Source: Mesorhizobium sp. (GTDB lineage: Bacteria > Pseudomonadota > Alphaproteobacteria > Rhizobiales > Rhizobiaceae). From it: DNA of 64,000 bases. A program made the translations under genes and the position numbers. The stretch covers positions 167,314 to 231,313 of the forward strand of contig JAPUFC010000097.1 in the NCBI GenBank assembly GCA_027492275.1, read 5' to 3'. The notes beneath the pieces were generated by a model, which had not been told where the DNA came from, made no database searches, and saw nothing but the letters and a program-made list of their open reading frames with translations. Positions 1-64,000 of the stretch are shown one piece after another (positions within the stretch are counted from its first letter, which is position 1; each line of letters starts with the position of its first letter).

Positions 1-153
1 GCTCCGCGTCGCGAACTCGTGTTGTAGCTCTCTTGTTCGTTACACCCCAACATTGGCGTCATCGTTGACGCCCGCCCCCCCTTCTCGACGCGCCGCGCGG
101 CGGGCGCGCCCGTCCCGCTCTCTCCGGCGCCGTCGCGCGCGCCGTCCAAGACG

Positions 154-264
154 GTGTCGAGCAAGGATCTGTTCGAGGGGTCCTTCGAGATCGGCATCGA
201 CCATCGCGGTGCGATGTACCGGCTGAAGATCACCCGCCAGGGCAAGCTGATCCTCAACAAATAG
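154..264 (+). CDS. hemP: HemP-like hemin uptake protein, start uncertain
   Basis: The C-terminal 35 residues read as the HemP family: a Ser/Lys-Asp-Leu-Phe lead, then a short beta-rich core with H-R-G, M-Y-R-L-K-I-T-R and the terminal G-K-L-I-L-N-K. HemP proteins are 40-65 residues long and are linked to heme uptake and iron-responsive expression in rhizobia. The only conventional in-frame start after the stop at 25-27 is GTG at 154, which gives 36 residues and has no clear ribosome site. The in-frame codons before it encode a Pro/Ala/Arg-rich stretch like the usual HemP N-terminus, so the true start may lie upstream, either non-ATG or obscured by an indel in the C run near 73-81. The gene converges on rirA, a sensible iron-related neighbour. 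Confidence 0.72.
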   Translation: MSSKDLFEGSFEIGIDHRGAMYRLKITRQGKLILNK

Positions 265-291
265 AGACATCCCGACGAGGGGTGCGGCCCT

Positions 292-336
292 GATCGGGCG
301 AAGTCGGCGGCCACCGGCTTCGCCCGATCTTGTTTT
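292..336 (+). terminator. Rho-independent terminator after hemP
   Basis: Perfect 12-bp arms at 292-303 and 318-329 enclose a 14-nt loop and are followed by TTGTTTT at 330-336. It lies 28 bases after the hemP stop and is oriented to end hemP transcription before it runs into convergent rirA. Confidence 0.75.
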
Positions 337-359
337 GCGCCGAAAACGCTTTCGGCGCA
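336..359. terminator. Inverted repeat between hemP and rirA, possible rirA terminator
   Basis: A 10-bp inverted repeat (336-345 with 350-359, loop of 4) directly follows the rirA stop on the minus strand. Its arms carry AAA/TTT runs but no clean U-tract follows on the minus strand, so a terminator role for rirA is plausible rather than shown. Confidence 0.4.
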
Positions 360-364
360 GAGCC

Positions 365-823
365 TTAGCTGGCGGCCTTCATCTCGATGGGCTCGATGCC
401 CAGAACGCCGCGCAGGTCCACGCGCGCGGCGGCGAGGTCGGCGATCGAATGCCGCGCCAGCACCTCGAAGAAGGCGCCGAGCGCCTCGCGCAGCGCGGCG
501 TTCAGGCCGCAGCTATCGACCAGCGGGCATTCCACCGCGTCGTTCTCGAAGCATTCCGCCATGGCGAAATTGTCCTCCGTTACCCGCACCACGTCGAACA
601 GGTTGATCGTCTCGGCCGGCCGGCCGAGCCGCACGCCGCCGTTGCGACCGCGCACCGTCTCCACCAGCCTCGCCTCCACGAGCGGCTGCAGGATCTTGAA
701 CAGGAACAGCTCCGACACCGAATAGGCGGCCGCGATCTCCGGGATGCGGCTGAGCCGGTCCTTGTTGGCGGCGCAATACATGAGGATGCGCACGGCATAG
801 TTGGTCTGTCGGGTCAGTCGCAT
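365..823 (-). CDS. rirA: Rrf2-family iron-sulfur transcriptional regulator RirA
   Basis: 152-residue Rrf2 protein. The N-terminal winged helix (about residues 1-70) begins MRLTRQTNYAVRILMYCAAN and contains the recognition region G-R-N-G-G-V-R-L-G-R-P. C91, C99 and C105 match the three cluster-ligand positions of characterised RirA proteins. RirA uses its Fe-S cluster to sense iron and represses uptake genes in rhizobia when iron is replete. The ATG is at 823. A 17-nt palindrome resembling an Irr box sits 42-58 bases upstream of it, suggesting that rirA is itself iron-controlled. It converges on hemP. IscR, the other Rrf2 possibility, is less likely given this cysteine spacing and the near-identity to RirA over the helix. 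Confidence 0.95.
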   Translation of the reverse strand: MRLTRQTNYAVRILMYCAANKDRLSRIPEIAAAYSVSELFLFKILQPLVEARLVETVRGRNGGVRLGRPAETINLFDVVRVTEDNFAMAECFENDAVECPLVDSCGLNAALREALGAFFEVLARHSIADLAAARVDLRGVLGIEPIEMKAAS

Positions 824-864
824 CGTCGGGAACCTCGCGAAGGTGAGCCGAATATGGCGTATAG

Positions 865-881
865 TTTGGAATAATTCCAGA
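865..881. promoter_or_regulatory. Irr-box (ICE)-like palindrome upstream of rirA
   Basis: TTTGGAATAATTCCAGA contains a perfect 6-bp dyad (TGGAAT-A-ATTCCA) and fits the rhizobial iron control element pattern TTTAGAA-N3-TTCTAAA apart from a few positions, most of them purine or pyrimidine conserving. It lies between the divergent rirA and coxS-like genes, 42-58 bases from the rirA ATG, so it could act on either. Binding is inferred from pattern only. Confidence 0.5.
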
Positions 882-1076
882 TCGACGTGGCTTCGCGGTG
901 TGGAAATGCGTGGCTGCGCCCAAAGTTGAATGTACGCTGACGTTTCCGGGTAGCATGTTCAGGTGGTCGGCGAACAGCCGATTTCCGTTTTCAAACGCCG
1001 TGTTCGGTGCTTGTATATGCCGACGCGGCTACCGGGACCGCTCGCCCAGGCAGCTTTGGGTACCTAGGGAGGGATC

Positions 1077-1565
1077 ATGTCGGATATTTCGCTTGTCGTG
1101 AACGGCAGGAACGTCAGCGCGTCCGTCGAGGACCGCACGCTTCTCGTCAATTTCCTAAGGGAACATCTCGGCCTCACGGGCACCCATGTCGGCTGCGACA
1201 CGTCGCAATGCGGCGCCTGCGTCGTCCATGTCGACGGACGGTCGGTGAAGTCGTGCACCATGCTGGCCGCCCAGGCGGACGGCGCGGCGGTGCTGACCAT
1301 CGAGGGGCTGGCGGACGGCGCGACCCTGCATCCCGTCCAGGCGGCCTTCCGCGAGCATCACGGTCTGCAATGCGGCTTCTGCACGCCGGGCATGATCATG
1401 GCCGCGACCGACATGATCCGCCGCCATCCCGAAGGGCTGGACGAGAAGACCGTGCGCGCGGAGCTCGAGGGCAACATCTGCCGCTGCACCGGCTATCACA
1501 ATATCGTCAAGGCGATCCTGGCCGCCGCGCAGGCGATGGCGGGCGGCGCCGCGAAAGCGGCATAG
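1077..1565 (+). CDS. coxS: (2Fe-2S) small subunit of a CO-dehydrogenase/xanthine-dehydrogenase family enzyme
   Basis: 162 residues in two parts: a plant-ferredoxin-like domain with C40, C45, C48 and C60, and an all-alpha [2Fe-2S] domain with C99, C102, C135 and C137 (CGFC...CRCTG). This is the standard electron-transfer subunit of molybdenum hydroxylases. A GGAGGGA ribosome site precedes the ATG at 1077. It opens an S-L-M gene cluster with the molybdopterin subunit (from 1672) and FAD subunit (from 4038). The protein should pass electrons from the Mo centre to FAD in the cytoplasm. Because the large subunit is form II, the coxS label describes the family and does not prove CO oxidation. Confidence 0.9.
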
Positions 1566-1569
1566 TCAA

Positions 1570-1647
1570 TGGTGAACAGTGAATGGTGAATGGCCTTTCG
1601 ACAGGCGCGGTTTTGACCATTCGCCATTTTCCCGTTCACCATTCACC
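1570..1647. repeat. Inverted repeat built from GTGAATG units
   Basis: The gap between coxS and coxL holds tandem GTGAATG-like units (1570-1593) and their reverse complement (1615-1647). For example, GGTGAATGG at 1585-1593 pairs with CCATTCACC at 1639-1647, and TGGTGAAC at 1570-1577 pairs with GTTCACCA at 1634-1641. This would form a long hairpin in the message. It resembles dispersed intergenic repeats common in rhizobial genomes. It stops just before the coxL ribosome site. Confidence 0.7.
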
Positions 1648-1671
1648 GGTTTCTCTGGGAGGAGAACTCTG

Positions 1672-4023
<2,352 letters not shown>

Positions 4024-4037
4024 ACAGCGAGGACCCG

Positions 4038-4835
4038 ATGTACGCGACCAACTACCATCGCCCGAAATCGCTCGCCGAGGCGGCCGAACTGGCCCGAAGC
4101 GCCGACGCCAAATATCTGTCCGGAGGCATGACGCTGATCCCGGCCATGAAGACGCGGCTGGCCGCTCCCTCCGACGTCATCGACCTGACCCATATCGCCG
4201 AGCTGAAAGGCGTGACCGTCTCGGGCCGGTCCGTGACCATCGGCGCGGCGACCACGCATTTCGACGTGGCGAACAATGCCGAACTGAAACGCGTCTGCCC
4301 CGCGATCTGCCATCTGGCCGCCCATATCGGCGACCCGCATGTGCGCCATCGCGGCACGATCGGCGGCTCCATCTCGAACAACGACCCCGCCGCAGACTAT
4401 CCGTCGGCCATGCTGGCGCTCGATGCGATCATCGTCACCGACCGGCGCGAGATCGCCGCGCAGGACTTCTTCACCGGCCTGTTCGAGACGGCGCTGGAGG
4501 ACGGCGAGATCGTCAAGGCGGTCAGGTTCGACGCTCCCGAAAAAGCCGGTTACGCCAAGTTCCCCAATCCCGCCTCGCGCTACGCGATGACGGGTGTGTT
4601 CGTGGCCAGGGGCGGGGACGGCGTGAAGGTCGCGGTGACCGGGGCAGGGGACAATGGCGTCTTCCGCGCCACGGACATCGAGGCGGCGCTGGCGCGCGGT
4701 TTCGACCCGGCCGCGCTGCAAGGCGTCACCATTCCGGCCGACGGCATGATGAGCGACTTGCACGCCTCGTCGGAATACCGCGCCAACCTCGTCGTGGTGA
4801 TGGCGAAGCGGGCCGTCGCCGCGGCGCTCGCTTAA
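4038..4835 (+). CDS. coxM: FAD-binding middle subunit of the molybdenum hydroxylase
   Basis: 265 residues. The N-terminal FAD PCMH-type domain shows YLSGGMTLIPAMK in place of the usual AGGHSLLP motif and then T-I-G-G-S near residue 113, both FAD contacts in this family. The C-terminal part (about 165-260) matches the CO-dehydrogenase flavoprotein C-terminal domain. GAGGA lies 6 bases before the ATG at 4038, and the gap from coxL is 14 bases, so the genes are co-transcribed. It completes an L-M-S heterotrimer. No maturation genes (coxD-G or mocA types) are seen nearby, so insertion factors must be encoded elsewhere. Confidence 0.9.
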   Translation: MYATNYHRPKSLAEAAELARSADAKYLSGGMTLIPAMKTRLAAPSDVIDLTHIAELKGVTVSGRSVTIGAATTHFDVANNAELKRVCPAICHLAAHIGDPHVRHRGTIGGSISNNDPAADYPSAMLALDAIIVTDRREIAAQDFFTGLFETALEDGEIVKAVRFDAPEKAGYAKFPNPASRYAMTGVFVARGGDGVKVAVTGAGDNGVFRATDIEAALARGFDPAALQGVTIPADGMMSDLHASSEYRANLVVVMAKRAVAAALA

Positions 4836-4844
4836 GGGAAATAG

Positions 4845-5162
4845 CTACCGGCAGACCGTGCGGGTGCTGTTGCCGTAGATCTGCAATTGGCAGTTGCTGT
4901 CCATGCGCGGCACGGCGGGACGTTCGATGCGGGTGTTGGAATCCCGCTCCTGCTGCCGGTAGTTTTGCTGCTGGTCCTGGAAATTCTGTCGGTTCTGCCT
5001 GTTTTGCAGGGTCTGCAGCTCGTTCAGCGGCGCGGTCTGGCGCAACTGGAGCGAACCAGGGCGATTGAGGTCGACGCCCTGCGCCAGCGCGCCGGCCGGC
5101 AGCATCGAAAAGGCGGCGAACAGGGCGGCGGCGAGCGTCGGAGTTTTTTTCGGCATCGGCAT
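4845..5162 (-). CDS. Secreted Gln/Asn-rich small protein of unknown function
   Basis: 105 residues. A signal peptide occupies about the first 28 residues (lysines, then a hydrophobic run ending A-L-A-Q). The mature chain is about a third Gln, Asn and Arg, with a repetitive middle of N-R-Q-N-R-Q-N-F and D-Q-Q-Q type segments that is probably disordered or coiled. It ends with two cysteines (CQLQIYG...TVCR) that could form a disulphide in the periplasm. AGGAGACC directly precedes the ATG at 5162. It lies downstream of mazG on the same strand and converges on coxM with a 9-base gap. The family was not recognised. Confidence 0.8.
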   Translation of the reverse strand: MPMPKKTPTLAAALFAAFSMLPAGALAQGVDLNRPGSLQLRQTAPLNELQTLQNRQNRQNFQDQQQNYRQQERDSNTRIERPAVPRMDSNCQLQIYGNSTRTVCR

Positions 5163-5229
5163 GGTCTCCTGACCCTTAAATAGGTCGGACCCTCGCGACG
5201 TTCCATGCGCCGCGCGCGATCGTGACCGG

Positions 5230-6051
5230 TCAGCGCTTTCCCTTCGCCTGCTGCCACAGCGCTTCCATCTCGTCCAGCGTGGCGGACTGGAGGCTGCCGC
5301 CCGACCCCTCCAGCGCGCGTTCGACATGGTGGAAGCGGTCGCGGAACTTGGCGTTCGTGCCGGACAGCGCGGCTTCCGCGTCGATGCCCAGATGGCGGCC
5401 GAAATTGACGAGCGCGAACAGCACATCGCCGAATTCGTCCTGCATGGCGGCCGTCTCGCCCTTCGCCATCGCCTCGCGCAGTTCGCCGATCTCCTCCTCG
5501 ATCTTGGCCAGGATCGGCGCCGCCTCGCTCCAGTCGAACCCGACCTTGGCGGCCTTCTGCTGCAGCTTCAGCGCCCGGGTCAGCGCCGGGAAGTTGGAAG
5601 GCACGTCGTCCAAAAAACCCTTGCGCTGCTCTTCCGGCAGGCCGCGCGCCATGCGCCGGGCGGCCTTTTCCGCCTTTTCCTCCGCCTTGATCCTGTCCCA
5701 CATGCCCTTGGCCATGCCGGCGCCGCGCGCCGTCTCGTCGCCGAAGACGTGCGGATGCCGGCGGATCATCTTGGTGGTGATCGCCTCGACCACGTCGCCG
5801 AAGGCGAACGCGCCGTCCTCCTCGGCCATGCGCGCGTGATAGACGACCTGCAGCAGAAGATCGCCGAGCTCCTCGCGCAGATCGTCCATGTCGCCGCGCC
5901 CGATTGCATCGGCCACCTCGTAGGCCTCCTCGATCGTGTAGGGCGCGATGCTCCTGAAATCCTGCTCCACGTCCCAGGGACAGCCGGTCTGCGGCGCGCG
6001 CAGCGCCGCCATGATCTCGACGAGGCGGCTGATGTCGTGGGACGGTGTCAT
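5230..6051 (-). CDS. mazG: Nucleoside triphosphate pyrophosphohydrolase MazG
   Basis: 273 residues with the duplicated MazG arrangement. The first half has C-P-W-D and the metal-binding pair E-E-A-Y-E...E-E-L-G-D (about residues 41-63), then R-R-H-P-H-V-F-G-D. The second half repeats it as E-E-E-I-G-E-L...E-F-G-D-V-L-F. The enzyme hydrolyses (d)NTPs to monophosphates plus pyrophosphate and helps clear aberrant nucleotides. The length matches E. coli MazG (263). It is likely the first gene of a short minus-strand unit ending in the Gln-rich secreted protein, with 67 bases between them. Confidence 0.95.
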   Translation of the reverse strand: MTPSHDISRLVEIMAALRAPQTGCPWDVEQDFRSIAPYTIEEAYEVADAIGRGDMDDLREELGDLLLQVVYHARMAEEDGAFAFGDVVEAITTKMIRRHPHVFGDETARGAGMAKGMWDRIKAEEKAEKAARRMARGLPEEQRKGFLDDVPSNFPALTRALKLQQKAAKVGFDWSEAAPILAKIEEEIGELREAMAKGETAAMQDEFGDVLFALVNFGRHLGIDAEAALSGTNAKFRDRFHHVERALEGSGGSLQSATLDEMEALWQQAKGKR

Positions 6052-6151
6052 GAGCCCATCCTATCCCGCCGCCGCGCCTTCCGTCACGGCCCGTCCGGCG
6101 TGCCGGGGCGTTTTCCCACAACCGGCCTTGTGCCGGCAGCGCCCGGTTCCT

Positions 6152-6520
6152 ATGACTTTGCCGTTCCAGAGGAAGCGGCCCCGCCGCCCATGGTCTTGGA
6201 TGACTGGCACCGTTGCCGCCCGTTCTGTCGGCTTCTTCGCCCGCCGCTGGCGACGCGAGGTGTCGCTCGGCCGGCTGCTCTGGCTGGACATGCTTCTGGT
6301 CGGCTCGGCATTGAACGTCGCGGCCGCCTTCGCCGGCCTGATGGCGCTGGGCTTCAAGGCGGGCCTTCCGGTCGCCCTCGCGCTCATGCACGCGCCGCTG
6401 CCCTACAACATCTTCCTCGTCGCGGCGGTGTGGCGCAGGGCCGACCGCGCGCCGCCCGCCGCCGCGGCCTCGGCGCGCGCCGCCGCCGCACTGTGGCTGC
6501 TCGCCTCGATGCTGATCTGA
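6152..6520 (+). CDS. Small membrane protein of unknown function
   Basis: 122 residues from ATG 6152. An ATG at 6200 would remove the Arg/Pro-rich lead and leave 106 residues, and neither start has a clear ribosome site. The core has two hydrophobic segments: one from L-L-W-L-D-M-L-L-V-G-S through A-F-A-G-L-M-A-L, and a shorter one around P-Y-N-I-F-L-V-A-A-V-W. A third short one, A-A-L-W-L-L-A-S-M-L, closes the chain. It faces mazG divergently. Its last 118 bases overlap the 3' end of the endonuclease III-like gene on the other strand. The family was not recognised. Confidence 0.6.
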   Translation: MTLPFQRKRPRRPWSWMTGTVAARSVGFFARRWRREVSLGRLLWLDMLLVGSALNVAAAFAGLMALGFKAGLPVALALMHAPLPYNIFLVAAVWRRADRAPPAAAASARAAAALWLLASMLI

Positions 6521-7233
6521 CGCCGCGTTGCACGCTCTCCGGATGAAACGGCAGGGGCGACCAAGCACCGCCGGCCGATCGGGCAGTTGCGGCAATCGGC
6601 GCGATCGGCGCGGCAGATGGTCTGCCCCAGACGTTTCACAAGAACATGGAGTTCCGCAAGATCGGCGGCGCTCCAGTCGGGCAGCGTTTCCATCGTCAGG
6701 CCATAGGCGGTTTCCGTGTCGGCCTTGCTTGGGACGGACCCGAACCGGCGCAATATCCTCAGAATATGCATGTCCACCACGAAGGCCGGCATGCGCAATG
6801 TACTGAAGTTGAGGGTGGACGCCGAAACCTTTCGCCCTACGCCCGGCAGGCGCTCCAGCCAGGCAAGCGCTTTCGCGACGCTCAAACCGCCGAGAACGGT
6901 CAGGTCGAAATCCGGGCGACAGGCCGCTATCGCATCGAGGGCGCCGCGAAGATGTCGCGCCTTCACGTCGGGAAAGGTCACGTCATCGATGACGGCCTCG
7001 ATGTCGGCAGCCGTTGCGCATGCGAGATCGGACCATTCAGGATAGGCGCCGACAAGACGCCGATAGGCGGCCAAAGAGATTTCGTCACGCGTGCGCCCGC
7101 TGATGATGGATTTCACCAACTGGCCGATGGGGCTTCTGGCATGGATAGGTTCAGGGCGGCCGAAGCAGGAGATCAGCCGATCCCGCACCCACTCCATATC
7201 CTCGGCGGCTCCGAAAACAAACGCCATCTGCAT
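6403..7233 (-). CDS. Endonuclease III-like HhH-GPD DNA glycosylase
   Basis: About 276 residues from ATG 7233; an ATG at 7227 and a TTG at 7251 are alternatives. The helix-hairpin-helix L-P-G-V-G-R-K carries the catalytic lysine (K135) and V-D-M-H carries the catalytic aspartate (D154). C207-X6-C214-X2-C217-X5-C223 is the canonical [4Fe-4S] loop of Nth proteins. It should therefore excise oxidised pyrimidines and cut abasic sites. It differs from housekeeping Nth in having about 50 extra Ala/Ser/Arg-rich residues after the cluster loop. This tail lies almost entirely in the overlap with the opposite-strand membrane gene and may be read-through sequence. It could be a second Nth paralogue. Confidence 0.85.
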   Translation of the reverse strand: MQMAFVFGAAEDMEWVRDRLISCFGRPEPIHARSPIGQLVKSIISGRTRDEISLAAYRRLVGAYPEWSDLACATAADIEAVIDDVTFPDVKARHLRGALDAIAACRPDFDLTVLGGLSVAKALAWLERLPGVGRKVSASTLNFSTLRMPAFVVDMHILRILRRFGSVPSKADTETAYGLTMETLPDWSAADLAELHVLVKRLGQTICRADRADCRNCPIGRRCLVAPAVSSGERATRRQISIEASSHSAAAARAEAAAAGGARSALRHTAATRKML

Positions 7234-7406
7234 GCCTGATATTGCGAACAAAACAGGAACATTGCAAGATGGAAAATCGTCTGGCGATCAACGACAACTG
7301 CCGGTGAATCCGGTCTGCCGTCGACGGGATGACGATCCGTGAAGTTCCTTTCCCGGCGGGAACGTTATCGTCCATCCGGCGTTCTCGCGATCAGGAGGAT
7401 TCCGAG

Positions 7407-7586
7407 ATGCGCCCCGTCAAAAACTTCCTGAGCGAACTCGCTCGCAGATGGACCCATCGCCCGCCTGATCCGGTGGAATTCAGCCAAGGCGTCGGGCAGC
7501 GAAAGCCGCTCCGCGCCCCACGGCCACGGCAGCAGCCAGCCCCCTATCGTCCCAAGCCTCGGTCGGACATCGTCTCGCATCTGTAA
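7407..7586 (+). CDS. Small basic Pro/Arg-rich protein
   Basis: 59 residues, beginning MRPVKNFLSELARRW and turning into a Pro/Arg/Gln-rich tail with no hydrophobic core. The main support is translational: AGGAGG lies 8 bases before the ATG at 7407. Nothing is recognised. It sits alone between the glycosylase gene and tRNA-Ser. It may be a real small gene or a remnant. Confidence 0.5.
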   Translation: MRPVKNFLSELARRWTHRPPDPVEFSQGVGQRKPLRAPRPRQQPAPYRPKPRSDIVSHL

Positions 7587-7640
7587 GCAAGCCGCGGCGG
7601 CAAGGCATTGTGGCCTGCCCGTCGAGGGGTTGGGCAAAGG

Positions 7641-7669
7641 TTGACTGTTCCCCGACCGCCGCTCTACAG
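7641..7669 (+). promoter_or_regulatory. Candidate sigma-70-type promoter for tRNA-Ser
   Basis: TTGACT at 7641-7646 and CTACAG at 7664-7669 are separated by 17 bases, close to the rhizobial TTGAC-N17-CTATAT pattern. They lie about 75 bases before the tRNA. The -10 match is weak. Confidence 0.35.
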
Positions 7670-7745
7670 GATGAGCGCACGACCCGGACAGCGAGCCAGC
7701 GGTTCCGCTGCATGTCGTGTCGCCCCGGCATGACCGTGCCGATGC

Positions 7746-7835
7746 GGAGGGATGGCCGAGCGGTTTAAGGCACCGGTCTTGAAAACCGGCGTGGGCGCGA
7801 GTTCACCGTGGGTTCGAATCCCACTCCCTCCGCCA
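7746..7835 (+). tRNA. tRNA-Ser (anticodon TGA)
   Basis: A 90-nt class II tRNA. The acceptor arms GGAGGGA (7746-7752) and TCCCTCC (7825-7831) pair, followed by discriminator G and encoded CCA (7833-7835). The anticodon loop CTTGAAA places TGA at 7780-7782. A long variable arm with GGGCGCGAGTTCACC precedes the T loop GGTTCGAATCC. It reads UCA and wobble-related serine codons. It stands just upstream of rlpA. Confidence 0.97.
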
Positions 7836-7859
7836 GTTCGGCCGACCAAGGCGGCGATT

Positions 7860-8060
7860 TCAACAGTGTTGGGGAAGGGAAGCAGTTTTCGGGCGCGGGG
7901 CCGAGAACTCGCTTTGCAGGGCCTGCACCACTGTGTCGTGATCGACGGATGCCTCGGGGTGAGCGGCGAGCAGTTCCGACGCCTTGGCGGCGTAGTCGAA
8001 TTCCTCCCGCGCTTTCTCGATCGTCTCCGCGATGTCGAGCGCGAGCAACAGAACGGGCAT
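7860..8060 (-). CDS. Small conserved-looking acidic helical protein
   Basis: 66 residues. The first 45 look helical and acidic (E-T-I-E-K-A-R-E-E-F-D-Y-A-A-K), opening with a short hydrophobic stretch MPVLLLALDIAET. The sequence was not recognised. AAGGAGAGGCGC immediately before the ATG at 8060 is a strong ribosome site, which argues for real translation. The gene ends 24 bases from tRNA-Ser on the opposite strand and is divergent from rlpA. Confidence 0.65.
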   Translation of the reverse strand: MPVLLLALDIAETIEKAREEFDYAAKASELLAAHPEASVDHDTVVQALQSEFSAPRPKTASLPQHC

Positions 8061-8152
8061 GCGCCTCTCCTTTCACATCCCGCTTACAGCGGGAAAGACC
8101 CTATGTCCCGCAATAGTTCCGCGAAATGCGGTAGGATTGCGGATATCGTTAC

Positions 8153-8166
8153 GAATTGTTCAATTC
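8153..8166. promoter_or_regulatory. Palindrome between the small protein gene and rlpA
   Basis: GAATTG-TT-CAATTC is a perfect 6-bp dyad in the divergent intergenic region. A second hairpin, CCCGCT-TAC-AGCGGG, lies at 8079-8093 in the leader of the 66-residue gene. Either could be an operator or leader structure; no family match was recognised. Confidence 0.3.
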
Positions 8167-8330
8167 CGCCGACGCGTCCGCAATTGTCCGTCGCATTTGC
8201 GGCGCGGCGCGCCACATTCTTGCCCTGTTCCGACCATAGTCGGTTAAGCGCCTGATAAAGACTTGTCGTGCATATGGGATGGTGCGCGGGGCAGGGATGT
8301 CGGGCGCGAGGAAGTTCGGGGACAGTCCGC

Positions 8331-9512
8331 ATGCAGAGTTCGACGCGTTCGCGTCTCGGTGGCGCATCCGCCTTGGCCGTCTTCGCCGTTGCCGCGGCCT
8401 TTCTTGCCGGCTGCGCGTCCACCGAGCCCAAGGCGATGGTAAACACCAAGAAGCGGTCGAAGGAATATTTCGCCGAGTCCGAATACGGCGTGAAGGCCAG
8501 CCCGCGCGTCAGCAATGCCCGGTCCAACCTGCCGCGCGGCGGCGGCCGCGATCAGGTCGGCAAGCCGTACATGGTTCGCGGCAAGATGTACTATCCCAAG
8601 GAAGACGCCAATTACCGCAAGGTCGGGCTGGCGTCCTGGTACGGCGAGGCCTTTCACGGCCGACTGACCGCCAATGGCGAAGTCTATGACATGACGCACC
8701 TGACGGCGGCGCACCCCACCATGCCGCTGCCGAGCTATGCGCGCGTCACCAACACCGAGAACGGCAACTCGGTCATCGTGCGGGTGAACGATCGCGGCCC
8801 CTATTCGAACGACCGCCTGATCGACCTGTCCAGCCGCGCCGCCGATCTGCTGGACTACAAGCGCAGCGGCACCGCCAAGGTGAAGGTCGAGTATGTCGGC
8901 CGCGCGCCGCTTCACGGCAACGACGACAGCTATCTGCTGGCCTCCTACAGACCGGGCAACCGCGCGCCCGATCCGTCGGACGGGCTGCCCACCGGCGTGA
9001 TGATCGCGATGAACGGCCCGACGCCGACGTCGGACGGTCGCGCCTCCGCATTTCCCGGCATGATGGCGACGAGCGGGCAGGCCGCGCCCGCCGCGGCCTA
9101 CAATGTGGCGTCGGCGGTGCCCTCCGGCTTCACGCTTCCCGATTTCGGCCCGATCGCGCCGGAGCGTCCCGAGATCGGCCTGCCGGGACAGGTGCCGTTC
9201 CGCGTGGCGTCGCTGTCCTACGCGCCCGCCGCGACCGAGCCGCAGGCCTTCGCCGCGCTGATGCGCCCCGCCGAACCGGCAGCGCGGAGCGAGCCCTACG
9301 TGGCGGCCGCCTCCTTCCGCACCGCCGCCGAGGCGCAGGCGCTCGCCGCCAGCCTCGCGCCGTTTGGCCGCGCGACCGTGGAGACGCAGAAGGCTAATGG
9401 TGAAACCTGGTACGGCGTGATGCTGCGCGGCGACGGGCGTTTCGACGTCGACGCCATGCTGGAAGCCGCATGGGCGAACGGCGCGGCCGAGGCGATCGCC
9501 GTCCGCGACTGA
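8331..9512 (+). CDS. rlpA: RlpA-family septal lipoprotein with SPOR domain
   Basis: 393 residues. The start at 8331 gives a lipoprotein signal with lipobox L-A-G-C at about residue 26-29, so it is anchored in the outer membrane. Residues about 80-200 form the RlpA double-psi beta-barrel (K-V-G-L-A-S-W-Y-G, G-E-x-Y-D-M, R-V-N-D-R-G-P-Y, I-D-L-S). A Pro/Ala-rich linker follows, and the last 80 residues match a SPOR domain, which binds glycan strands lacking stem peptides. In other bacteria RlpA cleaves such glycans during cell separation. In related genomes rlpA normally lies directly upstream of dacA; here 21.8 kb intervene. Confidence 0.92.
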   Translation: MQSSTRSRLGGASALAVFAVAAAFLAGCASTEPKAMVNTKKRSKEYFAESEYGVKASPRVSNARSNLPRGGGRDQVGKPYMVRGKMYYPKEDANYRKVGLASWYGEAFHGRLTANGEVYDMTHLTAAHPTMPLPSYARVTNTENGNSVIVRVNDRGPYSNDRLIDLSSRAADLLDYKRSGTAKVKVEYVGRAPLHGNDDSYLLASYRPGNRAPDPSDGLPTGVMIAMNGPTPTSDGRASAFPGMMATSGQAAPAAAYNVASAVPSGFTLPDFGPIAPERPEIGLPGQVPFRVASLSYAPAATEPQAFAALMRPAEPAARSEPYVAAASFRTAAEAQALAASLAPFGRATVETQKANGETWYGVMLRGDGRFDVDAMLEAAWANGAAEAIAVRD

Positions 9513-9525
9513 CGGCCGCGCAGCC

Positions 9526-10011
9526 CTACAGCCGGAAGGTCCAGTAAAGGCAGGCCAGAGCCGCCACGACGAAGGCGACGAACGCCGCCGTTCGCGTCAG
9601 CGCGTTTCGCCGGAGCGGGTTGAGCGCCGCATGCGCGCCCACGATGGCCGCCGCGAAGACGAACTGCCAGTCCAGAAGATCGTTGAGCGCCTTGGTGTCG
9701 CCGAAACCGAGCCGGGCCGCCTGGACCCCGATGACCGAGGCGAGCAGGACGAGCGCCGAGATGTGCAGCGGAGAGGTGCCGGTCGCGAGCACGAAGGCCG
9801 CCGCCCGCAGCGGAAGCACCATCAGCAGGGCGGCCGAGAAGGCATAGAGCGCCGCCAGCGGAATGAAGGTCGCAGCGCTGGCCAGGGCGTCGAGCCTGGC
9901 TTCGCCCAGCCCTCCGAGCGGATAGCCCTTGATCCTGACCGCGATGCTCAGGGCCGTCAGGATGCCGGTCAGCACCAGCACGGTGAGGAAGGTGGCGAGG
10001 GTTCGGTTCAT
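9526..10011 (-). CDS. Four-helix inner-membrane protein, unknown
   Basis: 161 residues with four or five hydrophobic helices: one at 7-26, one around 45-65 and further ones to the C-terminus, with short loops and little soluble sequence. The second loop contains Y-P-L-G-G-L-G-E. The family was not recognised. It converges on rlpA with 13 bases between the stops and marks the first gene of the block that separates rlpA from dacA. Confidence 0.75.
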   Translation of the reverse strand: MNRTLATFLTVLVLTGILTALSIAVRIKGYPLGGLGEARLDALASAATFIPLAALYAFSAALLMVLPLRAAAFVLATGTSPLHISALVLLASVIGVQAARLGFGDTKALNDLLDWQFVFAAAIVGAHAALNPLRRNALTRTAAFVAFVVAALACLYWTFRL

Positions 10012-10210
10012 TGTCGGCCTCGCGAATCGACGGGTCGTCCCGATACGGGTTCGCGGACACTAATGCCGTCCGGCCTGCGTGCAAGCCGTATCGGCCTGCG
10101 CCGCGTCCGACCATGAAAGACTTGGATGCGGCCTTCGTTTCTGCCGGAAGCGCGCCTCCGCTCGTCAGATCGAACATATTGGGGGTGTGCTTCGCGTCGC
10201 GGGCGCGAAG

Positions 10211-10462
10211 CTACCGCCTGATGGCTCTGCCCAGGGCGATGAGGATGCAGGCCCCGATGAAGCCGGCGATCAGGTAGCCGATCCAGCCGCCGAGCACGAT
10301 GCCGAACAGTCCAAGCAGGGCGTTGGCGACGATGGCGCCGACGATGCCCAGAAGGATGTTCATCAGGATGCCCATGTTGCTCTTCATGAACATCTCGGCC
10401 AGCCATCCGGCGAGGCCGCCGATGATGATTGCCGCTATCCAGCCGACGCCATTGTCTTCCAT
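10211..10462 (-). CDS. GlsB/YeaQ/YmgE-family stress response membrane protein
   Basis: 83 residues, almost entirely two glycine-rich transmembrane hairpins. It shows G-W-I-A-A-I-I-I-G-G-L-A-G-W-L-A-E, then N-I-L-L-G-I-V-G-A and a final G-x-x-x-A-C-I-L-I-A-L-G-R motif, typical of the YeaQ/YmgE (transglycosylase-associated) family. These proteins rise under general or acid stress; their biochemical role is unclear. AGGAG lies 8 bases upstream of the ATG at 10462. Confidence 0.9.
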   Translation of the reverse strand: MEDNGVGWIAAIIIGGLAGWLAEMFMKSNMGILMNILLGIVGAIVANALLGLFGIVLGGWIGYLIAGFIGACILIALGRAIRR

Positions 10463-10564
10463 ATGATTGCTCCTGAGACGTTTTGCCCGCATACGAAACG
10501 CCGGCCGGACCTTTGCGTTCCGCGCCGGATTCGAGGTTCGGGGCTCTGGACCGGGACTACGGCG

Positions 10565-10825
10565 CTAATGCCGCGTGGAGACGGGAATGCGCGATTCCTC
10601 CGCCGCTTCGATCAGGGCGCGGCGGGCTTCCGATGACGAGCGATGCCCGTCGAGGACCTTGAGGCAGGTTTCCACCGCGTCGCGGTGACGGGGGCCGCGC
10701 TGCAGCGGCCAGATGGTCATCAGGCATTCGGCGGCCTCGCGCGCACTGGCGATCCGCCTCGTGGCGCCGGAACGCCCGAATTCCAGAGTGACCGGCGATT
10801 GGAAAGGCTTGTCGTCCATGGGCAT
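10565..10825 (-). CDS. DUF982 domain protein
   Basis: 86 residues. It has the rhizobial DUF982 pattern: an N-terminal beta-strand pair (F-Q-S-P-V-T-L-E-F), S-A-R-E-A-A-E-C-L, the W-P-L-Q-R-G-P-R-H turn, A-V-E-T-C-L-K-V-L-D-G, and an alanine-rich last helix. The family is common and multi-copy in Rhizobium and Mesorhizobium and its function is unknown. A second Met at 10819 is an alternative start. It lies 34 bases downstream of the HWE kinase on the same strand and may be transcribed with it. Confidence 0.85.
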   Translation of the reverse strand: MPMDDKPFQSPVTLEFGRSGATRRIASAREAAECLMTIWPLQRGPRHRDAVETCLKVLDGHRSSSEARRALIEAAEESRIPVSTRH

Positions 10826-10859
10826 GGAACGCCCGGGCGGGCTTCCGGTTGCGTCGAAT

Positions 10860-12629
10860 TCAGTCCGGCGGCGCCTGTCGCAGCGTCGCGGCGGGCGCCG
10901 TCATCGTCCAGCGCAGTCCGGCGGGCGGATAGGCGATGTCGACGACGGCGCGGAAGGCGGCCTGCGCATGCTGATCGATGACGGTCGAGCCGAAGCCCTG
11001 CCGTTCGGACACCACGGGGGCGGGACCCCCGGTCTCGACCCAGCGCAGCGTGATCTGCGCCTCGCCGCTCTCGGACGGTCGCTCCTGCCACGACACGGTG
11101 ACCTTCCCCGCGGGCGCCGACAGCGCGCCGTACTTCACCGCATTGGTCGCCAGCTCGTGGAAGACGAGTCCGAGATTCTGCACCGCCTCCGGCTTCACCG
11201 AGAAATCGTCGCCTTCGATGAGCACGCGCGGCTCGGCGCCGATGAAGGTCTCGACATGGGAGGCCAGCAGCTTGCGCATCGAGACGCCGGACCACTCCTC
11301 CGCCGTCAGCAGGTCGATCGACCGGGCGAGGCCGCCGAGGCGCGACGAAACGGCGGCCTGGTAGTCGGCCACCGTCTCGCTGCGCTTGGCGGTCTGGCGC
11401 ATCATCGCCTGCACGAGCGTCAGCATGTTCTTGGTGCGGTGGACCAGTTCTCGCTGGATGAGGCGCATCTGGTCCTCGGCCTCGCTGCGATCGAAGGAGG
11501 CTTCCGACAAAGCGCGCGCGACCTGGTCGGTCTCGTCGATCGCCGTGTCTGCGGGCGAGACGATCTCGCCGCGCCCCAGCCGCTCGGCCATGTCCGCCAT
11601 GCGGCGGATGGAGCGGCGGATGCGGCGGCTGAGCACGAAGGCGGCGCTGAACGCCGCCGCGATCAGAATCAGCCCGCCGAGCGCCAGCGCCCGCCAGGTG
11701 GTCATCAAGGTGGCCTGCGCCGGCGCGAGCGGCCCCCAGACCACGGCCTTCCAGCCCCAACCCGGCATCCGCGCATAGGCCAGCACGGAGCCGCGAAGCA
11801 GGCCCGGGGCCTGCAGCACTCCGCTGGACTGCGTCATCTGGACGTCGACGTCCTTTAGAATGTTGCCGCCCGCGAAGTCGCCCGCCGCGCTGCTCGACAG
11901 CACGATGCGGCCGGCGCCGTCGATGAGCCCCGCCGACCAGCCGCGCGGCAGACCCTCGGTGGTGATCAGCGTCGTCAGGTCGTTGGCGTCCTGCGTCATG
12001 ATGAGCGCCGCCGCCCCGGAGCTGAGGCCGGGGGGCAGGGGCAGCACGACGTTGAACACCCATTGGCCGCTGGTCGCGCCGAAGAACACGTTGGACACCG
12101 CGATCCGCCGCGACGCCAGCGCGGCATCCAGCGATGTCGTCTCCGAGATCCGGCCGAGCGGCGTGCCGAACGGAACGCGCGTGTTGAGAAGCTGCTGCCC
12201 GTCGGCGCGCACGGCGATGACGTATGTCGAGCCGGAGCGAAGCGCGCCCTGCGTCCGGTTGTGGAAGGGCCGCAGATCCTCCGCGTCGAGCTCGGGCGAG
12301 GTGGCGAGCAGGCGCAGCGTCGTGTGCATGTCCTGGAACTGCCGGCCGACGCTGTTGGCCAGCGCCTGCGCGTCGCGCTCCGTGCGGCGGTCGATCGCGC
12401 TGCGCTCGTTCATCTCCAGCCGCACCAGCAGCACGGTGACGAACAGCAGAATCGGCAACGCGACGGCGGCGACCATCGCGAACAGATAGAAGGCGATCGA
12501 AGGCTTGCGCTTCAACGAAAAGACCGGCCGGTCAGGATGTGGATCGGCCGTCCGACAAAGTTCATCACCGTCAACCTCGATTCGTCGAATTGCCGGACAA
12601 GGGTGAAGAAACGCTACAGAAAAAGCCAC
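10860..12629 (-). CDS. HWE-family sensor histidine kinase, membrane-bound
   Basis: 589 residues if read from GTG 12629; TTG at 12515 (residue 39) is also possible. TM1 is at about 46-69, an extracytoplasmic sensor (probably Cache-like) at 70-310, and TM2 at 314-334. A HAMP-type linker runs to about 375. The phospho-acceptor is H397 in V-H-R-T-K-N-M-L, and the ATPase has H-E-L-A-T-N-A-V-K-Y. The tryptophan-containing R-W-V-E-T-G-G-P marks the HWE subgroup, which in alphaproteobacteria often feeds general stress response regulators. There is no receiver domain and no adjacent response regulator. It is transcribed divergently from the surface/cyclase operon at 12836 and could sense for it; that link is inference. 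Confidence 0.88.
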   Translation of the reverse strand: MAFSVAFLHPCPAIRRIEVDGDELCRTADPHPDRPVFSLKRKPSIAFYLFAMVAAVALPILLFVTVLLVRLEMNERSAIDRRTERDAQALANSVGRQFQDMHTTLRLLATSPELDAEDLRPFHNRTQGALRSGSTYVIAVRADGQQLLNTRVPFGTPLGRISETTSLDAALASRRIAVSNVFFGATSGQWVFNVVLPLPPGLSSGAAALIMTQDANDLTTLITTEGLPRGWSAGLIDGAGRIVLSSSAAGDFAGGNILKDVDVQMTQSSGVLQAPGLLRGSVLAYARMPGWGWKAVVWGPLAPAQATLMTTWRALALGGLILIAAAFSAAFVLSRRIRRSIRRMADMAERLGRGEIVSPADTAIDETDQVARALSEASFDRSEAEDQMRLIQRELVHRTKNMLTLVQAMMRQTAKRSETVADYQAAVSSRLGGLARSIDLLTAEEWSGVSMRKLLASHVETFIGAEPRVLIEGDDFSVKPEAVQNLGLVFHELATNAVKYGALSAPAGKVTVSWQERPSESGEAQITLRWVETGGPAPVVSERQGFGSTVIDQHAQAAFRAVVDIAYPPAGLRWTMTAPAATLRQAPPD

Positions 12630-12705
12630 GTGGCATCAACGTGTTCCGGTGATCGCCTCAGCAACCGGCGATAGGCCCGCGGGCGAACCTCACCGCCTGT
12701 AGTGT

Positions 12706-12717
12706 TGTAAGTTTACA
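12706..12717. promoter_or_regulatory. Palindrome in the divergent promoter region
   Basis: TGTAA-GT-TTACA is a 5-bp dyad in the 206-base gap between the HWE kinase and the barrel gene. The same gap holds TTGACT at 12768-12773 as a possible -35 for the rightward operon, with only a weak -10 (TAGCTT at 12791). Candidate operator/promoter region, not assigned to a known regulator. Confidence 0.3.
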
Positions 12718-12835
12718 GCGCCGATCTGCTTTTCTGTGGCTTTGCGGTGTCATCAATGCGGCAAAAATTGACTTGCATGCCTGCTCTCTGTAGCTTTCGC
12801 CGCCAGTTATAAGAATATTTTGCCCGGGGGCGTCT

Positions 12836-14218
12836 GTGACATTTTCAATTCGCGGCCTCTTGATCACAGTGGCGGTCACGCTCACGGCGGGCGCGGCTTT
12901 CGCCCAGACCGGCCCCGGCGTTCCGCCCAAGACCCTCGTTCCGCGGCTCGTCGCGCACCCGTCGGTCCAGCAGATCCAGGCACGGCGCGACTATCTCTTC
13001 AAGGTCATGCTCAGCCGGCCGGACGACCTCGACGTGGCGTTCGAATATGCCGCGCTGTCGGCCAAGGTCGGTGACCTGGAAGGCGCGATCAGCACGCTCG
13101 AGCGCATGCTGATCTTCGCGCCCGGCCTGCCGCGCCTCCAGCTCGAACTGGGTGTGCTCTACTACCGCCTGTCCGCCTTCGAGACGGCGCGCGGCTATTT
13201 CGAGGCGGCCGTGTCGGGACCCGACGTGCCGCCGGAAGTGAAGATCAACGTGGAGCGCTATCTGTCGCGCATCAACCAGGCCGTCGACCCGGTGCGCTTC
13301 ACCGGCCAGGTGCGGGCCGGCGTGCGCTACCAGACCAACGCCAACCGCGCCCCGACGGATTCGGTCGTCTTCCTGAACGGCCTGCCGTTCACGCTGTCGC
13401 CCAGCTCGACCGGGGACGACGACGGCAATGTGTTCGCCACCGGCGTCTTCCACATTTCGCGCGACCTGCCGTCGCAGGGCGACTCGCTGGAGATCGACCT
13501 CGTCACCTACGGCTCGAAGCAGTTCGAGCGCGAGGAGCTCGACATCGCGCTGGCCGAGCTCACCGTCGGCCCGGCCTTCGATCTCGCCCGCTTCGGCATC
13601 GACAACGCCGCGCTCGGCATCTACGGCATCGCCAACGCCGTCGTGGCGAACGGCAACTGGTATTCGGCCGGCGGCGGCGCCGGCGTTCGCTTCGTGGTCC
13701 GGCCCGACCCGACGCTTTTCCTGCTGACGGCGCTGGAATACCGGCACAAGGAATATTTCAACAGCTCCAGCTCGCCCGTGGCGGAGCTGCGCACCGGCGA
13801 CGAGCTGCGCTCCTACGCGATCGGCAACTACATCGTCGCGCCCGACACCGTGCTGTCCGGCACCGCCTACATCCAGAAGAACTGGGCGCGGCGCGGCTAC
13901 TATTCCTATCTGGAAGGCGGCATTTCGGGCGGTCCGCGCTATTCGTTCAAATCGCCCCTGTCCAGCGACATGCCGAAATGGACCGCGTCTCTGGTCGGCG
14001 GCGCGGTCTGGCGCAAATATGACGGGCCCGATCCCCTGGTCGACCCGAACGAGTCGGAGCGCGACACCGAGCTGTTCATCGGCGGCGGCCTGACGATACC
14101 GCTCAAGGACAATTTCGCGCTGATCACCGAACTCGAGTATCGCAACGTCTCCTCCAACTACGACACGCGCGACTACGACAATTTCTCGGTCTCGCTCAGC
14201 CTGGCGAAGGGGTTCTGA
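12836..14218 (+). CDS. TPR plus outer-membrane barrel protein, DUF560/Slam (type XI secretion)-like
   Basis: 460 residues from GTG 12836, preceded by GGGGGC. A signal peptide ends near A-F-A-Q (residue 24). Residues about 60-146 form TPR-like helices (D-D-L-D-V-A-F-E-Y-A, G-A-I-S-T-L-E-R-M-L). From 153 the chain becomes alternating beta-strands. It opens with Y-Q-T-N-A-N-R-A-P-T-D and an L-P-F-T-L-S segment, as in DUF560/surface lipoprotein assembly modulators (consensus N-x-N-x-A-P), and it ends in phenylalanine like other outer-membrane barrels. Slam/NilB/HsmM proteins (about 480 residues) move TbpB-like cargo to the cell surface. The next gene starts one base after this stop and encodes a TbpB-like exported protein, which supports the assignment. 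Confidence 0.75.
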   Translation: MTFSIRGLLITVAVTLTAGAAFAQTGPGVPPKTLVPRLVAHPSVQQIQARRDYLFKVMLSRPDDLDVAFEYAALSAKVGDLEGAISTLERMLIFAPGLPRLQLELGVLYYRLSAFETARGYFEAAVSGPDVPPEVKINVERYLSRINQAVDPVRFTGQVRAGVRYQTNANRAPTDSVVFLNGLPFTLSPSSTGDDDGNVFATGVFHISRDLPSQGDSLEIDLVTYGSKQFEREELDIALAELTVGPAFDLARFGIDNAALGIYGIANAVVANGNWYSAGGGAGVRFVVRPDPTLFLLTALEYRHKEYFNSSSSPVAELRTGDELRSYAIGNYIVAPDTVLSGTAYIQKNWARRGYYSYLEGGISGGPRYSFKSPLSSDMPKWTASLVGGAVWRKYDGPDPLVDPNESERDTELFIGGGLTIPLKDNFALITELEYRNVSSNYDTRDYDNFSVSLSLAKGF

Positions 14219-14219
14219 G

Positions 14220-17201
14220 ATGGCGACGAATCATCGGACCCCGGGCCTGAAGGCGGCTCTCCTCGCGGGCGCCTCGCTCGCCGCGCTGCTACCGGCCGTG
14301 CCGGCCGCCCACGCCGAGGTCGGCGTCGCCGCCGCCGTCAACCGCGACGCGCGCAGCCGGCCGCCGGGCGCGCCGGTGCGCGTGGTCGCCCTCGGCCAGA
14401 AGGTGGTGTTCAACGAAGAGGTCACCACCGACCCCAACGGCCAGGTGCAGATCCTGCTCCTGGACGGCACCACCTTCACGGTGGGGCCGAACAGCAACAT
14501 CGTGATCGACGAATTCGTCTTCAACCCGAGCACGGGCCAGGCCAAGGTCGTCGCCTCCGTGACCAAGGGCGCGTTCCGCTTCATCGGCGCGCGCACCAGC
14601 GAGACGCCGGGCGGCGCCACGATCGACGCGCCCGTGGGCACGATCGGCGTGCGCGGCGGCTCGGTGATCTGCGGCGTGGTGGGCAGCGAGATCCTCTGCG
14701 CCATGCCCTTCGGCAAGGAGGTCAACGTCAAGGGCAAGGACGGCGTGAACCACCGGCTCTACAAGCCGGGCTGGCTGCTCGCCTTCGACCTGAACGGCAA
14801 TTACATCGAGACGCGCAAGGCCAGCCTGCGCGAGCTCGGCGGGCTCAACGCCGCGCTGCAGGGCAAGGGCAGGGGCGGCGCGATCCGCTCGCCCAACGAC
14901 GGCGTCGTGGCGGGCAGCGAGGTGCCCAACACCAATTCGAACCTGCCGAACACCATCCCGCTCTCGGTGATCCTGGAGGCCGTGAAGGCCAATCCGCGCA
15001 TCGAGCAGGTCGAGAACGACCTCGCCCAGCAGGAGATCCGGCAGGACATCATCGACAACCCGCCGCCGCCCACGACCTTCGCCATGCGGGTGCTGACCGC
15101 GGAGGAAGGCCAGGGCGGCAGCGGCGTCGTCGGCACCACGCCCGAAACCAACCAGGTGCTCACCTTCATCCAGCAGGGCGGCCGGCTGATCTCGGCGGTC
15201 GGCGGATACAACCTGCCAGACTATACGGGTTCGCAGGGCGACACGGTTCCCACCGGCGCCCAGTATCCGCAGCTCGAACAGTTCGACATCGGGCCGGGCG
15301 GCGACGCCCAGGCCTCCTCCGCCAACGGGCCGCTGGAAGGCGTCGCCTATGCCGGCGTCGGCGATTTCGCCGCGTATTTCCTCGGGCAAGCCCCATCCAG
15401 CTCGGGGTTTGCGGCGCGCGCGCTGCCGCAGCCGGCTGATCCCGTCTACGTCATCGTCGGCACGCCGACGCCCGACGCCGTGCAGACCGGCATGCTGAAC
15501 GGCGGCAATATCCGCCGCTACACGCTGACGCCGGATTCGATCCAGGACGGACCCGTTCCCTTCTTCAATTCGCAGGGGTACGGCGCGATCGAGGCGGGTC
15601 CGAACCTGTCCAGCTCGGATTTCTACGTCGTCGAGGGCAGCCAGACGGACTCCCAGGAATCCAAGGGCTTCCAGTCGTGGGTTCACATCGAGGGCACGGG
15701 TCCGAACCAGCGCAGCGCGGTCGGCGTCAATGTCGGCACGATGGCCAGGAACGGCGACGGCCAGCTCGAATTCCTGGGCCAGCGCGGCGGCAGCTACAGC
15801 ACGGCCACCCTGCCGGGCGACGGCGAGGGCGTGCCGGAAACCCCGGAGACCTCGGCCAGCATGGGCGGCCAGATCGGCAGCGTCGCCAGCGGCAGCGGCG
15901 GGCATGTGTTCGGGCCCGACGGCAACCACATGGTGCTGGGCAACCGCACCGGCACGAATGGCGGGGCCTTCCAGGACAGCATATGGGGCGGGTCGACCCA
16001 GGATTTCGGCACGATGCACGTCGCCACGCTGGCCGCCAGGGACCCGCAGTCGAGTTTCACCCGCGAGAGCGGCGAGCGGCGCGGCTTCATGAGCGGCATG
16101 GCCGAGACGACGAACGGCGACACCTACATCCTCACCAATGCGCCGAGCGAAGAGATCGACGGTGGCGATAATGGCTACTCCTATGTCTCGCGGCCCAACC
16201 TGACGATCCGCAAGTCTCCGGACACGAACGAGTTCTCGGCGCAGGCGCAGCTCTACGACGCGGCCGCCCAGTTCGGCGAGGGTACCTATTACGGCACCGA
16301 CGACGAGGTCGATCACTTCCAGATCACCTGGGGCAACTATGGCGAGGGAAGCAATGGCGAGAGCGCCTATGTCGACCAGACCAAGTTCGGCGCCACGCAG
16401 GACAACGACCGGACCAACACGACGCTGACGACCGACAATCGCTACGACTACGATTACGAGAACGACACCTACACCGAGTACGAGAGCGAGACCTACAGCC
16501 ACTCCGCCTCCAAAGGTCCCGACACCTATATCGTGTCCGGCCGGGCGAACCCGGTGGCCGGCTACCAGCACTGCACCTGCGCGTTCATCGACTGGGGCTG
16601 GTGGGGTTCCAAGACGCGGTTCGACGGCAACGCGAACCTGCCCAACGGGCGCACGGACCAGGTGCATATGGGAACCTGGGTGGCCGGCGACATCACGGAC
16701 CCGAACCGGATCTACGGCGAGAACGGCTTCACCGGCACCGCGACCTATGCCGGCACGGCGCTGGGCACGGTGTCGCGCCAGACCGCCGACGGCACGGCCA
16801 CCTACGCGGCCAGCGGCAAGATGGGCATGGAGTTCGATTTCGGCGCCCGCCAGGGCACGCTCTCGATCACCGAGTTCGACAAGGACCCCGGCTACAACCC
16901 CAACGGCTACAACGTGTCCGGCACGATGTACGACGAATCGTCCGGCACCGAGGCGCTGTTCGCCGGCGAATTGCGCAACAATGACGGCTATTATTACGAC
17001 CGGGTGGGCCGCGCCACCGGCGCGTTCGTCGACGACAACGTCACCGGCCAGACGCTCAACCGCAACCCGGCCGCGCCCAACGTGGCGGCCGGCGTGATGG
17101 GCAATTTCGACTTCGGCATCAACGACGCCAAGGTGACCGGCACCTTCGCCGGCGAGATGACCGGGTACGATGCAAGCGGGGGCGGCATCGGGAGCGACTG
17201 A
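14220..17201 (+). CDS. Exported FecR-domain protein with TbpB-like C-terminal barrel, putative secretion cargo
   Basis: 993 residues. A signal peptidase I site lies at A-H-A (30-32), with no lipobox. FecR domain at about 50-150: E-E-V-T-T-D-P-N-G-Q, D-G-T-T-F-T-V-G-P-N-S, I-G-V-R-G-G. A long low-complexity Gly/Asn/Ser region follows, then a Tyr/Asp-rich patch near 738-765 and a striking H784-C-T-C-A-F-I-D-W-G-W-W-G796. From about 800 to 993 the sequence has the strand pattern of TbpB-type barrels: Y-A-G-T-A, F-D-F-G-x-R-x-G-T-L, F-A-G-E-L, G-A-F, and a final G-N-F-D-F-G...G-T-F-A-G-E-M. One base separates it from the barrel gene, so translation is probably coupled. Role unknown; export by the upstream protein is inferred. 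Confidence 0.75.
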   Translation: MATNHRTPGLKAALLAGASLAALLPAVPAAHAEVGVAAAVNRDARSRPPGAPVRVVALGQKVVFNEEVTTDPNGQVQILLLDGTTFTVGPNSNIVIDEFVFNPSTGQAKVVASVTKGAFRFIGARTSETPGGATIDAPVGTIGVRGGSVICGVVGSEILCAMPFGKEVNVKGKDGVNHRLYKPGWLLAFDLNGNYIETRKASLRELGGLNAALQGKGRGGAIRSPNDGVVAGSEVPNTNSNLPNTIPLSVILEAVKANPRIEQVENDLAQQEIRQDIIDNPPPPTTFAMRVLTAEEGQGGSGVVGTTPETNQVLTFIQQGGRLISAVGGYNLPDYTGSQGDTVPTGAQYPQLEQFDIGPGGDAQASSANGPLEGVAYAGVGDFAAYFLGQAPSSSGFAARALPQPADPVYVIVGTPTPDAVQTGMLNGGNIRRYTLTPDSIQDGPVPFFNSQGYGAIEAGPNLSSSDFYVVEGSQTDSQESKGFQSWVHIEGTGPNQRSAVGVNVGTMARNGDGQLEFLGQRGGSYSTATLPGDGEGVPETPETSASMGGQIGSVASGSGGHVFGPDGNHMVLGNRTGTNGGAFQDSIWGGSTQDFGTMHVATLAARDPQSSFTRESGERRGFMSGMAETTNGDTYILTNAPSEEIDGGDNGYSYVSRPNLTIRKSPDTNEFSAQAQLYDAAAQFGEGTYYGTDDEVDHFQITWGNYGEGSNGESAYVDQTKFGATQDNDRTNTTLTTDNRYDYDYENDTYTEYESETYSHSASKGPDTYIVSGRANPVAGYQHCTCAFIDWGWWGSKTRFDGNANLPNGRTDQVHMGTWVAGDITDPNRIYGENGFTGTATYAGTALGTVSRQTADGTATYAASGKMGMEFDFGARQGTLSITEFDKDPGYNPNGYNVSGTMYDESSGTEALFAGELRNNDGYYYDRVGRATGAFVDDNVTGQTLNRNPAAPNVAAGVMGNFDFGINDAKVTGTFAGEMTGYDASGGGIGSD

Positions 17202-17285
17202 GCTCCGGCCGCCCGCGACGAGCCCGGGACCGTGATCTCCCCAGGCGTGCGCGCAGCCTGTATGTGAAGGCCACGCGGGGCGGAC

Positions 17286-19508
17286 ATGCGGGCATTCCTC
17301 AACAATCTGCTGGGTTTGGCGCGGCGCTACCGGCGCCTCGCCATCTGGTCGTCTGGCCTCGTCGCCCTTGCCGTGGCGGTCGGCCTTGCGCTGTCGCCCG
17401 TCAGCCCGCTCGACCGGCTGAACCTGCTGGTCTACGACGGCTATCAGACCCTGCGCCCGCGCCCGGCGGCCGAGAGCGCGGTCGCCGTCATCGACGTGGA
17501 CGACGAGAGCATCGGGCGGATCGGCCAGTGGCCCTGGTCGCGAACCGTGATCGCCGCGATCGTCGACCGGCTGGCCGCCATGGGGGCGGCGTCGATCGCC
17601 TTCGACATCGTGTTCTCGGAGCCGGACCGCACCTCCCCGGCGCTGGCCGTCGCGCAGCTCGAGAAGCAGGGTTTTCAGATCGCCTATCCCGGCAATCCCG
17701 ACGAGCTCGACCACGACAAGGCGCTGGCCGAGGCCTTCGCCCGCGCGCCGGTGGTGGCGGGGCTGGTGATGGCGGAAAGCGGCGCGCCGCCGCCGCGCCC
17801 CAAGGCGGGCTTCGCCTTCGGCGGCGACAACCCGTCCTCCTATCTGCCGGCCTATGGCGGCAGCGTGCGCAATCTGCCGATCCTTGACCAGGCCGCCCCC
17901 GGGCTCGGCGTGTTCAGCTTCCCGCCGGAACGGGACGGCGTCGTGCGGCGCATCCCGCTTCTGTCGCGCTTCGGCAGCCAGCTCTATCCGGGACTTTCGA
18001 TCGAGGCGCTGCGGCTGGCCGTCGGGGCGTCGGGCTACATCGTGCGCAGCACCGGCGCGTCGGGCGAATACGCCACGGGCAACCCCGGCATGACGGCGCT
18101 GAAGGTCGGCGACTTCGAGATTCCGACCGGCGCGGACGGCCGGCTGTGGGTGTACTACTCCGCCAGGCCGACCGCGCCGGTCATTTCCGCCCATCGCGTG
18201 CTGGCGGCCGAGCCGGACGCGGCGGCCGCGCAGGAGGTGGCGGGCCGCATCGTGCTCATCGGCACGTCGGCGGTCGGCCTGCGCGACCTCGTGTCGACGC
18301 CGCTGGCGGCCGGCGTGCCGGGCGTGCTCGTCCACGGCGAGATCGTCGACCAGATCGTGCACAAGCGCTTCCTGACGCGGCCGGACTGGGCGGACGGCAT
18401 GGAACTGGTGCTGGCCGTGGGGCTGTCGCTGCTGCTGCTCGCGCTGCTGCCTTTCCTGTCGACCACGGCCAATGCGGTATCGGCCGCCGCCGCCATGGCC
18501 ATCGCGGTCGGGGCCGGCTGGTACGCCTTCGCGCATGACAGCATGCTCCTGTCTCCCCTGATGACGGCGTTCTGCTGCCTTTTGACCTATGGCGCGGCGT
18601 CTGGCGCGCGGCTGCTGCTGAGCGAGAGCGAGGGCCGCTACATCCGCACCGCGTTCAGCCACTATCTGTCGCCGGTGATGGTGCAGCGGCTGGTCGAAAA
18701 CCCGGAAAGCCTCGTTCTGGGCGGCGAGAACCGCGAGCTGACACTGCTCTTCTGCGACATACGCGGCTTCACCAGCATCTCGGAGACGATGGAGCCGACG
18801 CAGCTCACCGTCTTCCTCAACAACTTCCTGACGCCGATGACCGACGTGCTGATGCGCAACGGCGCGACCATCGACAAGTATATGGGCGACGCCATCATGG
18901 CGTTCTGGAACGCGCCCATCGACATGCCCGACCACCGCAAGCGCGCCGGCGAGAGCGTGCTGGGCATGCTGGCTGCGCTCGAAAAGCTCAACGCGTCGCT
19001 GGAGAGGCCCGTACGCATCGGCGTCGGCCTCAATTCCGGCGTGTGCTGCGTCGGCAATCTCGGCTCGCGCCAGCGCTTCGACTACTCGGCCATCGGCGAT
19101 CCGGTGAATCTCGCCTCGCGGGTCGAGGGGCTGACGAAGCTCTACGGACTGAGCAATCTCCTGACGGCGAGCACTGCCGAAGGACTGGCCGATCTCGCGC
19201 TGGTCGAGGTGGATCTGGTCGCCGTGGTCGGGCGCGACGAGCCGACGGCGGTCTACACGATCCTCGGCGGACCGGAGGTGGCGGCATCCCCGGACTTCCT
19301 GGCCTTTCGCGACGAGCACGGGCTGTTTCTCGCGGCATACCGCGGCAGGCAGTTCGAGGCGGCCGCCGAGCGGCTGCGCGGCCTGCGGCAGGCGGCGCCG
19401 GCCCAGTTCGCCAAGGTCTATGACGAATATGCGCAGCGCCTGGCGATCTTCGCCTCCGAGCCGCCGCCCGGAGACTGGGACGGCGCTTACCATGCCGAGC
19501 ACAAATGA
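17286..19508 (+). CDS. CHASE2-domain adenylate/guanylate cyclase
   Basis: 740 residues. TM1 is at about 17-37. A periplasmic CHASE2 sensor spans about 40-345 (V-A-V-I-D-V-D-D-E-S, then W-P-W-S-R). Three further membrane helices lie between about 375 and 435, and a class III cyclase domain at about 480-660. The metal-binding aspartates D491 (F-C-D-I-R-G-F-T) and D535 (D-K-Y-M-G-D-A) are present. Purine recognition by the lysine in D-K-Y and by I-G-D-P-V-N-L-A-S-R points to ATP. The catalytic set looks complete, so it should make cAMP in response to an extracytoplasmic signal. It follows the FecR-protein gene by 84 bases on the same strand; FecR proteins are often found beside CHASE2 cyclases. 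Confidence 0.92.
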   Translation: MRAFLNNLLGLARRYRRLAIWSSGLVALAVAVGLALSPVSPLDRLNLLVYDGYQTLRPRPAAESAVAVIDVDDESIGRIGQWPWSRTVIAAIVDRLAAMGAASIAFDIVFSEPDRTSPALAVAQLEKQGFQIAYPGNPDELDHDKALAEAFARAPVVAGLVMAESGAPPPRPKAGFAFGGDNPSSYLPAYGGSVRNLPILDQAAPGLGVFSFPPERDGVVRRIPLLSRFGSQLYPGLSIEALRLAVGASGYIVRSTGASGEYATGNPGMTALKVGDFEIPTGADGRLWVYYSARPTAPVISAHRVLAAEPDAAAAQEVAGRIVLIGTSAVGLRDLVSTPLAAGVPGVLVHGEIVDQIVHKRFLTRPDWADGMELVLAVGLSLLLLALLPFLSTTANAVSAAAAMAIAVGAGWYAFAHDSMLLSPLMTAFCCLLTYGAASGARLLLSESEGRYIRTAFSHYLSPVMVQRLVENPESLVLGGENRELTLLFCDIRGFTSISETMEPTQLTVFLNNFLTPMTDVLMRNGATIDKYMGDAIMAFWNAPIDMPDHRKRAGESVLGMLAALEKLNASLERPVRIGVGLNSGVCCVGNLGSRQRFDYSAIGDPVNLASRVEGLTKLYGLSNLLTASTAEGLADLALVEVDLVAVVGRDEPTAVYTILGGPEVAASPDFLAFRDEHGLFLAAYRGRQFEAAAERLRGLRQAAPAQFAKVYDEYAQRLAIFASEPPPGDWDGAYHAEHK

Positions 19509-19588
19509 GCGGCGCGCCGAACACCGTCTTGGCGGCGGCGGCGTAGCCGACTAGTCTTCACGCGATCGGGCATGCAGCGGGTGGCGCG

Positions 19589-19906
19589 GTGGAACGGTTC
19601 TGGCACAAGGTGTTTTTCCCGGCGGCGCTGGCGCTTGCCGTCAGCCCTGCCGCGGCCGCGCAGCGCTACGACATCAGCACGATGAGCTGTGCCGAGGTTC
19701 AGGCCGTCATCGACCGGGACGGCGAGGCGATCCTGGGCTCACCGTCGAAAAGCATACTCGGCCTGTCGCGCTACGACCGCTACGTGCGCGACCGCAAGTT
19801 CTGCGCCACCGGCGAGGTGCTGCGCCGCACGGGAGTCGCGACGAGCGACCAGAAGTTCTGCCCGGTCAACAAATGCGTCGAGAGCGACATCTTCGTCTCG
19901 GACTGA
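19589..19906 (+). CDS. Small secreted cysteine-containing protein
   Basis: 105 residues from GTG 19589. A signal peptide of about 24 residues ends A-A-A-A-Q. The mature part has four cysteines (S-C-A-E-V, K-F-C-A-T, F-C-P-V-N-K-C-V), enough for two disulphides, and a conserved-looking S-P-S-K...Y-D-R-Y-V-R-D core. Similar short secreted proteins occur in rhizobia, but I know no function. It lies 80 bases after the cyclase on the same strand and may be a fourth member of that operon. It converges on the aminotransferase gene with one base between the stops. Confidence 0.75.
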   Translation: MERFWHKVFFPAALALAVSPAAAAQRYDISTMSCAEVQAVIDRDGEAILGSPSKSILGLSRYDRYVRDRKFCATGEVLRRTGVATSDQKFCPVNKCVESDIFVSD

Positions 19907-19907
19907 T

Positions 19908-20996
19908 CTAGCCGTAGGTTCGGGCAACCGCTCCCGTGGCTTCGGCAATGTCGCAGGCATGGCCGCTGCGGGCGAGGGCGGCGGACAGGGCGGAGATCGT
20001 CGCCAGAACGCCTTCCCTCCCGGCCTGCCGGCCGGTGTGGGAGAGCCGCCACAGGCGCGCCGGCACCGGGCCGACCGCCGGCGTGATGTCCGGCGACGGG
20101 CGGGCGGCGTCGGCGAAGGCGGCGGGATCGACGGTCTCCGGCAGCAGGAAGCCCGTGGTCAGGTTCGACGCCTGCGCGGTGGGCACCCAGAGCGGCAGGC
20201 CGAGCGCGCGGAGCGCCGAGCGCGTCGCGGTCGCCGCGCGCGCATGGCGCGCGATGGTCGCGGACAGCCCCTCCTGCTCGACGCGGCCGAGCGCGGCGTC
20301 CAGCGCATGGAGCTCCAGCGCGGAGGGCATGCCGGGCAGGGCGCCGCGTCCCGCGCGCAGCCAGCTTTCCCGCAGATAGGGCAGCGACAGTGCCGAGGGC
20401 GCGGCCGACATCTCCGTCATGCGCTCCCAGGCGCGGGCGCTGACGGAAACAGCGGACACGCCCGCCGGGCCGGCCAGCGCCTTCTGCGGGCCGATCACCG
20501 CGACGTCGACGCCGAGCGCCTCGACGTCGAAGGCATGGCCGCCGGCCGAGGCGACGGCGTCCACGGCCAGCAGCGCGCCGTGCCGGCGGGCGAGCGCGGC
20601 GATCTCCGGCAGCGGGTTGAGGATGCCGGTGGCGGATTCGGCATGCACGAGGGAGACGAGGCCGACGCCGCGATGCGCGGCCAGAGCCACGTCGACCTGC
20701 TCGACCGCGACCGGCAGGCCGGGTTCGGCGGCGAGGTCGATCACCTGCGCGCCGCCGCGCCGCAGCCAGCCGCCGAACCACGCGCCATAGGGGCTGGTCA
20801 CGATGTTCAGCGCCGTCAGCCCGGGAGCGGCGAGGCTGGAAGCGACGGCCTCCAGCGCGATCACCGCTTCGCCCTGCACCAGCAGCACGTCGTTGGCCGT
20901 GCCGAGGAGCCGCCCGATTCTGTCGGCCAGCGGCCCAAAACCTTCCGCCGGAAAGGCCGGCACGTCGAGCAGCGAGGCGGCGGAAAAATCAGGCAT
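19908..20996 (-). CDS. Class V aminotransferase (PLP-dependent)
   Basis: 362 residues. Fold type I features: the substrate-side H-A-E-S-A-T-G near 118-124, D146 in A-V-D-A-V-A-S for the PLP ring nitrogen, and the Schiff-base lysine K172 in G-P-Q-K-A-L-A-G-P-A-G. This is the arrangement of alanine/serine-glyoxylate and PucG-type ureidoglycine-glyoxylate aminotransferases; the substrate cannot be told. Its ATG overlaps the stop region of the upstream ABC ATPase by 8 bases, so it is the last gene of the dipeptide-type transporter operon. That suggests the imported compound or its product is an amino donor. Confidence 0.85.
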   Translation of the reverse strand: MPDFSAASLLDVPAFPAEGFGPLADRIGRLLGTANDVLLVQGEAVIALEAVASSLAAPGLTALNIVTSPYGAWFGGWLRRGGAQVIDLAAEPGLPVAVEQVDVALAAHRGVGLVSLVHAESATGILNPLPEIAALARRHGALLAVDAVASAGGHAFDVEALGVDVAVIGPQKALAGPAGVSAVSVSARAWERMTEMSAAPSALSLPYLRESWLRAGRGALPGMPSALELHALDAALGRVEQEGLSATIARHARAATATRSALRALGLPLWVPTAQASNLTTGFLLPETVDPAAFADAARPSPDITPAVGPVPARLWRLSHTGRQAGREGVLATISALSAALARSGHACDIAEATGAVARTYG

Positions 20997-21776
20997 CGGC
21001 GGGGGTCCGGAACGCGAGGCGCGGCGCGGCGGCGACCAGCGCCTTCGCGGTGGCCGATTTCGGCGCGGAGACGATGTCGGCTGCCGGGCCGGTCTCCACG
21101 ATCGCGCCGCGATCCATGACGGCGATGCGGTGCGAGACGGCCCGCACCACAGCGATGTCGTGCGAGACGAACAGATAGGCGACGCCGCGGCGGCGCTGGA
21201 GGTCGACCAGCAGCTCAAGAATGCGCCCGCGCACCGAGACGTCCAGTGCGGAGACGGCCTCGTCCAGCACCATGAGGGCGGGATTTGTGGCGAGCGCGCG
21301 GGCGATCGCGACGCGCTGGCGCTGGCCGCCGGAAATCTCGTGGATGGCGCGGGCGGCGAGCGAGGGCGGCAGGCCGACCTGTTCCAGCAGGGCGCCGATG
21401 GCGGCCGGCCGCGCCCTTCGGTCCGCGATGCCGTGGATGCGCAGCGGCTCGTCGATCACGCCGCCCACCGTGGCGCGCGGATTGAAGGCCGACAGCGGGT
21501 CCTGGAACACCATCTGCATGCGGCGGCGCATCCCGCGCAGCGCCGCTCCGCGCACCGCCAGCCAGTCCCGCCCCTCGAACCTGATGGTTCCGGCGTCGGG
21601 CTCGATCAGCCGCATCAGCACGCGCGCCAGCGTGGACTTGCCGCTGCCGGAAGGGCCGACGAGACCGAGCGTCTCTCCCGGCGCGATGTCCAGCGAGACA
21701 TCGTCCAGCGCGGCGACGCGCCGTCCGCCGCTAAAAAAGGTCTTTCGCAGGCCGGCGGCCGAAAGCAGCGCGGCGT

Positions 21777-21780
<4 letters not shown>
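20989..21780 (-). CDS. Dipeptide/oligopeptide-type ABC transporter ATP-binding protein (second ATPase)
   Basis: 263 residues, DppF/OppF-like. Walker A is G-P-S-G-S-G-K-S-T near residue 40, the Q-loop is V-F-Q-D-P, the signature is I-S-G-G-Q-R-Q-R, Walker B is L-M-V-L-D-E-A, and the switch histidine is in V-S-H-D. All catalytic motifs are intact. It starts with an ATGA overlap on the stop of the first ATPase gene and overlaps the aminotransferase gene at its end. It lacks the long C-terminal oligopeptide-specific extension typical of DppD/F, so it is a compact version. Confidence 0.93.
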
Positions 21781-22567
<787 letters not shown>

Positions 22568-22571
<4 letters not shown>

Positions 22572-23398
22572 GCCTGGATGCGCCTGGACGACAGCGCTTC
22601 CGACACGCCTTCGCCGAACAGATAGACGCCGAGCACGGTGAGCACCAGCGCGACGCCGGGCGCCAATGACAGGAACGGCGCGGAGCGCAGCACGTTGCGC
22701 CCTTCGGCGATCATAGAGCCCCAGGTGACGATGTTCGGATCGCCGAGGCCGAGGAAGGACAGCGCCGCCTCGATCAGCACCGCGCCGGCGACGATGACGG
22801 AGCTCAGCGCCAGCACGGGCGGCAGCGCGTTGGGCAGGATCTGTCGGAACGCGATCTCCGCCGGGTGCATGCCGATGACGCGCGCCGCCGCCACGTAGTC
22901 GCGCTCGCGGATCGACAGCACCTCGGCGCGCGCCAGCCGGGCAGGCGCGGTCCACGCGCCGAGCGCGATGGAAACGACGACGACCGGCAGCGACGCGCCG
23001 GCGACGCTGACGAAGGCCAGCGCCAGCAGGAAGCTCGGCACCACCTGGAAGGCGTCGACCACGCGCATCAGCGCCTCGTCGACGATGCCGCCGGCGAAGC
23101 CGGCCAGCGTGCCGAGCATCGCGCCGAAAAGGATGGCGACGAAGGCGGCGGCGAGCCCTACCGCCAGCGACGCGCGCGCGCCATGGACGAGCCCGGCCAG
23201 CACGTCGCGCCCGAGCCGGTCGGTTCCGAGCGGCAGGGCGGGGTCGGTGAATGGCTTGAGCAGCGCCGGCCCGGCGATGGAGAGCGGATCGCGCGGAAAT
23301 AACACCGGCGCCAGCAGCGCCGCCGCGATCAGCGCCAGCAGGATCGCGCAGCCGAACAGGCCTTCGGGAGAACGCGACAGGCGGCCGAGCACGCTCAC
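22568..23398 (-). CDS. Dipeptide/oligopeptide-type ABC permease (DppC-like)
   Basis: 276 residues from GTG 23398. An N-terminal membrane helix is followed by the L-G-T-D-R-L-G-R-D-V motif that marks DppC/OppC permeases. Five further helices follow, with the EAA loop near E-R-D-Y-V-A-A-A-R-V-I-G and the D-P-N-x-V-T-W-G segment. The GTG overlaps the stop of the DppB-like gene (GTGA), indicating coupled translation. Confidence 0.92.
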
Positions 23399-24384
23399 GC
23401 GGCCGCCTCCGACGCGCCGATGCGCGGGTCCAGCAGTGCGTAGGCGATGTCGATCAGCAGGTTGGTGACGACGACCATCATCGCCCCGACGATGATGATG
23501 CCGACCAGCAGCGCCGTGTCGCGCCCCGCGACGGCCTCCTGCGCCAGCCGTCCGAAGCCCGGTATGGCGAAGACGCTTTCCACCACCACGCTGCCGCCGA
23601 GCATGGCGGCGGCCTGCACGCCGAGCATGGTGACAAGCGGCAGCAGCGCGTTGCGCGCCACGTGGCGCAGCACGATGCGGCGGCGCGCCAGGCCCTTGGC
23701 GCGCGCGGCGAGGACGAAATCCTGCCGCCACGCCTCGGCCATGCCGGCGCGCATAGTGCGCAGGAACAGCGCCATGTAGATGAAGGCCAGCGCCGAGACC
23801 GGCAGCACGAGATGGCGCGCGATGTCCGTTGCCCGCGCCAGCCCCGTCTTGCCGGAGGCGATGGTCTCGATGCCGGCGGTGGGAAACCAGCCGAGCTGGA
23901 CGGAGAAGACGACGATGAGCACCAGCCCCAGCCAGAAGCTCGGCACCGCATAGAGCGCCAGCGAACCGACCGAGAGCAGCCGGTCGGCAGCGCTTCCCGG
24001 CCGCGCCCCGGCGACGATGCCGAGCGCGGAGCCGAGCGTGAAAGACAGCGCCAGGGCGCTGCCCATCAGCAGCAGCGTGTCGGGGAGGCGTTCGAGGATG
24101 ACGTCCAGCACCGGCCGCCCGAACTCCACCGACCAGCCGAGATCGAGCCTCGCCAGCGCCGAGAGGTAGAGGAAAAGGCGCTGCACGGTCGACTGGTCGA
24201 GCCCCCAGGCCTCGCGCAGCGTCTTCACCAGCGCGGGGTCGCCGCCGCCGATCGACAGCAGATAGGCGTCCACCGCGTCGCCGGGTGCGAATTCGAGCAG
24301 CAGGAACGAGCCGACGATGACGATCAGCAGCACCGGAACGGCGCTGACGGCGCGCCGCCTCGTCAGAAGCAACGCGCGCCTCAC
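23395..24384 (-). CDS. Dipeptide/oligopeptide-type ABC permease (DppB-like)
   Basis: 329 residues from GTG 24384. It has the classical DppB layout: first helix, a periplasmic loop with F-A-P-G-D and W-G-L-D, five more helices, and the cytoplasmic EAA motif around V-L-A-A-R-A-K-G-L. It forms the inner-membrane channel with the DppC-like subunit. The gap to the binding-protein gene is 39 bases. Confidence 0.92.
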   Translation of the reverse strand: MRRALLLTRRRAVSAVPVLLIVIVGSFLLLEFAPGDAVDAYLLSIGGGDPALVKTLREAWGLDQSTVQRLFLYLSALARLDLGWSVEFGRPVLDVILERLPDTLLLMGSALALSFTLGSALGIVAGARPGSAADRLLSVGSLALYAVPSFWLGLVLIVVFSVQLGWFPTAGIETIASGKTGLARATDIARHLVLPVSALAFIYMALFLRTMRAGMAEAWRQDFVLAARAKGLARRRIVLRHVARNALLPLVTMLGVQAAAMLGGSVVVESVFAIPGFGRLAQEAVAGRDTALLVGIIIVGAMMVVVTNLLIDIAYALLDPRIGASEAAA

Positions 24385-24423
24385 GCTCTTGTCATCCGCC
24401 GGACCGCCATCGGCTGGACGCTA

Positions 24424-26025
24424 TCACGATTCCAGGTCGGTATCCGCCCAGTTGGAGACGGCCCAGCGCGGATTGTTGGAGACATTCTTCACCGAAGAAC
24501 GCGCGACGGTGATGAAGCCCCATTCTGCGACGTTGATCAGGGGAAGATCCTCGCCGACCAGCTTCTGGAACTGCTTGAACAGCGCCGTGCGGGCGGCGAC
24601 GTCGACGGTCTCGTTGGCCTTGTCGATCAGCGCGTCCAGCGCCGGGTTGGCGTAGCCGCCCTGGTTGGAGAAGGGCACGCCATCCGGCGTGCCGCTCTTG
24701 ACCAGGATGGTCGTGGAGATGGCCGGATCGCCCCTGAACACGGGCGGCGCGACCGCGAGGTCGAAGGCGTGGTCGGTGTAGACCGCCTTCTGGTGCGCGG
24801 CCGAATCGTTGTTGACGAGCTGGGCGTCGATGCCGATGGCGGCGAGCGCCTGGCGCAGATAGTCGCCGAACTGGCGCGTCTCGCTGAAATAGGGCGCGGG
24901 CAGCAGCTTCAGCGAGAAGCGCGTGCCGTTGGCGCCCTTCTTGTAGCCGGCCTCGTCCAGCAGGGCGTTGGCCTTGGCCACGTCGAAGGGATAGGCCGGC
25001 ACGTCGTCAGTGTAGAACTCGGGCGCGTTCCTCGGCACGATGCCGGTGGAGGCGGCGGCATAGCCGAGAAAGATCGTCTTGACCACGAAGTCGCGGTCGA
25101 TGGCGTGCGCGATCGCCTGCCTGACCTTGAGGTCGGCGAGCTCCTTGCGGCGGTGGTTGATCTCGACCACGAGCTGGTAGGTCAGCGCCTCGTAGCCCTT
25201 GGAATACACCACGATGCCGTCGACCTTCGCGATGCGTTCCAGATCGGAGAGCGGCACTTGGCTGAAGGCGGCGAGCTGGATCTCGTTCGCCTCCAGCGCG
25301 CCGGCGGCAGCGGCGCGGTCGGGCAGCACGCGGTAGACGATCTCGTCCACCCTCGGCGCGTCCTTTTCCCAATAGGCGTCGTTGCGGGTCAGGCGGTAGT
25401 ACTGGCCGGCCTTGTGCTCGGCGAACCTGAACGGCCCGGTGCCGACAAGCTGCGTGTTGGCCGGGTTCGTGGCGATGTCGGTGCCCTCGTAAAGATGTTT
25501 TGGCAGCACGGCGGTGACGGCGGGAAGGGCGTTGCGGACGAGCTGGAACGGCGTCGGCTTCGAGAAGCGGAAGATGGCGGTGTGCGCGTCGGGCGTGTCC
25601 ACGTCCTGCAGATTGGCGAAGACCAGCCGGCCGAGATTCTGCAGCGGCTTCCAGACGTTCAGCGCCGAGAAGGCGACATCCTCCGCCGTGAAGGGCTTTC
25701 CGTCATGCCATGTCACGCCCTCGCGCAGCCTGAACGTCACGGACAGGCCGTCGGCGGAGCCTTCCCAGGCGGTGGCGAGCCGGGGCGAAAGCCCGTCCTT
25801 TCCCTCGAACGAGGCGTCTGCGAGCGGTTCGATCACCTTGCTCGCGACATAGAAGACGCCGTTCGAGGCGACGATGGCCGGGTTCAGGTTCTTGGGCTCG
25901 GAATCGGCGGCGACGACCAGCCGCTTGCCCGACTGCGCCCAGCCGGCGCGCGGCGCGGCCGACAGGGCGGCCACGGCAGCCGCGCCCTGGAGGAGAAGTC
26001 GGCGGGAAACGGAAAGCGTGGACAT
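24424..26025 (-). CDS. Periplasmic solute-binding protein, family 5 (dipeptide/nickel type)
   Basis: 533 residues. The N-terminus S-R-R-L-L-L-Q-G-A-A followed by a hydrophobic Ala-rich stretch ending G-W-A-Q looks like a Tat signal. The body matches SBP_bac_5 proteins: L-V-V-A-A-D-S-E-P-K-N-L-N-P near the mature N-terminus, L-R-E-G-V-T-W-H-D-G-K-P-F-T, and G-T-G-P-F-R. It is the first gene of the five-gene transport operon plus aminotransferase. The ligand cannot be predicted from sequence; peptides, nickel-chelates and opine-like compounds are all taken up by this class. Confidence 0.93.
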   Translation of the reverse strand: MSTLSVSRRLLLQGAAAVAALSAAPRAGWAQSGKRLVVAADSEPKNLNPAIVASNGVFYVASKVIEPLADASFEGKDGLSPRLATAWEGSADGLSVTFRLREGVTWHDGKPFTAEDVAFSALNVWKPLQNLGRLVFANLQDVDTPDAHTAIFRFSKPTPFQLVRNALPAVTAVLPKHLYEGTDIATNPANTQLVGTGPFRFAEHKAGQYYRLTRNDAYWEKDAPRVDEIVYRVLPDRAAAAGALEANEIQLAAFSQVPLSDLERIAKVDGIVVYSKGYEALTYQLVVEINHRRKELADLKVRQAIAHAIDRDFVVKTIFLGYAAASTGIVPRNAPEFYTDDVPAYPFDVAKANALLDEAGYKKGANGTRFSLKLLPAPYFSETRQFGDYLRQALAAIGIDAQLVNNDSAAHQKAVYTDHAFDLAVAPPVFRGDPAISTTILVKSGTPDGVPFSNQGGYANPALDALIDKANETVDVAARTALFKQFQKLVGEDLPLINVAEWGFITVARSSVKNVSNNPRWAVSNWADTDLES

Positions 26026-26177
26026 GGCTGCTCCTGACTGGATCGACCCTGGAAGAGGTCCGCCATTCTAAGGCAAAATCGCCGGAAGCGCAGGCATGGT
26101 TTCCTGCGCTGGCCCACAGGAAAGGAACCGCTGTCTCCAAAAAAGCGCGCCGCGCATGACGCGATGGCGCGAAACGC

Positions 26178-26366
26178 TCAACTTCCGGTCGTCTCGGTCC
26201 CGCGCCGCGAGGATGACGGACCGCTCGGCATGCTGTCCGGCCACCAGACGATGAAATAACCGCCCAGCTTCCAGACCGGCACCTGGCGCTGCTGCTCCCG
26301 CTTGCGCAAATCCTCCTTGCGCTTCACTTTGAGCGTTCCTCCCGGCAGCTTGAGCCTGAACGTCAT
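26178..26366 (-). CDS. Small basic protein, unknown
   Basis: 62 residues from ATG 26366, chosen because AGGAGG lies 6 bases upstream. The N-terminal half is strongly basic (L-K-V-K-R-K-E-D-L-R-K-R) and is followed by an aromatic patch L-G-G-Y-F-I-V-W-W-P and a Ser/Arg/Thr-rich tail. The family was not recognised. It stands alone between the ABC operon and the BacA-like gene. Confidence 0.55.
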   Translation of the reverse strand: MTFRLKLPGGTLKVKRKEDLRKREQQRQVPVWKLGGYFIVWWPDSMPSGPSSSRRGTETTGS

Positions 26367-26554
26367 CCGCTCCTCCTGTGTCGTCCCCCTCATTCAAGAA
26401 CGATTCCGATCGTCTGTTCCATCCCGACAACTTCGGCGGGAAATGGGGATGGCCTCTTGCCCGTGGCGGACGAATGTTTTCTGACGGGCGAGGCGGTTCG
26501 GGGTAGAACAGGGCAAACGACAGGCTGATTCCCGGATCAGGCGGAGAACACCCT

Positions 26555-28321
26555 ATGGCGGCAGTCGACACGTCCGGGGATGAACGTTCGGACAGGGTCG
26601 GCGAGACCAACTTTTCCGAGCAGCTTCTGATGATGTGGCGGGCGCTGATGGCGTCGCCGCTGCGCAACACGATCGCCGGCCTGCTCGGCGGCATCTTCCT
26701 GGTCATCGTCGCCATCGCCTTCGGTACGGTCCTGCTCAACCGCTGGAACCAGCCCTTCTACGACGCGCTGGAACGGCGCAGCGTCGACGATTTCCTGCGC
26801 CAGCTTCTGGTGTTCGCGCAGATCGCCGGCGCCCTGCTTTTGATGAACGTGCTTCAGACCTGGCTGAACCAGACGCTGCACCTGAAGCTGCGCGAGGGGC
26901 TGACCATCGATCTCGTCGGCGAATGGATGAAGCCGCGCCGCGCCTTCCGGCTGGCCAGCGCCGGCAGCATCGGCGTCAACCCCGACCAGCGCCTGCACGA
27001 GGATGCGCGCCACCTGTCCGACCTGTCTGCCGACCTGGGGATCGGGCTGATGCAGTCCACGGTGCTGCTCGTCAGCTTCGTCGGGGTGCTGTGGGGCATA
27101 TCCAGCGGCTTCGTCTTCCATGTCGGCGGCCGCAGCTTCGCCATTCCCGGCTACATGGTCTGGGCGGCGTTCCTCTATGCCGGCGTTGCGTCCAGCATAA
27201 GCTGGCTGGCCGGCCGGCCGCTCATCCGCCTGCAAAGCGAGCGCTATGCGCGCGAGGCCGAGTTCCGCTTCTCGCTCATGCGCGTCAACGAGCATGTCGA
27301 CGCGATCTCTCTCGCCGGCGGCGAGCAGGACGAGCGGCGGCGTCTGGAGCTCGACCTGGGGAGCGTGATGGATGCGGCGCGGCAGATCGTGCGGGCGGTG
27401 GTGCGGCTGACCTGGTTCACCGCCGGCTATGGCTGGGTGACCGTGGTGGCGCCGATCGTCATCGCCTCGCCGGTCTATTTCGCCGGCGATCTGAGCTTCG
27501 GCGGGCTGATGATGGCCGCCGCCGCCTTCACGCAGGTGCACGCCTCGCTGCGCTGGTTCGTCGACAATATCGGCGGCATCGCCGACTGGCGCGCCACGCT
27601 GCTGCGCGTCGCCTCCTTCCGCTCGGCGCTGCTCAAGCTGGATACGCTGCACGATGTCGAGCAGCGCATCGCCTTCGACACCGCCGACGACGAGCGGATG
27701 GTGCTGGAGGACATCGCGGTGGCGTCGCAGGAGGGCTGCACGCGGCTGTCGGAGGATCGCGTCGAGGTGCGGCCGGGCGAGCACGTGCTGTTCAGCGGAC
27801 GGCCCGGCAGCGGCAAGACCCTGTTCTTCCGCGCCGTCGCCGGCCTGTGGCCGTGGGGCAAGGGACGCATCCTGCTGCCGAAGGGCCAGACCATCACCTT
27901 CATTCCCGCCATGCCCTATGTGCCGCCCGGCACGCTGCGCGAGGCGCTGACCTATCCGCGAGGCGCGCAGGAGTTCACCGAGGCGGCGCTGACCGAGGCG
28001 CTGGAGGCGGTTGGGCTCGAGAAGCTGTCCGGCCGGCTCTCCCGCGTCGGACGATGGGAACGCGAGCTGACCGCCGACGACCTGCGCCTGCTGTCCTTCG
28101 CACGGCTGATCCTGCACAAGCCGCGCTGGGTGGTCATCGACGAGGCGCTGGACATGCTGCGCGGCAATGCCCGCGCGCAGGTGATCGCCGCGCTCGCCAG
28201 AGCGGTTCCCGACGCGGCGATCGTCAACATCGGGCTGCTGAACGGCGAGTTTTTCACCCGCACGGTCAAGCTCTGCGTGGATTCGCAGCGGCCGGCGCTG
28301 AAGCCGGCGCCGGCCGCCTGA
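26555..28321 (+). CDS. BacA/SbmA-type ABC transporter with degenerate ATPase signature
   Basis: 588 residues. A membrane half of the SbmA/BacA type (ABC_membrane_2) spans about 30-335, with W-N-Q-P-F-Y-D-A-L-E-R-R and V-N-P-D-Q-R-L-H-E-D. A C-terminal ATPase domain follows: Walker A G-R-P-G-S-G-K-T near 415, Walker B V-V-I-D-E-A near 530. The segment where L-S-x-G-E-Q-Q-R is expected reads L-T-A-D-D-L-R-L-L, lacking the Ser-Gly pair that contacts ATP, so cycling may be impaired or altered. Related rhizobial proteins take up peptides or affect very-long-chain fatty acid lipids. Confidence 0.9.
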   Translation: MAAVDTSGDERSDRVGETNFSEQLLMMWRALMASPLRNTIAGLLGGIFLVIVAIAFGTVLLNRWNQPFYDALERRSVDDFLRQLLVFAQIAGALLLMNVLQTWLNQTLHLKLREGLTIDLVGEWMKPRRAFRLASAGSIGVNPDQRLHEDARHLSDLSADLGIGLMQSTVLLVSFVGVLWGISSGFVFHVGGRSFAIPGYMVWAAFLYAGVASSISWLAGRPLIRLQSERYAREAEFRFSLMRVNEHVDAISLAGGEQDERRRLELDLGSVMDAARQIVRAVVRLTWFTAGYGWVTVVAPIVIASPVYFAGDLSFGGLMMAAAAFTQVHASLRWFVDNIGGIADWRATLLRVASFRSALLKLDTLHDVEQRIAFDTADDERMVLEDIAVASQEGCTRLSEDRVEVRPGEHVLFSGRPGSGKTLFFRAVAGLWPWGKGRILLPKGQTITFIPAMPYVPPGTLREALTYPRGAQEFTEAALTEALEAVGLEKLSGRLSRVGRWERELTADDLRLLSFARLILHKPRWVVIDEALDMLRGNARAQVIAALARAVPDAAIVNIGLLNGEFFTRTVKLCVDSQRPALKPAPAA

Positions 28322-28442
28322 CCGGGCGGGCGGATAGCGGCGCGGCGGTCCGCCGCCGGCGAATTCCTGGCAAAACCGCACCGGCGTCCTACCTTGAACG
28401 CTGCGCGACGTGCGGCCGGGCCGTGCCGCTACATCAAATGAT

Positions 28443-28481
28443 AGAGCGCTTGCCGCGCGCTCTGCTAGACAGTAGCGCTAC
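28443..28481 (+). promoter_or_regulatory. Two palindromes in the bphO leader
   Basis: A 7-bp hairpin (AGAGCGC 28443-28449 with GCGCTCT 28457-28463) is followed by the perfect 10-base palindrome GTAGCGCTAC at 28472-28481. Both lie within 80 bases of the bphO start and may be an operator or leader structure. Confidence 0.3.
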
Positions 28482-28518
28482 GCCGGAGGCGCAGCGCTCG
28501 CCGGGTGAAGGATACTGC

Positions 28519-29091
28519 TTGGACCAACCGTCAGACCGGAACCGCCATCCCTGTCCCGCCCTGAAGCATCTGAGGGTCGCCACCGCCGAGCTGCACGAGC
28601 GGCTGGAGCGGCGCATGGACGCCCTCGCGCGTCTGAGCGAGGACACCAGCCGGGCGGATCTCGTCAGGCGCTATGCGGCGCTGCATATCCCTGCCGAGAC
28701 CGCGCTCGGCCCGACGCTCGATCCCGTTGCCGACCTGGATTTCGAATCGCGCCGGCGCGGGCAGCATTGGCGCGATCACGATGCCGTCGAAACGCCGGCT
28801 TTCCCGAGCCCGGAAAGCCGGGCGGAGGCGCTCGGCATGCTCTACGTGCTTGAGGGCTCGACGCTCGGCGGCAGGGTCATCCTGCGCGAGCTGGCGGGCA
28901 GGGGGGTCGATACCGGGTCTCTCGCTTTCCTCGATCCCTATGGAAAGCAGGCAGGCGATCGCTGGCGCGGGTTCATCGCCGTCCTCGACAGGGAGATCGG
29001 TGACGATGCCGTCCGTTTGGAGCAGGCGGGGAAGGGCGCGCGACGCGCCTTCCGCCATGCCGAAGCCATCCTGTGCGGAGGACCCGTTTGA
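28519..29091 (+). CDS. bphO: Biliverdin-producing heme oxygenase, bacteriophytochrome-associated
   Basis: 190 residues from TTG 28519, with GAAGGAT about 8 bases upstream; there is no ATG nearby. The proximal heme ligand is probably H26 in A-T-A-E-L-H-E-R-L-E, and the distal helix motif L-E-G-S-T-L-G-G-R is clear. The enzyme opens heme to biliverdin, the chromophore of the phytochrome encoded next. Its TGA at 29089-29091 overlaps the TTG start of that gene, so chromophore maker and photoreceptor should be translated in step. The length is typical of bacterial BphO. Confidence 0.88.
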   Translation: MDQPSDRNRHPCPALKHLRVATAELHERLERRMDALARLSEDTSRADLVRRYAALHIPAETALGPTLDPVADLDFESRRRGQHWRDHDAVETPAFPSPESRAEALGMLYVLEGSTLGGRVILRELAGRGVDTGSLAFLDPYGKQAGDRWRGFIAVLDREIGDDAVRLEQAGKGARRAFRHAEAILCGGPV

Positions 29092-31202
29092 CAGGCGATA
29101 CCGTTGATCTCACGGCCTGCGACCGCGAGCCGATCCACATCCCCGGCTCGATCCAGCCGCATGGCGTGCTGCTCGTCGTCGATCCCGCGCGCCATGTGAT
29201 CACGCACGGCGCGGGTGACGTGCGGAGCGTGCTCGGCGTCTCCGAGTGGCTGGGCGCCGATTGCGCCGCCTGCCTGGGGGACGTGGCGGCGGCGCGGATC
29301 GCGACCGGCAAGGCGGGCGTGCTGCGTCATGTCGCTTTTCCGGGGAATGCCGGGCCTTTCGACCTCTCCCTCCACGCATCCGGGAACCGCATCATCGTCG
29401 AGATCGAGCCGGCATCGTCGCTGGCCGATCCGGGCGGCTTCCTGCCGCGCCTCGAAACCGCCGCCGACGCGCTGGAGAAGGCGACCGACCTGAGGCAGCT
29501 CAGCGAGACGGCCGCGGCCGAGTTCCGGCATCTTACCGGCTACGCCCGCGTGATGGTCTATCGTTTCCTCGACGACGGATCCGGCGTCGTGCTGGCGTCG
29601 GACACGCGGCCGGGAATGGAGGCGTTTCTCAACCATCACTTCCCCGCCAGCGACATTCCGCGCCAGGCGCGAGCGCTCTACGTGCGCAACCTCGTGCGCG
29701 TCATCCCCGATATCGGCTACCGGCCCGCGCCGCTGGTGCCCGCGCTTGCCGCGGACGACGCGCTGGACATGAGCGACTGCATCCTGCGCAGCGTTTCGCC
29801 CATTCATCTGCAATATCTGAAGAACATGGGTGTCGCGGCCTCGGCTTCCGTCTCGATCGTCAAGGACGGCGCGCTGTGGGGGCTGATCGCCTGCCACAAT
29901 GATGAGCCGCTCGGCATTCCGCTCGACGCGCGCGGCGCCTGCCGGGCGCTCGCCGGCGCCCTGGCCCGCCAGATCAAGGCGCGCGAGGACACGGACGCCT
30001 ACCGCGAGCGGGTGCGGCTGCGCACCTTCGAGGATCGCGTGGTCGAGCTCCTGCTGCGCGAGGGCTCGCTGGACAGCGCCATGGAGCGTCATCTGGACGA
30101 GATCATGGGCATGCTGGATGCCGACGGCATCGCCGTTCTGCGTGGCCGCGAAACCGTGCGCCACGGCCAGACGCCGGGCGAGGACGAGTTGCGCGCGCTC
30201 GCCGGATGGGTGAAGGCCCAGCGCGCCAAGCCGGTCTTCTCGACCAACGAGCTCGGCCGGCGCTTCGATCTGTCGGACGAGGCGCGGCCGGTCGCGGCGG
30301 GGCTGCTCGCCATGGTGCTGTCGGCCAGCGAACCGTGGATGGTGATGTGGTTCCGCGCCGAGGCGGTGGAGATCATCAACTGGGCCGGCAATCCGCACAA
30401 GGACGTCCGCACCGACGGCAACGGCATGCTGAACCCGCGCGCCAGCTTCAAGGCGTGGAGCGAGACCGTTCGCGGCAAGGCGCGGCGCTGGAGCACGCCC
30501 GAGGTGGAGGCGGCCAGCCGGCTGGCGCGGGCCGTCTCGGAAGTCTGGCAGAACCGCCGCATCCGCGAGCTGAACCGCGAGCTGATGAGCACGCTGGAGC
30601 AGAAGGACGCGCTGATCCAGCAGCGCGAATTCCTGCTGGGCGAGATCAACCACCGCGTGCAGAACAGCCTCCAGCTCGTGTCCAGCTTCCTGGGCATGCA
30701 ATTGCGCGAGATCGACGAGCCGAAGGGCAAGGACGCGATCGAGGAGGCGCGCCGCCGCATCGCCGCCGTTTCTCTGGTCCACCGGCGTCTGTACAGGTCC
30801 GATCAGATCGACGTCATCGATGCCGCCCGCTACATCGACGAGCTGCTGGACGACCTGGTCGCCTCGATCGGCTCGGACTGGAAGGCGCATATCTCGCGCG
30901 ACCTCGCGCCGGCGCTGATCGCCAACGACAAGGCGATCAAGCTCGGCCTGGTGCTGACGGAGCTGGTCATCAACGCCAACAAATACGCCTATGACGGCGC
31001 GGCCGGCCCGCTGCGAATCTCGCTGTCGGAAAACAGCGGCATGCTGCGCCTCACCGTCGCTGACGCGGGCAAGGGGCGCAAGGTCGGCGGCAAGGGGTTC
31101 GGCAGCAGGCTGATCGACGCGCTTGTCGGCCAGCTCGAAGGCTCGCTGGAGTTCAGCGACAACATGCCCGGCACCAAGGCGGCGCTGTCCGTTCCGGTCT
31201 GA
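29088..31202 (+). CDS. bphP: Bacteriophytochrome histidine kinase
   Basis: 704 residues from TTG 29088 (GGAGG six bases upstream); GTG at 29073 is the alternative. C11 before D-R-E-P-I-H-I-P-G-S-I-Q-P-H-G is the biliverdin-attachment cysteine. The PAS-GAF-PHY core has F-P-A-S-D-I-P (D189), S-P-I-H-L-Q-Y (H240) and the PHY tongue W-x-G-N-P and P-R-A-S-F. The output is a HisKA_2 kinase with H522 in I-N-H-R-V-Q-N-S-L-Q and an ATPase with E-L-V-I-N-A-N-K-Y. It senses red/far-red light and should phosphorylate a response regulator, none of which is adjacent. Cytoplasmic. Confidence 0.95.
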   Translation: MTGDTVDLTACDREPIHIPGSIQPHGVLLVVDPARHVITHGAGDVRSVLGVSEWLGADCAACLGDVAAARIATGKAGVLRHVAFPGNAGPFDLSLHASGNRIIVEIEPASSLADPGGFLPRLETAADALEKATDLRQLSETAAAEFRHLTGYARVMVYRFLDDGSGVVLASDTRPGMEAFLNHHFPASDIPRQARALYVRNLVRVIPDIGYRPAPLVPALAADDALDMSDCILRSVSPIHLQYLKNMGVAASASVSIVKDGALWGLIACHNDEPLGIPLDARGACRALAGALARQIKAREDTDAYRERVRLRTFEDRVVELLLREGSLDSAMERHLDEIMGMLDADGIAVLRGRETVRHGQTPGEDELRALAGWVKAQRAKPVFSTNELGRRFDLSDEARPVAAGLLAMVLSASEPWMVMWFRAEAVEIINWAGNPHKDVRTDGNGMLNPRASFKAWSETVRGKARRWSTPEVEAASRLARAVSEVWQNRRIRELNRELMSTLEQKDALIQQREFLLGEINHRVQNSLQLVSSFLGMQLREIDEPKGKDAIEEARRRIAAVSLVHRRLYRSDQIDVIDAARYIDELLDDLVASIGSDWKAHISRDLAPALIANDKAIKLGLVLTELVINANKYAYDGAAGPLRISLSENSGMLRLTVADAGKGRKVGGKGFGSRLIDALVGQLEGSLEFSDNMPGTKAALSVPV

Positions 31203-31288
31203 CCGCGTCCTTTTCTCGCCATTCGCGGTTGATCCCTGCCGGACGGGGCTGGTAGCGTCCGGTCCGTTCGTCGTGCCGGGTCAAGTCC

Positions 31289-32446
31289 ATGCGTTTCAGC
31301 GTCGCCGTCCTTCTCTTCGGCCTTGTCGCCGCCATGTCCGCGCCGGTCGGCGCTGTCGCGGAAGGGTTCGAGACGAAGGCCGCGCAGGCCTTCATGGTCG
31401 ACGCGGAGACCGGAACCGTGCTGTTCGCCAAGAACCCGGACGACCCGGTGCCCCCGGCCTCGCTGGCGAAGCTGATGACGATGGAGGTGGCGTTCGACGC
31501 GGTGAAATCCGGCCGCCGCTCCATGGACGACGTCTTCACGGTCAGCGAGAACGCCTGGCGCACCGGCGGCGCGCCTTCCGGCACCGCCACCATGTTCGCC
31601 GCCCTGAAATCCTCGATCCGGCTGCGGGATCTCATCCAGGGGGCGATCGTGCAGGGGGCCAACGACGCCTGCATCATCATCGCCGAGGGCATGGCGGGCA
31701 GCGAGCAGGAATTCGTCAAGTTGATGAACGCGCGTGCGAAGGCGCTGGGCCTGGAAAAGTCGGTGTTCGTCAATTCGAGCGGGCTGCCGGCGGAAGGCCA
31801 GGTCGTGACCATGCGCGAGCTGGTGATGCTCGGCGAGCACATCTGGCGCACCTATCCCGACGACTACCGCATTTATTCGCAGTCCGATTTCACCTGGAAC
31901 AAAATCTTCCAGCGCAACCGCAATCCGCTCCTGTCGATGGACATCGGCGCGGACGGCATGGGCACCGGCTACACCGAGGCCTCTGGCTACGCGGTGCTGG
32001 GCGCGGCTGAGAAGAACGGCCGGCGCATCTTCGCCGCCCTCGGCGGGCTGGCCACCGACAAGGAGCGCGCCGAGGAGGCGAAGAAGATGTTCGACTGGGG
32101 CATGTCGGCATTCCGCAAGTCGCGCCTCTTTCCGGACGGCGCAGTTGTCGGCCAGGTGTCGCTCTACGGAGGGGCCAAGGGGGGCATCGCGGTCAAGGCC
32201 AGGGGGCCGATCGACATGCTGGTGCCGGTGGAGGACCCCGGCCGCGTCCAGGCCCGGATCGTCTATCACGGCCCGGTCGTGGCACCCGTGGAGGAGGGCG
32301 CGCGCATCGGCGTCCTGCGCGTGTCGATGGGCGATTCGCTCAGCCAGGAGACCCCGCTCTACGCCGCGGAGTCGGTCGGGATCGGTTCCCTCCACCAGCG
32401 CGCGGCGGACGCCATCGGCGAACTGCTGGTGGGCTGGCTGCGATAG
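31289..32446 (+). CDS. dacA: D-alanyl-D-alanine carboxypeptidase family protein with altered motifs
   Basis: 385 residues, PBP5/DacA family: a signal peptide of about 24 residues, a peptidase S11 domain, then a PBP5 C-terminal beta domain from about 280. The nucleophile motif S58-L-A-K61 is intact. The second motif, normally S-G-N, reads G124-A-N126, and the third, normally K-T-G, reads G225-T-G227 (codons ggc-acc-ggc). Activity may therefore be weak or specialised. It starts the cluster dacA-tmk-holB-metG-tatD-MBL and would trim the terminal D-Ala of periplasmic peptidoglycan if active. Confidence 0.9.
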
Positions 32447-32522
32447 CCGGCGTGGATTTTTGGCCGCGGGCGGACTATCACGGCAGCCGGGCGAGACGTC
32501 CGGCGAACCGGATTCGGGAAAC

Positions 32523-33182
32523 GTGAAGCGCGGATTTTTCATCACCTTCGAGGGCGGGGAGGGCGCCGGCAAGTCGACGCAGATCGAGCGGCTGGCGCAA
32601 AAGCTGCGCGCCAAGCGCTACGACCTGCTGGTCACGCGCGAGCCGGGCGGTTCCGCCGGCGCGGAGGCGATCCGCCACGTGCTGCTGTCCGGCGCCGCGG
32701 AGCCCTTCGGCCCCAAGATGGAGGCGCTGCTGTTCGCCGCCGCCCGCGCCGACCATGTCGAGCAGGTCATCCGGCCCGCGCTGGAGGACGGCAAGATCGT
32801 CCTGTGCGACCGCTTCCTCGATTCCTCGCGCGTCTACCAGGGCGCGACGGTGACGCCCGATTTCCTGGCGCTGGTCGAGCGCGTCGCGGTGAACGGCGTG
32901 ATGCCGGACATGACGCTGATCTTCGACATCGATCCGCAGGAGGGCCTGCGGCGCGCCTCGCTGCGGCGCGGCGCGGGTCCGGCCGACCGCTTCGAGCAGG
33001 AGACGGTGGAGGTCCACCGCCGCCGCCGCGAGGCTTTCCTGGAGATCGCCCGCCGCGAGCCGGAGCGCTGCATCGTCATCGACGCGGCGGCCGAGCCCGA
33101 AACGGTGGAGAACGTCGTCACGGCGGCGGTGTTCGCCGCGCTGGCGGTGCGCTTCGCGCCCGAGCCGGCGGAGGCGAACTGA
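32523..33182 (+). CDS. tmk: Thymidylate kinase
   Basis: 219 residues from GTG 32523, which places the P-loop ([11 protein letters not shown]) at residues 9-19 as usual. T-R-E-P-G-G-S, the [12 protein letters not shown] thymidine site and an R-R-G LID segment are all in order. It phosphorylates dTMP to dTDP. The stop overlaps the holB start by one base (TGATG), a pairing seen across bacteria. Confidence 0.96.
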
Positions 33183-34228
33183 TGGCCGACCGGCTGGCGC
33201 CCGAGCATCACGACACGCTGGACGGCATTCCCGAGCCGGCCGAAAACCCGCATCTGCACGGACATGCCGAGACGGCGGACATGCTCGCCTCCGCCTACCG
33301 CGCCGGAAAGCTGCCGCATGCGCTGCTGGTCAGCGGCGCGGCCGGCATCGGCAAGGCGACGCTCGCCTTCCGCCTCGCCAACCACCTGCTGCGCTATCCT
33401 CAGGCGGGCCAAGCGCCGCAGGCCTTGCAGGCCCCCGATCCCTCGTCGCCTATTTTCCGCCAGGTCGCGCAAGGCGCGCATCCGGGTGTCCTGCACTTGA
33501 CGCGGCCGCCGAACGAGAAGGGCACCGGCTTCAAGACCGTGCTGACGGTCGAGGAGATTCGCCGCATCAACCGCTTCCTGTCGATGACCTCGCATGACGG
33601 CTCGTGGCGCGTGGTGATCGTCGACCCAGCCGACGACATGAACACCAACGCCGCCAACGCGCTCCTGAAGAACCTCGAGGAGCCGCCGTCGCGCGTCCTG
33701 TTCGTGCTCATCACCCATTCGCCGGGCGCGCTGCTGCCCACCATCCGCTCGCGCTGCCAGGTGGTGCGGCTGTCGCCGCTGGCCCCCGGCGACCTGGTGG
33801 CGGCGCTGACGTCGCTGGGGCTGGAGGTGCCGGCGGGCGACGGCGTGGCGCGGGCGCTGGCCGCGCGCTCCGGCGGCAGCGTGCGGCGCGCCATCCTTCT
33901 GTCGCAGTATGGCGGCGTCGAAATCGCGGAGAAGACCGAGAAGCTTGCGCGCGCACACGACATGCGCGAGGCGCACAGGCTGGCGGACGCGCTCGCGGCG
34001 CGCGACGCCGCCATCCAGTTCGAGCTGTTCAACGAGCATGTGCTGGAGCTTTTGTCGCAGGCGGCGAGCGCCGCCGCGCGGACCGGCGACACCGCCCGCG
34101 CCGACAGGCTGGCGCAGCAGTGGCAGCAGTCACGCCTTGCGATCGCGGAGACCGACACCTACAATCTCGACCGCAAACAACACGCGCTGACCATGATCGC
34201 CCGCCTGCACGAATCGCTGCGAATGTGA
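33182..34228 (+). CDS. holB: DNA polymerase III delta-prime subunit
   Basis: 348 residues. Clamp-loader AAA+ domain: [15 protein letters not shown] (P-loop), [22 protein letters not shown], and sensor 1 region [18 protein letters not shown]. The S-R-C motif and the E-E-P-P segment define delta-prime. It works in the clamp loader with tau/gamma and delta. Translation is coupled to tmk. Confidence 0.95.
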
Positions 34229-34317
34229 CGACGCCTTTCCGCCGGGATGGCGCAGCCATTCCCGATGCGCTATCTGCCCGCAACGATCGTCATTCCCGCA
34301 GCGCGAACGGCCTCAAC

Positions 34318-35868
34318 ATGTCCCGCGAAAAATTCTATCTCACCACCGCCATCTCCTATCCGAACGGCAGGCCGCATATCGGCCACGCCTACGAGCTGAT
34401 CGCCTCGGACGCGCTGGCGCGCTTCCAGCGCCATGACGGCAAGGACGTGTTCTTCCTGACCGGCACGGACGAGCACGGCATCAAGATGCTGCAGACGGCG
34501 CGCAAGGAGGGCATCACGCCGCGCGAGCTGGCCGACCGCAACGCGGCCGAATTCCAGCGCATGGCCGAGGCGCTGAACGCCTCGAACGACGACTTCATCC
34601 GCACCACCGAGAAGCGCCACTACGCGTCCAGCCAGGCGATCTGGAAGGCGATGGAAGCCAATGGCGACATCTACAAGGGCGGCTATGCCGGCTGGTACTC
34701 CGTGCGCGACGAGGCCTATTACGGCGAGGAGGAGACCGAGGTCCGCGCCGATAATGTCCGCTACGGGCCGCAGGGCACGCCGGTCGAGTGGGTCGAGGAG
34801 GAAAGCTACTTCTTCCGCCTGTCGGCCTATCAGGACAGGCTGCTGGCGCTCTACGAGGCGCAGCCCTCCTTCGTCGGCCCGGCCGAGCGCCGCAACGAGG
34901 TGGTCAGCTTCGTCAAATCGGGGCTGAAGGATCTGTCGATCTCGCGCACCACCTTCGACTGGGGTGTGCCGGTGCCGGGCGACGAACGGCACGTCATGTA
35001 TGTCTGGGTCGACGCGCTGACCAACTACATCACCGCCGCCGGCTATCCGGACGAGAACGCGGAGCGCTGGCGCTACTGGCCGGCGGACGCGCACATCATC
35101 GGCAAGGACATCGTGCGCTTCCACGCGGTCTACTGGCCGGCCTTCCTGATGTCGGCCGGCATCGCGCTGCCGAAGCGCGTCTTCGGCCACGGCTTCGTCT
35201 TCAACCGCGGGGAGAAGATGTCCAAGTCGGTCGGCAATGTTATCGACCCCTTCGCGCTGGTCGATCACTACGGGCTCGACTCGGTGCGCTATTTCCTGTT
35301 GCGCGAGGTGCCGTTCGGGCAGGACGGCAACTACAGCCACGAGGCCATCGTCAACCGCACCAATGCGGACCTCGCCAACGATCTCGGCAATCTCGGCCAG
35401 CGCTCGCTGTCGATGATCGCCAAGAACTGCGAGGGCAGGGTGCCGGCGAAGGGCGGGCTGGCGGACGCCGACAGGGCGATCCTGGCGCAGGCGTTCGAGG
35501 CGCTGGCGACGGCGCGCAAGGCCATGGGCGAGCAGGCGATCCACCAGGCGCTGGCGGCGATCTTCGCCGTTGTGGCGGAGGCCAACCGCTATTTCGCCGG
35601 ACAGGAGCCGTGGGCGCTGCGCAAGAGCGATCCGGCGCGCATGGAGACGGTGCTGTGGACCACCGCCGAGGTGCTGCGCCGCGTCGGCCTGCTCAGCCAA
35701 CCCTTCATGCCGGCCTCGGCCGCGAAGCTGCTCGACCTGCTGGCCGTTCCGGCGGACGCGCGCGGCTTCGACGCGCTGGACGACGCCCACGCGCTGGTAC
35801 CGGGCACGCCGCTGCCCGCGCCCGCCCCGGTCTTCCCGCGCTATGTCGAGCAGGCTCCGGAAGCGTAG
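34318..35868 (+). CDS. metG: Methionyl-tRNA synthetase
   Basis: 516 residues, the short alphaproteobacterial form. The HIGH signature is P-N-G-R-P-H-I-G-H at 15-23 and the KMSKS loop is at 300-304. The insert between T-G-T-D-E-H-G and the catalytic core has no zinc-binding cysteines ([10 protein letters not shown] region), and there is no C-terminal tRNA-binding domain. Both are normal for the type lacking the zinc knuckle. It charges initiator and elongator tRNA-Met. Confidence 0.97.
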
Positions 35869-35872
35869 CGCC

Positions 35873-36664
35873 ATGCTGGTCGACAGCCACTGCCATCTCG
35901 ATTTCCCCGATTTCGAGGCCGAGCGCGCCGAAATCGTCGCGCGGGCGCTGGCCGCCGGCGTCGGCCGCATGGTGACGATCTCGACGCGGGTGCGCCGCTT
36001 CGACCAGATTCGCGCCATTGCGGAGGCATTCGAGCCGGTGTTCTGCTCGGTCGGCACGCATCCGCACAACGCCGCCGAGGAGCCCGACGTCACCGCCGAC
36101 GAACTGGTGCAACTGGCGCAGCACCCCAAGGTGGTGGCGATCGGCGAGGCTGGTCTCGACTACCACTACGACAAATCGCCTCGCGACGCGCAGGCGAAGG
36201 GCTTCCGCACCCATATCGAGGCGTCGCGGCGCACCGGCCTGCCTCTGGTCATCCACGCGCGCGCGGCCGATGCCGACGTCGCCGCGATCCTGGAGGAGGA
36301 GACGGGGAAGGGCGCCTTCCCCTTCATCCTGCACTGCTTCTCCTCCGGCCCCGACCTTGCCGCGACCGGCGTGAAGCTCGGCGGCTATGTCTCGTTCTCG
36401 GGCATCCTGACCTTCAAGAACTCGGCCGAGCTGCGCGACATCGCCCGAAACATCCCCCGCGACCGCCTTCTGGTCGAGACCGACGCGCCTTATCTCGCGC
36501 CCGTGCCGATGCGCGGCAAGCGCAACGAGCCGGCCTTCGTGACCAACACCGCCCGCGTGCTGGCCGAGACGATCGACGTCGCCGAGCCGGAGCTCGCGCG
36601 CCTGACCACCGAAAATTTCTTCCGTCTTTTCAGGAAGATGCCTCAGCCGGTCGAAGCCGCATGA
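35873..36664 (+). CDS. tatD: TatD-family metal-dependent hydrolase
   Basis: 263 residues. TIM-barrel amidohydrolase motifs: V-D-S-H-C-H-L-D-F, G-T-H-P-H, G-E-A-G-L-D-Y-H-Y, H-A-R-A, H-C-F-S-S and V-E-T-D-A-P-Y-L-A-P. This supplies the usual His/Glu/Asp two-metal site. TatD proteins are 3'-5' exonucleases and may remove D-aminoacyl groups. The start 4 bases after metG was preferred to an upstream in-frame ATG inside metG. The stop overlaps the next gene by ATGA. Confidence 0.95.
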   Translation: MLVDSHCHLDFPDFEAERAEIVARALAAGVGRMVTISTRVRRFDQIRAIAEAFEPVFCSVGTHPHNAAEEPDVTADELVQLAQHPKVVAIGEAGLDYHYDKSPRDAQAKGFRTHIEASRRTGLPLVIHARAADADVAAILEEETGKGAFPFILHCFSSGPDLAATGVKLGGYVSFSGILTFKNSAELRDIARNIPRDRLLVETDAPYLAPVPMRGKRNEPAFVTNTARVLAETIDVAEPELARLTTENFFRLFRKMPQPVEAA

Positions 36665-37479
36665 CCGACAGGCTGCGCTTCACCCTGCTCGGCTGCGGCT
36701 CCTCGCCCGGCGTCCCGCGCATCAACGGCGACTGGGGCGCCTGCGACCCGGCCGAGCCGAAAAACCGCCGGCTGCGCGCCGCCGCCATGGTCGAGCGCAT
36801 CAGGGAGAACGGTGCGATCACTCGCGTCGTCTTCGACACCGGCCCCGATTTCCGCCAGCAGATGCTCGATGCCGGGGTCGAGCGCATGGACGCGGTGGTC
36901 TACACGCATGCCCATGCCGACCATATCCACGGCATAGACGATCTGCGCACCTACTGGCTGGCGCAGCGCCGGCTGATCGACGTGTTTGGCGACCATCCGA
37001 CATTGGATCGACTGAGGGACGGCTTTGGCTACTGCTTCGAGACGCCGTCCGGAAGCTCCTATCCGCCGATCGTGCGGGCGCATCTCATCGAGCATTTCGA
37101 GCCGTTCGCGATCGAAGGGCAGGGGGGTCCCCTCACCTTCGAGCCGCTGCCGCAGATCCACGGCGACATCATCTCGCTGGGGTTCCGCGTCGGCGCGATC
37201 GCCTACTGCCCCGATGTCAGCCATTTTCCGCCGGCGACGGCCGAGCGTCTCGGCGGTCTCGACCTGCTGGTGATCGATGCGCTGCAATACAAGGCGCATC
37301 CGAGCCACTTCTCGCTTGCGGAGGCGCTGGAGTGGATCGACAGGCTGAAGCCGGCACAGGCGGTGCTGACCCACATGCACACGCCGCTCGACTACCGGAC
37401 CGTGCTCGACAAGACGCCGCTGCACGTGCAGCCCGGCCATGACGGCTTCACCATGGAATTCGATATCGAATCAACGTGA
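36661..37479 (+). CDS. Metallo-beta-lactamase fold hydrolase (PhnP-like)
   Basis: 272 residues. The N-terminal L-L-G-C-G-S-S-P-G-V-P-R and the metal ligands T-H-A-H-A-D-H-I-H-G-I-D-D are those of the PhnP/cyclic phosphodiesterase branch. Further ligands lie in C-P-D-V-S and the late T-H-M-H. PhnP hydrolyses cyclic ribose phosphates, but there is no phn operon here, so the substrate is open. Its ATGA overlap with tatD makes it part of that operon. The pair is conserved in this order. Confidence 0.9.
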   Translation: MTDRLRFTLLGCGSSPGVPRINGDWGACDPAEPKNRRLRAAAMVERIRENGAITRVVFDTGPDFRQQMLDAGVERMDAVVYTHAHADHIHGIDDLRTYWLAQRRLIDVFGDHPTLDRLRDGFGYCFETPSGSSYPPIVRAHLIEHFEPFAIEGQGGPLTFEPLPQIHGDIISLGFRVGAIAYCPDVSHFPPATAERLGGLDLLVIDALQYKAHPSHFSLAEALEWIDRLKPAQAVLTHMHTPLDYRTVLDKTPLHVQPGHDGFTMEFDIEST

Positions 37480-37494
37480 TCCGGATTTGTGTTG

Positions 37495-37971
37495 ATGAAC
37501 GACGGAAGCATTGCCAGGGTCGAGCGCGCGGCGGCGGAAGCGGGCTTGCCGATTGCGGTGAAGCGAATGGGCCAGTCGACGCGCACGGCCGAGGAAGCGG
37601 CGGCGCAATGCGGATGCGGCGTGGACCAGATCGTCAAGTCGCTCGTCTTCAAGGGTGAAGGCAGCGGCAGCCTTGCCTTGTTCCTGCTGCCGGGTTCGTC
37701 GCGCCTCGATGTCGGCAAGGCCGCCGCGCTGTTCGGAGAGCCTCTGGCGCGCGCCGAGCCGCGCTATGTCCGCGACGCGACCGGCTTCGCCATCGGCGGC
37801 GTGTCACCGCTCGGCCACCGCATCGCCATGCCGGTCTATGCTGATCGCCGCGTCCTCGGCCACGGAATCGTCTGGGCGGCCGCCGGCGCGCATGACGCGG
37901 TGTTCTCGGCCGAGCCGCGCGCGCTGCTCGATGCCGCGAAAGCGATCGTCGCCGATCTGGCCGTAGACTGA
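37495..37971 (+). CDS. YbaK/ProX-type aminoacyl-tRNA deacylase
   Basis: 158 residues from ATG 37495; GTG and TTG codons lie immediately upstream in frame. The YbaK fold markers are present: an N-terminal helix, Q-I-V-K-S-L-V-F-K-G (the conserved lysine), L-F-L-L-P-G-S-S-R-L-D, G-F-A-I-G-G-V-S-P-L-G-H, and the closing A-A-G. These proteins clear mischarged tRNAs such as Cys- or Ala-tRNA-Pro. It follows the MBL gene by 15 bases and probably belongs to the same transcript. Confidence 0.9.
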   Translation: MNDGSIARVERAAAEAGLPIAVKRMGQSTRTAEEAAAQCGCGVDQIVKSLVFKGEGSGSLALFLLPGSSRLDVGKAAALFGEPLARAEPRYVRDATGFAIGGVSPLGHRIAMPVYADRRVLGHGIVWAAAGAHDAVFSAEPRALLDAAKAIVADLAVD

Positions 37972-38059
37972 CGGCTGCGGAGAGCCGGGGCTGACGACAG
38001 CCGTCAAGCCAACAGCCCGGGCTCAAGACGGCCCATGGCAATAAGTTCCATAATCTATC

Positions 38060-38216
38060 TTATGCGACTTTGATATGGAGTAATCTGCTCCGGGCGTCTT
38101 GTCCTGGCGATAAGCACCATGGCCGGTGCGTTCACCGGGCTTGTCCCCTTGCGGGAAACCGGCACGCGCGCTAGGTCGACACGACGTCCGACAAAACCCA
38201 CGCAGGTTCCCGCTTC
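38060..38216 (+). promoter_or_regulatory. Structured leader of the TerC gene, possible manganese riboswitch
   Basis: The 245-base gap before terC contains ATGGAGTA at about 38075 followed by GC-rich complementary segments up to the start codon. The yybP-ykoY manganese riboswitch, which often precedes TerC-family genes, has a conserved GGGGAGUA loop. The partner loop is not clear here, so this is a weak call based on partial motif and gene context. Confidence 0.28.
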
Positions 38217-38912
38217 ATGGAAATCTTCACGGCAGCCGGTCTGACAGCGCTGCTGCAGGTCATCGCCATCGACCTCGTGCTGGCCGGCGACAACGCGATC
38301 GTCATCGGGCTTGCCGCCGCCGGCCTGCCGGCCGACCAACGCAAGAAGGCGATCTTGGTCGGAATCATTGCCGCGACCGTGCTGCGCATCGGCTTCGCGC
38401 TGATCACGACCTGGCTGCTGCAGATCGGGCCTATGCTGCTGATCGCTGGCGGCCTGCTGCTGCTGTGGGTGTGCTGGAAGATGTGGCGCGAACTGTCCGT
38501 CAGCCACGAGGAAGAGCACGAGGCCACCGAGGCGCTGGCCAATTCCGACTACGACAAGGACGGCAGCGTCGCCTCCAGGGCGCCGCGCAAGACCTTTGCG
38601 CAGGCCGCGATGCAGATCGTCATCGCCGACGTGTCCATGTCGCTGGACAACGTGCTGGCCGTCGCCGGCGCGGCGATGGAGCATCCGACCGTGCTCATCA
38701 TCGGGCTGGCGCTGTCCGTCGCGCTGATGGGCTTCGCCGCCTCCTTCGTCGCGCGGCTGCTGCATCGCTACCGCTGGATCGCCTATATCGGCCTGCTCAT
38801 CATCCTCTACGTCGCGGTGAAGATGATGCTCGACGGCGCGGTGGGACAGTTTCCCGACCAGTTCGGCTTCCTGGAGCCCTGGTTCGGGCCGCATGCCGGC
38901 GAGGGTCATTAA
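38217..38912 (+). CDS. TerC-family integral membrane protein, probable metal exporter
   Basis: 231 residues with seven predicted helices. The family motif D-L-V-L-A-G-D-N-A-I-V-I-G-L-A is near residue 19, and its mate D-V-S-M-S-L-D-N-V-L-A-V-A-G-A is near 139. The acidic pairs in the two halves form the ion path. Members export manganese or help load exoenzymes with metal, and some are controlled by a manganese riboswitch. A long cytoplasmic acidic loop (E-E-E-H-E-A-T-E-A) lies mid-protein. Confidence 0.9.
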   Translation: MEIFTAAGLTALLQVIAIDLVLAGDNAIVIGLAAAGLPADQRKKAILVGIIAATVLRIGFALITTWLLQIGPMLLIAGGLLLLWVCWKMWRELSVSHEEEHEATEALANSDYDKDGSVASRAPRKTFAQAAMQIVIADVSMSLDNVLAVAGAAMEHPTVLIIGLALSVALMGFAASFVARLLHRYRWIAYIGLLIILYVAVKMMLDGAVGQFPDQFGFLEPWFGPHAGEGH

Positions 38913-38984
38913 CACCGCGCGCGCCATTTCTTCGCTCGAAAAACTATGCTAGTGCGCCGCCTTCGCCGCACAGAGCCATAGCCC

Positions 38985-40298
38985 ATGTCCGCCCCGCGCA
39001 TCAGTTTCGTCAGTCTCGGCTGCCCCAAGGCGCTCGTCGATTCCGAGCGCATCCTGACCCGGCTTCGCGCCGAAGGCTACGAGATCGCGCGCAAGCATGA
39101 CGGTGCCGACCTCGTCGTCGTCAACACCTGCGGCTTCCTCGATTCGGCGCGCGACGAGTCGCTGAGCGCCATCGGCTCGGCGCTGTCGCAGAACGGCCGC
39201 GTCATCGTCACCGGCTGCCTCGGCGCGGAGCCGGACGTCATCCGCCAGAAGCATCCCGGCGTTCTGGCGATCACCGGGCCGCAGGCCTATGAGAGCGTCA
39301 TGGCCGCCGTGCATGAGGCCGCCCCGCCGACGCACGAGCCCTTCATCGATCTGCTGCCGCCGCAGGGCATCAAGCTGACGCCCCGCCACTACGCCTATCT
39401 GAAGATTTCCGAGGGCTGCAACAACCGCTGCACCTTCTGCATCATCCCTGCCTTGCGCGGCGATCTCGTTTCGCGCCCGGCCGCCGACGTGCTGCGCGAG
39501 GCTGAAAAGCTCGCCAAGGCCGGCGTCAAGGAGCTGCTGGTCGTCTCGCAGGACACCAGCGCCTACGGGGTCGACATCAAATACGCGCCGAGCCAGTTCG
39601 GCGAGCGCGAGGTGCGGGCCAAATTCTATGATCTGGCGAAGGAACTGGGCGAGCTCGGCATCTGGGTGCGGCTGCACTACGTCTACCCCTACCCGCATGT
39701 CGCCGAAATCATTCCGCTGATGGCGGAGGGAAAAATCCTTCCCTATCTGGACATTCCCTTCCAGCACGCCTCCCCCGCGGTGCTGAAGAACATGCGCCGC
39801 CCCGCGCATGGCGAGAAGACGCTGGAGCGCATTCGCGGCTGGCGCGACGCCTGCCCCGATCTGGCGCTGCGCTCGACCTTCATCGTCGGCTTCCCCGGCG
39901 AGACGGAGGAAGACTTCCAGATGCTGCTGGACTGGCTGGACGAGGCCAGGATCGACCGCGCCGGCTGCTTCAAGTACGAGCCGGTCAAGGGCGCGCGTTC
40001 AGAGGCGCTGGGCCTTCCCGAGGTGGCGCAGGAGGTGAAGGAAAGCCGCTGGCACCGCTTCATGCAGCGCCAGCAGAAGATTTCCGCCGCCAGGTTGGCC
40101 AAAAAGGTCGGCAAGCGCATGCCGGTCATCATCGACGAGGCGAACGGGCTGGCCGCCAAGGGACGCACCAGGCACGATGCGCCCGAGATCGACGGCAACG
40201 TCCACATCACGTCGCGCCGCCCGATCCGCGTCGGCGACATCGTGACGGTCAAGATCGACCGCGCCGACGCCTACGACCTTTACGGACAGGCGGTCTAG
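38985..40298 (+). CDS. rimO: Ribosomal protein S12 methylthiotransferase RimO
   Basis: 437 residues. The UPF0004 domain has three cluster cysteines in S-L-G-C-P-K, N-T-C-G-F and T-G-C-L-G. The radical-SAM domain has [16 protein letters not shown] domain ends the chain with [11 protein letters not shown]. The [12 protein letters not shown] signature separates RimO from MiaB. It methylthiolates Asp on ribosomal protein S12. The gene ends overlap by four bases with convergent gst. Confidence 0.96.
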
Positions 40299-40945
40299 CC
40301 GCCCCTCCCCGCCGCGAATTGCTTTTGCAGGAACGGCACCTTCATCGCCGCCTCCTGGTCCATCTGCCGCGCGCGCTGAAATGCCGGCCGGACCGCGATC
40401 CGCTCGAGGTAGGACTTGAAGACCGGCTTCTCCGGCAGGATTTTCAGCATGCCCATCGTGAACTGGATGCCCGAGGCCAGCTGCACGTCGGCGGCGGTGA
40501 AGCGGTCGCCGACGGCATAGGGATGCGCCGTCAGCCGGCGCTCCAGATAGGCGACCATGTCGTCGAACAGCCCGAAGGAATAGTCGTTGCTGCCATAGGT
40601 CAGGCCATGCGCCCGCGCCGAGATGCAGGGGTCGAAGACGGAATCGGAATAGACGCATGAGGTGAGATACGGCCCGCGCAGCGGATCGCCGATCGCCGGC
40701 GCCAGGCCGGCCTGCGGAAACGCATCCGCCAGATGGATGGTGATCGCCGCGCGTTCGGTGATCACCACGCCATCATGCTCGATGGCGGGCACCTTCTTGT
40801 TCGGCTGGATGCGCCGGTAATCCTCCGGCACGCCGCCCTCGGCGCGGATGTCGATCATGACGGTCTCGTAGGGCGCGCCGATCTCCTCCAGGAGCCACAG
40901 CAGGGCCGAAGCCCGCGAAAAGGGAGCGTAGTAGAATTTCAGCAT
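40295..40945 (-). CDS. Glutathione S-transferase family protein
   Basis: 216 residues. Thioredoxin-like N-terminus ([13 protein letters not shown]), with serine at the position that activates glutathione in beta-class and related GSTs. The cis-proline loop K-K-V-P-A-I-E and glutathione gamma-glutamyl contact I-T-E-R-A-A-I follow. The all-helical C-terminal domain has the A-D-V-Q-L N-capping motif. The substrate is unknown. It ends inside the last bases of rimO. Confidence 0.92.
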
Positions 40946-40981
40946 GGGGATTTCCTTCTCAAGCCTGGCCGCAACGTAGCA

Positions 40982-41015
40982 CGGGCCTCCCGACAGCTTT
41001 GCGTCAGGAGGCCCG
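40982..41015 (-). terminator. Candidate terminator of the BMP transporter operon
   Basis: A perfect 9-bp stem, CGGGCCTCC (40982-40990) with GGAGGCCCG (41007-41015), lies 29 bases after the binding-protein stop. There is no U-tract on the minus strand, so termination efficiency is uncertain. Confidence 0.45.
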
Positions 41016-41043
41016 CGTCGTTCAGGCAGCCATTGTGAAAGGC

Positions 41044-42111
41044 TTATTGCGGCAGCTTGTCGTCCACGCCCTTCACGTAGAAGTTCAGGCCGGCCAGAAC
41101 GTCGTCGCCGGCGTTCTCACCCGCCTTCAGCCATTCGGTGCCGTCCTGCTTGGAGATCGGGCCGGCGAAGGGCTTCAGCTCGCCGGACTTGATCTTGGCC
41201 TCGGTGGCCATGGCCATCGCCTTCACGTCGTCGGGCATGTTGGTGTAGGGCGCCATGGTCAGGATGCCCTCGTTCAGGCCGTCCCAGATCATGCCGGTCT
41301 TCCACGTGCCGTCGACCACTTCCTTGATGCGCTTCACGTAATAGTTGCCCCAGGTGTCGACGATTGCCGTGAGCTGCGTCTTCGGGCCGGCCGCGATCAT
41401 GTCCGAGGCCTGGCCGAAGGCGAGGATGCCGCGCTCGGACGCGACCTGCATCGGGCCGGTCGAATCGGTATGCTGGGTGATGATGTCGACGCCCTGGTCG
41501 ATCAGCACCTTGGCCGCGTCGGCCTCCTTGCCGGCGTCGAACCAGGTGTTGGCCCACACGACCTTGAGCTTGAAGTCGGGATTGACCGACTGCGCGCCGA
41601 GCACGAAGGCGTTGATGCCCATCACCACTTCGGGGATCGGGAAGGAGGCGATGTAGCCGGCCATGCCCTTCTTCGACATCTTCGCCGCGATCTGGCCCTG
41701 GATGTAGCGGCCTTCATAGAAACGCGCATTGTAGACGGCGAGGTTGGGCGAGGTCTTGTAGCCCGTGGCGTGCTCGAACTTCACGTCCGGGAATTTCGCC
41801 GCCACCGCGACGGTCTGGTCCATGAAGCCGAAGGAGGTGGCGAAGACGATCTTGCAGCCGGTGCGCGCGAACCGTTCCAGGGCGCGCTCGGCGTCGGGGC
41901 CCTCGGCGACGTTCTCGACGAAGCTCGTCTCGACCTTGTCGCCCAGCTCGCGGTCCACCTGCTGACGTCCGAGCTCATGCGCCTGCGACCAGCCGCCATC
42001 GGTCTTCGAGCCGACATACATGAAGCAGGCCTTGACCTTGTCCTGCGCCAGGGCCGGCGCGGCGGCCGTCACGGCAAACGCCGCCGCCAGGCCGAAGAGT
42101 ATTTTTCTCAT
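41044..42111 (-). CDS. BMP-family nucleoside-type substrate-binding protein
   Basis: 355 residues with a Sec signal ending A-P-A-L-A-Q. The body is a Bmp/Med lipoprotein-type periplasmic fold: V-G-S-K-T-D-G-G-W-S-Q-A-H, A-T-S-F-G-F-M-D, H-A-T-G-Y, D-I-I-T-Q-H-T-D-S and W-D-G-L-N-E-G. Relatives bind purine nucleosides. No lipobox is visible, as usual in alphaproteobacteria. It is the last gene of the four-gene operon, 57 bases after the second permease. Confidence 0.94.
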   Translation of the reverse strand: MRKILFGLAAAFAVTAAAPALAQDKVKACFMYVGSKTDGGWSQAHELGRQQVDRELGDKVETSFVENVAEGPDAERALERFARTGCKIVFATSFGFMDQTVAVAAKFPDVKFEHATGYKTSPNLAVYNARFYEGRYIQGQIAAKMSKKGMAGYIASFPIPEVVMGINAFVLGAQSVNPDFKLKVVWANTWFDAGKEADAAKVLIDQGVDIITQHTDSTGPMQVASERGILAFGQASDMIAAGPKTQLTAIVDTWGNYYVKRIKEVVDGTWKTGMIWDGLNEGILTMAPYTNMPDDVKAMAMATEAKIKSGELKPFAGPISKQDGTEWLKAGENAGDDVLAGLNFYVKGVDDKLPQ

Positions 42112-42168
42112 TGCGATAGTCCTCTCTGTTGTCTCTGCGTCCGAGGTGACGAAAACGGCCGATCCGCC

Positions 42169-43089
42169 CTACCTGTCCGGCACGAAGGCCCGCCCGAGCG
42201 AGGCCGGCGTGTTCATCATGGTCAGACGCCTGTTGCGCGAGATTAGAACAAGCACCACGATTGTCGCCAGATAGGGAAGCGAAGAAAGAAGCTGCGAGGG
42301 TACGCCGATGCCCAGCGCCTGGGCGTGAAGCTGCCCGATGGTCACCGCACCGAACAGGTAGGCGCCCGCCAGCACGCGCAGCGGCCTCCACGAGGCGAAG
42401 ACGACCAGCGCCAGCGCTATCCAGCCGCGCCCCGCAGTCATGTTCTCCACCCATTGCGGCGTGTAGACCAGCGACAGATGCGCGCCCGCCAGCCCGGCGC
42501 AGGCGCCTCCGAACAGCACCGCCAGATAGCGGTAGCGGATGACCGGAATGCCCAGCGCATGCGCCGAGGCATGGTTGTCACCGATGGAACGCAGCGTCAG
42601 CCCCGTGCGGGTCCGAAACAGGAACCAGACGACGCCGGCGGTGAGCGCGATGGACAGGTAGAAGATCGGGTCCTGGCCGAACAGCAGCCGGCCGACCAGC
42701 GGAATGTCCGTCAAGCCCGGAACGTGCAGCGAGGGCAGCTTGATGCCCGCCTGCCCGACGAACGGTTCACCGATCATGCCGGACAGGCCGAGGCCGAGAA
42801 TGGTGAGCGACAGGCCGGTGGCCACCTGGTTGGTGGCGACGCTGAGCGTCAGCACGCCGAACAGCATGGAGAACAGCGCGCCGGCCGCCACGCCGGACAG
42901 GATGCCGACCCAGGGCGATCCCGACAGCGCGGCGCCCGCGAAGCCGCACACCGCGCCCATCACCATCATGCCCTCGACGCCGAGGTTGAGCACGCCGGAG
43001 CGCTCCACCACCAGCTCGCCCAGCGCGGCGATCAGCAGCGGCGTTGCGGCCGTGGCGATGGTCAGAAGGATGCTTTCGGCGATGCCCAT
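42169..43089 (-). CDS. Nucleoside-type ABC permease (second)
   Basis: 306 residues from ATG 43089. About eight hydrophobic helices. It opens with A-T-P-L-L-I-A-A-L-G-E-L-V-V-E-R-S-G and N-L-G-V-E-G-M-M, the pattern of BPD_transp_2 permeases (YufQ type). It pairs with the first permease, whose stop lies 2 bases upstream of this start, to form the channel for the BMP-type transporter. Confidence 0.93.
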   Translation of the reverse strand: MGIAESILLTIATAATPLLIAALGELVVERSGVLNLGVEGMMVMGAVCGFAGAALSGSPWVGILSGVAAGALFSMLFGVLTLSVATNQVATGLSLTILGLGLSGMIGEPFVGQAGIKLPSLHVPGLTDIPLVGRLLFGQDPIFYLSIALTAGVVWFLFRTRTGLTLRSIGDNHASAHALGIPVIRYRYLAVLFGGACAGLAGAHLSLVYTPQWVENMTAGRGWIALALVVFASWRPLRVLAGAYLFGAVTIGQLHAQALGIGVPSQLLSSLPYLATIVVLVLISRNRRLTMMNTPASLGRAFVPDR

Positions 43090-43091
43090 CG

Positions 43092-44186
43092 TCACGCCCC
43101 CTCGCCCGCAGGAACGGCTTTGGCCGGCCACACCAGCCTGATGCGATAGTGGATGAGCGTGTCGCAGCCGAGCACGAAGAACAGCAGCAGGCCCTGGAAC
43201 ACGCGCGCCACCTTGTCCGATACGCCGAGCGAGATCTGCGCCGCCTCGCCGCCCAGATAGGTCAGCGCCAGCACGAGGCCGGCGGCGACGATGCCGAGTG
43301 GGTTCAGCCGCCCGAGGAAGGCGACGATGATGGCGGTGAAGCCGTAGCCCGGCGAGATGCTCGGCCTGAGCTGGCCGATCGCGCCCGACACTTCCGAGAT
43401 GCCGGCCAGGCCGGCCAGCGCGCCCGACAGCATGAAGGCGAAGAACACCATCCTTGCCGCGCTGAAGCCGGCGAACCGCCCCGCGCGCGGGCTGGCGCCG
43501 AGCACGCGCACCTCGAAACCCTTCATCGTGCGGGCGGCCAGCACCCACACCAGGATCGCCGCGACGACGGCGAAGACGATGCCCCAGTTGGCGCGCCCGT
43601 CCGCAGGCATCAGCTCCGGCAGGACGGCATCGGCGTGGAAGCGGCGCGTCTCGGGAAAGTTGTTGCCCTGCGGGTTGCGCCACGGGCCGCGCACCAGCCA
43701 GTCGAGGAAAAGCTGCGCCACATAGACCAGCATCAGGCTGGTCAGGATCTCGTTGGTGTTGAAGCGGGTCTTGAGCAGCGCCGGGATCGCCGCGTAGAGC
43801 GCGCCGCCCGCCATGCCCATCAACAGCATCAGCGGCAGGACGAAACCGTTCTGGAACTCGGGGAACAGCACCGGCAGCATCGAGCCGGCGATGCCGCCGA
43901 TGACGAACTGCCCCTCTGCGCCGATGTTCCAGTTGTTGGACTGGTAGCAGACCGACAGCCCGACCGCGATCAGGATCAGCGGCGCGGCCTTGATGGCCAG
44001 CTCGTGCAGCGACCAGAGCTCGCGCAGCGGGTCGACGAAGTAGTAGTAGAGCGCCTCGAACGGGTTCTTGCCCATGGCGGCGAACAGGATGCCGCCGGCG
44101 ACCATGGTCAGCGCCAGCGCGATCAGCGGCGACAGCACGGAGAACAGCGTCGACTGCTGCGGTCGCTTGACCAGTTCGATCCGCAT
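43092..44186 (-). CDS. Nucleoside-type ABC permease (first)
   Basis: 364 residues, BPD_transp_2 family (YufP type). Eight or more helices, with the family segment Q-S-N-N-W-N-I-G-A-E-G-Q-F-V-I-G near 85-100 and F-N-T-N-E-I-L-T-S-L-M. A periplasmic loop N-P-Q-G-N-N-F-P-E-T-R-R lies mid-protein. The ATG shares its A with the TGA of the ATPase gene. Confidence 0.93.
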   Translation of the reverse strand: MRIELVKRPQQSTLFSVLSPLIALALTMVAGGILFAAMGKNPFEALYYYFVDPLRELWSLHELAIKAAPLILIAVGLSVCYQSNNWNIGAEGQFVIGGIAGSMLPVLFPEFQNGFVLPLMLLMGMAGGALYAAIPALLKTRFNTNEILTSLMLVYVAQLFLDWLVRGPWRNPQGNNFPETRRFHADAVLPELMPADGRANWGIVFAVVAAILVWVLAARTMKGFEVRVLGASPRAGRFAGFSAARMVFFAFMLSGALAGLAGISEVSGAIGQLRPSISPGYGFTAIIVAFLGRLNPLGIVAAGLVLALTYLGGEAAQISLGVSDKVARVFQGLLLFFVLGCDTLIHYRIRLVWPAKAVPAGEGA

Positions 44187-45760
44187 CAGGCCGGCTCCAT
44201 TCCCGCAAGGGCCGCGGGCGCGGCGTGGCCGGGTTCGGCCCCGCCCATCAGGAGGCCGATCCGCTCCCGCGTTGCCTCGGCGATCGGGATGGGCTTGGAC
44301 AGCTCGCCATTGTTCATGACCGCGATGGCGTCGGACATCTCGAACAGCTCGTCGAGGTCCTGACTGATGACCAGCACGGCCGAACCCCCGCGCGCCAGCT
44401 CGATCAGCGCCTGCCGGATGCGCGCCGCCGCGCCGGCGTCGACCCCCCAGGTCGGCTGGTTGACCACCAGCACGGAAGGCTGCCGGTCGAGCTCGCGGCC
44501 GATGATGAACTTCTGCAGGTTGCCGCCCGACAGCGAGGCCGCCTCGGGGTCGCGGGCGCTCTTGCGCACGTCCATCTCCGACACGATGCGCTGCGTCGCG
44601 GCGTCGATGCTGGCTGTCTTCACCAGCCCGCCCGCGCCGACGAACGCTTTGGCGTCGGTGGCGTGGCGGGTGAGCAGCAGGTTTTCCGACAGCGTCATGC
44701 GCGGCGCCGCGCCGTGGCCCAGCCGCTCCTCGGGCACGAAAGCCGCGCCCAGCATGCGGCGCTCGGTGATGCCCATCAGCCCGGCCGCCTTGCCGCGGAT
44801 GCGGATCACGTCGGCCGCGTCCTGCCGCGCCTCGCCGGACACGGCCTCGAAGAACTCGCCCTGCCCGTTTCCGGCGACGCCGGCGATGCCGACGACCTGT
44901 CCGGCCGGCACATGCAGCCAGATGTTCCTGAGCGGCACGGAGAACGGCCCCGCCGGCTTGCGCGACAGGCCGCAGATGCCGAGGAGATGCTCGCCGCTTT
45001 CCTGCGGCGCGGCGGGGCGCTCGACCGCCTTGACGTCGCTGCCGACCATCATGCGCGCCAGCGACGCCGGCGTCTCCCTGCGCGGGTCGCAATGGCCCAC
45101 CACCTTGCCGTGGCGCATGATCGTCGCGCGGTCGCACAGGCGGCGCACCTCGTCCAGCCGGTGCGAGATATAGAGGATCGACTTGCCCTCCGCGCGCAGG
45201 CGCTCCAGCGTCTCGAACAGCTTGTCCGCCTCCTGCGGCGTCAGAACGGAGGTCGGTTCGTCCAAAATGATGAGCTGCGGCGTCTGCAAGAGGCAGCGGA
45301 TGATCTCGATGCGCTGGCGCTCGCCGACGGAAAGGTCGCCGACCAGCGCGTTCGGGTCGAGCGGCAGGCCATAGGCCTTGGACAGGCTGCGCGCCTTCTC
45401 GGCGATCGCGGCGATGGGCGTCCTGTCGGCCAGGGACAGCGCGATGTTCTCGGCGGCGGAAAGCGCCTCGAACAAGGAAAAATGCTGGAAAACCATGCCG
45501 ATGCCGAGCTTCTTCGCCACGCTGGGCGAACTGATCCGCACCGGTTTCCCGTCCCATCTTATGTCGCCGGAATGCGGCTCCAGCGAGCCGAACAGCATCT
45601 TGACGAGGGTCGATTTGCCGGCGCCGTTCTCGCCCAGCAGCGCATGGATTTCGCCCTGCGCGATGGTGAGATCGACGCGGTCGCAGGCCGTCAGCGCGCC
45701 GAATATCTTCGTCAGGCCGCGAACCTCCAGCAGAGGCTCCGCGTCGGCTTCAGCACTCAC
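44186..45760 (-). CDS. Nucleoside-type ABC transporter ATPase, duplicated
   Basis: 524 residues from GTG 45760 (GGGAGG upstream); ATGs at 45808 and 45835 would add an unstructured lead. Two ATPase halves. The first is complete: G-E-N-G-A-G-K-S-T, L-S-V-G-E-R-Q-R, I-I-L-D-E-P-T, I-S-H-R. The second has V-A-G-N-G-Q-G-E instead of a Walker A lysine motif, L-S-G-G-N-L-Q-K, and V-V-N-Q-P-T-W-G. Such asymmetric halves are usual for the sugar/nucleoside (RbsA/YufO) class. It drives the two permeases downstream. Confidence 0.94.
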   Translation of the reverse strand: MSAEADAEPLLEVRGLTKIFGALTACDRVDLTIAQGEIHALLGENGAGKSTLVKMLFGSLEPHSGDIRWDGKPVRISSPSVAKKLGIGMVFQHFSLFEALSAAENIALSLADRTPIAAIAEKARSLSKAYGLPLDPNALVGDLSVGERQRIEIIRCLLQTPQLIILDEPTSVLTPQEADKLFETLERLRAEGKSILYISHRLDEVRRLCDRATIMRHGKVVGHCDPRRETPASLARMMVGSDVKAVERPAAPQESGEHLLGICGLSRKPAGPFSVPLRNIWLHVPAGQVVGIAGVAGNGQGEFFEAVSGEARQDAADVIRIRGKAAGLMGITERRMLGAAFVPEERLGHGAAPRMTLSENLLLTRHATDAKAFVGAGGLVKTASIDAATQRIVSEMDVRKSARDPEAASLSGGNLQKFIIGRELDRQPSVLVVNQPTWGVDAGAAARIRQALIELARGGSAVLVISQDLDELFEMSDAIAVMNNGELSKPIPIAEATRERIGLLMGGAEPGHAAPAALAGMEPA

Positions 45761-45877
45761 AGTGCCTCCCGGTCTGTTTCCAGACGTGTTCTGTGTTCCC
45801 GCCGTCATCGTAGGCGCGCCTCGCATGCGGCGCAACGCCGGTGCCGGTTTGAAAGATTTTCAAGAAAGCGTGCGGCT

Positions 45878-46852
45878 TCACGGCACCAGGATCGTCGTGC
45901 CGGTGGTCCGCCGCGCCTCCAGATCGGCATGGGCGCGCGCCGCTTCGCGCAGCGGATAGCGCTGGTTGATCGCGATCCTGACCTTGCCGGACTGCACGAT
46001 GTCGAACAGGCGCGCGGCCGAGGCCTCCAGGTCCGCCCGCGCGGCGTTGTAGACGAAGAGCGTCGGGCGGGTGACGTAGAGCGCGCCCTTCTGGGCCAGG
46101 ATGCCCAGGTTGAGCGGCGGGATGGAGCCGGACGACTGGCCGAAGCAGGCGAGCAGGCCGCGCGGCTTCAGGCAGTCGAGCGAGCCCATATAGGTGTCCT
46201 TGCCGACCGAATCGTAGACCACGTCGCATTTCACGCCGCCGGTGATGCGCGCCACCTCGGCGACGAAATCCTGCTCGCGGTAGTTGATGACGTGGTCGTA
46301 GCCGTTCGCCAGCGCCAGCTCGACCTTGTCGCGCGAGCCCGCCGTGCCGATCACCGTCGCGCCCAGCGCCTTGGCCCACTGGCCGGCGATCAGGCCGACG
46401 CCGCCGGCGGCGGCGTGGAACAGGACGACGCTGCCCGGCTTCACCGCGAAGGTGCGGTTAAGCAGGAATTCGGCGGTCATGCCCTTCAGCATCATGGCGG
46501 CGGCGACGTCGTAGCCGATGCCGTCCGGCAGCTTCACAACCGTGTCCGCCGCGATTCGCAGCGTCTCCGCATAGGCGCCCTGGCCCGTGCCGTAGGCGAC
46601 CCGGTCGCCCGGCTGCAGCCCCCCGACGCCCTCGCCCACCGCGATCACCTCGCCAGCGCCCTCGCAGCCCGGCACGAAGGGCAGGCTCTTCGCCGCGTAG
46701 AGGCCGGTGCGGAAATAGACGTCGATGAAATTGAGGCCGATCGCCTTCTGCGCGATCAGGACCTCCCCCGGCCCCGGACGGCCCGGATCGAACGGTTCGT
46801 AGGAGAGCACGTCCGGCCCTCCGGTCTGGTGCACGATGATCGCATGGCTCAT
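45878..46852 (-). CDS. NADPH:quinone oxidoreductase (zinc-free MDR family)
   Basis: 324 residues. Medium-chain reductase fold without zinc ligands: N-F-I-D-V-Y-F-R-T-G-L-Y, G-C-E-G-A-G-E-V, a Rossmann loop A-A-A-G-G-V-G and the Y-G-T-G-Q-G-A-Y-A-E segment, all as in QorA. It reduces quinones with NADPH, possibly to protect against redox stress. Its ATG overlaps the pcs stop by four bases. Confidence 0.94.
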   Translation of the reverse strand: MSHAIIVHQTGGPDVLSYEPFDPGRPGPGEVLIAQKAIGLNFIDVYFRTGLYAAKSLPFVPGCEGAGEVIAVGEGVGGLQPGDRVAYGTGQGAYAETLRIAADTVVKLPDGIGYDVAAAMMLKGMTAEFLLNRTFAVKPGSVVLFHAAAGGVGLIAGQWAKALGATVIGTAGSRDKVELALANGYDHVINYREQDFVAEVARITGGVKCDVVYDSVGKDTYMGSLDCLKPRGLLACFGQSSGSIPPLNLGILAQKGALYVTRPTLFVYNAARADLEASAARLFDIVQSGKVRIAINQRYPLREAARAHADLEARRTTGTTILVP

Positions 46853-47625
46853 GGCTCGACTTTCCCGAGGCCCAGTGTGGGGAAGAGCTGCATCACAGCC
46901 CCGATGAAGAACAGGTAGATGCCGGTGGCCGCCACGCCGACCTTGATGAAGGCGCTGACATGCTCGGCCAGCACGCCGAACTGGCTGTAGAAGCCGGCCA
47001 TCGCGGCCTGCGCCAGCGCCAGCATGCCGAAGGCGCACCACAGCAGCGTCACCGTCATGTTCAGCATCCGCAGCCGCTTCACCCGCACGGGATGCAGGAA
47101 ATGCACGGGCAGGAAGGTCATCACGCCGGCGGCGACGACGACGGCGAAGGAAATCCATTCGCCCGGCTCGATGACGAAAAGGGTGAAGACGACCATGTTC
47201 CAGACCACCGGAAAACCCTTGAAGAAGTTCTCCTTCGTCTTCATGCCGGTGTCGGCGTAATAGATGGCGCTGGACACGACGATGATCGCGCCTGACAGGA
47301 AGGACAGCCCCTCGCCCATCAGCCCGCGCTGATAGAGCGCGAAGGCCGGGATCAGCACGTAGGTCACGTAGTCGATGACGTTGTCGAGCAATTCGCCCGA
47401 CCAGGTCGGCAGGATTTCCTTGACCTCCAGCCGCCGCGCGATCGGCCCGTCGATGGCGTCGACGAACAGGGCCAGCCCGAGCCACCAGAACATCGCCGTC
47501 CAGCGCTCCTCGCTGGCCGCGACCAGCGACAGGAAAGCGAGGAACGAGCCGGACGCCGTGAGCAGATGCACCGAGAAGGCCCGCGCCTGCGGCCAGGTGA
47601 CCTTCTTGGGCCTGATGCGCGGCAT
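46849..47625 (-). CDS. pcs: Phosphatidylcholine synthase
   Basis: 258 residues, CDP-alcohol phosphotransferase family. The motif D-G-x2-A-R-x8-G-x3-D-x3-D is read in D-A-I-D-G-P-I-A-R-R...S-G-E-L-L-D-N-V-I-D (about 58-86). Pcs joins CDP-diacylglycerol with choline in one step and is characteristic of rhizobia and relatives. Seven or eight helices give an inner-membrane enzyme. It is translationally coupled to the quinone reductase gene, an association without obvious metabolic logic. Confidence 0.95.
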   Translation of the reverse strand: MPRIRPKKVTWPQARAFSVHLLTASGSFLAFLSLVAASEERWTAMFWWLGLALFVDAIDGPIARRLEVKEILPTWSGELLDNVIDYVTYVLIPAFALYQRGLMGEGLSFLSGAIIVVSSAIYYADTGMKTKENFFKGFPVVWNMVVFTLFVIEPGEWISFAVVVAAGVMTFLPVHFLHPVRVKRLRMLNMTVTLLWCAFGMLALAQAAMAGFYSQFGVLAEHVSAFIKVGVAATGIYLFFIGAVMQLFPTLGLGKVEP

Positions 47626-47858
47626 CGTGTTCAGCGGCGCGCTTCGCGGCGGAGGTGTGCTGCGGCGCTCGCCGCTGTCGTCGCCCTGCTGCCGGCCATT
47701 CCCGATCCTCCGTTCGCGGCCAGACTACAGGCAGCGGCGCGCGCCCGACAAGCGTATTCCGGCCATTGTCCAGCCTCGGATGCTGCATATGAAAAGGTCG
47801 CATTGCCCGGTCCCGCCGGCCTGGACTATAGGTTCCGGGAACGGTTTCTGGAGCTGAC

Positions 47859-49061
47859 GTGAGCGGCGCGACGCAGGCGGACATTCTCATCGCGGGCAGC
47901 GGCGCCACCGGTCTGCTGGCCGCGCTGCTGCTGGCCCGGCGCGGACGCCGGGCGATCCTCGCCGGCCCGGCGCCGGGCGACGGCGACCGCCGCACCACGG
48001 CGCTGATGCTGCCCGCGCTCGCGATTCTGGAGGAGCTCGGGCTTCTGGACCGGCTGAAGCCGGTGTCCGCGCCGCTGCGGCGCATGCGCATCATCGACGG
48101 CACCGGCCGGCTGATCCGCGCCCCGACCGTGACGTTCAACGCCGGCGAGATCGGCGCGGAGCATTTCGGCCTGAACATCCCCAACGGCGAACTGAACGCG
48201 GCGCTCGCCGCCGCCGTCGCGGCCGAGCCCGCGATCGACTGGCGGCGAACCACCGTGACGGGCTGGCGCATCGAGGCCGATGGCGCGCACGCAGCCCTGG
48301 CGGAGGGCGGCACGATTTGCGCCGGCCTGGTGATCGCGGCGGACGGGCGGAACTCGCCGGCGCGCGAGGCGGCGGGGATCAGGCTGCTCGCCCGCTCCCA
48401 CCGGCAGGCGGCGCTGGTGGTGAATTTCGCCCATGAGCGCGAGCACGCCCATACCTCCACCGAATTCCACACAGAGACGGGTCCGTTCACGCAGGTCCCC
48501 CTGCCCGGCCGCCGCTCCAGCCTGGTCTGGGTGGTTCGGCCGGAAACCGCGCAGGCCCTGGCCGCGCTCGACGACGCGGCCCTGTCGCGGCGCATCGAGG
48601 ACAGGATGCAGTCCATGCTAGGCCGGGTCGCGGTCGAGCCCGGACGGCAGGTCTATCCGCTCGGCAGCATGCTGGCCGAGCGCTTCGCCCGCGACCGCGT
48701 GGCGCTGGTCGGCGAGGCCGCGCACGTCTTCCCGCCGATCGGCGCGCAGGGGCTGAACCTCGGCATCCGCGACGTGCGCGACATCGTCGATGCGATCTGC
48801 GCGCACGGGGTGGTGGATACGATCCTCGCGGACTACGACCGCCGCCGCCGCCCGGACGTGCTGAGCCGCGCCGGCGCCGTCGACCTGCTCAACCGCTCGC
48901 TGTTGTCGGGCATGCTGCCGGCGCAGATGCTGCGCGGCGTCGGGCTCGGCCTGATCGGCGGCGTACCGCCGCTGCGCGGGCTGGTCATGCGCGAGGGCTT
49001 GCAGCCGGGCAGCGGCTTGTCGGGGCTGGTTTCGGGGCTACGGAAAAAGGTCCGGCGGTAG
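47859..49061 (+). CDS. UbiH/UbiF-family FAD-dependent hydroxylase
   Basis: 400 residues from GTG 47859. Rossmann FAD motif I-A-G-S-G-A-T-G-L-L near residue 11, the D-G-R-N-S middle motif (A-A-D-G-R-N-S-P-A-R-E) and the second FAD motif V-A-L-V-G-E-A-A-H-V-F-P-P-I-G-A-Q-G-L-N-L-G. These are the ubiquinone-biosynthesis hydroxylase signatures; the ring position cannot be decided by eye. The 3' end overlaps the convergent AEC transporter gene by 24 bases. Confidence 0.92.
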   Translation: MSGATQADILIAGSGATGLLAALLLARRGRRAILAGPAPGDGDRRTTALMLPALAILEELGLLDRLKPVSAPLRRMRIIDGTGRLIRAPTVTFNAGEIGAEHFGLNIPNGELNAALAAAVAAEPAIDWRRTTVTGWRIEADGAHAALAEGGTICAGLVIAADGRNSPAREAAGIRLLARSHRQAALVVNFAHEREHAHTSTEFHTETGPFTQVPLPGRRSSLVWVVRPETAQALAALDDAALSRRIEDRMQSMLGRVAVEPGRQVYPLGSMLAERFARDRVALVGEAAHVFPPIGAQGLNLGIRDVRDIVDAICAHGVVDTILADYDRRRRPDVLSRAGAVDLLNRSLLSGMLPAQMLRGVGLGLIGGVPPLRGLVMREGLQPGSGLSGLVSGLRKKVRR

Positions 49062-50000
49062 GAATCCGCCGCGCATCAGGTAGATCAGGCCGGTGATGGT
49101 CGGCACCGAGCCCAGCGTGGTGATCAGCACGCTGGCCGAGGCGCGCTCGACCCACACGCCATATTGCTGCGCGACGACGAACACGCTGGTGGCGGTGGGC
49201 AGCGCCGCCAGCAGCACGGCGGCCAACAGCCAGTTCGGCGGAAAGTCGCCGATGGCGCTCAAGGTCACGTAGCAGAGCAGCGGGTGCAGGACGAGCTTGA
49301 GCAACACGATCAGGCCCATCTCGCGCGGCACGCGCCGCACCGGTCTCAGCGCCAGCGTGACGCCCATGGCAAACAGCGCGCAGGGCGCGGCCGCGCCGGC
49401 GAACCAGGACAGATAGCGCTCGACCGGACCCGGCGGATCGAACCGCAGATAGGCGGCCAGCACGCCGAGCGCCGTGGCGATGATGAAGGGATGCAGCGCG
49501 ATGCGCCGCGCCGCGATGGCGGCGAGCTTCGCCGGCGAGCTGCCGTCGCGCACCGCCACCGCCATCAGGAGCGGCACCAGCGTGAAATGCATGACGTTCT
49601 CGAAGCAGAAGATCAGCGCCACGGGCACGGCGGCCTCCGGTCCGAGCGCCGTGATCGTCAGCGCCGGGCCCATATAGCCGATGTTGCCATAGGCCGAAGC
49701 GAGCCCCTTGATGGTCGATTCCGGGATTTCGCCGCGCGAGGCGACGAAGGAAAAGCCGAACATCAGCAGGAAGACGACGAAGGTGGACGCCACCGAGCCG
49801 AGGATGAAGCTCCATTCGGACAGCCGCTCGAACGGCGTCCTGGCGAGGAGCTGGAAGAACAGCGCCGGCAGGGCGACGTAGACGACCAGCGTGTTCAGCC
49901 AACCCAGCGCCTCGACCGGCTGCGGCGCGACGCGCGCGATCGCATAGCCCGTCAGGATCAGGGCGAAGAAGGGCAGAACGAGCGCCAGGACGTCGATCAT
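49038..50000 (-). CDS. AEC-family transporter (auxin efflux carrier type)
   Basis: 320 residues with ten predicted helices in two inverted repeats of five. The family features are L-N-T-L-V-V-Y-V-A-L-P-A-L-F-F and, in the second half, L-P-T-A-T-S-V-F-V-V-A-Q-Q-Y-G. Members export organic acids such as malonate or malate in bacteria; the substrate here is unknown. Confidence 0.92.
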   Translation of the reverse strand: MIDVLALVLPFFALILTGYAIARVAPQPVEALGWLNTLVVYVALPALFFQLLARTPFERLSEWSFILGSVASTFVVFLLMFGFSFVASRGEIPESTIKGLASAYGNIGYMGPALTITALGPEAAVPVALIFCFENVMHFTLVPLLMAVAVRDGSSPAKLAAIAARRIALHPFIIATALGVLAAYLRFDPPGPVERYLSWFAGAAAPCALFAMGVTLALRPVRRVPREMGLIVLLKLVLHPLLCYVTLSAIGDFPPNWLLAAVLLAALPTATSVFVVAQQYGVWVERASASVLITTLGSVPTITGLIYLMRGGFLPPDLFP

Positions 50001-50075
50001 GCCGCCTTCCGCTTCCGCCCTGCCCGCATCGCCGGGATTGAATTGAGCCGCGCTCTGCTACACATAGGAGCCGAT

Positions 50076-50405
50076 ATGACGATAAAGACTGCAAAATTCG
50101 CGATCGGACAGGTGGTTCGACACCGGCTTTTCCCGTTCCGGGGCGTGATCTTCGACATCGATCCGCAATTCGACAACACCGAAGAGTGGTACCAGGCGAT
50201 CCCGGAGCAGGTGCGTCCGCGCAAGGACCAGCCCTTCTACCATCTGCTGGCCGAGAACGCGGAAACCGAATACATCGCCTACGTTTCGGAACAGAACCTG
50301 CTGGCGGACGAGTCCGGCGAGCCGATGCGCCACCCGCAGCTCGGCGACCTGTTCGTCAGGACGGCGGACGGCAGCTACGCGCCGCGCGACCGGACCCGCC
50401 ACTGA
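50076..50405 (+). CDS. hspQ: Heat shock protein HspQ
   Basis: 109 residues from ATG 50076 with TAGGAG upstream. It has the HspQ/YccV core: A-K-F-A-I-G-Q-V-V-R-H-R, F-R-G-V-I-F-D-I-D-P-Q-F, E-E-W-Y and Q-P-F-Y-H-L-L-A-E. HspQ helps degrade proteins by enhancing Lon and is linked to DnaA control in enterics. It is followed by a shared terminator. Confidence 0.95.
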   Translation: MTIKTAKFAIGQVVRHRLFPFRGVIFDIDPQFDNTEEWYQAIPEQVRPRKDQPFYHLLAENAETEYIAYVSEQNLLADESGEPMRHPQLGDLFVRTADGSYAPRDRTRH

Positions 50406-50420
50406 GCGGAAAGCCCAAAG

Positions 50421-50450
50421 AAAAAGGCGGGAGCGACATCCCGCCTCTTT
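50421..50450. terminator. Bidirectional terminator between hspQ and ialB
   Basis: 8-bp arms 50425-50432 and 50439-50446 (AGGCGGGA and its complement) around a 6-base loop. They are flanked by an A-rich tract upstream and CTTTC downstream, so the same hairpin can end both convergent genes. Confidence 0.75.
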
Positions 50451-50482
50451 CACATTCCTGACGAGACCCGGCCGGGCGCGAA

Positions 50483-51109
50483 TCAGTTCGCGGCTTTGGC
50501 CTTGTCCTGCTCTTCCTTGAGCTTCTTGGCGAAGTCCTGGTTGTTTTTGGCAACGAACTCCTGGAGCTTCTTCTGGCGGTCCTCGATGTCGGACTGCTTC
50601 AGCGGCGGGCCGTCGAAGGCGCCGGTGAAGCCGCTCAGCGAAACCTTGACCGGATTGGCCTGGTTCTGCGAGTTGACCGAGGACAGCGTCAGCTCGGTGC
50701 CCTTCTTGAAGGAACCGACGATCTGGTCGGAAAGCGCCGTCTCGGCGATGCAGCGGTCCGGGAAGCAGAGCACGTAGTCGAGCTTCTGCGGCTTGCCGCC
50801 GTCGACCTGGATGCCGATGCCCGGAGGGATCAGGCGCCCGCTCGGAACCGTGATCTGGATGATCTTGCGGTTCACCTTGCCCTTGATCTCCAGCATGCTG
50901 ATGCCGGTGACGATCTGGCCCGTGCTGGCGGCGATGATGTTCTGCACGTTGCAGATATCGACGTCCTCCTGCTTGGCGCAAGCCTTGAACCAGCCCTGCG
51001 GAACCTGCTGCTGCTGGGCAAAAGCCTGTCCGGCGGCCACACCGAGTACGCCCGCGACCCCCGCCGCGAGAACCGACAAGCGAAACGCTTCGGTCTTCAG
51101 CCTTGTCAT
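50483..51109 (-). CDS. Invasion-associated locus B (IalB) family exported protein
   Basis: 208 residues. A signal peptide ends G-Q-A-F-A-Q and is followed by a polyglutamine stretch. The IalB domain has W-x-x-x-C-A-K-Q...D-I-C near the mature N-terminus, the G-K-V-N-R-K-I-I-Q-I-T-V-P strand pair, L-C-F-P-D-R-C-I-A, and a basic Lys/Glu/Gln tail. The name comes from a Bartonella invasion factor, but family members are common in free-living rhizobia. The four cysteines are likely disulphide-bonded in the periplasm. Confidence 0.92.
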   Translation of the reverse strand: MTRLKTEAFRLSVLAAGVAGVLGVAAGQAFAQQQQVPQGWFKACAKQEDVDICNVQNIIAASTGQIVTGISMLEIKGKVNRKIIQITVPSGRLIPPGIGIQVDGGKPQKLDYVLCFPDRCIAETALSDQIVGSFKKGTELTLSSVNSQNQANPVKVSLSGFTGAFDGPPLKQSDIEDRQKKLQEFVAKNNQDFAKKLKEEQDKAKAAN

Positions 51110-51375
51110 CTAGTTCTTTCCTCTCTCTTCCTCGGGAGATTCGGCCATCCAGGCCAGTCAAGCCTACCTCTTTCGCAATTGAGGCAACAGAATGACCCGC
51201 TGGGCTGTTACACCGCCTGCCGCGCCGAATCCAGCGGCAGTTTGGGGCTTCGGCGTCCTTGCCGGCTCCTGTGCCGGCCAAGAGGGGCGGCATTGTGATC
51301 GCCGTCGGAATGGACGGGCGGCGCGGCGATGGTCTACGTTCCGAATCGTTATCCTCGTGCCTCGGAAGACATGAC

Positions 51376-53208
51376 GTGAACCGTCCCGCGACCCTGTTCG
51401 CCGCCATGGCGGCAGCCATCCTGGCCCCGCTTGCCGGCGCGCGCGCCGAGCCTTCGCACGGCGCGGCGATGATCGGCGAGCCGGCGCTTCCGGCCGGCTT
51501 CGCGCATTTCCCCTATGCCAACCCCGATGCGCCGAAGGGCGGCAGGATCACCTATTGCGTGATCGGCAGCTTCGACAATCTGAACCCGTTCATCCTCAAG
51601 AGCCTGCGCACCACGGCGCGCGGCATGATCGACGCAATCTTCGGCAACTTCGTCTTCGAGCCCCTGATGGCGCGCAACTACGACGAGGCCTTCGGCATCT
51701 ACGGCCTGCTGGCCGAGAGCATCGACATGGATGCCGAGCGCAGCACCGCCGAGTTCACGCTGGACGCGAAGGCGAAATGGTCGGACGGCCAGCCGGTGAC
51801 GCCCGAGGACGTGATCTTCACCTACGAGGCCTACACCGAGAAGGGGCGCCCGCCCTACAGCGACCGCATGGCGCGCATCGCCAAAATCGAGAAGACCGGC
51901 GAGCGCAAGGTGCGCTTCACCTTCAACGACAAGGCGGACCGCGAATTCCCGCTGGTGGTGGCGCTCACGCCCATCGTGCCGAAGCACGCCTTCGACAAGG
52001 CGACCTTCGACCAGACGACGCTGAAGCCGCTGATCGGCAGCGGACCCTATGTCGTGTCGCAGGTCGTGCCCGGCCAGCGCATCGTCTTCAAGCGCAATCC
52101 GGATTATTGGGGCCGCGACGTGCCCGCCAAGCGCGGCTTCGACAATTACGACGAGGTCACCATCGAATATTTCCTGAACGCCGCGGCGCAGTTCGAGGCG
52201 TTCAAGAAAGGCATCTGCTCGGCCTATGCCGGCGGCGGCTATACGGGCATGGACGCGCTTCAGGTCGAGCGCGAGCTCGATTTCCCGGCGGTGAAGAGCG
52301 GCGACGTCAAGGCTGAGGCGTTCACCATCGGCCTGCCCCCGGTGGTGACCGGCTTCACTTTCAACACCAGGCAGGAGAAATTCGCCGATCCCGCCGTGCG
52401 CCGCGCGCTCGGCATGCTCTACGATTTCGAGTGGGCGAACCGCAACATGTTCGGCGGCAAGCAGAAGCGAACCGCCAGCTTCTTCCAGAACTCCGAACTG
52501 TCCGCGCTCGACCATCCTGCCAGCGACAAGGAGAAGGCGCTGCTCGCGCCCTGGCCCGGCCGCGTGCCGCAGGACGTGATGGACGGTACCTACCGCCCGC
52601 CGGCCACCGACGGGTCCGGCATGGACCGCAACGTGCTGCGCGCCGCGCTCGACGTGTTCAAGAGCGCCGGCTTCCGGCTGGAGGGCGGCAAGATGCTGGA
52701 CAGGCAGGGCAGGCCCTTCGCCTTCGAGATCCTGACCGCCTCGGAAACGGAAGGCCGGCTGGCCGCGATCTACCAGCGCACGCTGGAGCGGCTGGGCATC
52801 GGCGTCACCATCCGCATGCTCGACGACACGCAGATGCAGCAGCGCAAGCAGCGCTACGAATTCGACGTGATGATCGGCTCGGTGGGTTTTTCCGGCACGC
52901 TGTCGCCCGGCGTCGAGCAGATCGGGCGATGGGGCTCGTCCTCGGCCAGGGCGGAGGGCTCCTTCAACCTCGCCGGCGTGGCGGACCCGGCCGTGGACGC
53001 CGCCATCGACGCCATGCTCAACGCCCGCGAGAAGGACGATTTCGTCGCGGCGGTGCGCGTTCTCGACCGGCTTTTGATCTCAGGCCACTATATGGTGCCG
53101 ATGCAATACAACAACGACCAGTGGATCGCCTACTGGAACTACCTCAAGCACCCGCAGAAGAGCGCCCTCAACGGCTTCCAGCTTTCCGCCTGGTGGCGGC
53201 AGCCGTGA
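51376..53208 (+). CDS. YejA-like family 5 substrate-binding protein
   Basis: 610 residues from GTG 51376, with GGAAGA upstream. Signal peptide ending A-R-A-E. The long form with F-P-Y-A-N-P-D-A-P-K-G-G, then F-D-N-L-N-P-F and D-P-A-V-D-A-A-I-D-A-M, matches the YejA/microcin C-type branch rather than DppA. No permease or ATPase genes follow, so it must serve a transporter elsewhere or act alone. The next gene on the strand is a FrnE-like oxidoreductase 19 bases on. Confidence 0.93.
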   Translation: MNRPATLFAAMAAAILAPLAGARAEPSHGAAMIGEPALPAGFAHFPYANPDAPKGGRITYCVIGSFDNLNPFILKSLRTTARGMIDAIFGNFVFEPLMARNYDEAFGIYGLLAESIDMDAERSTAEFTLDAKAKWSDGQPVTPEDVIFTYEAYTEKGRPPYSDRMARIAKIEKTGERKVRFTFNDKADREFPLVVALTPIVPKHAFDKATFDQTTLKPLIGSGPYVVSQVVPGQRIVFKRNPDYWGRDVPAKRGFDNYDEVTIEYFLNAAAQFEAFKKGICSAYAGGGYTGMDALQVERELDFPAVKSGDVKAEAFTIGLPPVVTGFTFNTRQEKFADPAVRRALGMLYDFEWANRNMFGGKQKRTASFFQNSELSALDHPASDKEKALLAPWPGRVPQDVMDGTYRPPATDGSGMDRNVLRAALDVFKSAGFRLEGGKMLDRQGRPFAFEILTASETEGRLAAIYQRTLERLGIGVTIRMLDDTQMQQRKQRYEFDVMIGSVGFSGTLSPGVEQIGRWGSSSARAEGSFNLAGVADPAVDAAIDAMLNAREKDDFVAAVRVLDRLLISGHYMVPMQYNNDQWIAYWNYLKHPQKSALNGFQLSAWWRQP

Positions 53209-53227
53209 GCGCTGGGAAGGAACAGCG

Positions 53228-53892
53228 ATGAGCCCTCGTCCGACCGTACGGATCGATGTCATCTCGGACGTCGTCTGCCCCTGGTGCTATCTCGGCCAGA
53301 AGCGGCTGGACAAGGCCGTCGCCGCCGTGCCCGACGTCGATGTCGCCGTGTCCTGGCGGCCATACCAGCTCGACCCGACCATTCCGCCGGAGGGCAAGGA
53401 TCGCGAAGCCTACATGCTGGCGAAGTTCGGCGACCGGAGCCGGATCGAAGCCATCCACGACCGGCTGAGGGGAATCGGCACGGCCGACGGCATCGCTTAC
53501 GATTTCGATGCGATCAAAGTGGCGGCCAACACGCTGGACGCGCACCGCGTCATCCATTGGGCCGGGCAGGAAAGCCCCGCCACGCAGGACCGCGTCGTGC
53601 GCGCCCTGTTCGCCGGCTATTTCGAGCGCGGCAGGAACATCGGCGACCCGGCCGTGCTGGCCGACGCCGCCCGTGAGGCCGGCATGGACGGAGCCGTGGT
53701 CGAGACGCTGCTGGCCGGCGACGCCGACCGCGACGTCGTGAGGGACGAGATCGGCCAGGCGTCCCGCATGGGCGTCAGCGGCGTTCCCTGCTTCGTTCTG
53801 GAGGGCAAATACGCGGTGTCCGGCGCGCAGGACGTGTCCGTCCTGCAAAACGCCATCGAGCAGGTGGCCGCAATGAAGGCGCGCGGCGAACT

Positions 53893-53896
<4 letters not shown>
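53228..53896 (+). CDS. FrnE-like DsbA-family oxidoreductase
   Basis: 222 residues. Thioredoxin fold with helical insert. The active site V-C-P-W-C-Y-L-G is near residue 16 and the cis-proline loop is G-V-S-G-V-P-C-F. There is no signal peptide, so it is cytoplasmic, as for FrnE/2-hydroxychromene isomerase-like relatives. AAGGA precedes the ATG. It overlaps the 3' end of mfd on the other strand by four bases. Confidence 0.93.
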
Positions 53897-57393
<3,497 letters not shown>

Positions 57394-57404
57394 CGGTCCT
57401 TCGG

Positions 57405-57692
57405 TTAGCCGGCGATGCGTGCGCGGTGCGCCACGATCCTTGCCAGCACCGCGCTGTCGCGGGCGGGAGAAACGGAACGCCCGCCGGTGAAGAACGTCAG
57501 CAGATCGGCGTCCTGCTCCTCGAGCAGCCTCTCATATTGGTCGAGTTCCTCGTTGGTCAAGATGTCGATCTCGTCGTCCGCGAACTGGCCGAGGATCAGG
57601 TCCATCTCGCGGATGCCGCGATGCCAGGAGCGGAACAGAAGCTTGCGCCGCCGCGCGTCCAGCCCCTCGCTCGATCGTCTCGTGCCGGTCAT
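57405..57692 (-). CDS. sdhE: FAD assembly factor SdhE (YgfY)
   Basis: 95 residues from ATG 57692. It has the conserved R-R-K-L-L-F-R-S-W-H-R-G-I-R-E-M-D block, including the R-G-x-x-E flavinylation motif, and the later L-D-Q-Y-E-R-L-L-E. SdhE helps attach FAD to succinate dehydrogenase. It is divergent from recG and co-directional with mfd. Confidence 0.93.
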   Translation of the reverse strand: MTGTRRSSEGLDARRRKLLFRSWHRGIREMDLILGQFADDEIDILTNEELDQYERLLEEQDADLLTFFTGGRSVSPARDSAVLARIVAHRARIAG

Positions 57693-57931
57693 GTGGATGC
57701 CTTTCTGCGGCGGCGATATAGCGTGGATGAAGCGCGCTGTCATGGTTGCAACCGCACCCGCGCGGCCTAAAGTCCTGCCATGCTGACACTCCACGGCGCA
57801 CCTCCGGATCTTGCGAAATTGCAGTCGCATGCGACGACACGGAGCTGTCTGCCCCGATGGAATTCATACGGAGCAGCCTTGCCCACGGCAGTGGACGCAA
57901 CGGAGCGCGACGCTTCCGGACGCCCAACCGC

Positions 57932-60040
57932 ATGAGACCCTCTCTTCTGGACCCCCTCTTTGCCTCCATCACCTCTCTCGACGGCGTCGGCCCCAAGATC
58001 GCCGGCCTCATCGAAAACGTCGTGCCGGCCGACCTGTCCGACCGCGGTGCCCGTGTCGGCGACCTGCTCTTCACCTTGCCGCAGGGCGTCATCGACCGGC
58101 GCAGCAGGCCCGGCATCGCGGGCTCGGCGCAGGGCGCGATCGTCACGCTCGACCTCACAGTCGACCGCCACCAGCCGCCGCCGCGCGGCAACCGTTCCGT
58201 GCCCTATCGCGTCCACGCCTTCGACGGGACCGGCGAGATCGCGCTGACCTTCTTCCATGCCCACGCCGCCTGGCTGGAAAAGGCGCTGCCGGTCGGCGAG
58301 GAGGTCGTGGTCAGCGGCCGCATGGAGTGGTTCAACGGCCGCGCCGGCATGGTGCATCCCGACCATGTCGCGCTTGCCGCGGAGGCGCAGAGCCTGCCGC
58401 TGGTCGAGCCCGTCTATCCGCTCACCGCGGGCCTGTCGGCGAAGGTGCTGCGCCGCGCCGTCGCGCAGGCGCTGGAGAGGCTGCCCGAGCTGCCGGAATG
58501 GCAGGATGCGGAGCTGATGCGCCGGCGTTCCTTTCCCGCTTTCGCAGAGGCGCTGACGCGGCTGCACGATCCGCGCGACCCGCTCGACATCTCGCCGGAG
58601 GGCGCGGCCTGGCGCAGGCTCGCCTACGACGAGCTTCTCGCCAGCCAGGTGTCGCTGGCGCTGGTGCGCGCCCGCGTCCGGCGTCTCGCCGGCCGGCCCC
58701 TGACGGGTGACGGCCGCATCGAGGCGGCGATCCGCGACGCCCTGCCCTATTCGCTGACCGGCGCGCAGGAGCAGGCGCTGGCGGAAATCCACGCCGACCT
58801 GGAAAAGCCGGAGCGCATGCTGCGGCTGCTACAGGGCGATGTCGGATCGGGCAAGACGGTGGTGGCGCTGCTGGCCATGGCGCGGGCGGCGGAGGCCGGC
58901 GCGCAGGCCGCGTTGATGGCGCCGACCGAAATCCTGGCGCGTCAGCACCTTTCCACCATCGCGCCGCTGGCCAAGCGCGCCGGCCTGACGGTCGCGGTCC
59001 TGACCGGCAGGGAAAAGGGCCGGGAGCGGCAGGCGGTGCTCGACGGGCTGGCGGACGGGTCGATCCACATCGCCGTCGGCACGCATGCGCTGTTTCAGGA
59101 CAGCGTGTCGTTCCGCGACCTGGCGCTGGCAGTCGTCGACGAGCAGCACCGCTTCGGCGTGCACCAGCGCCTCGCCATCTCCGCCAAGGGCGACGCGCCG
59201 GATCTCCTGGTGATGACGGCCACCCCGATCCCGCGCACGCTGGTGCTGACCGCCTTCGGCGACATGGAAGTGTCGCGCCTGACCGAAAAGCCCGCCGGAC
59301 GACGGCCGATCCGCACCGTGACCCTGCCGATGGAACGGCTCGGCGAACTCGTCGGCCGCATCCGCGACGCCGTCGCCGACGGGCAGAAAATCTACTGGAT
59401 CTGCCCGCTGGTCGAGGAATCGGAGGAAAGCGACCTAACCTCCGCCGAGGAGCGGGCGGAAACGCTGCGGCAGGCTTTCGGTCCGCAGGTCGGTCTCGTC
59501 CATGGCCGCATGAAGGGGGCGGAGAAGGACGCCGCCATGCGGGCCTTCAAGGCCGGCGAGACGCGCGTGCTGGTGGCCACCACGGTCATTGAGGTCGGCG
59601 TCGACGTGCCGGACGCCACGATCATCGTCATCGAGCACGCCGAGCGCTTCGGCCTGGCGCAGCTCCACCAGTTGCGCGGGCGCGTCGGGCGCGGCGACAA
59701 GCCGTCCTCCTGCGTGCTGCTCTACAAGGAACCGCTCGGCGAGACCGGCAAGCGGCGGCTGTCCGTCATGCGCGAGACGGAGGACGGTTTTTTGATCGCC
59801 GAGGAGGATTTGAAGCTGCGCGGCGAAGGCGAGGTGTTGGGAACGCGTCAGTCCGGCACGCCCGGCTTCCAGCTCGCTCGGATGGAATTTCACGCCGACA
59901 TGCTGGAGGTGGTGCGCGACGACGCGCGGCTGCTGCTGGCGCGCGACCCCGACCTCGCCGCGCCGCGCGGCGAGGCCGGGCGGATGCTGCTCTATCTGTT
60001 CGGCCGCGACGAGGCCGTGCGGCTGCTCAGGGCAGGATAG
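57932..60040 (+). CDS. recG: ATP-dependent DNA helicase RecG
   Basis: 702 residues from ATG 57932. N-terminal wedge/OB domain (L-D-G-V-G-P-K-I-A). Helicase motifs: Q-G-D-V-G-S-G-K-T, A-P-T-E-I-L-A-R-Q-H, V-V-D-E-Q-H-R-F-G-V, M-T-A-T-P-I-P-R-T, and Q-L-R-G-R-V-G-R-G. It remodels stalled forks and Holliday junctions. It converges on the DUF502 gene with a 96-base gap that carries a repeat. Confidence 0.98.
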   Translation: MRPSLLDPLFASITSLDGVGPKIAGLIENVVPADLSDRGARVGDLLFTLPQGVIDRRSRPGIAGSAQGAIVTLDLTVDRHQPPPRGNRSVPYRVHAFDGTGEIALTFFHAHAAWLEKALPVGEEVVVSGRMEWFNGRAGMVHPDHVALAAEAQSLPLVEPVYPLTAGLSAKVLRRAVAQALERLPELPEWQDAELMRRRSFPAFAEALTRLHDPRDPLDISPEGAAWRRLAYDELLASQVSLALVRARVRRLAGRPLTGDGRIEAAIRDALPYSLTGAQEQALAEIHADLEKPERMLRLLQGDVGSGKTVVALLAMARAAEAGAQAALMAPTEILARQHLSTIAPLAKRAGLTVAVLTGREKGRERQAVLDGLADGSIHIAVGTHALFQDSVSFRDLALAVVDEQHRFGVHQRLAISAKGDAPDLLVMTATPIPRTLVLTAFGDMEVSRLTEKPAGRRPIRTVTLPMERLGELVGRIRDAVADGQKIYWICPLVEESEESDLTSAEERAETLRQAFGPQVGLVHGRMKGAEKDAAMRAFKAGETRVLVATTVIEVGVDVPDATIIVIEHAERFGLAQLHQLRGRVGRGDKPSSCVLLYKEPLGETGKRRLSVMRETEDGFLIAEEDLKLRGEGEVLGTRQSGTPGFQLARMEFHADMLEVVRDDARLLLARDPDLAAPRGEAGRMLLYLFGRDEAVRLLRAG

Positions 60041-60055
60041 CAGCATCGACCCCTT

Positions 60056-60093
60056 CGTCATTCCGGTGCCGCGCAGCGGAACCCGGAATGACG
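60056..60093. repeat. Intergenic palindromic repeat (CGTCATTCCGG type)
   Basis: CGTCATTCCGG (60056-60066) and CCGGAATGACG (60083-60093) form a perfect 11-bp stem around GC-rich GCCGCGCAGCGG, itself dyad-like. This sequence type is a familiar dispersed palindrome in alphaproteobacterial intergenic DNA. It sits between convergent recG and the DUF502 gene and may also act as a terminator. Confidence 0.65.
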
Positions 60094-60136
60094 GCATTGG
60101 CAGACCACGCCCGCCGCATCCAAGCGCAAAAGCGCC

Positions 60137-60841
60137 CTATCCCGTCTTCGCCATCTGCGGGTTGCCGAGCGGGCCTTCTATGACCGTTCCGTCCGGCTTG
60201 CTGTAGGCCGGCGCGACAAGCCCGGCCGAGATGATGAGCTTCGCGCCGTCCTCGATGTTCATGTCGAGCATGACGATCTCGGAGCGGTGGAGATACATCA
60301 GGAACCCGGTGGTCGGGTTCGGCGTGCAGGGCATGAAGACGGCGACCAGCGGGTCACCCTCCTTGTCCAGCCGCGCGTTGATCTCCGTCTCCCGCTCCGT
60401 GGCGACGAAGACGATCGACCACACGCCGGTGCGCGGATACTCGATCACCGCCACCTGCCGGAACATGTCGTTCTTGTTCGACAGGACCGTCTCGAAGATC
60501 TGCTTCAAAGCCTTGTAGACGCCGCGCACCAGCGGCATGCGGCCCAGAAGATGCTCGCCGAAGCGCACGATGGTGCGCCCGACGATGTTGGCGGTGAGGA
60601 AGCCGATCAGCGTGATGACGACCACGGCCACCAACAGGCCGAAGCCCGGCACGGCGAAGGGCAGATAGGTGTCCGGGCTGTAGCGCGCCGGGATGTAGGG
60701 CTTCACCCACGAATCGATCCAGCCGATCAGCGACCAGGCGATGTAGGCGGTGATCGCCAGCGGCGCGCTGACCAGGAAACCGGTCAGGAAATAGGTCCTG
60801 AGCCGGGTTGCGGCAGACATGGGTCTGGGTTCTTCTTCCAC
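60137..60841 (-). CDS. DUF502 family membrane protein
   Basis: 234 residues from GTG 60841; ATG at 60820 gives 227. Two transmembrane helices (about 15-40 and 65-90) are followed by a soluble domain with the family pattern R-M-P-L-V-R-G-V-Y-K-A-L-K-Q, Y-P-R-T-G-V-W-S-I-V-F and T-P-N-P-T-T-G-F-L. Function unknown. It is conserved beside recG and glmS in this order, and the chloroplast relative is LCV/COV-like. Confidence 0.92.
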   Translation of the reverse strand: MEEEPRPMSAATRLRTYFLTGFLVSAPLAITAYIAWSLIGWIDSWVKPYIPARYSPDTYLPFAVPGFGLLVAVVVITLIGFLTANIVGRTIVRFGEHLLGRMPLVRGVYKALKQIFETVLSNKNDMFRQVAVIEYPRTGVWSIVFVATERETEINARLDKEGDPLVAVFMPCTPNPTTGFLMYLHRSEIVMLDMNIEDGAKLIISAGLVAPAYSKPDGTVIEGPLGNPQMAKTG

Positions 60842-60912
60842 GGCGCTCCCCTGATGGCTTCAATCTAGAGGAGCGCCGCCGCGGCGCAATCACAACCTTT
60901 GCCGCAGGCCGA

Positions 60913-62736
60913 TCACTCGACCGTGACGGACTTCGCCAGGTTGCGCGGCTGGTCGACGTCGGTGCCCATGAAGACGGCGGTGTGATAGGCCAGCATCTGC
61001 ACCGGCAGCGCGTAGACGATCGGCGCGATGATCTCCGGCACGTCCGGCAGGACGATCGTGTCCAGCGTCTTGACGGTGGCGTGCGCCGCGCCCTTGGCGT
61101 CCGTGATCAGGATGATCTTGCCGCCGCGCGCCGCGACTTCCTGCATGTTGGACACGGTCTTGTCGAAGATGCGGTCGTAAGGCGCGATGACGATGACCGG
61201 CATCTCCTCGTCGATCAGCGCGATGGGGCCGTGCTTGAGCTCGCCCGCCGCATAACCTTCAGCGTGGATATAGCTGATTTCCTTGAGCTTCAGCGCGCCT
61301 TCCAGCGCCAGCGGATAGTTGGTGTCGCGGCCGAGATAGAGCACGTGCCTGTACTGGGCGAGCTGGCGTGCGACCTTCTCGATCTGCCCTTCCAGCCGCA
61401 GCACCTGGCTGGCGTAGCGCGGCGCTTCGGAAAGATTGCGGATCAGCGCCTTCTCCTCGTCGGGCGTGATCGTGCGCCGCTCGGCGGCGGCGCGCACGGC
61501 CAGCGCCGCCAGCACCGAAAGCTGGCAGGTGAAGGCCTTGGTCGAGGCGACGCCGATCTCCGGCCCGGCAAGCGTCGGCAGCGTCACGTCGCTTTCGCGC
61601 GAGATGGTCGATTCGCGCACGTTGACGATCGCGCCGATCGGCACGCCTTCCTTGCGGCAATAGCGCAGCGAGGCGAGCGTGTCGGCCGTCTCGCCCGACT
61701 GCGACACGAACAGCGCCGCGCTCTTCCTGGCCAGCGGCATCTCGCGGTAGCGGAATTCCGAGGCGATATCGATGTCCACCGGCAGGCGGGCGAAGCGCTC
61801 GAACCAGTATTTGCCGATGACGCCGGCCAGATAGGCGGTGCCGCAGGCCGACAGCGCCAGCCTGTCGAGATCGGCGAAGTTGAACGGAAGATCGAGGGTC
61901 TTGGCCGTGCCCTTGGAGAAGTCGAGATAATGCGCCAGTGTGTGGGAGATCACCTCCGGCTGCTCATGGATCTCCTTCTCCATGAAATGCCGATGGTTGC
62001 CCTTGTCGACCAGGAAGCTGGTGCCGACCGACTTCTTCTGCTCGCGCTCGACCGTGTTGCCGGCCTCGTCGAAGATGATCGCCGAATTGGCGGTCAGCAC
62101 CGCCCAGTCGCCGTCCTCCAGATAAGTGATCTCATCGGTGAAAGGCGCGAGCGCGATGGCGTCGGAGCCCACGAACATCTCGCCGTCGCCATGGCCGATG
62201 GCCAGCGGCGAGCCGCGCCGCGCCGCCACCAGAAGGTCCGTCTCGCCGTCGAACAGGATCGCCAGCGCGAAGGCGCCTGTCAGCCGCGCCAGCGTGTTGT
62301 GAACGGCCTTCACCGGCTTGACGCCGCGGTCCAGCTCGCGCGTGACGAGCTGGGCGACCGCCTCGGTGTCGGTGTCGGTCTCGAACGTGTAGCCGTCGGC
62401 CTCCAGCTCGGCGCGCAGCTCGGAGAAATTCTCGATGATGCCGTTGTGGACCACGGCCAGCCGCTTGGTCGCATGCGGGTGGGCGTTGCGCTCGTTCGGC
62501 GCGCCGTGCGTGGCCCAGCGCGTGTGGCCGATGCCGATCAGCCCGTCCAGCGGCTCTTCCTTCAGCCGCTTCTCGAGGTTGACCAGCTTGCCCTCGGCGC
62601 GGCGGCGCGTGAGGCGGCCGGTTTCCAGCGTGGCGACGCCGGCCGAATCGTAGCCGCGATATTCCAGCCGCTTCAGCGCGTCGACGAGAAGCGGCGCGAC
62701 CGGTGTCTGGCCGATGATACCGACAATTCCGCACAT
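60913..62736 (-). CDS. glmS: Glutamine-fructose-6-phosphate aminotransferase
   Basis: 607 residues. The N-terminal Ntn glutaminase begins M-C-G-I-V-G, and the cysteine becomes the nucleophile after Met removal. H-T-R-W-A-T-H-G and H-N-G-I-I-E-N-F bind glutamine. Two SIS domains (C-G-T-A-Y-L-A, S-Q-S-G-E-T-A-D-T, C-terminal V-T-V-E) bind fructose-6-phosphate. It makes glucosamine-6-phosphate, the first step to UDP-GlcNAc, and feeds the glmU product upstream in the same orientation. Confidence 0.98.
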   Translation of the reverse strand: MCGIVGIIGQTPVAPLLVDALKRLEYRGYDSAGVATLETGRLTRRRAEGKLVNLEKRLKEEPLDGLIGIGHTRWATHGAPNERNAHPHATKRLAVVHNGIIENFSELRAELEADGYTFETDTDTEAVAQLVTRELDRGVKPVKAVHNTLARLTGAFALAILFDGETDLLVAARRGSPLAIGHGDGEMFVGSDAIALAPFTDEITYLEDGDWAVLTANSAIIFDEAGNTVEREQKKSVGTSFLVDKGNHRHFMEKEIHEQPEVISHTLAHYLDFSKGTAKTLDLPFNFADLDRLALSACGTAYLAGVIGKYWFERFARLPVDIDIASEFRYREMPLARKSAALFVSQSGETADTLASLRYCRKEGVPIGAIVNVRESTISRESDVTLPTLAGPEIGVASTKAFTCQLSVLAALAVRAAAERRTITPDEEKALIRNLSEAPRYASQVLRLEGQIEKVARQLAQYRHVLYLGRDTNYPLALEGALKLKEISYIHAEGYAAGELKHGPIALIDEEMPVIVIAPYDRIFDKTVSNMQEVAARGGKIILITDAKGAAHATVKTLDTIVLPDVPEIIAPIVYALPVQMLAYHTAVFMGTDVDQPRNLAKSVTVE

Positions 62737-62899
62737 GGGTTTTCGCCCCGAATCCCAGAGATGACGATCAGGCTTTTAAGCGATGGCGTGCAACAATCGG
62801 AAGTCAATTTGCATTGCACTTCGTTTCAGCGCCGACGCTTATACCATCAGCCCGTCAGTTCTTCGCGCCTATCCTTAAAAGACGGTTAGCGGCCCGCCG

Positions 62900-64000
62900 C
62901 TATTTCTTCGCGGCGGCCCGCAGCGCGCGCAGTTCGGTCGCCCGCTCCGGGATGGTCTTCTGGCGGGCGCGGCCGAAGGCCAGCGCGTTCTCCGGCACGT
63001 TCTCCGTGATGACGCTGCCGGAGGCGACATAGGCGCCGTCGCCGACCGAGACCGGCGCCACCAGCGAGGAGTTGGAGCCGATGAAGGCGCCCGCGCCGAT
63101 ATCGGTGACGAACTTCGAATAGCCGTCATAGTTGCAGGTGATGGTGCCGGCGCCGATGTTGGCGCCGGCGCCGATCCGGGCATCGCCGATATAGGTCAAA
63201 TGGTTGACCTTCGCGCCCGGCTCGATCCTGGCATGCTTGACCTCGCAGAAATTGCCGACCTTGGATTTCTCCTGCAGGTCCGCGCCGGGCCGCAGCCGGG
63301 CGAACGGCCCGACATTGCAGCCGTCGGCCACCGTGGCCCCCTCCAGATGGCTGAAGGCGTGGATTTTCGCCCCCGACGCCACCGTGACCCCCGGGCCGAA
63401 ATACACGTTGGGCTCCACCAGCGTGTCGGGGCCGATCTCGGTGTCATGCGCGAAATGGACGGTTTCGGGAGCGATGAGCGTCACGCCCGACAGCATCATC
63501 TCGCGGCGCTTGCGGCGCTGCCAGATGCCTTCCGCCTCGGCCAGTTCCAGCCGGTTGTTGATGCCCAGAACGCTTTCAGCGCTGGCTTCCGTCGCTACGA
63601 CCTTCAAGCCCGCCTGCGTGGCGATCTCGACGATGTCGGTGAGATAGTATTCGCCCTTGGCGTTGGAATTGCCGACCTTGTCCAGCAGCGCCAGCGCGTG
63701 CTCGCAGGCGATCGCCATCAGGCCGCCATTGCAGAATTTGATGCGCTGCTCCTCCAGCGAGGCGTCCTTTTCCTCGCGGATGGCGACCAGCCGTCCGTCC
63801 GATTCGATCAGGCGGCCGTAGCCCGTCGGGTTGTCGGTGCGGAAGCCCATGACGGCGACCGCAGCGCCTTCCGCCAGCCGCTCGCGCGCCTCGGCCAGCG
63901 CGCCGGCCTCCAGGAGCGGCGTGTCGCCGAACATGACGAGGATGTCGTCATGGCCGCGCGCGATCGCCGCGCGCGCCGCCAGCACGGCATGGGCGGTGCC
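62900..64000 (-). CDS. glmU: Bifunctional GlmU (N-acetylglucosamine-1-phosphate uridyltransferase/acetyltransferase), 5' end beyond window
   Basis: About 366 of the usual roughly 450 residues are present; the start lies past base 64000. The first visible residues G-T-A-H-A belong to the uridyltransferase domain, with F-G-D-T-P-L-L giving the metal-binding region. From about 62,900 to 63,500 the chain is a left-handed beta-helix with hexapeptide repeats ([14 protein letters not shown]) that carries the acetyltransferase site. It ends in a basic helical tail. It makes UDP-GlcNAc and is followed by glmS after 163 bases. Confidence 0.97.

Follow-up and report, generated by a model that had tools for sequence, protein, structure and literature searches.

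A putative trans-envelope receptor joining a type XI-like channel, a FecR/TbpB-like hybrid and a CHASE2 adenylate cyclase in Mesorhizobium

Do the genes of an apparent surface-export pair and of an adenylate cyclase that lie side by side in a Mesorhizobium genome encode one signaling device and, if so, how would it work? The window, a 64,000-nucleotide stretch of contig JAPUFC010000097.1, carries three plus-strand open reading frames, orf1, orf2 and orf3, which occupy positions 12836-19508 in that order. The gap between orf1 and orf2 is a single base and that between orf2 and orf3 is 84 bases, and the three genes would probably be co-transcribed. A sequence-only reading had placed a TPR-barrel gene one base ahead of a gene for a 993-residue protein, with a CHASE2 cyclase gene next, and the open reading frames confirm this layout.

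The three encoded proteins

Orf1 (12836..14218, plus strand; 460 residues, GTG start) is supported as a putative type XI-like (Slam/DUF560) outer-membrane protein, the family assignment coming through its relatives. Its AlphaFold2 model (pLDDT 90.0) comprises a TPR domain of six helices (residues 44-149, 12965..13282; TPR_9 E 6.9e-8), expected to be periplasmic, and a β-barrel (residues 153-460, 13292..14215; DSSP) with 14 long strands as counted manually. The TPR domain is the best-conserved part of the protein, with a mean column conservation of 0.68 compared to 0.45 in the barrel. The window's own orf1 has no match to PF04575 at E≤1, whereas among its relatives the SlipAM model PF04575 matches 25 of 63 orf1-family members at that threshold (best 2.4e-8) and the TPR_Slam model PF24575 matches 24 of 63 (E≤1, best 7.4e-5). 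When neighboring pieces are counted, the PF04575 cut-off of 22 bits is reached by two orf1-type genes adjoining FecR genes (22.1 bits in G032 and 23.5 in G050), and a clear PF04575 gene (G058, 68 bits) is also matched by the orf1 model (E 1.5e-36). The alignment search relied on seven closely related orf1 sequences, as a set of twelve was too diverse. The proposed combination of TPR and barrel with DUF560/Slam features is supported by the predicted fold and by PF04575 and PF24575 matches in relatives.

The closest solved barrels among the VIA-align matches listed are CymA (Z 21.8, 292 residues aligned, 4.0 Å) and OmpG (Z 20.0, 260 aligned, 3.6 Å); no solved Slam structure appears among the best 50 Foldseek or best 50 VIA-align matches listed for orf1. 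Despite this likeness, we rejected an ordinary porin, since orf1 has a TPR domain, its relatives match Slam models and it is paired with a cargo gene. Structure prediction did not reveal the unrelated barrel that would have spoken against the sequence-only reading. The TPR-barrel polysaccharide exporters BcsC, PelBC and PgaA are also among the Foldseek matches listed, and the annotated plasmid records inspected give no sign of polysaccharide genes adjoining the operon.

Orf2 (14220..17201, plus strand; 993 residues) is supported as a predicted FecR/TbpB-like hybrid, the TbpB-like part being claimed through relatives and fold. It begins with a Sec-type signal peptide in which no obvious lipobox was seen by eye. 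These roughly 32 signal-peptide-like residues are all that lies ahead of the FecR domain (residues 33-200, 14316..14819), the sole Pfam family in the protein (PF04773, E 2.3e-8, 34.8 bits, cut-off 24). An ordinary FecR anti-sigma factor was rejected, since such a protein would have a cytoplasmic sigma-binding domain at its N-terminus and orf2 has none. In the AlphaFold2 model (pLDDT 84.8) this domain adopts a FecR/PupR-like fold: residues 63-216 align with the PupR signaling domain 6ovk_R (Z 14.7, 138 aligned, 3.2 Å), and the FecR domain aligns with 4m0n (Z 14.8, 134 aligned, 2.7 Å). It also weakly resembles 5ix9, a domain for anchoring at the cell surface (E 0.009 by phmmer; E 3e-3 by Foldseek over 62 columns, rmsd 1.3). 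A LapA-type retention module was rejected, because NCBIfam retention_LapA scores 17.4 bits, far under its cut-off of 50, and only the weak 5ix9 resemblance was kept.

The FecR domain is followed by a linker (residues 201-285, 14820..15074) that is largely disordered in the model, with pLDDT below 50 across much of residues 221-276, and proline-rich in the family, with 17.7% proline in the columns of residues 221-285 compared to 3-5% elsewhere; the region varies from 70 to 158 residues across the orf2 family (median 98). A middle β-rich region (residues 286-615, 15075..16064) leads into a TbpB-like C-lobe (residues 616-993, 16065..17198) made of a handle and a barrel (790-985). VIA-align matched residues 618-993 to TbpB 4o49 (Z 13.0, 204 aligned, 4.5 Å) and the C-lobe to the C-terminal domain of NHBA, 6cuj_A (Z 11.7, 150 aligned, 2.7 Å). 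The lobe contains the motif CxC....WGxWG (16572..16607), of which C785, C787, W792, G793 and W795 are invariant and G796 nearly so in an alignment of 50 orf2-family sequences. TbpB and fHbp models do not match the window's own orf2 at E≤1, whereas FHBP_C matches 28 of 50 family members (E≤1, best 8.7e-6) and TbpB_B_D matches 17 of 50 (E≤1, best 0.0013). The suggested FecR N-terminus and TbpB-like C-terminus thus find agreement in PF04773, in the fold matches and in these relatives, the predicted C-terminus being of TbpB type; the TbpB profiles match some of the relatives and not the window's own protein. Over both proteins conservation peaks in the TPR (0.68) and FecR (0.62) domains, falling to 0.45 in the orf1 barrel and to 0.38-0.52 in the predicted surface parts.

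Orf3 (17286..19508, plus strand; 740 residues) is a CHASE2 class III adenylate cyclase with a complete set of catalytic residues. The CHASE2 domain (residues 28-385, 17367..18440; PF05226, E 2.5e-58), expected to be periplasmic, and the catalytic domain (residues 483-651, 18732..19238; Guanylate_cyc PF00211, E 2.3e-18) agree with the CHASE2 adenylate/guanylate cyclase anticipated after orf2, so that the profile checks with PF04773 and PF05226 both hold in the window's own proteins. Hydrophobic stretches span residues 17-43, 368-401 and 420-438, with a weaker one at 88-106. The protein carries D491, D535, K531, D599, N608 and R612, which we take to be its catalytic and adenine-selecting residues.

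Gene pairing and neighboring effectors

A genome scan seeded with orf1 yielded 86 relatives, of which the best 80 were retained as loci. A FecR gene lies downstream of orf1 in 79 of these 80, the other locus ending at a contig edge, and the cyclase is also present in 51; the remaining 29 show none within the sequence retrieved, which in some cases is cut short by a contig end. The three-gene arrangement therefore recurs widely, as the proposed neighborhood survey was meant to establish, and orf1-orf2-orf3 is a real three-gene unit rather than a chance pairing. Of the 80 best loci from 86 relatives, 27 have a cNMP-binding protein encoded no more than 4.3 kb away, and all 27 are among the 51 loci with a cyclase (27/51 versus 0/29 without). 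Neighbor-cluster counts, in which antisense frames are mixed with true genes, do not enter these figures. Four kinds were confirmed by Pfam in seven loci, namely a sulfate-permease-type transporter, a glutaminase, a patatin phospholipase and a CRP-type regulator, and this range of nearby effectors supports a cyclic-nucleotide output. The genomes are related and the HMMs were seeded from such loci, so these and the following counts are not independent.

In searches of 249 genomes of the order, which scored a capped number of candidates per genome so that absences are upper limits, all 32 C-lobe matches listed lie on the same strand as an orf1-type gene and within 4.4 kb of it. Forty-six orf1 places were considered (matches at E 9e-23 or stronger, together with G233; weaker ones and the second fragments of split genes were omitted), and at up to 19 of these no C-lobe lies within 9 kb among the matches listed, which suggests that the barrel has uses without the C-lobe. 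At several such places (L043-L049, L056, L106, L110 and L126) orf1 is paired with a short FecR protein. Five of the 46 have no listed FecR within 4 kb, and two of the five adjoin a C-lobe frame of 707-741 residues. Among 99 genomes in which orf3 has a strong match (E below 1e-90), at least 96 also carry an orf2-type FecR. In three cases (L035, L037 and L053) a FecR-CHASE2 pair has neither barrel nor lobe nearby, and in one Ensifer locus the TPR, FecR and cyclase parts are retained, with barrel and lobe absent. Elsewhere in the phylum, a PF04575 gene lies within 4 kb of weak C-lobe model matches in 5 of 12 searched genomes, drawn from 13 with only weak matches.

Twenty of 23 searched genomes without a locus-linked cyclase hold one elsewhere (E≤1e-134), and three have no strong one; in 17 of the 20, no FecR lies within about 1.5 kb on either side of that cyclase. 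In a tree of 105 cyclases made by a quick method, linked and unlinked cyclases are not cleanly grouped, and nine unlinked ones fall in a clade with FecR-only types.

A proposed receptor and its alternatives

The best reading, and one we hold to be probable, is that the three proteins form a modular receptor reaching from the cell surface to the cAMP cyclase. Its basis is computational and consists of the domains and predicted folds of the proteins, the pairing of their genes, the intact catalytic residues of the cyclase and the cNMP effectors encoded nearby. The orf1 barrel would move the TbpB-like lobes of orf2 to the cell surface, or hold them there, while the FecR domain would stay in the periplasm, tied to the lobes by the proline-rich linker. 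In this inferred topology FecR, probably together with the orf1 TPR domain, would touch the CHASE2 domain of the inner-membrane cyclase, and binding of a putative ligand at the surface lobes would alter that contact and switch cAMP synthesis, in one direction or the other; cNMP-binding effectors could then read the resulting cAMP. The more specific proposal that the type XI-like channel serves as a platform for assembling receptors, with exported lobes, a periplasmic FecR domain and swappable cNMP effectors behind the CHASE2 cyclase, has in our estimate an even chance of being correct.

The PupR-like and TbpB-like folds, the conservation peaks in TPR and FecR and the barrel-less Ensifer locus favor the receptor reading, as does the finding that the outer-membrane protein NsrA of Sinorhizobium meliloti is required for signaling through CyaK (PMC7529298, in excerpt). 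Against it stand the 19 of 46 lobe-less orf1 places, the 29 of 80 cyclase-less loci, the absence of a Slam or TbpB score in the window's own proteins, the three of 23 searched genomes with no strong cyclase, an NsrA barrel with no detectable relation to that of orf1 and the nine unlinked cyclases that group with FecR-only types. The stand-alone FecR protein SMc02177 of S. meliloti is, moreover, dispensable for perception of a plant signal (PMC5498481, in excerpt), and in the accessible parts of the type XI literature cargo is displayed or released, with no case found of an N-terminal domain retained in the periplasm.

Known type XI cargo, in the form of Slam lipoproteins, crosses the outer membrane whole. 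If the whole of orf2 were likewise exported, a blocked periplasmic intermediate might touch CHASE2, and cAMP would report on export or on the state of the envelope, as the sequence-only reading had supposed. Such a contact would need nothing beyond the intermediate, but the FecR-CHASE2 pairs without barrel or lobe imply that export cannot be the cyclase's input in general, orf2-type FecR accompanies strong orf3 matches in those 96 or more of 99 genomes, and the long linker suits a bridge between FecR and lobes. We regard this explanation as rather improbable, and a ligand receptor that the export channel puts together appears to fit better. A little more credible, though still unlikely, is an arrangement like that of NsrA, in which the barrel alone is exposed at the surface and is regarded as the receptor (PMC7529298, in excerpt). 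Here the orf1 barrel would bind the ligand and orf2 would act as a periplasmic relay, its C-lobe docking the barrel from inside, which would accommodate the 19 of 46 orf1 places lacking a C-lobe within 9 kb among the matches listed, several with a short FecR protein. However, the C-lobe is of the TbpB/fHbp type, a signature of exported type XI cargo (PMC12282271, in excerpt), all 32 lobe matches listed adjoin an orf1-type gene, and in 5 of 12 genomes searched elsewhere in the phylum the weak lobe matches have a PF04575 gene nearby.

The least probable account, and in our view a very doubtful one, has orf1 and orf2 form a type XI surface nutrient-binding protein with which the cyclase is merely co-regulated. 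The TbpB-like lobes do suggest ligand capture, and 29 of the 80 best loci from 86 relatives show no cyclase within the sequence retrieved. Nevertheless, the FecR domain that has been kept is a signaling-domain fold and among the best-conserved parts, 20 of the 23 searched genomes whose locus lacks a cyclase have one elsewhere, and cNMP effectors are confined to cyclase loci (27/51 versus 0/29 among the best 80 of 86 relatives).

Relation to known systems

The three-part arrangement had been thought undescribed, and this stands in part. The combination of FecR, TPR and CHASE2 has been published, in NsrA-CyaK and in Campylobacterota, where a CHASE2 cyclase, an outer-membrane protein with a FecR domain, a phosphodiesterase and a TPR protein are encoded in one cluster, which the authors infer to be a single signaling pathway (PMC9239204, in excerpt). 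Compared by description alone, that cluster differs in that the excerpt mentions neither a type XI nor a TbpB-like component, and no phosphodiesterase adjoining the window's cyclase was identified. The type XI part was not found in print: our literature search returned no publication that connects either FecR or a cyclase with type XI secretion, and neither "FecR" nor "cyclase" occurs in the main text of a 2025 survey of type XI cargo (PMC12282271).

Like orf1, the type XI proteins Slam, NilB and HrpB have an N-terminal TPR domain and a 14-strand barrel (PMC8406197, in excerpt), and their cargo, like orf2, has a C-terminal eight-stranded barrel and is encoded next door (PMC12282271, in excerpt). 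The TPR domain of type XI proteins, about 140 residues long, lies in the periplasm, where that of orf1 is also expected. The window's unit differs from known type XI systems in that a FecR domain forms the N-terminal part of the putative cargo and in its link to a CHASE2 cyclase. In FecI-FecR/PupR cell-surface signaling, the periplasmic signaling domain of PupR shares its fold with the N-terminal domain of orf2, yet orf2 begins with a signal peptide instead of a cytoplasmic anti-sigma domain, and its partner is a CHASE2 cyclase. A similar pairing of FecR and CHASE2 occurs in the Burkholderia BiofilmReg operon, where a LysM-FecR protein lies beside a CHASE2 histidine kinase; the output there is the kinase and a response regulator, with no outer-membrane part named in the excerpt (PMC5192318). 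The input of CHASE2, a sensory domain, was called unknown in 2016 (PMC5192318, in excerpt), and the close partnership with FecR names a concrete input to test. In the publications consulted, type XI secretion has been characterized only in host-associated bacteria and only as displaying or releasing binding proteins (PMC12282271, in excerpt). If the receptor reading is true, a type XI branch wired to second-messenger signaling would be a new role for the pathway.

The nearest functional likeness is to NsrA-CyaK, in which FecR, TPR and a β-barrel are likewise encoded directly upstream of a CHASE2 cyclase. We take this locus to be smb20775-cyaK on pSymB. NsrA is needed for cAMP signaling via CyaK and CyaD1/D2 (PMC7529298 and PMC13001267, in excerpt). 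NsrA unites these parts in a single fused chain some 1200 residues long, as do nine relatives, the set measuring about 1194-1377 residues, whereas in the window FecR and TPR-barrel are split over two genes. A direct split of NsrA into orf1 and orf2 was rejected because the profile comparison aligned only the TPR part: hhalign of NsrA with orf1 covered 91 columns at a probability of 51%, although the barrels may still be related, and NsrA did not match the orf2 C-lobe model. On the best reading, an argument by analogy, the three-gene unit may work like NsrA-CyaK, with a type XI-like channel and its cargo in place of the NsrA barrel. Such a design suggests how a Gram-negative cell could sense a large ligand that does not enter and answer with cAMP, as rhizobia do via NsrA. 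In the tree of 105 cyclases, the NsrA-linked cyclases form a separate group (SH-aLRT 100).

The three-gene unit and its recurrence

Three open reading frames lie on the forward strand at 12836-19508, exactly where the sequence-only reading had placed them. They are orf1 (12836-14218), with Pfam TPR repeats; orf2 (14220-17201), with a Pfam FecR domain, 1 base downstream; and orf3 (17286-19508), with Pfam CHASE2 and guanylate/adenylate cyclase domains, after a further 84 bases. The upstream neighbour, divergent from this operon, encodes a histidine kinase of the HWE type that also carries a Cache domain (10863-12629, reverse strand; Pfam, weak dCache match). By orf1, the closest sequenced relative is Mesorhizobium sp. 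YM1C-6-2 (67% identity), followed by Aquibium, which points to a Phyllobacteriaceae-like member of the Hyphomicrobiales as the probable host.

The three genes co-occur in other genomes, and the three-gene unit is real. When named genomes were scanned with orf1 as the sole query and the best 80 of 86 relatives kept, a FecR gene followed orf1 in 79, and the sole locus without one (L117) is on a contig that ends 187 bases past orf1. A CHASE2 cyclase is found at 51 of the 80 orf1 loci, mostly 3′ on the same strand. Shinella sp. H4-D48 and Rhizobium sp. Root274 are among the environmental hosts of the operon. The rest of the genome was searched for 23 of the 29 cyclase-less loci, and 20 of these genomes harbor an unlinked cyclase elsewhere (E≤1e-134, 37–50% identity; one with an internal stop), 17 of which have no FecR gene within ~1.5 kb. 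The other three of the 23 genomes, which gave no such cyclase, are those of L076, L137 and L131, the last a MAG that bears the label Planctomycetota. Several positions are seen for the unlinked cyclases in the cyclase tree: some branch within the linked ones, and nine fall in a clade with FecR-only types.

Across 249 genomes of the order, among the matches listed, 103 have orf2-type FecR, 112 have orf3 (E≤1e-60) and 100 have the two together; the one-sided Fisher p of 1.7e-51 for this overlap ignores relatedness. When the orf3 limit is set below 1e-90, FecR is present in 96 of 99 genomes; genomes with a strong orf1 match contain FecR in 42 of 43 cases and orf3 in 41 of 43. The orf2 C-terminal lobe (residues 616-993) was matched 32 times in 25 genomes, and each of these listed matches has an orf1-type gene at most 4.4 kb away on its own strand, a pairing that could be favoured by the seeding of the lobe model from orf1 neighbours. 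In a partial check outside the order, the lobe model gave weak matches in other parts of the phylum, and these had a gene matching the SlipAM model PF04575 within 4 kb in 5 of the 12 genomes searched.

Slam-like and TbpB-like features of orf1 and orf2

The assignment of orf1 to the DUF560/Slam type is supported by way of its family; the window's own protein has no PF04575 match at E≤1. At E≤1, PF04575 is matched by 25 of 63 family members (best 2.4e-8) and the Slam N-terminal TPR model PF24575 by 24 of 63 (best 7.4e-5). Two orf1-type genes, each immediately 5′ of a FecR gene, attain the PF04575 cut-off with 22.1 and 23.5 bits (neighbouring pieces counted in), and the orf1 model recovers a clear PF04575 gene (68 bits) in genome G058 at E 1.5e-36. 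The AlphaFold2 model of orf1 (63 sequences, pLDDT 90.0) consists of a six-helix TPR domain and a barrel of 14 long strands, the same topology as is quoted for NilB-type proteins in excerpts of PMC8406197. BcsC is at the top of the Foldseek matches, and the nearest solved barrels by fold, among the matches listed, are CymA and OmpG.

The AlphaFold2 model of orf2 (50 sequences, pLDDT 84.8) runs from a beta domain (33-200) through a poorly ordered linker and a beta-rich middle to a C-terminal barrel. Residues 63-216 resemble PupR, an anti-sigma regulator, in its periplasmic signalling domain (Z 14.7, 138 aligned, 3.2 Å) and residues 618-993 resemble TbpB (Z 13.0, 204 aligned, 4.5 Å), with HpuA, fHbp, NHBA and LbpB following closely as fold matches to the lobe. 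The TbpB-like C-terminus is supported by fold and by relatives, of which 28 of 50 match FHBP_C and 17 of 50 TbpB_B_D (E≤1), but not by the window's own sequence, which matches neither at E≤1 and scores on no TbpB/fHbp model. Within the lobe, the motif CxC....WGxWG (C785-G796; 16572-16607, forward strand) is invariant or nearly so across the 50 family sequences, with CxC invariant; it may serve in a disulphide or in binding metal or haem. The linker region varies from 70 to 158 residues across the family, and its main part is 17.7% proline, versus 3–5% elsewhere.

A putative receptor with cyclic-nucleotide output

The orf3 product contains D491, D535, K531, D599, N608 and R612, which in class III cyclases serve in metal binding, adenine selection and the transition state; with this catalytic set complete, it is predicted to be an active adenylate cyclase. 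A cNMP-binding protein is encoded within 4.3 kb of the operon in 27 of the 80 loci (phmmer). All 27 come from the 51 cyclase-bearing loci and none from the other 29. The contrast is weaker than apparent, because the 27 are mostly related rhizobia and contig ends truncate some of the 29. Neighbour types were confirmed by Pfam on seven loci only: SulP-STAS-cNMP proteins (L085, L096, L120), a glutaminase-STAS-cNMP protein (L097), patatin-cNMP proteins (L128, L133; also Paracoccus L032) and a CRP-type regulator (L142). No such neighbour was identified beside the window's operon; the host genome has seven matches to cNMP-binding domains.

Our reading of the unit is a trans-envelope receptor, in which the surface lobes of orf2 would be exported or held by orf1, the FecR domain would stay periplasmic, the CHASE2 protein of orf3 would span the inner membrane and the output would be cAMP. 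Conservation is highest in the TPR and FecR regions and lower in the barrel and surface lobes, as expected of a receptor whose inner contact is fixed and whose outer face varies. The nearest experimental support is the analogous NsrA-CyaK pair of S. meliloti, in which NsrA carries FecR, TPR and barrel in one polypeptide and CyaK is a CHASE2 cyclase; according to excerpts of PMC7529298, cAMP signalling there depends on the outer-membrane protein. Simple transfer from NsrA-CyaK is weakened because the stand-alone FecR protein SMc02177 is dispensable for plant-signal perception (PMC5498481, in excerpt) and the NsrA barrel has no detectable relation to that of orf1.

The sequence-only reading knew no description of the three-part arrangement. 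Excerpts of PMC9239204 already describe a Campylobacterota cluster of FecR outer-membrane protein, TPR and CHASE2; a Burkholderia pairing of FecR and a CHASE2 kinase (PMC5192318, in excerpt) and NsrA-CyaK are likewise published. The type XI element was not found in print: the literature searched contained no paper joining type XI secretion, Slam or TbpB to FecR or CHASE2, and both "FecR" and "cyclase" are absent from the main text of a 2025 type XI cargo survey. The proposed tie of a type XI-like module to signalling is without precedent in the literature searched.

Modular arrangements

FecR and CHASE2 are common to four arrangements: orf1 with a FecR-lobe protein, as in the window; orf1 with a short FecR (L043-L049, L056, L110); FecR alone (L035, L037, L053); and the fused NsrA type, found in nine relatives. 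Of 58 CHASE2 places in 61 relatives, 37 are accompanied by a FecR domain at most 6 kb away on their contig. The Ensifer sp. PDNC004 plasmid (L034, 5168-6174) harbors a TPR protein without a barrel, a 220-residue FecR without a lobe and an intact, divergent cyclase, and may be either a pared-down periplasmic system or a decaying locus.

At L095, L132 and L134 and in G089, G132, G167, G249 and G271, a single orf1-type gene has several FecR or FecR-lobe neighbours, as though multiple cargos shared one channel. The gammaproteobacterial cyclases of Stenotrophomonas (L133, L135) nest with Paracoccus in the tree and have a patatin-cNMP neighbour in common with it, which suggests that the whole unit was transferred horizontally. 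An NHLP-type bacteriocin secretion protein (HlyD) is encoded 0–19 bases from the unit at 6 of the 80 loci (L105, with an NCBIfam match, L108, L114, L115, L120 and L129) and also at L034. A matching ABC exporter adjoins the HlyD gene, and Ensifer and Shinella records carry the same NHLP secretion annotation.
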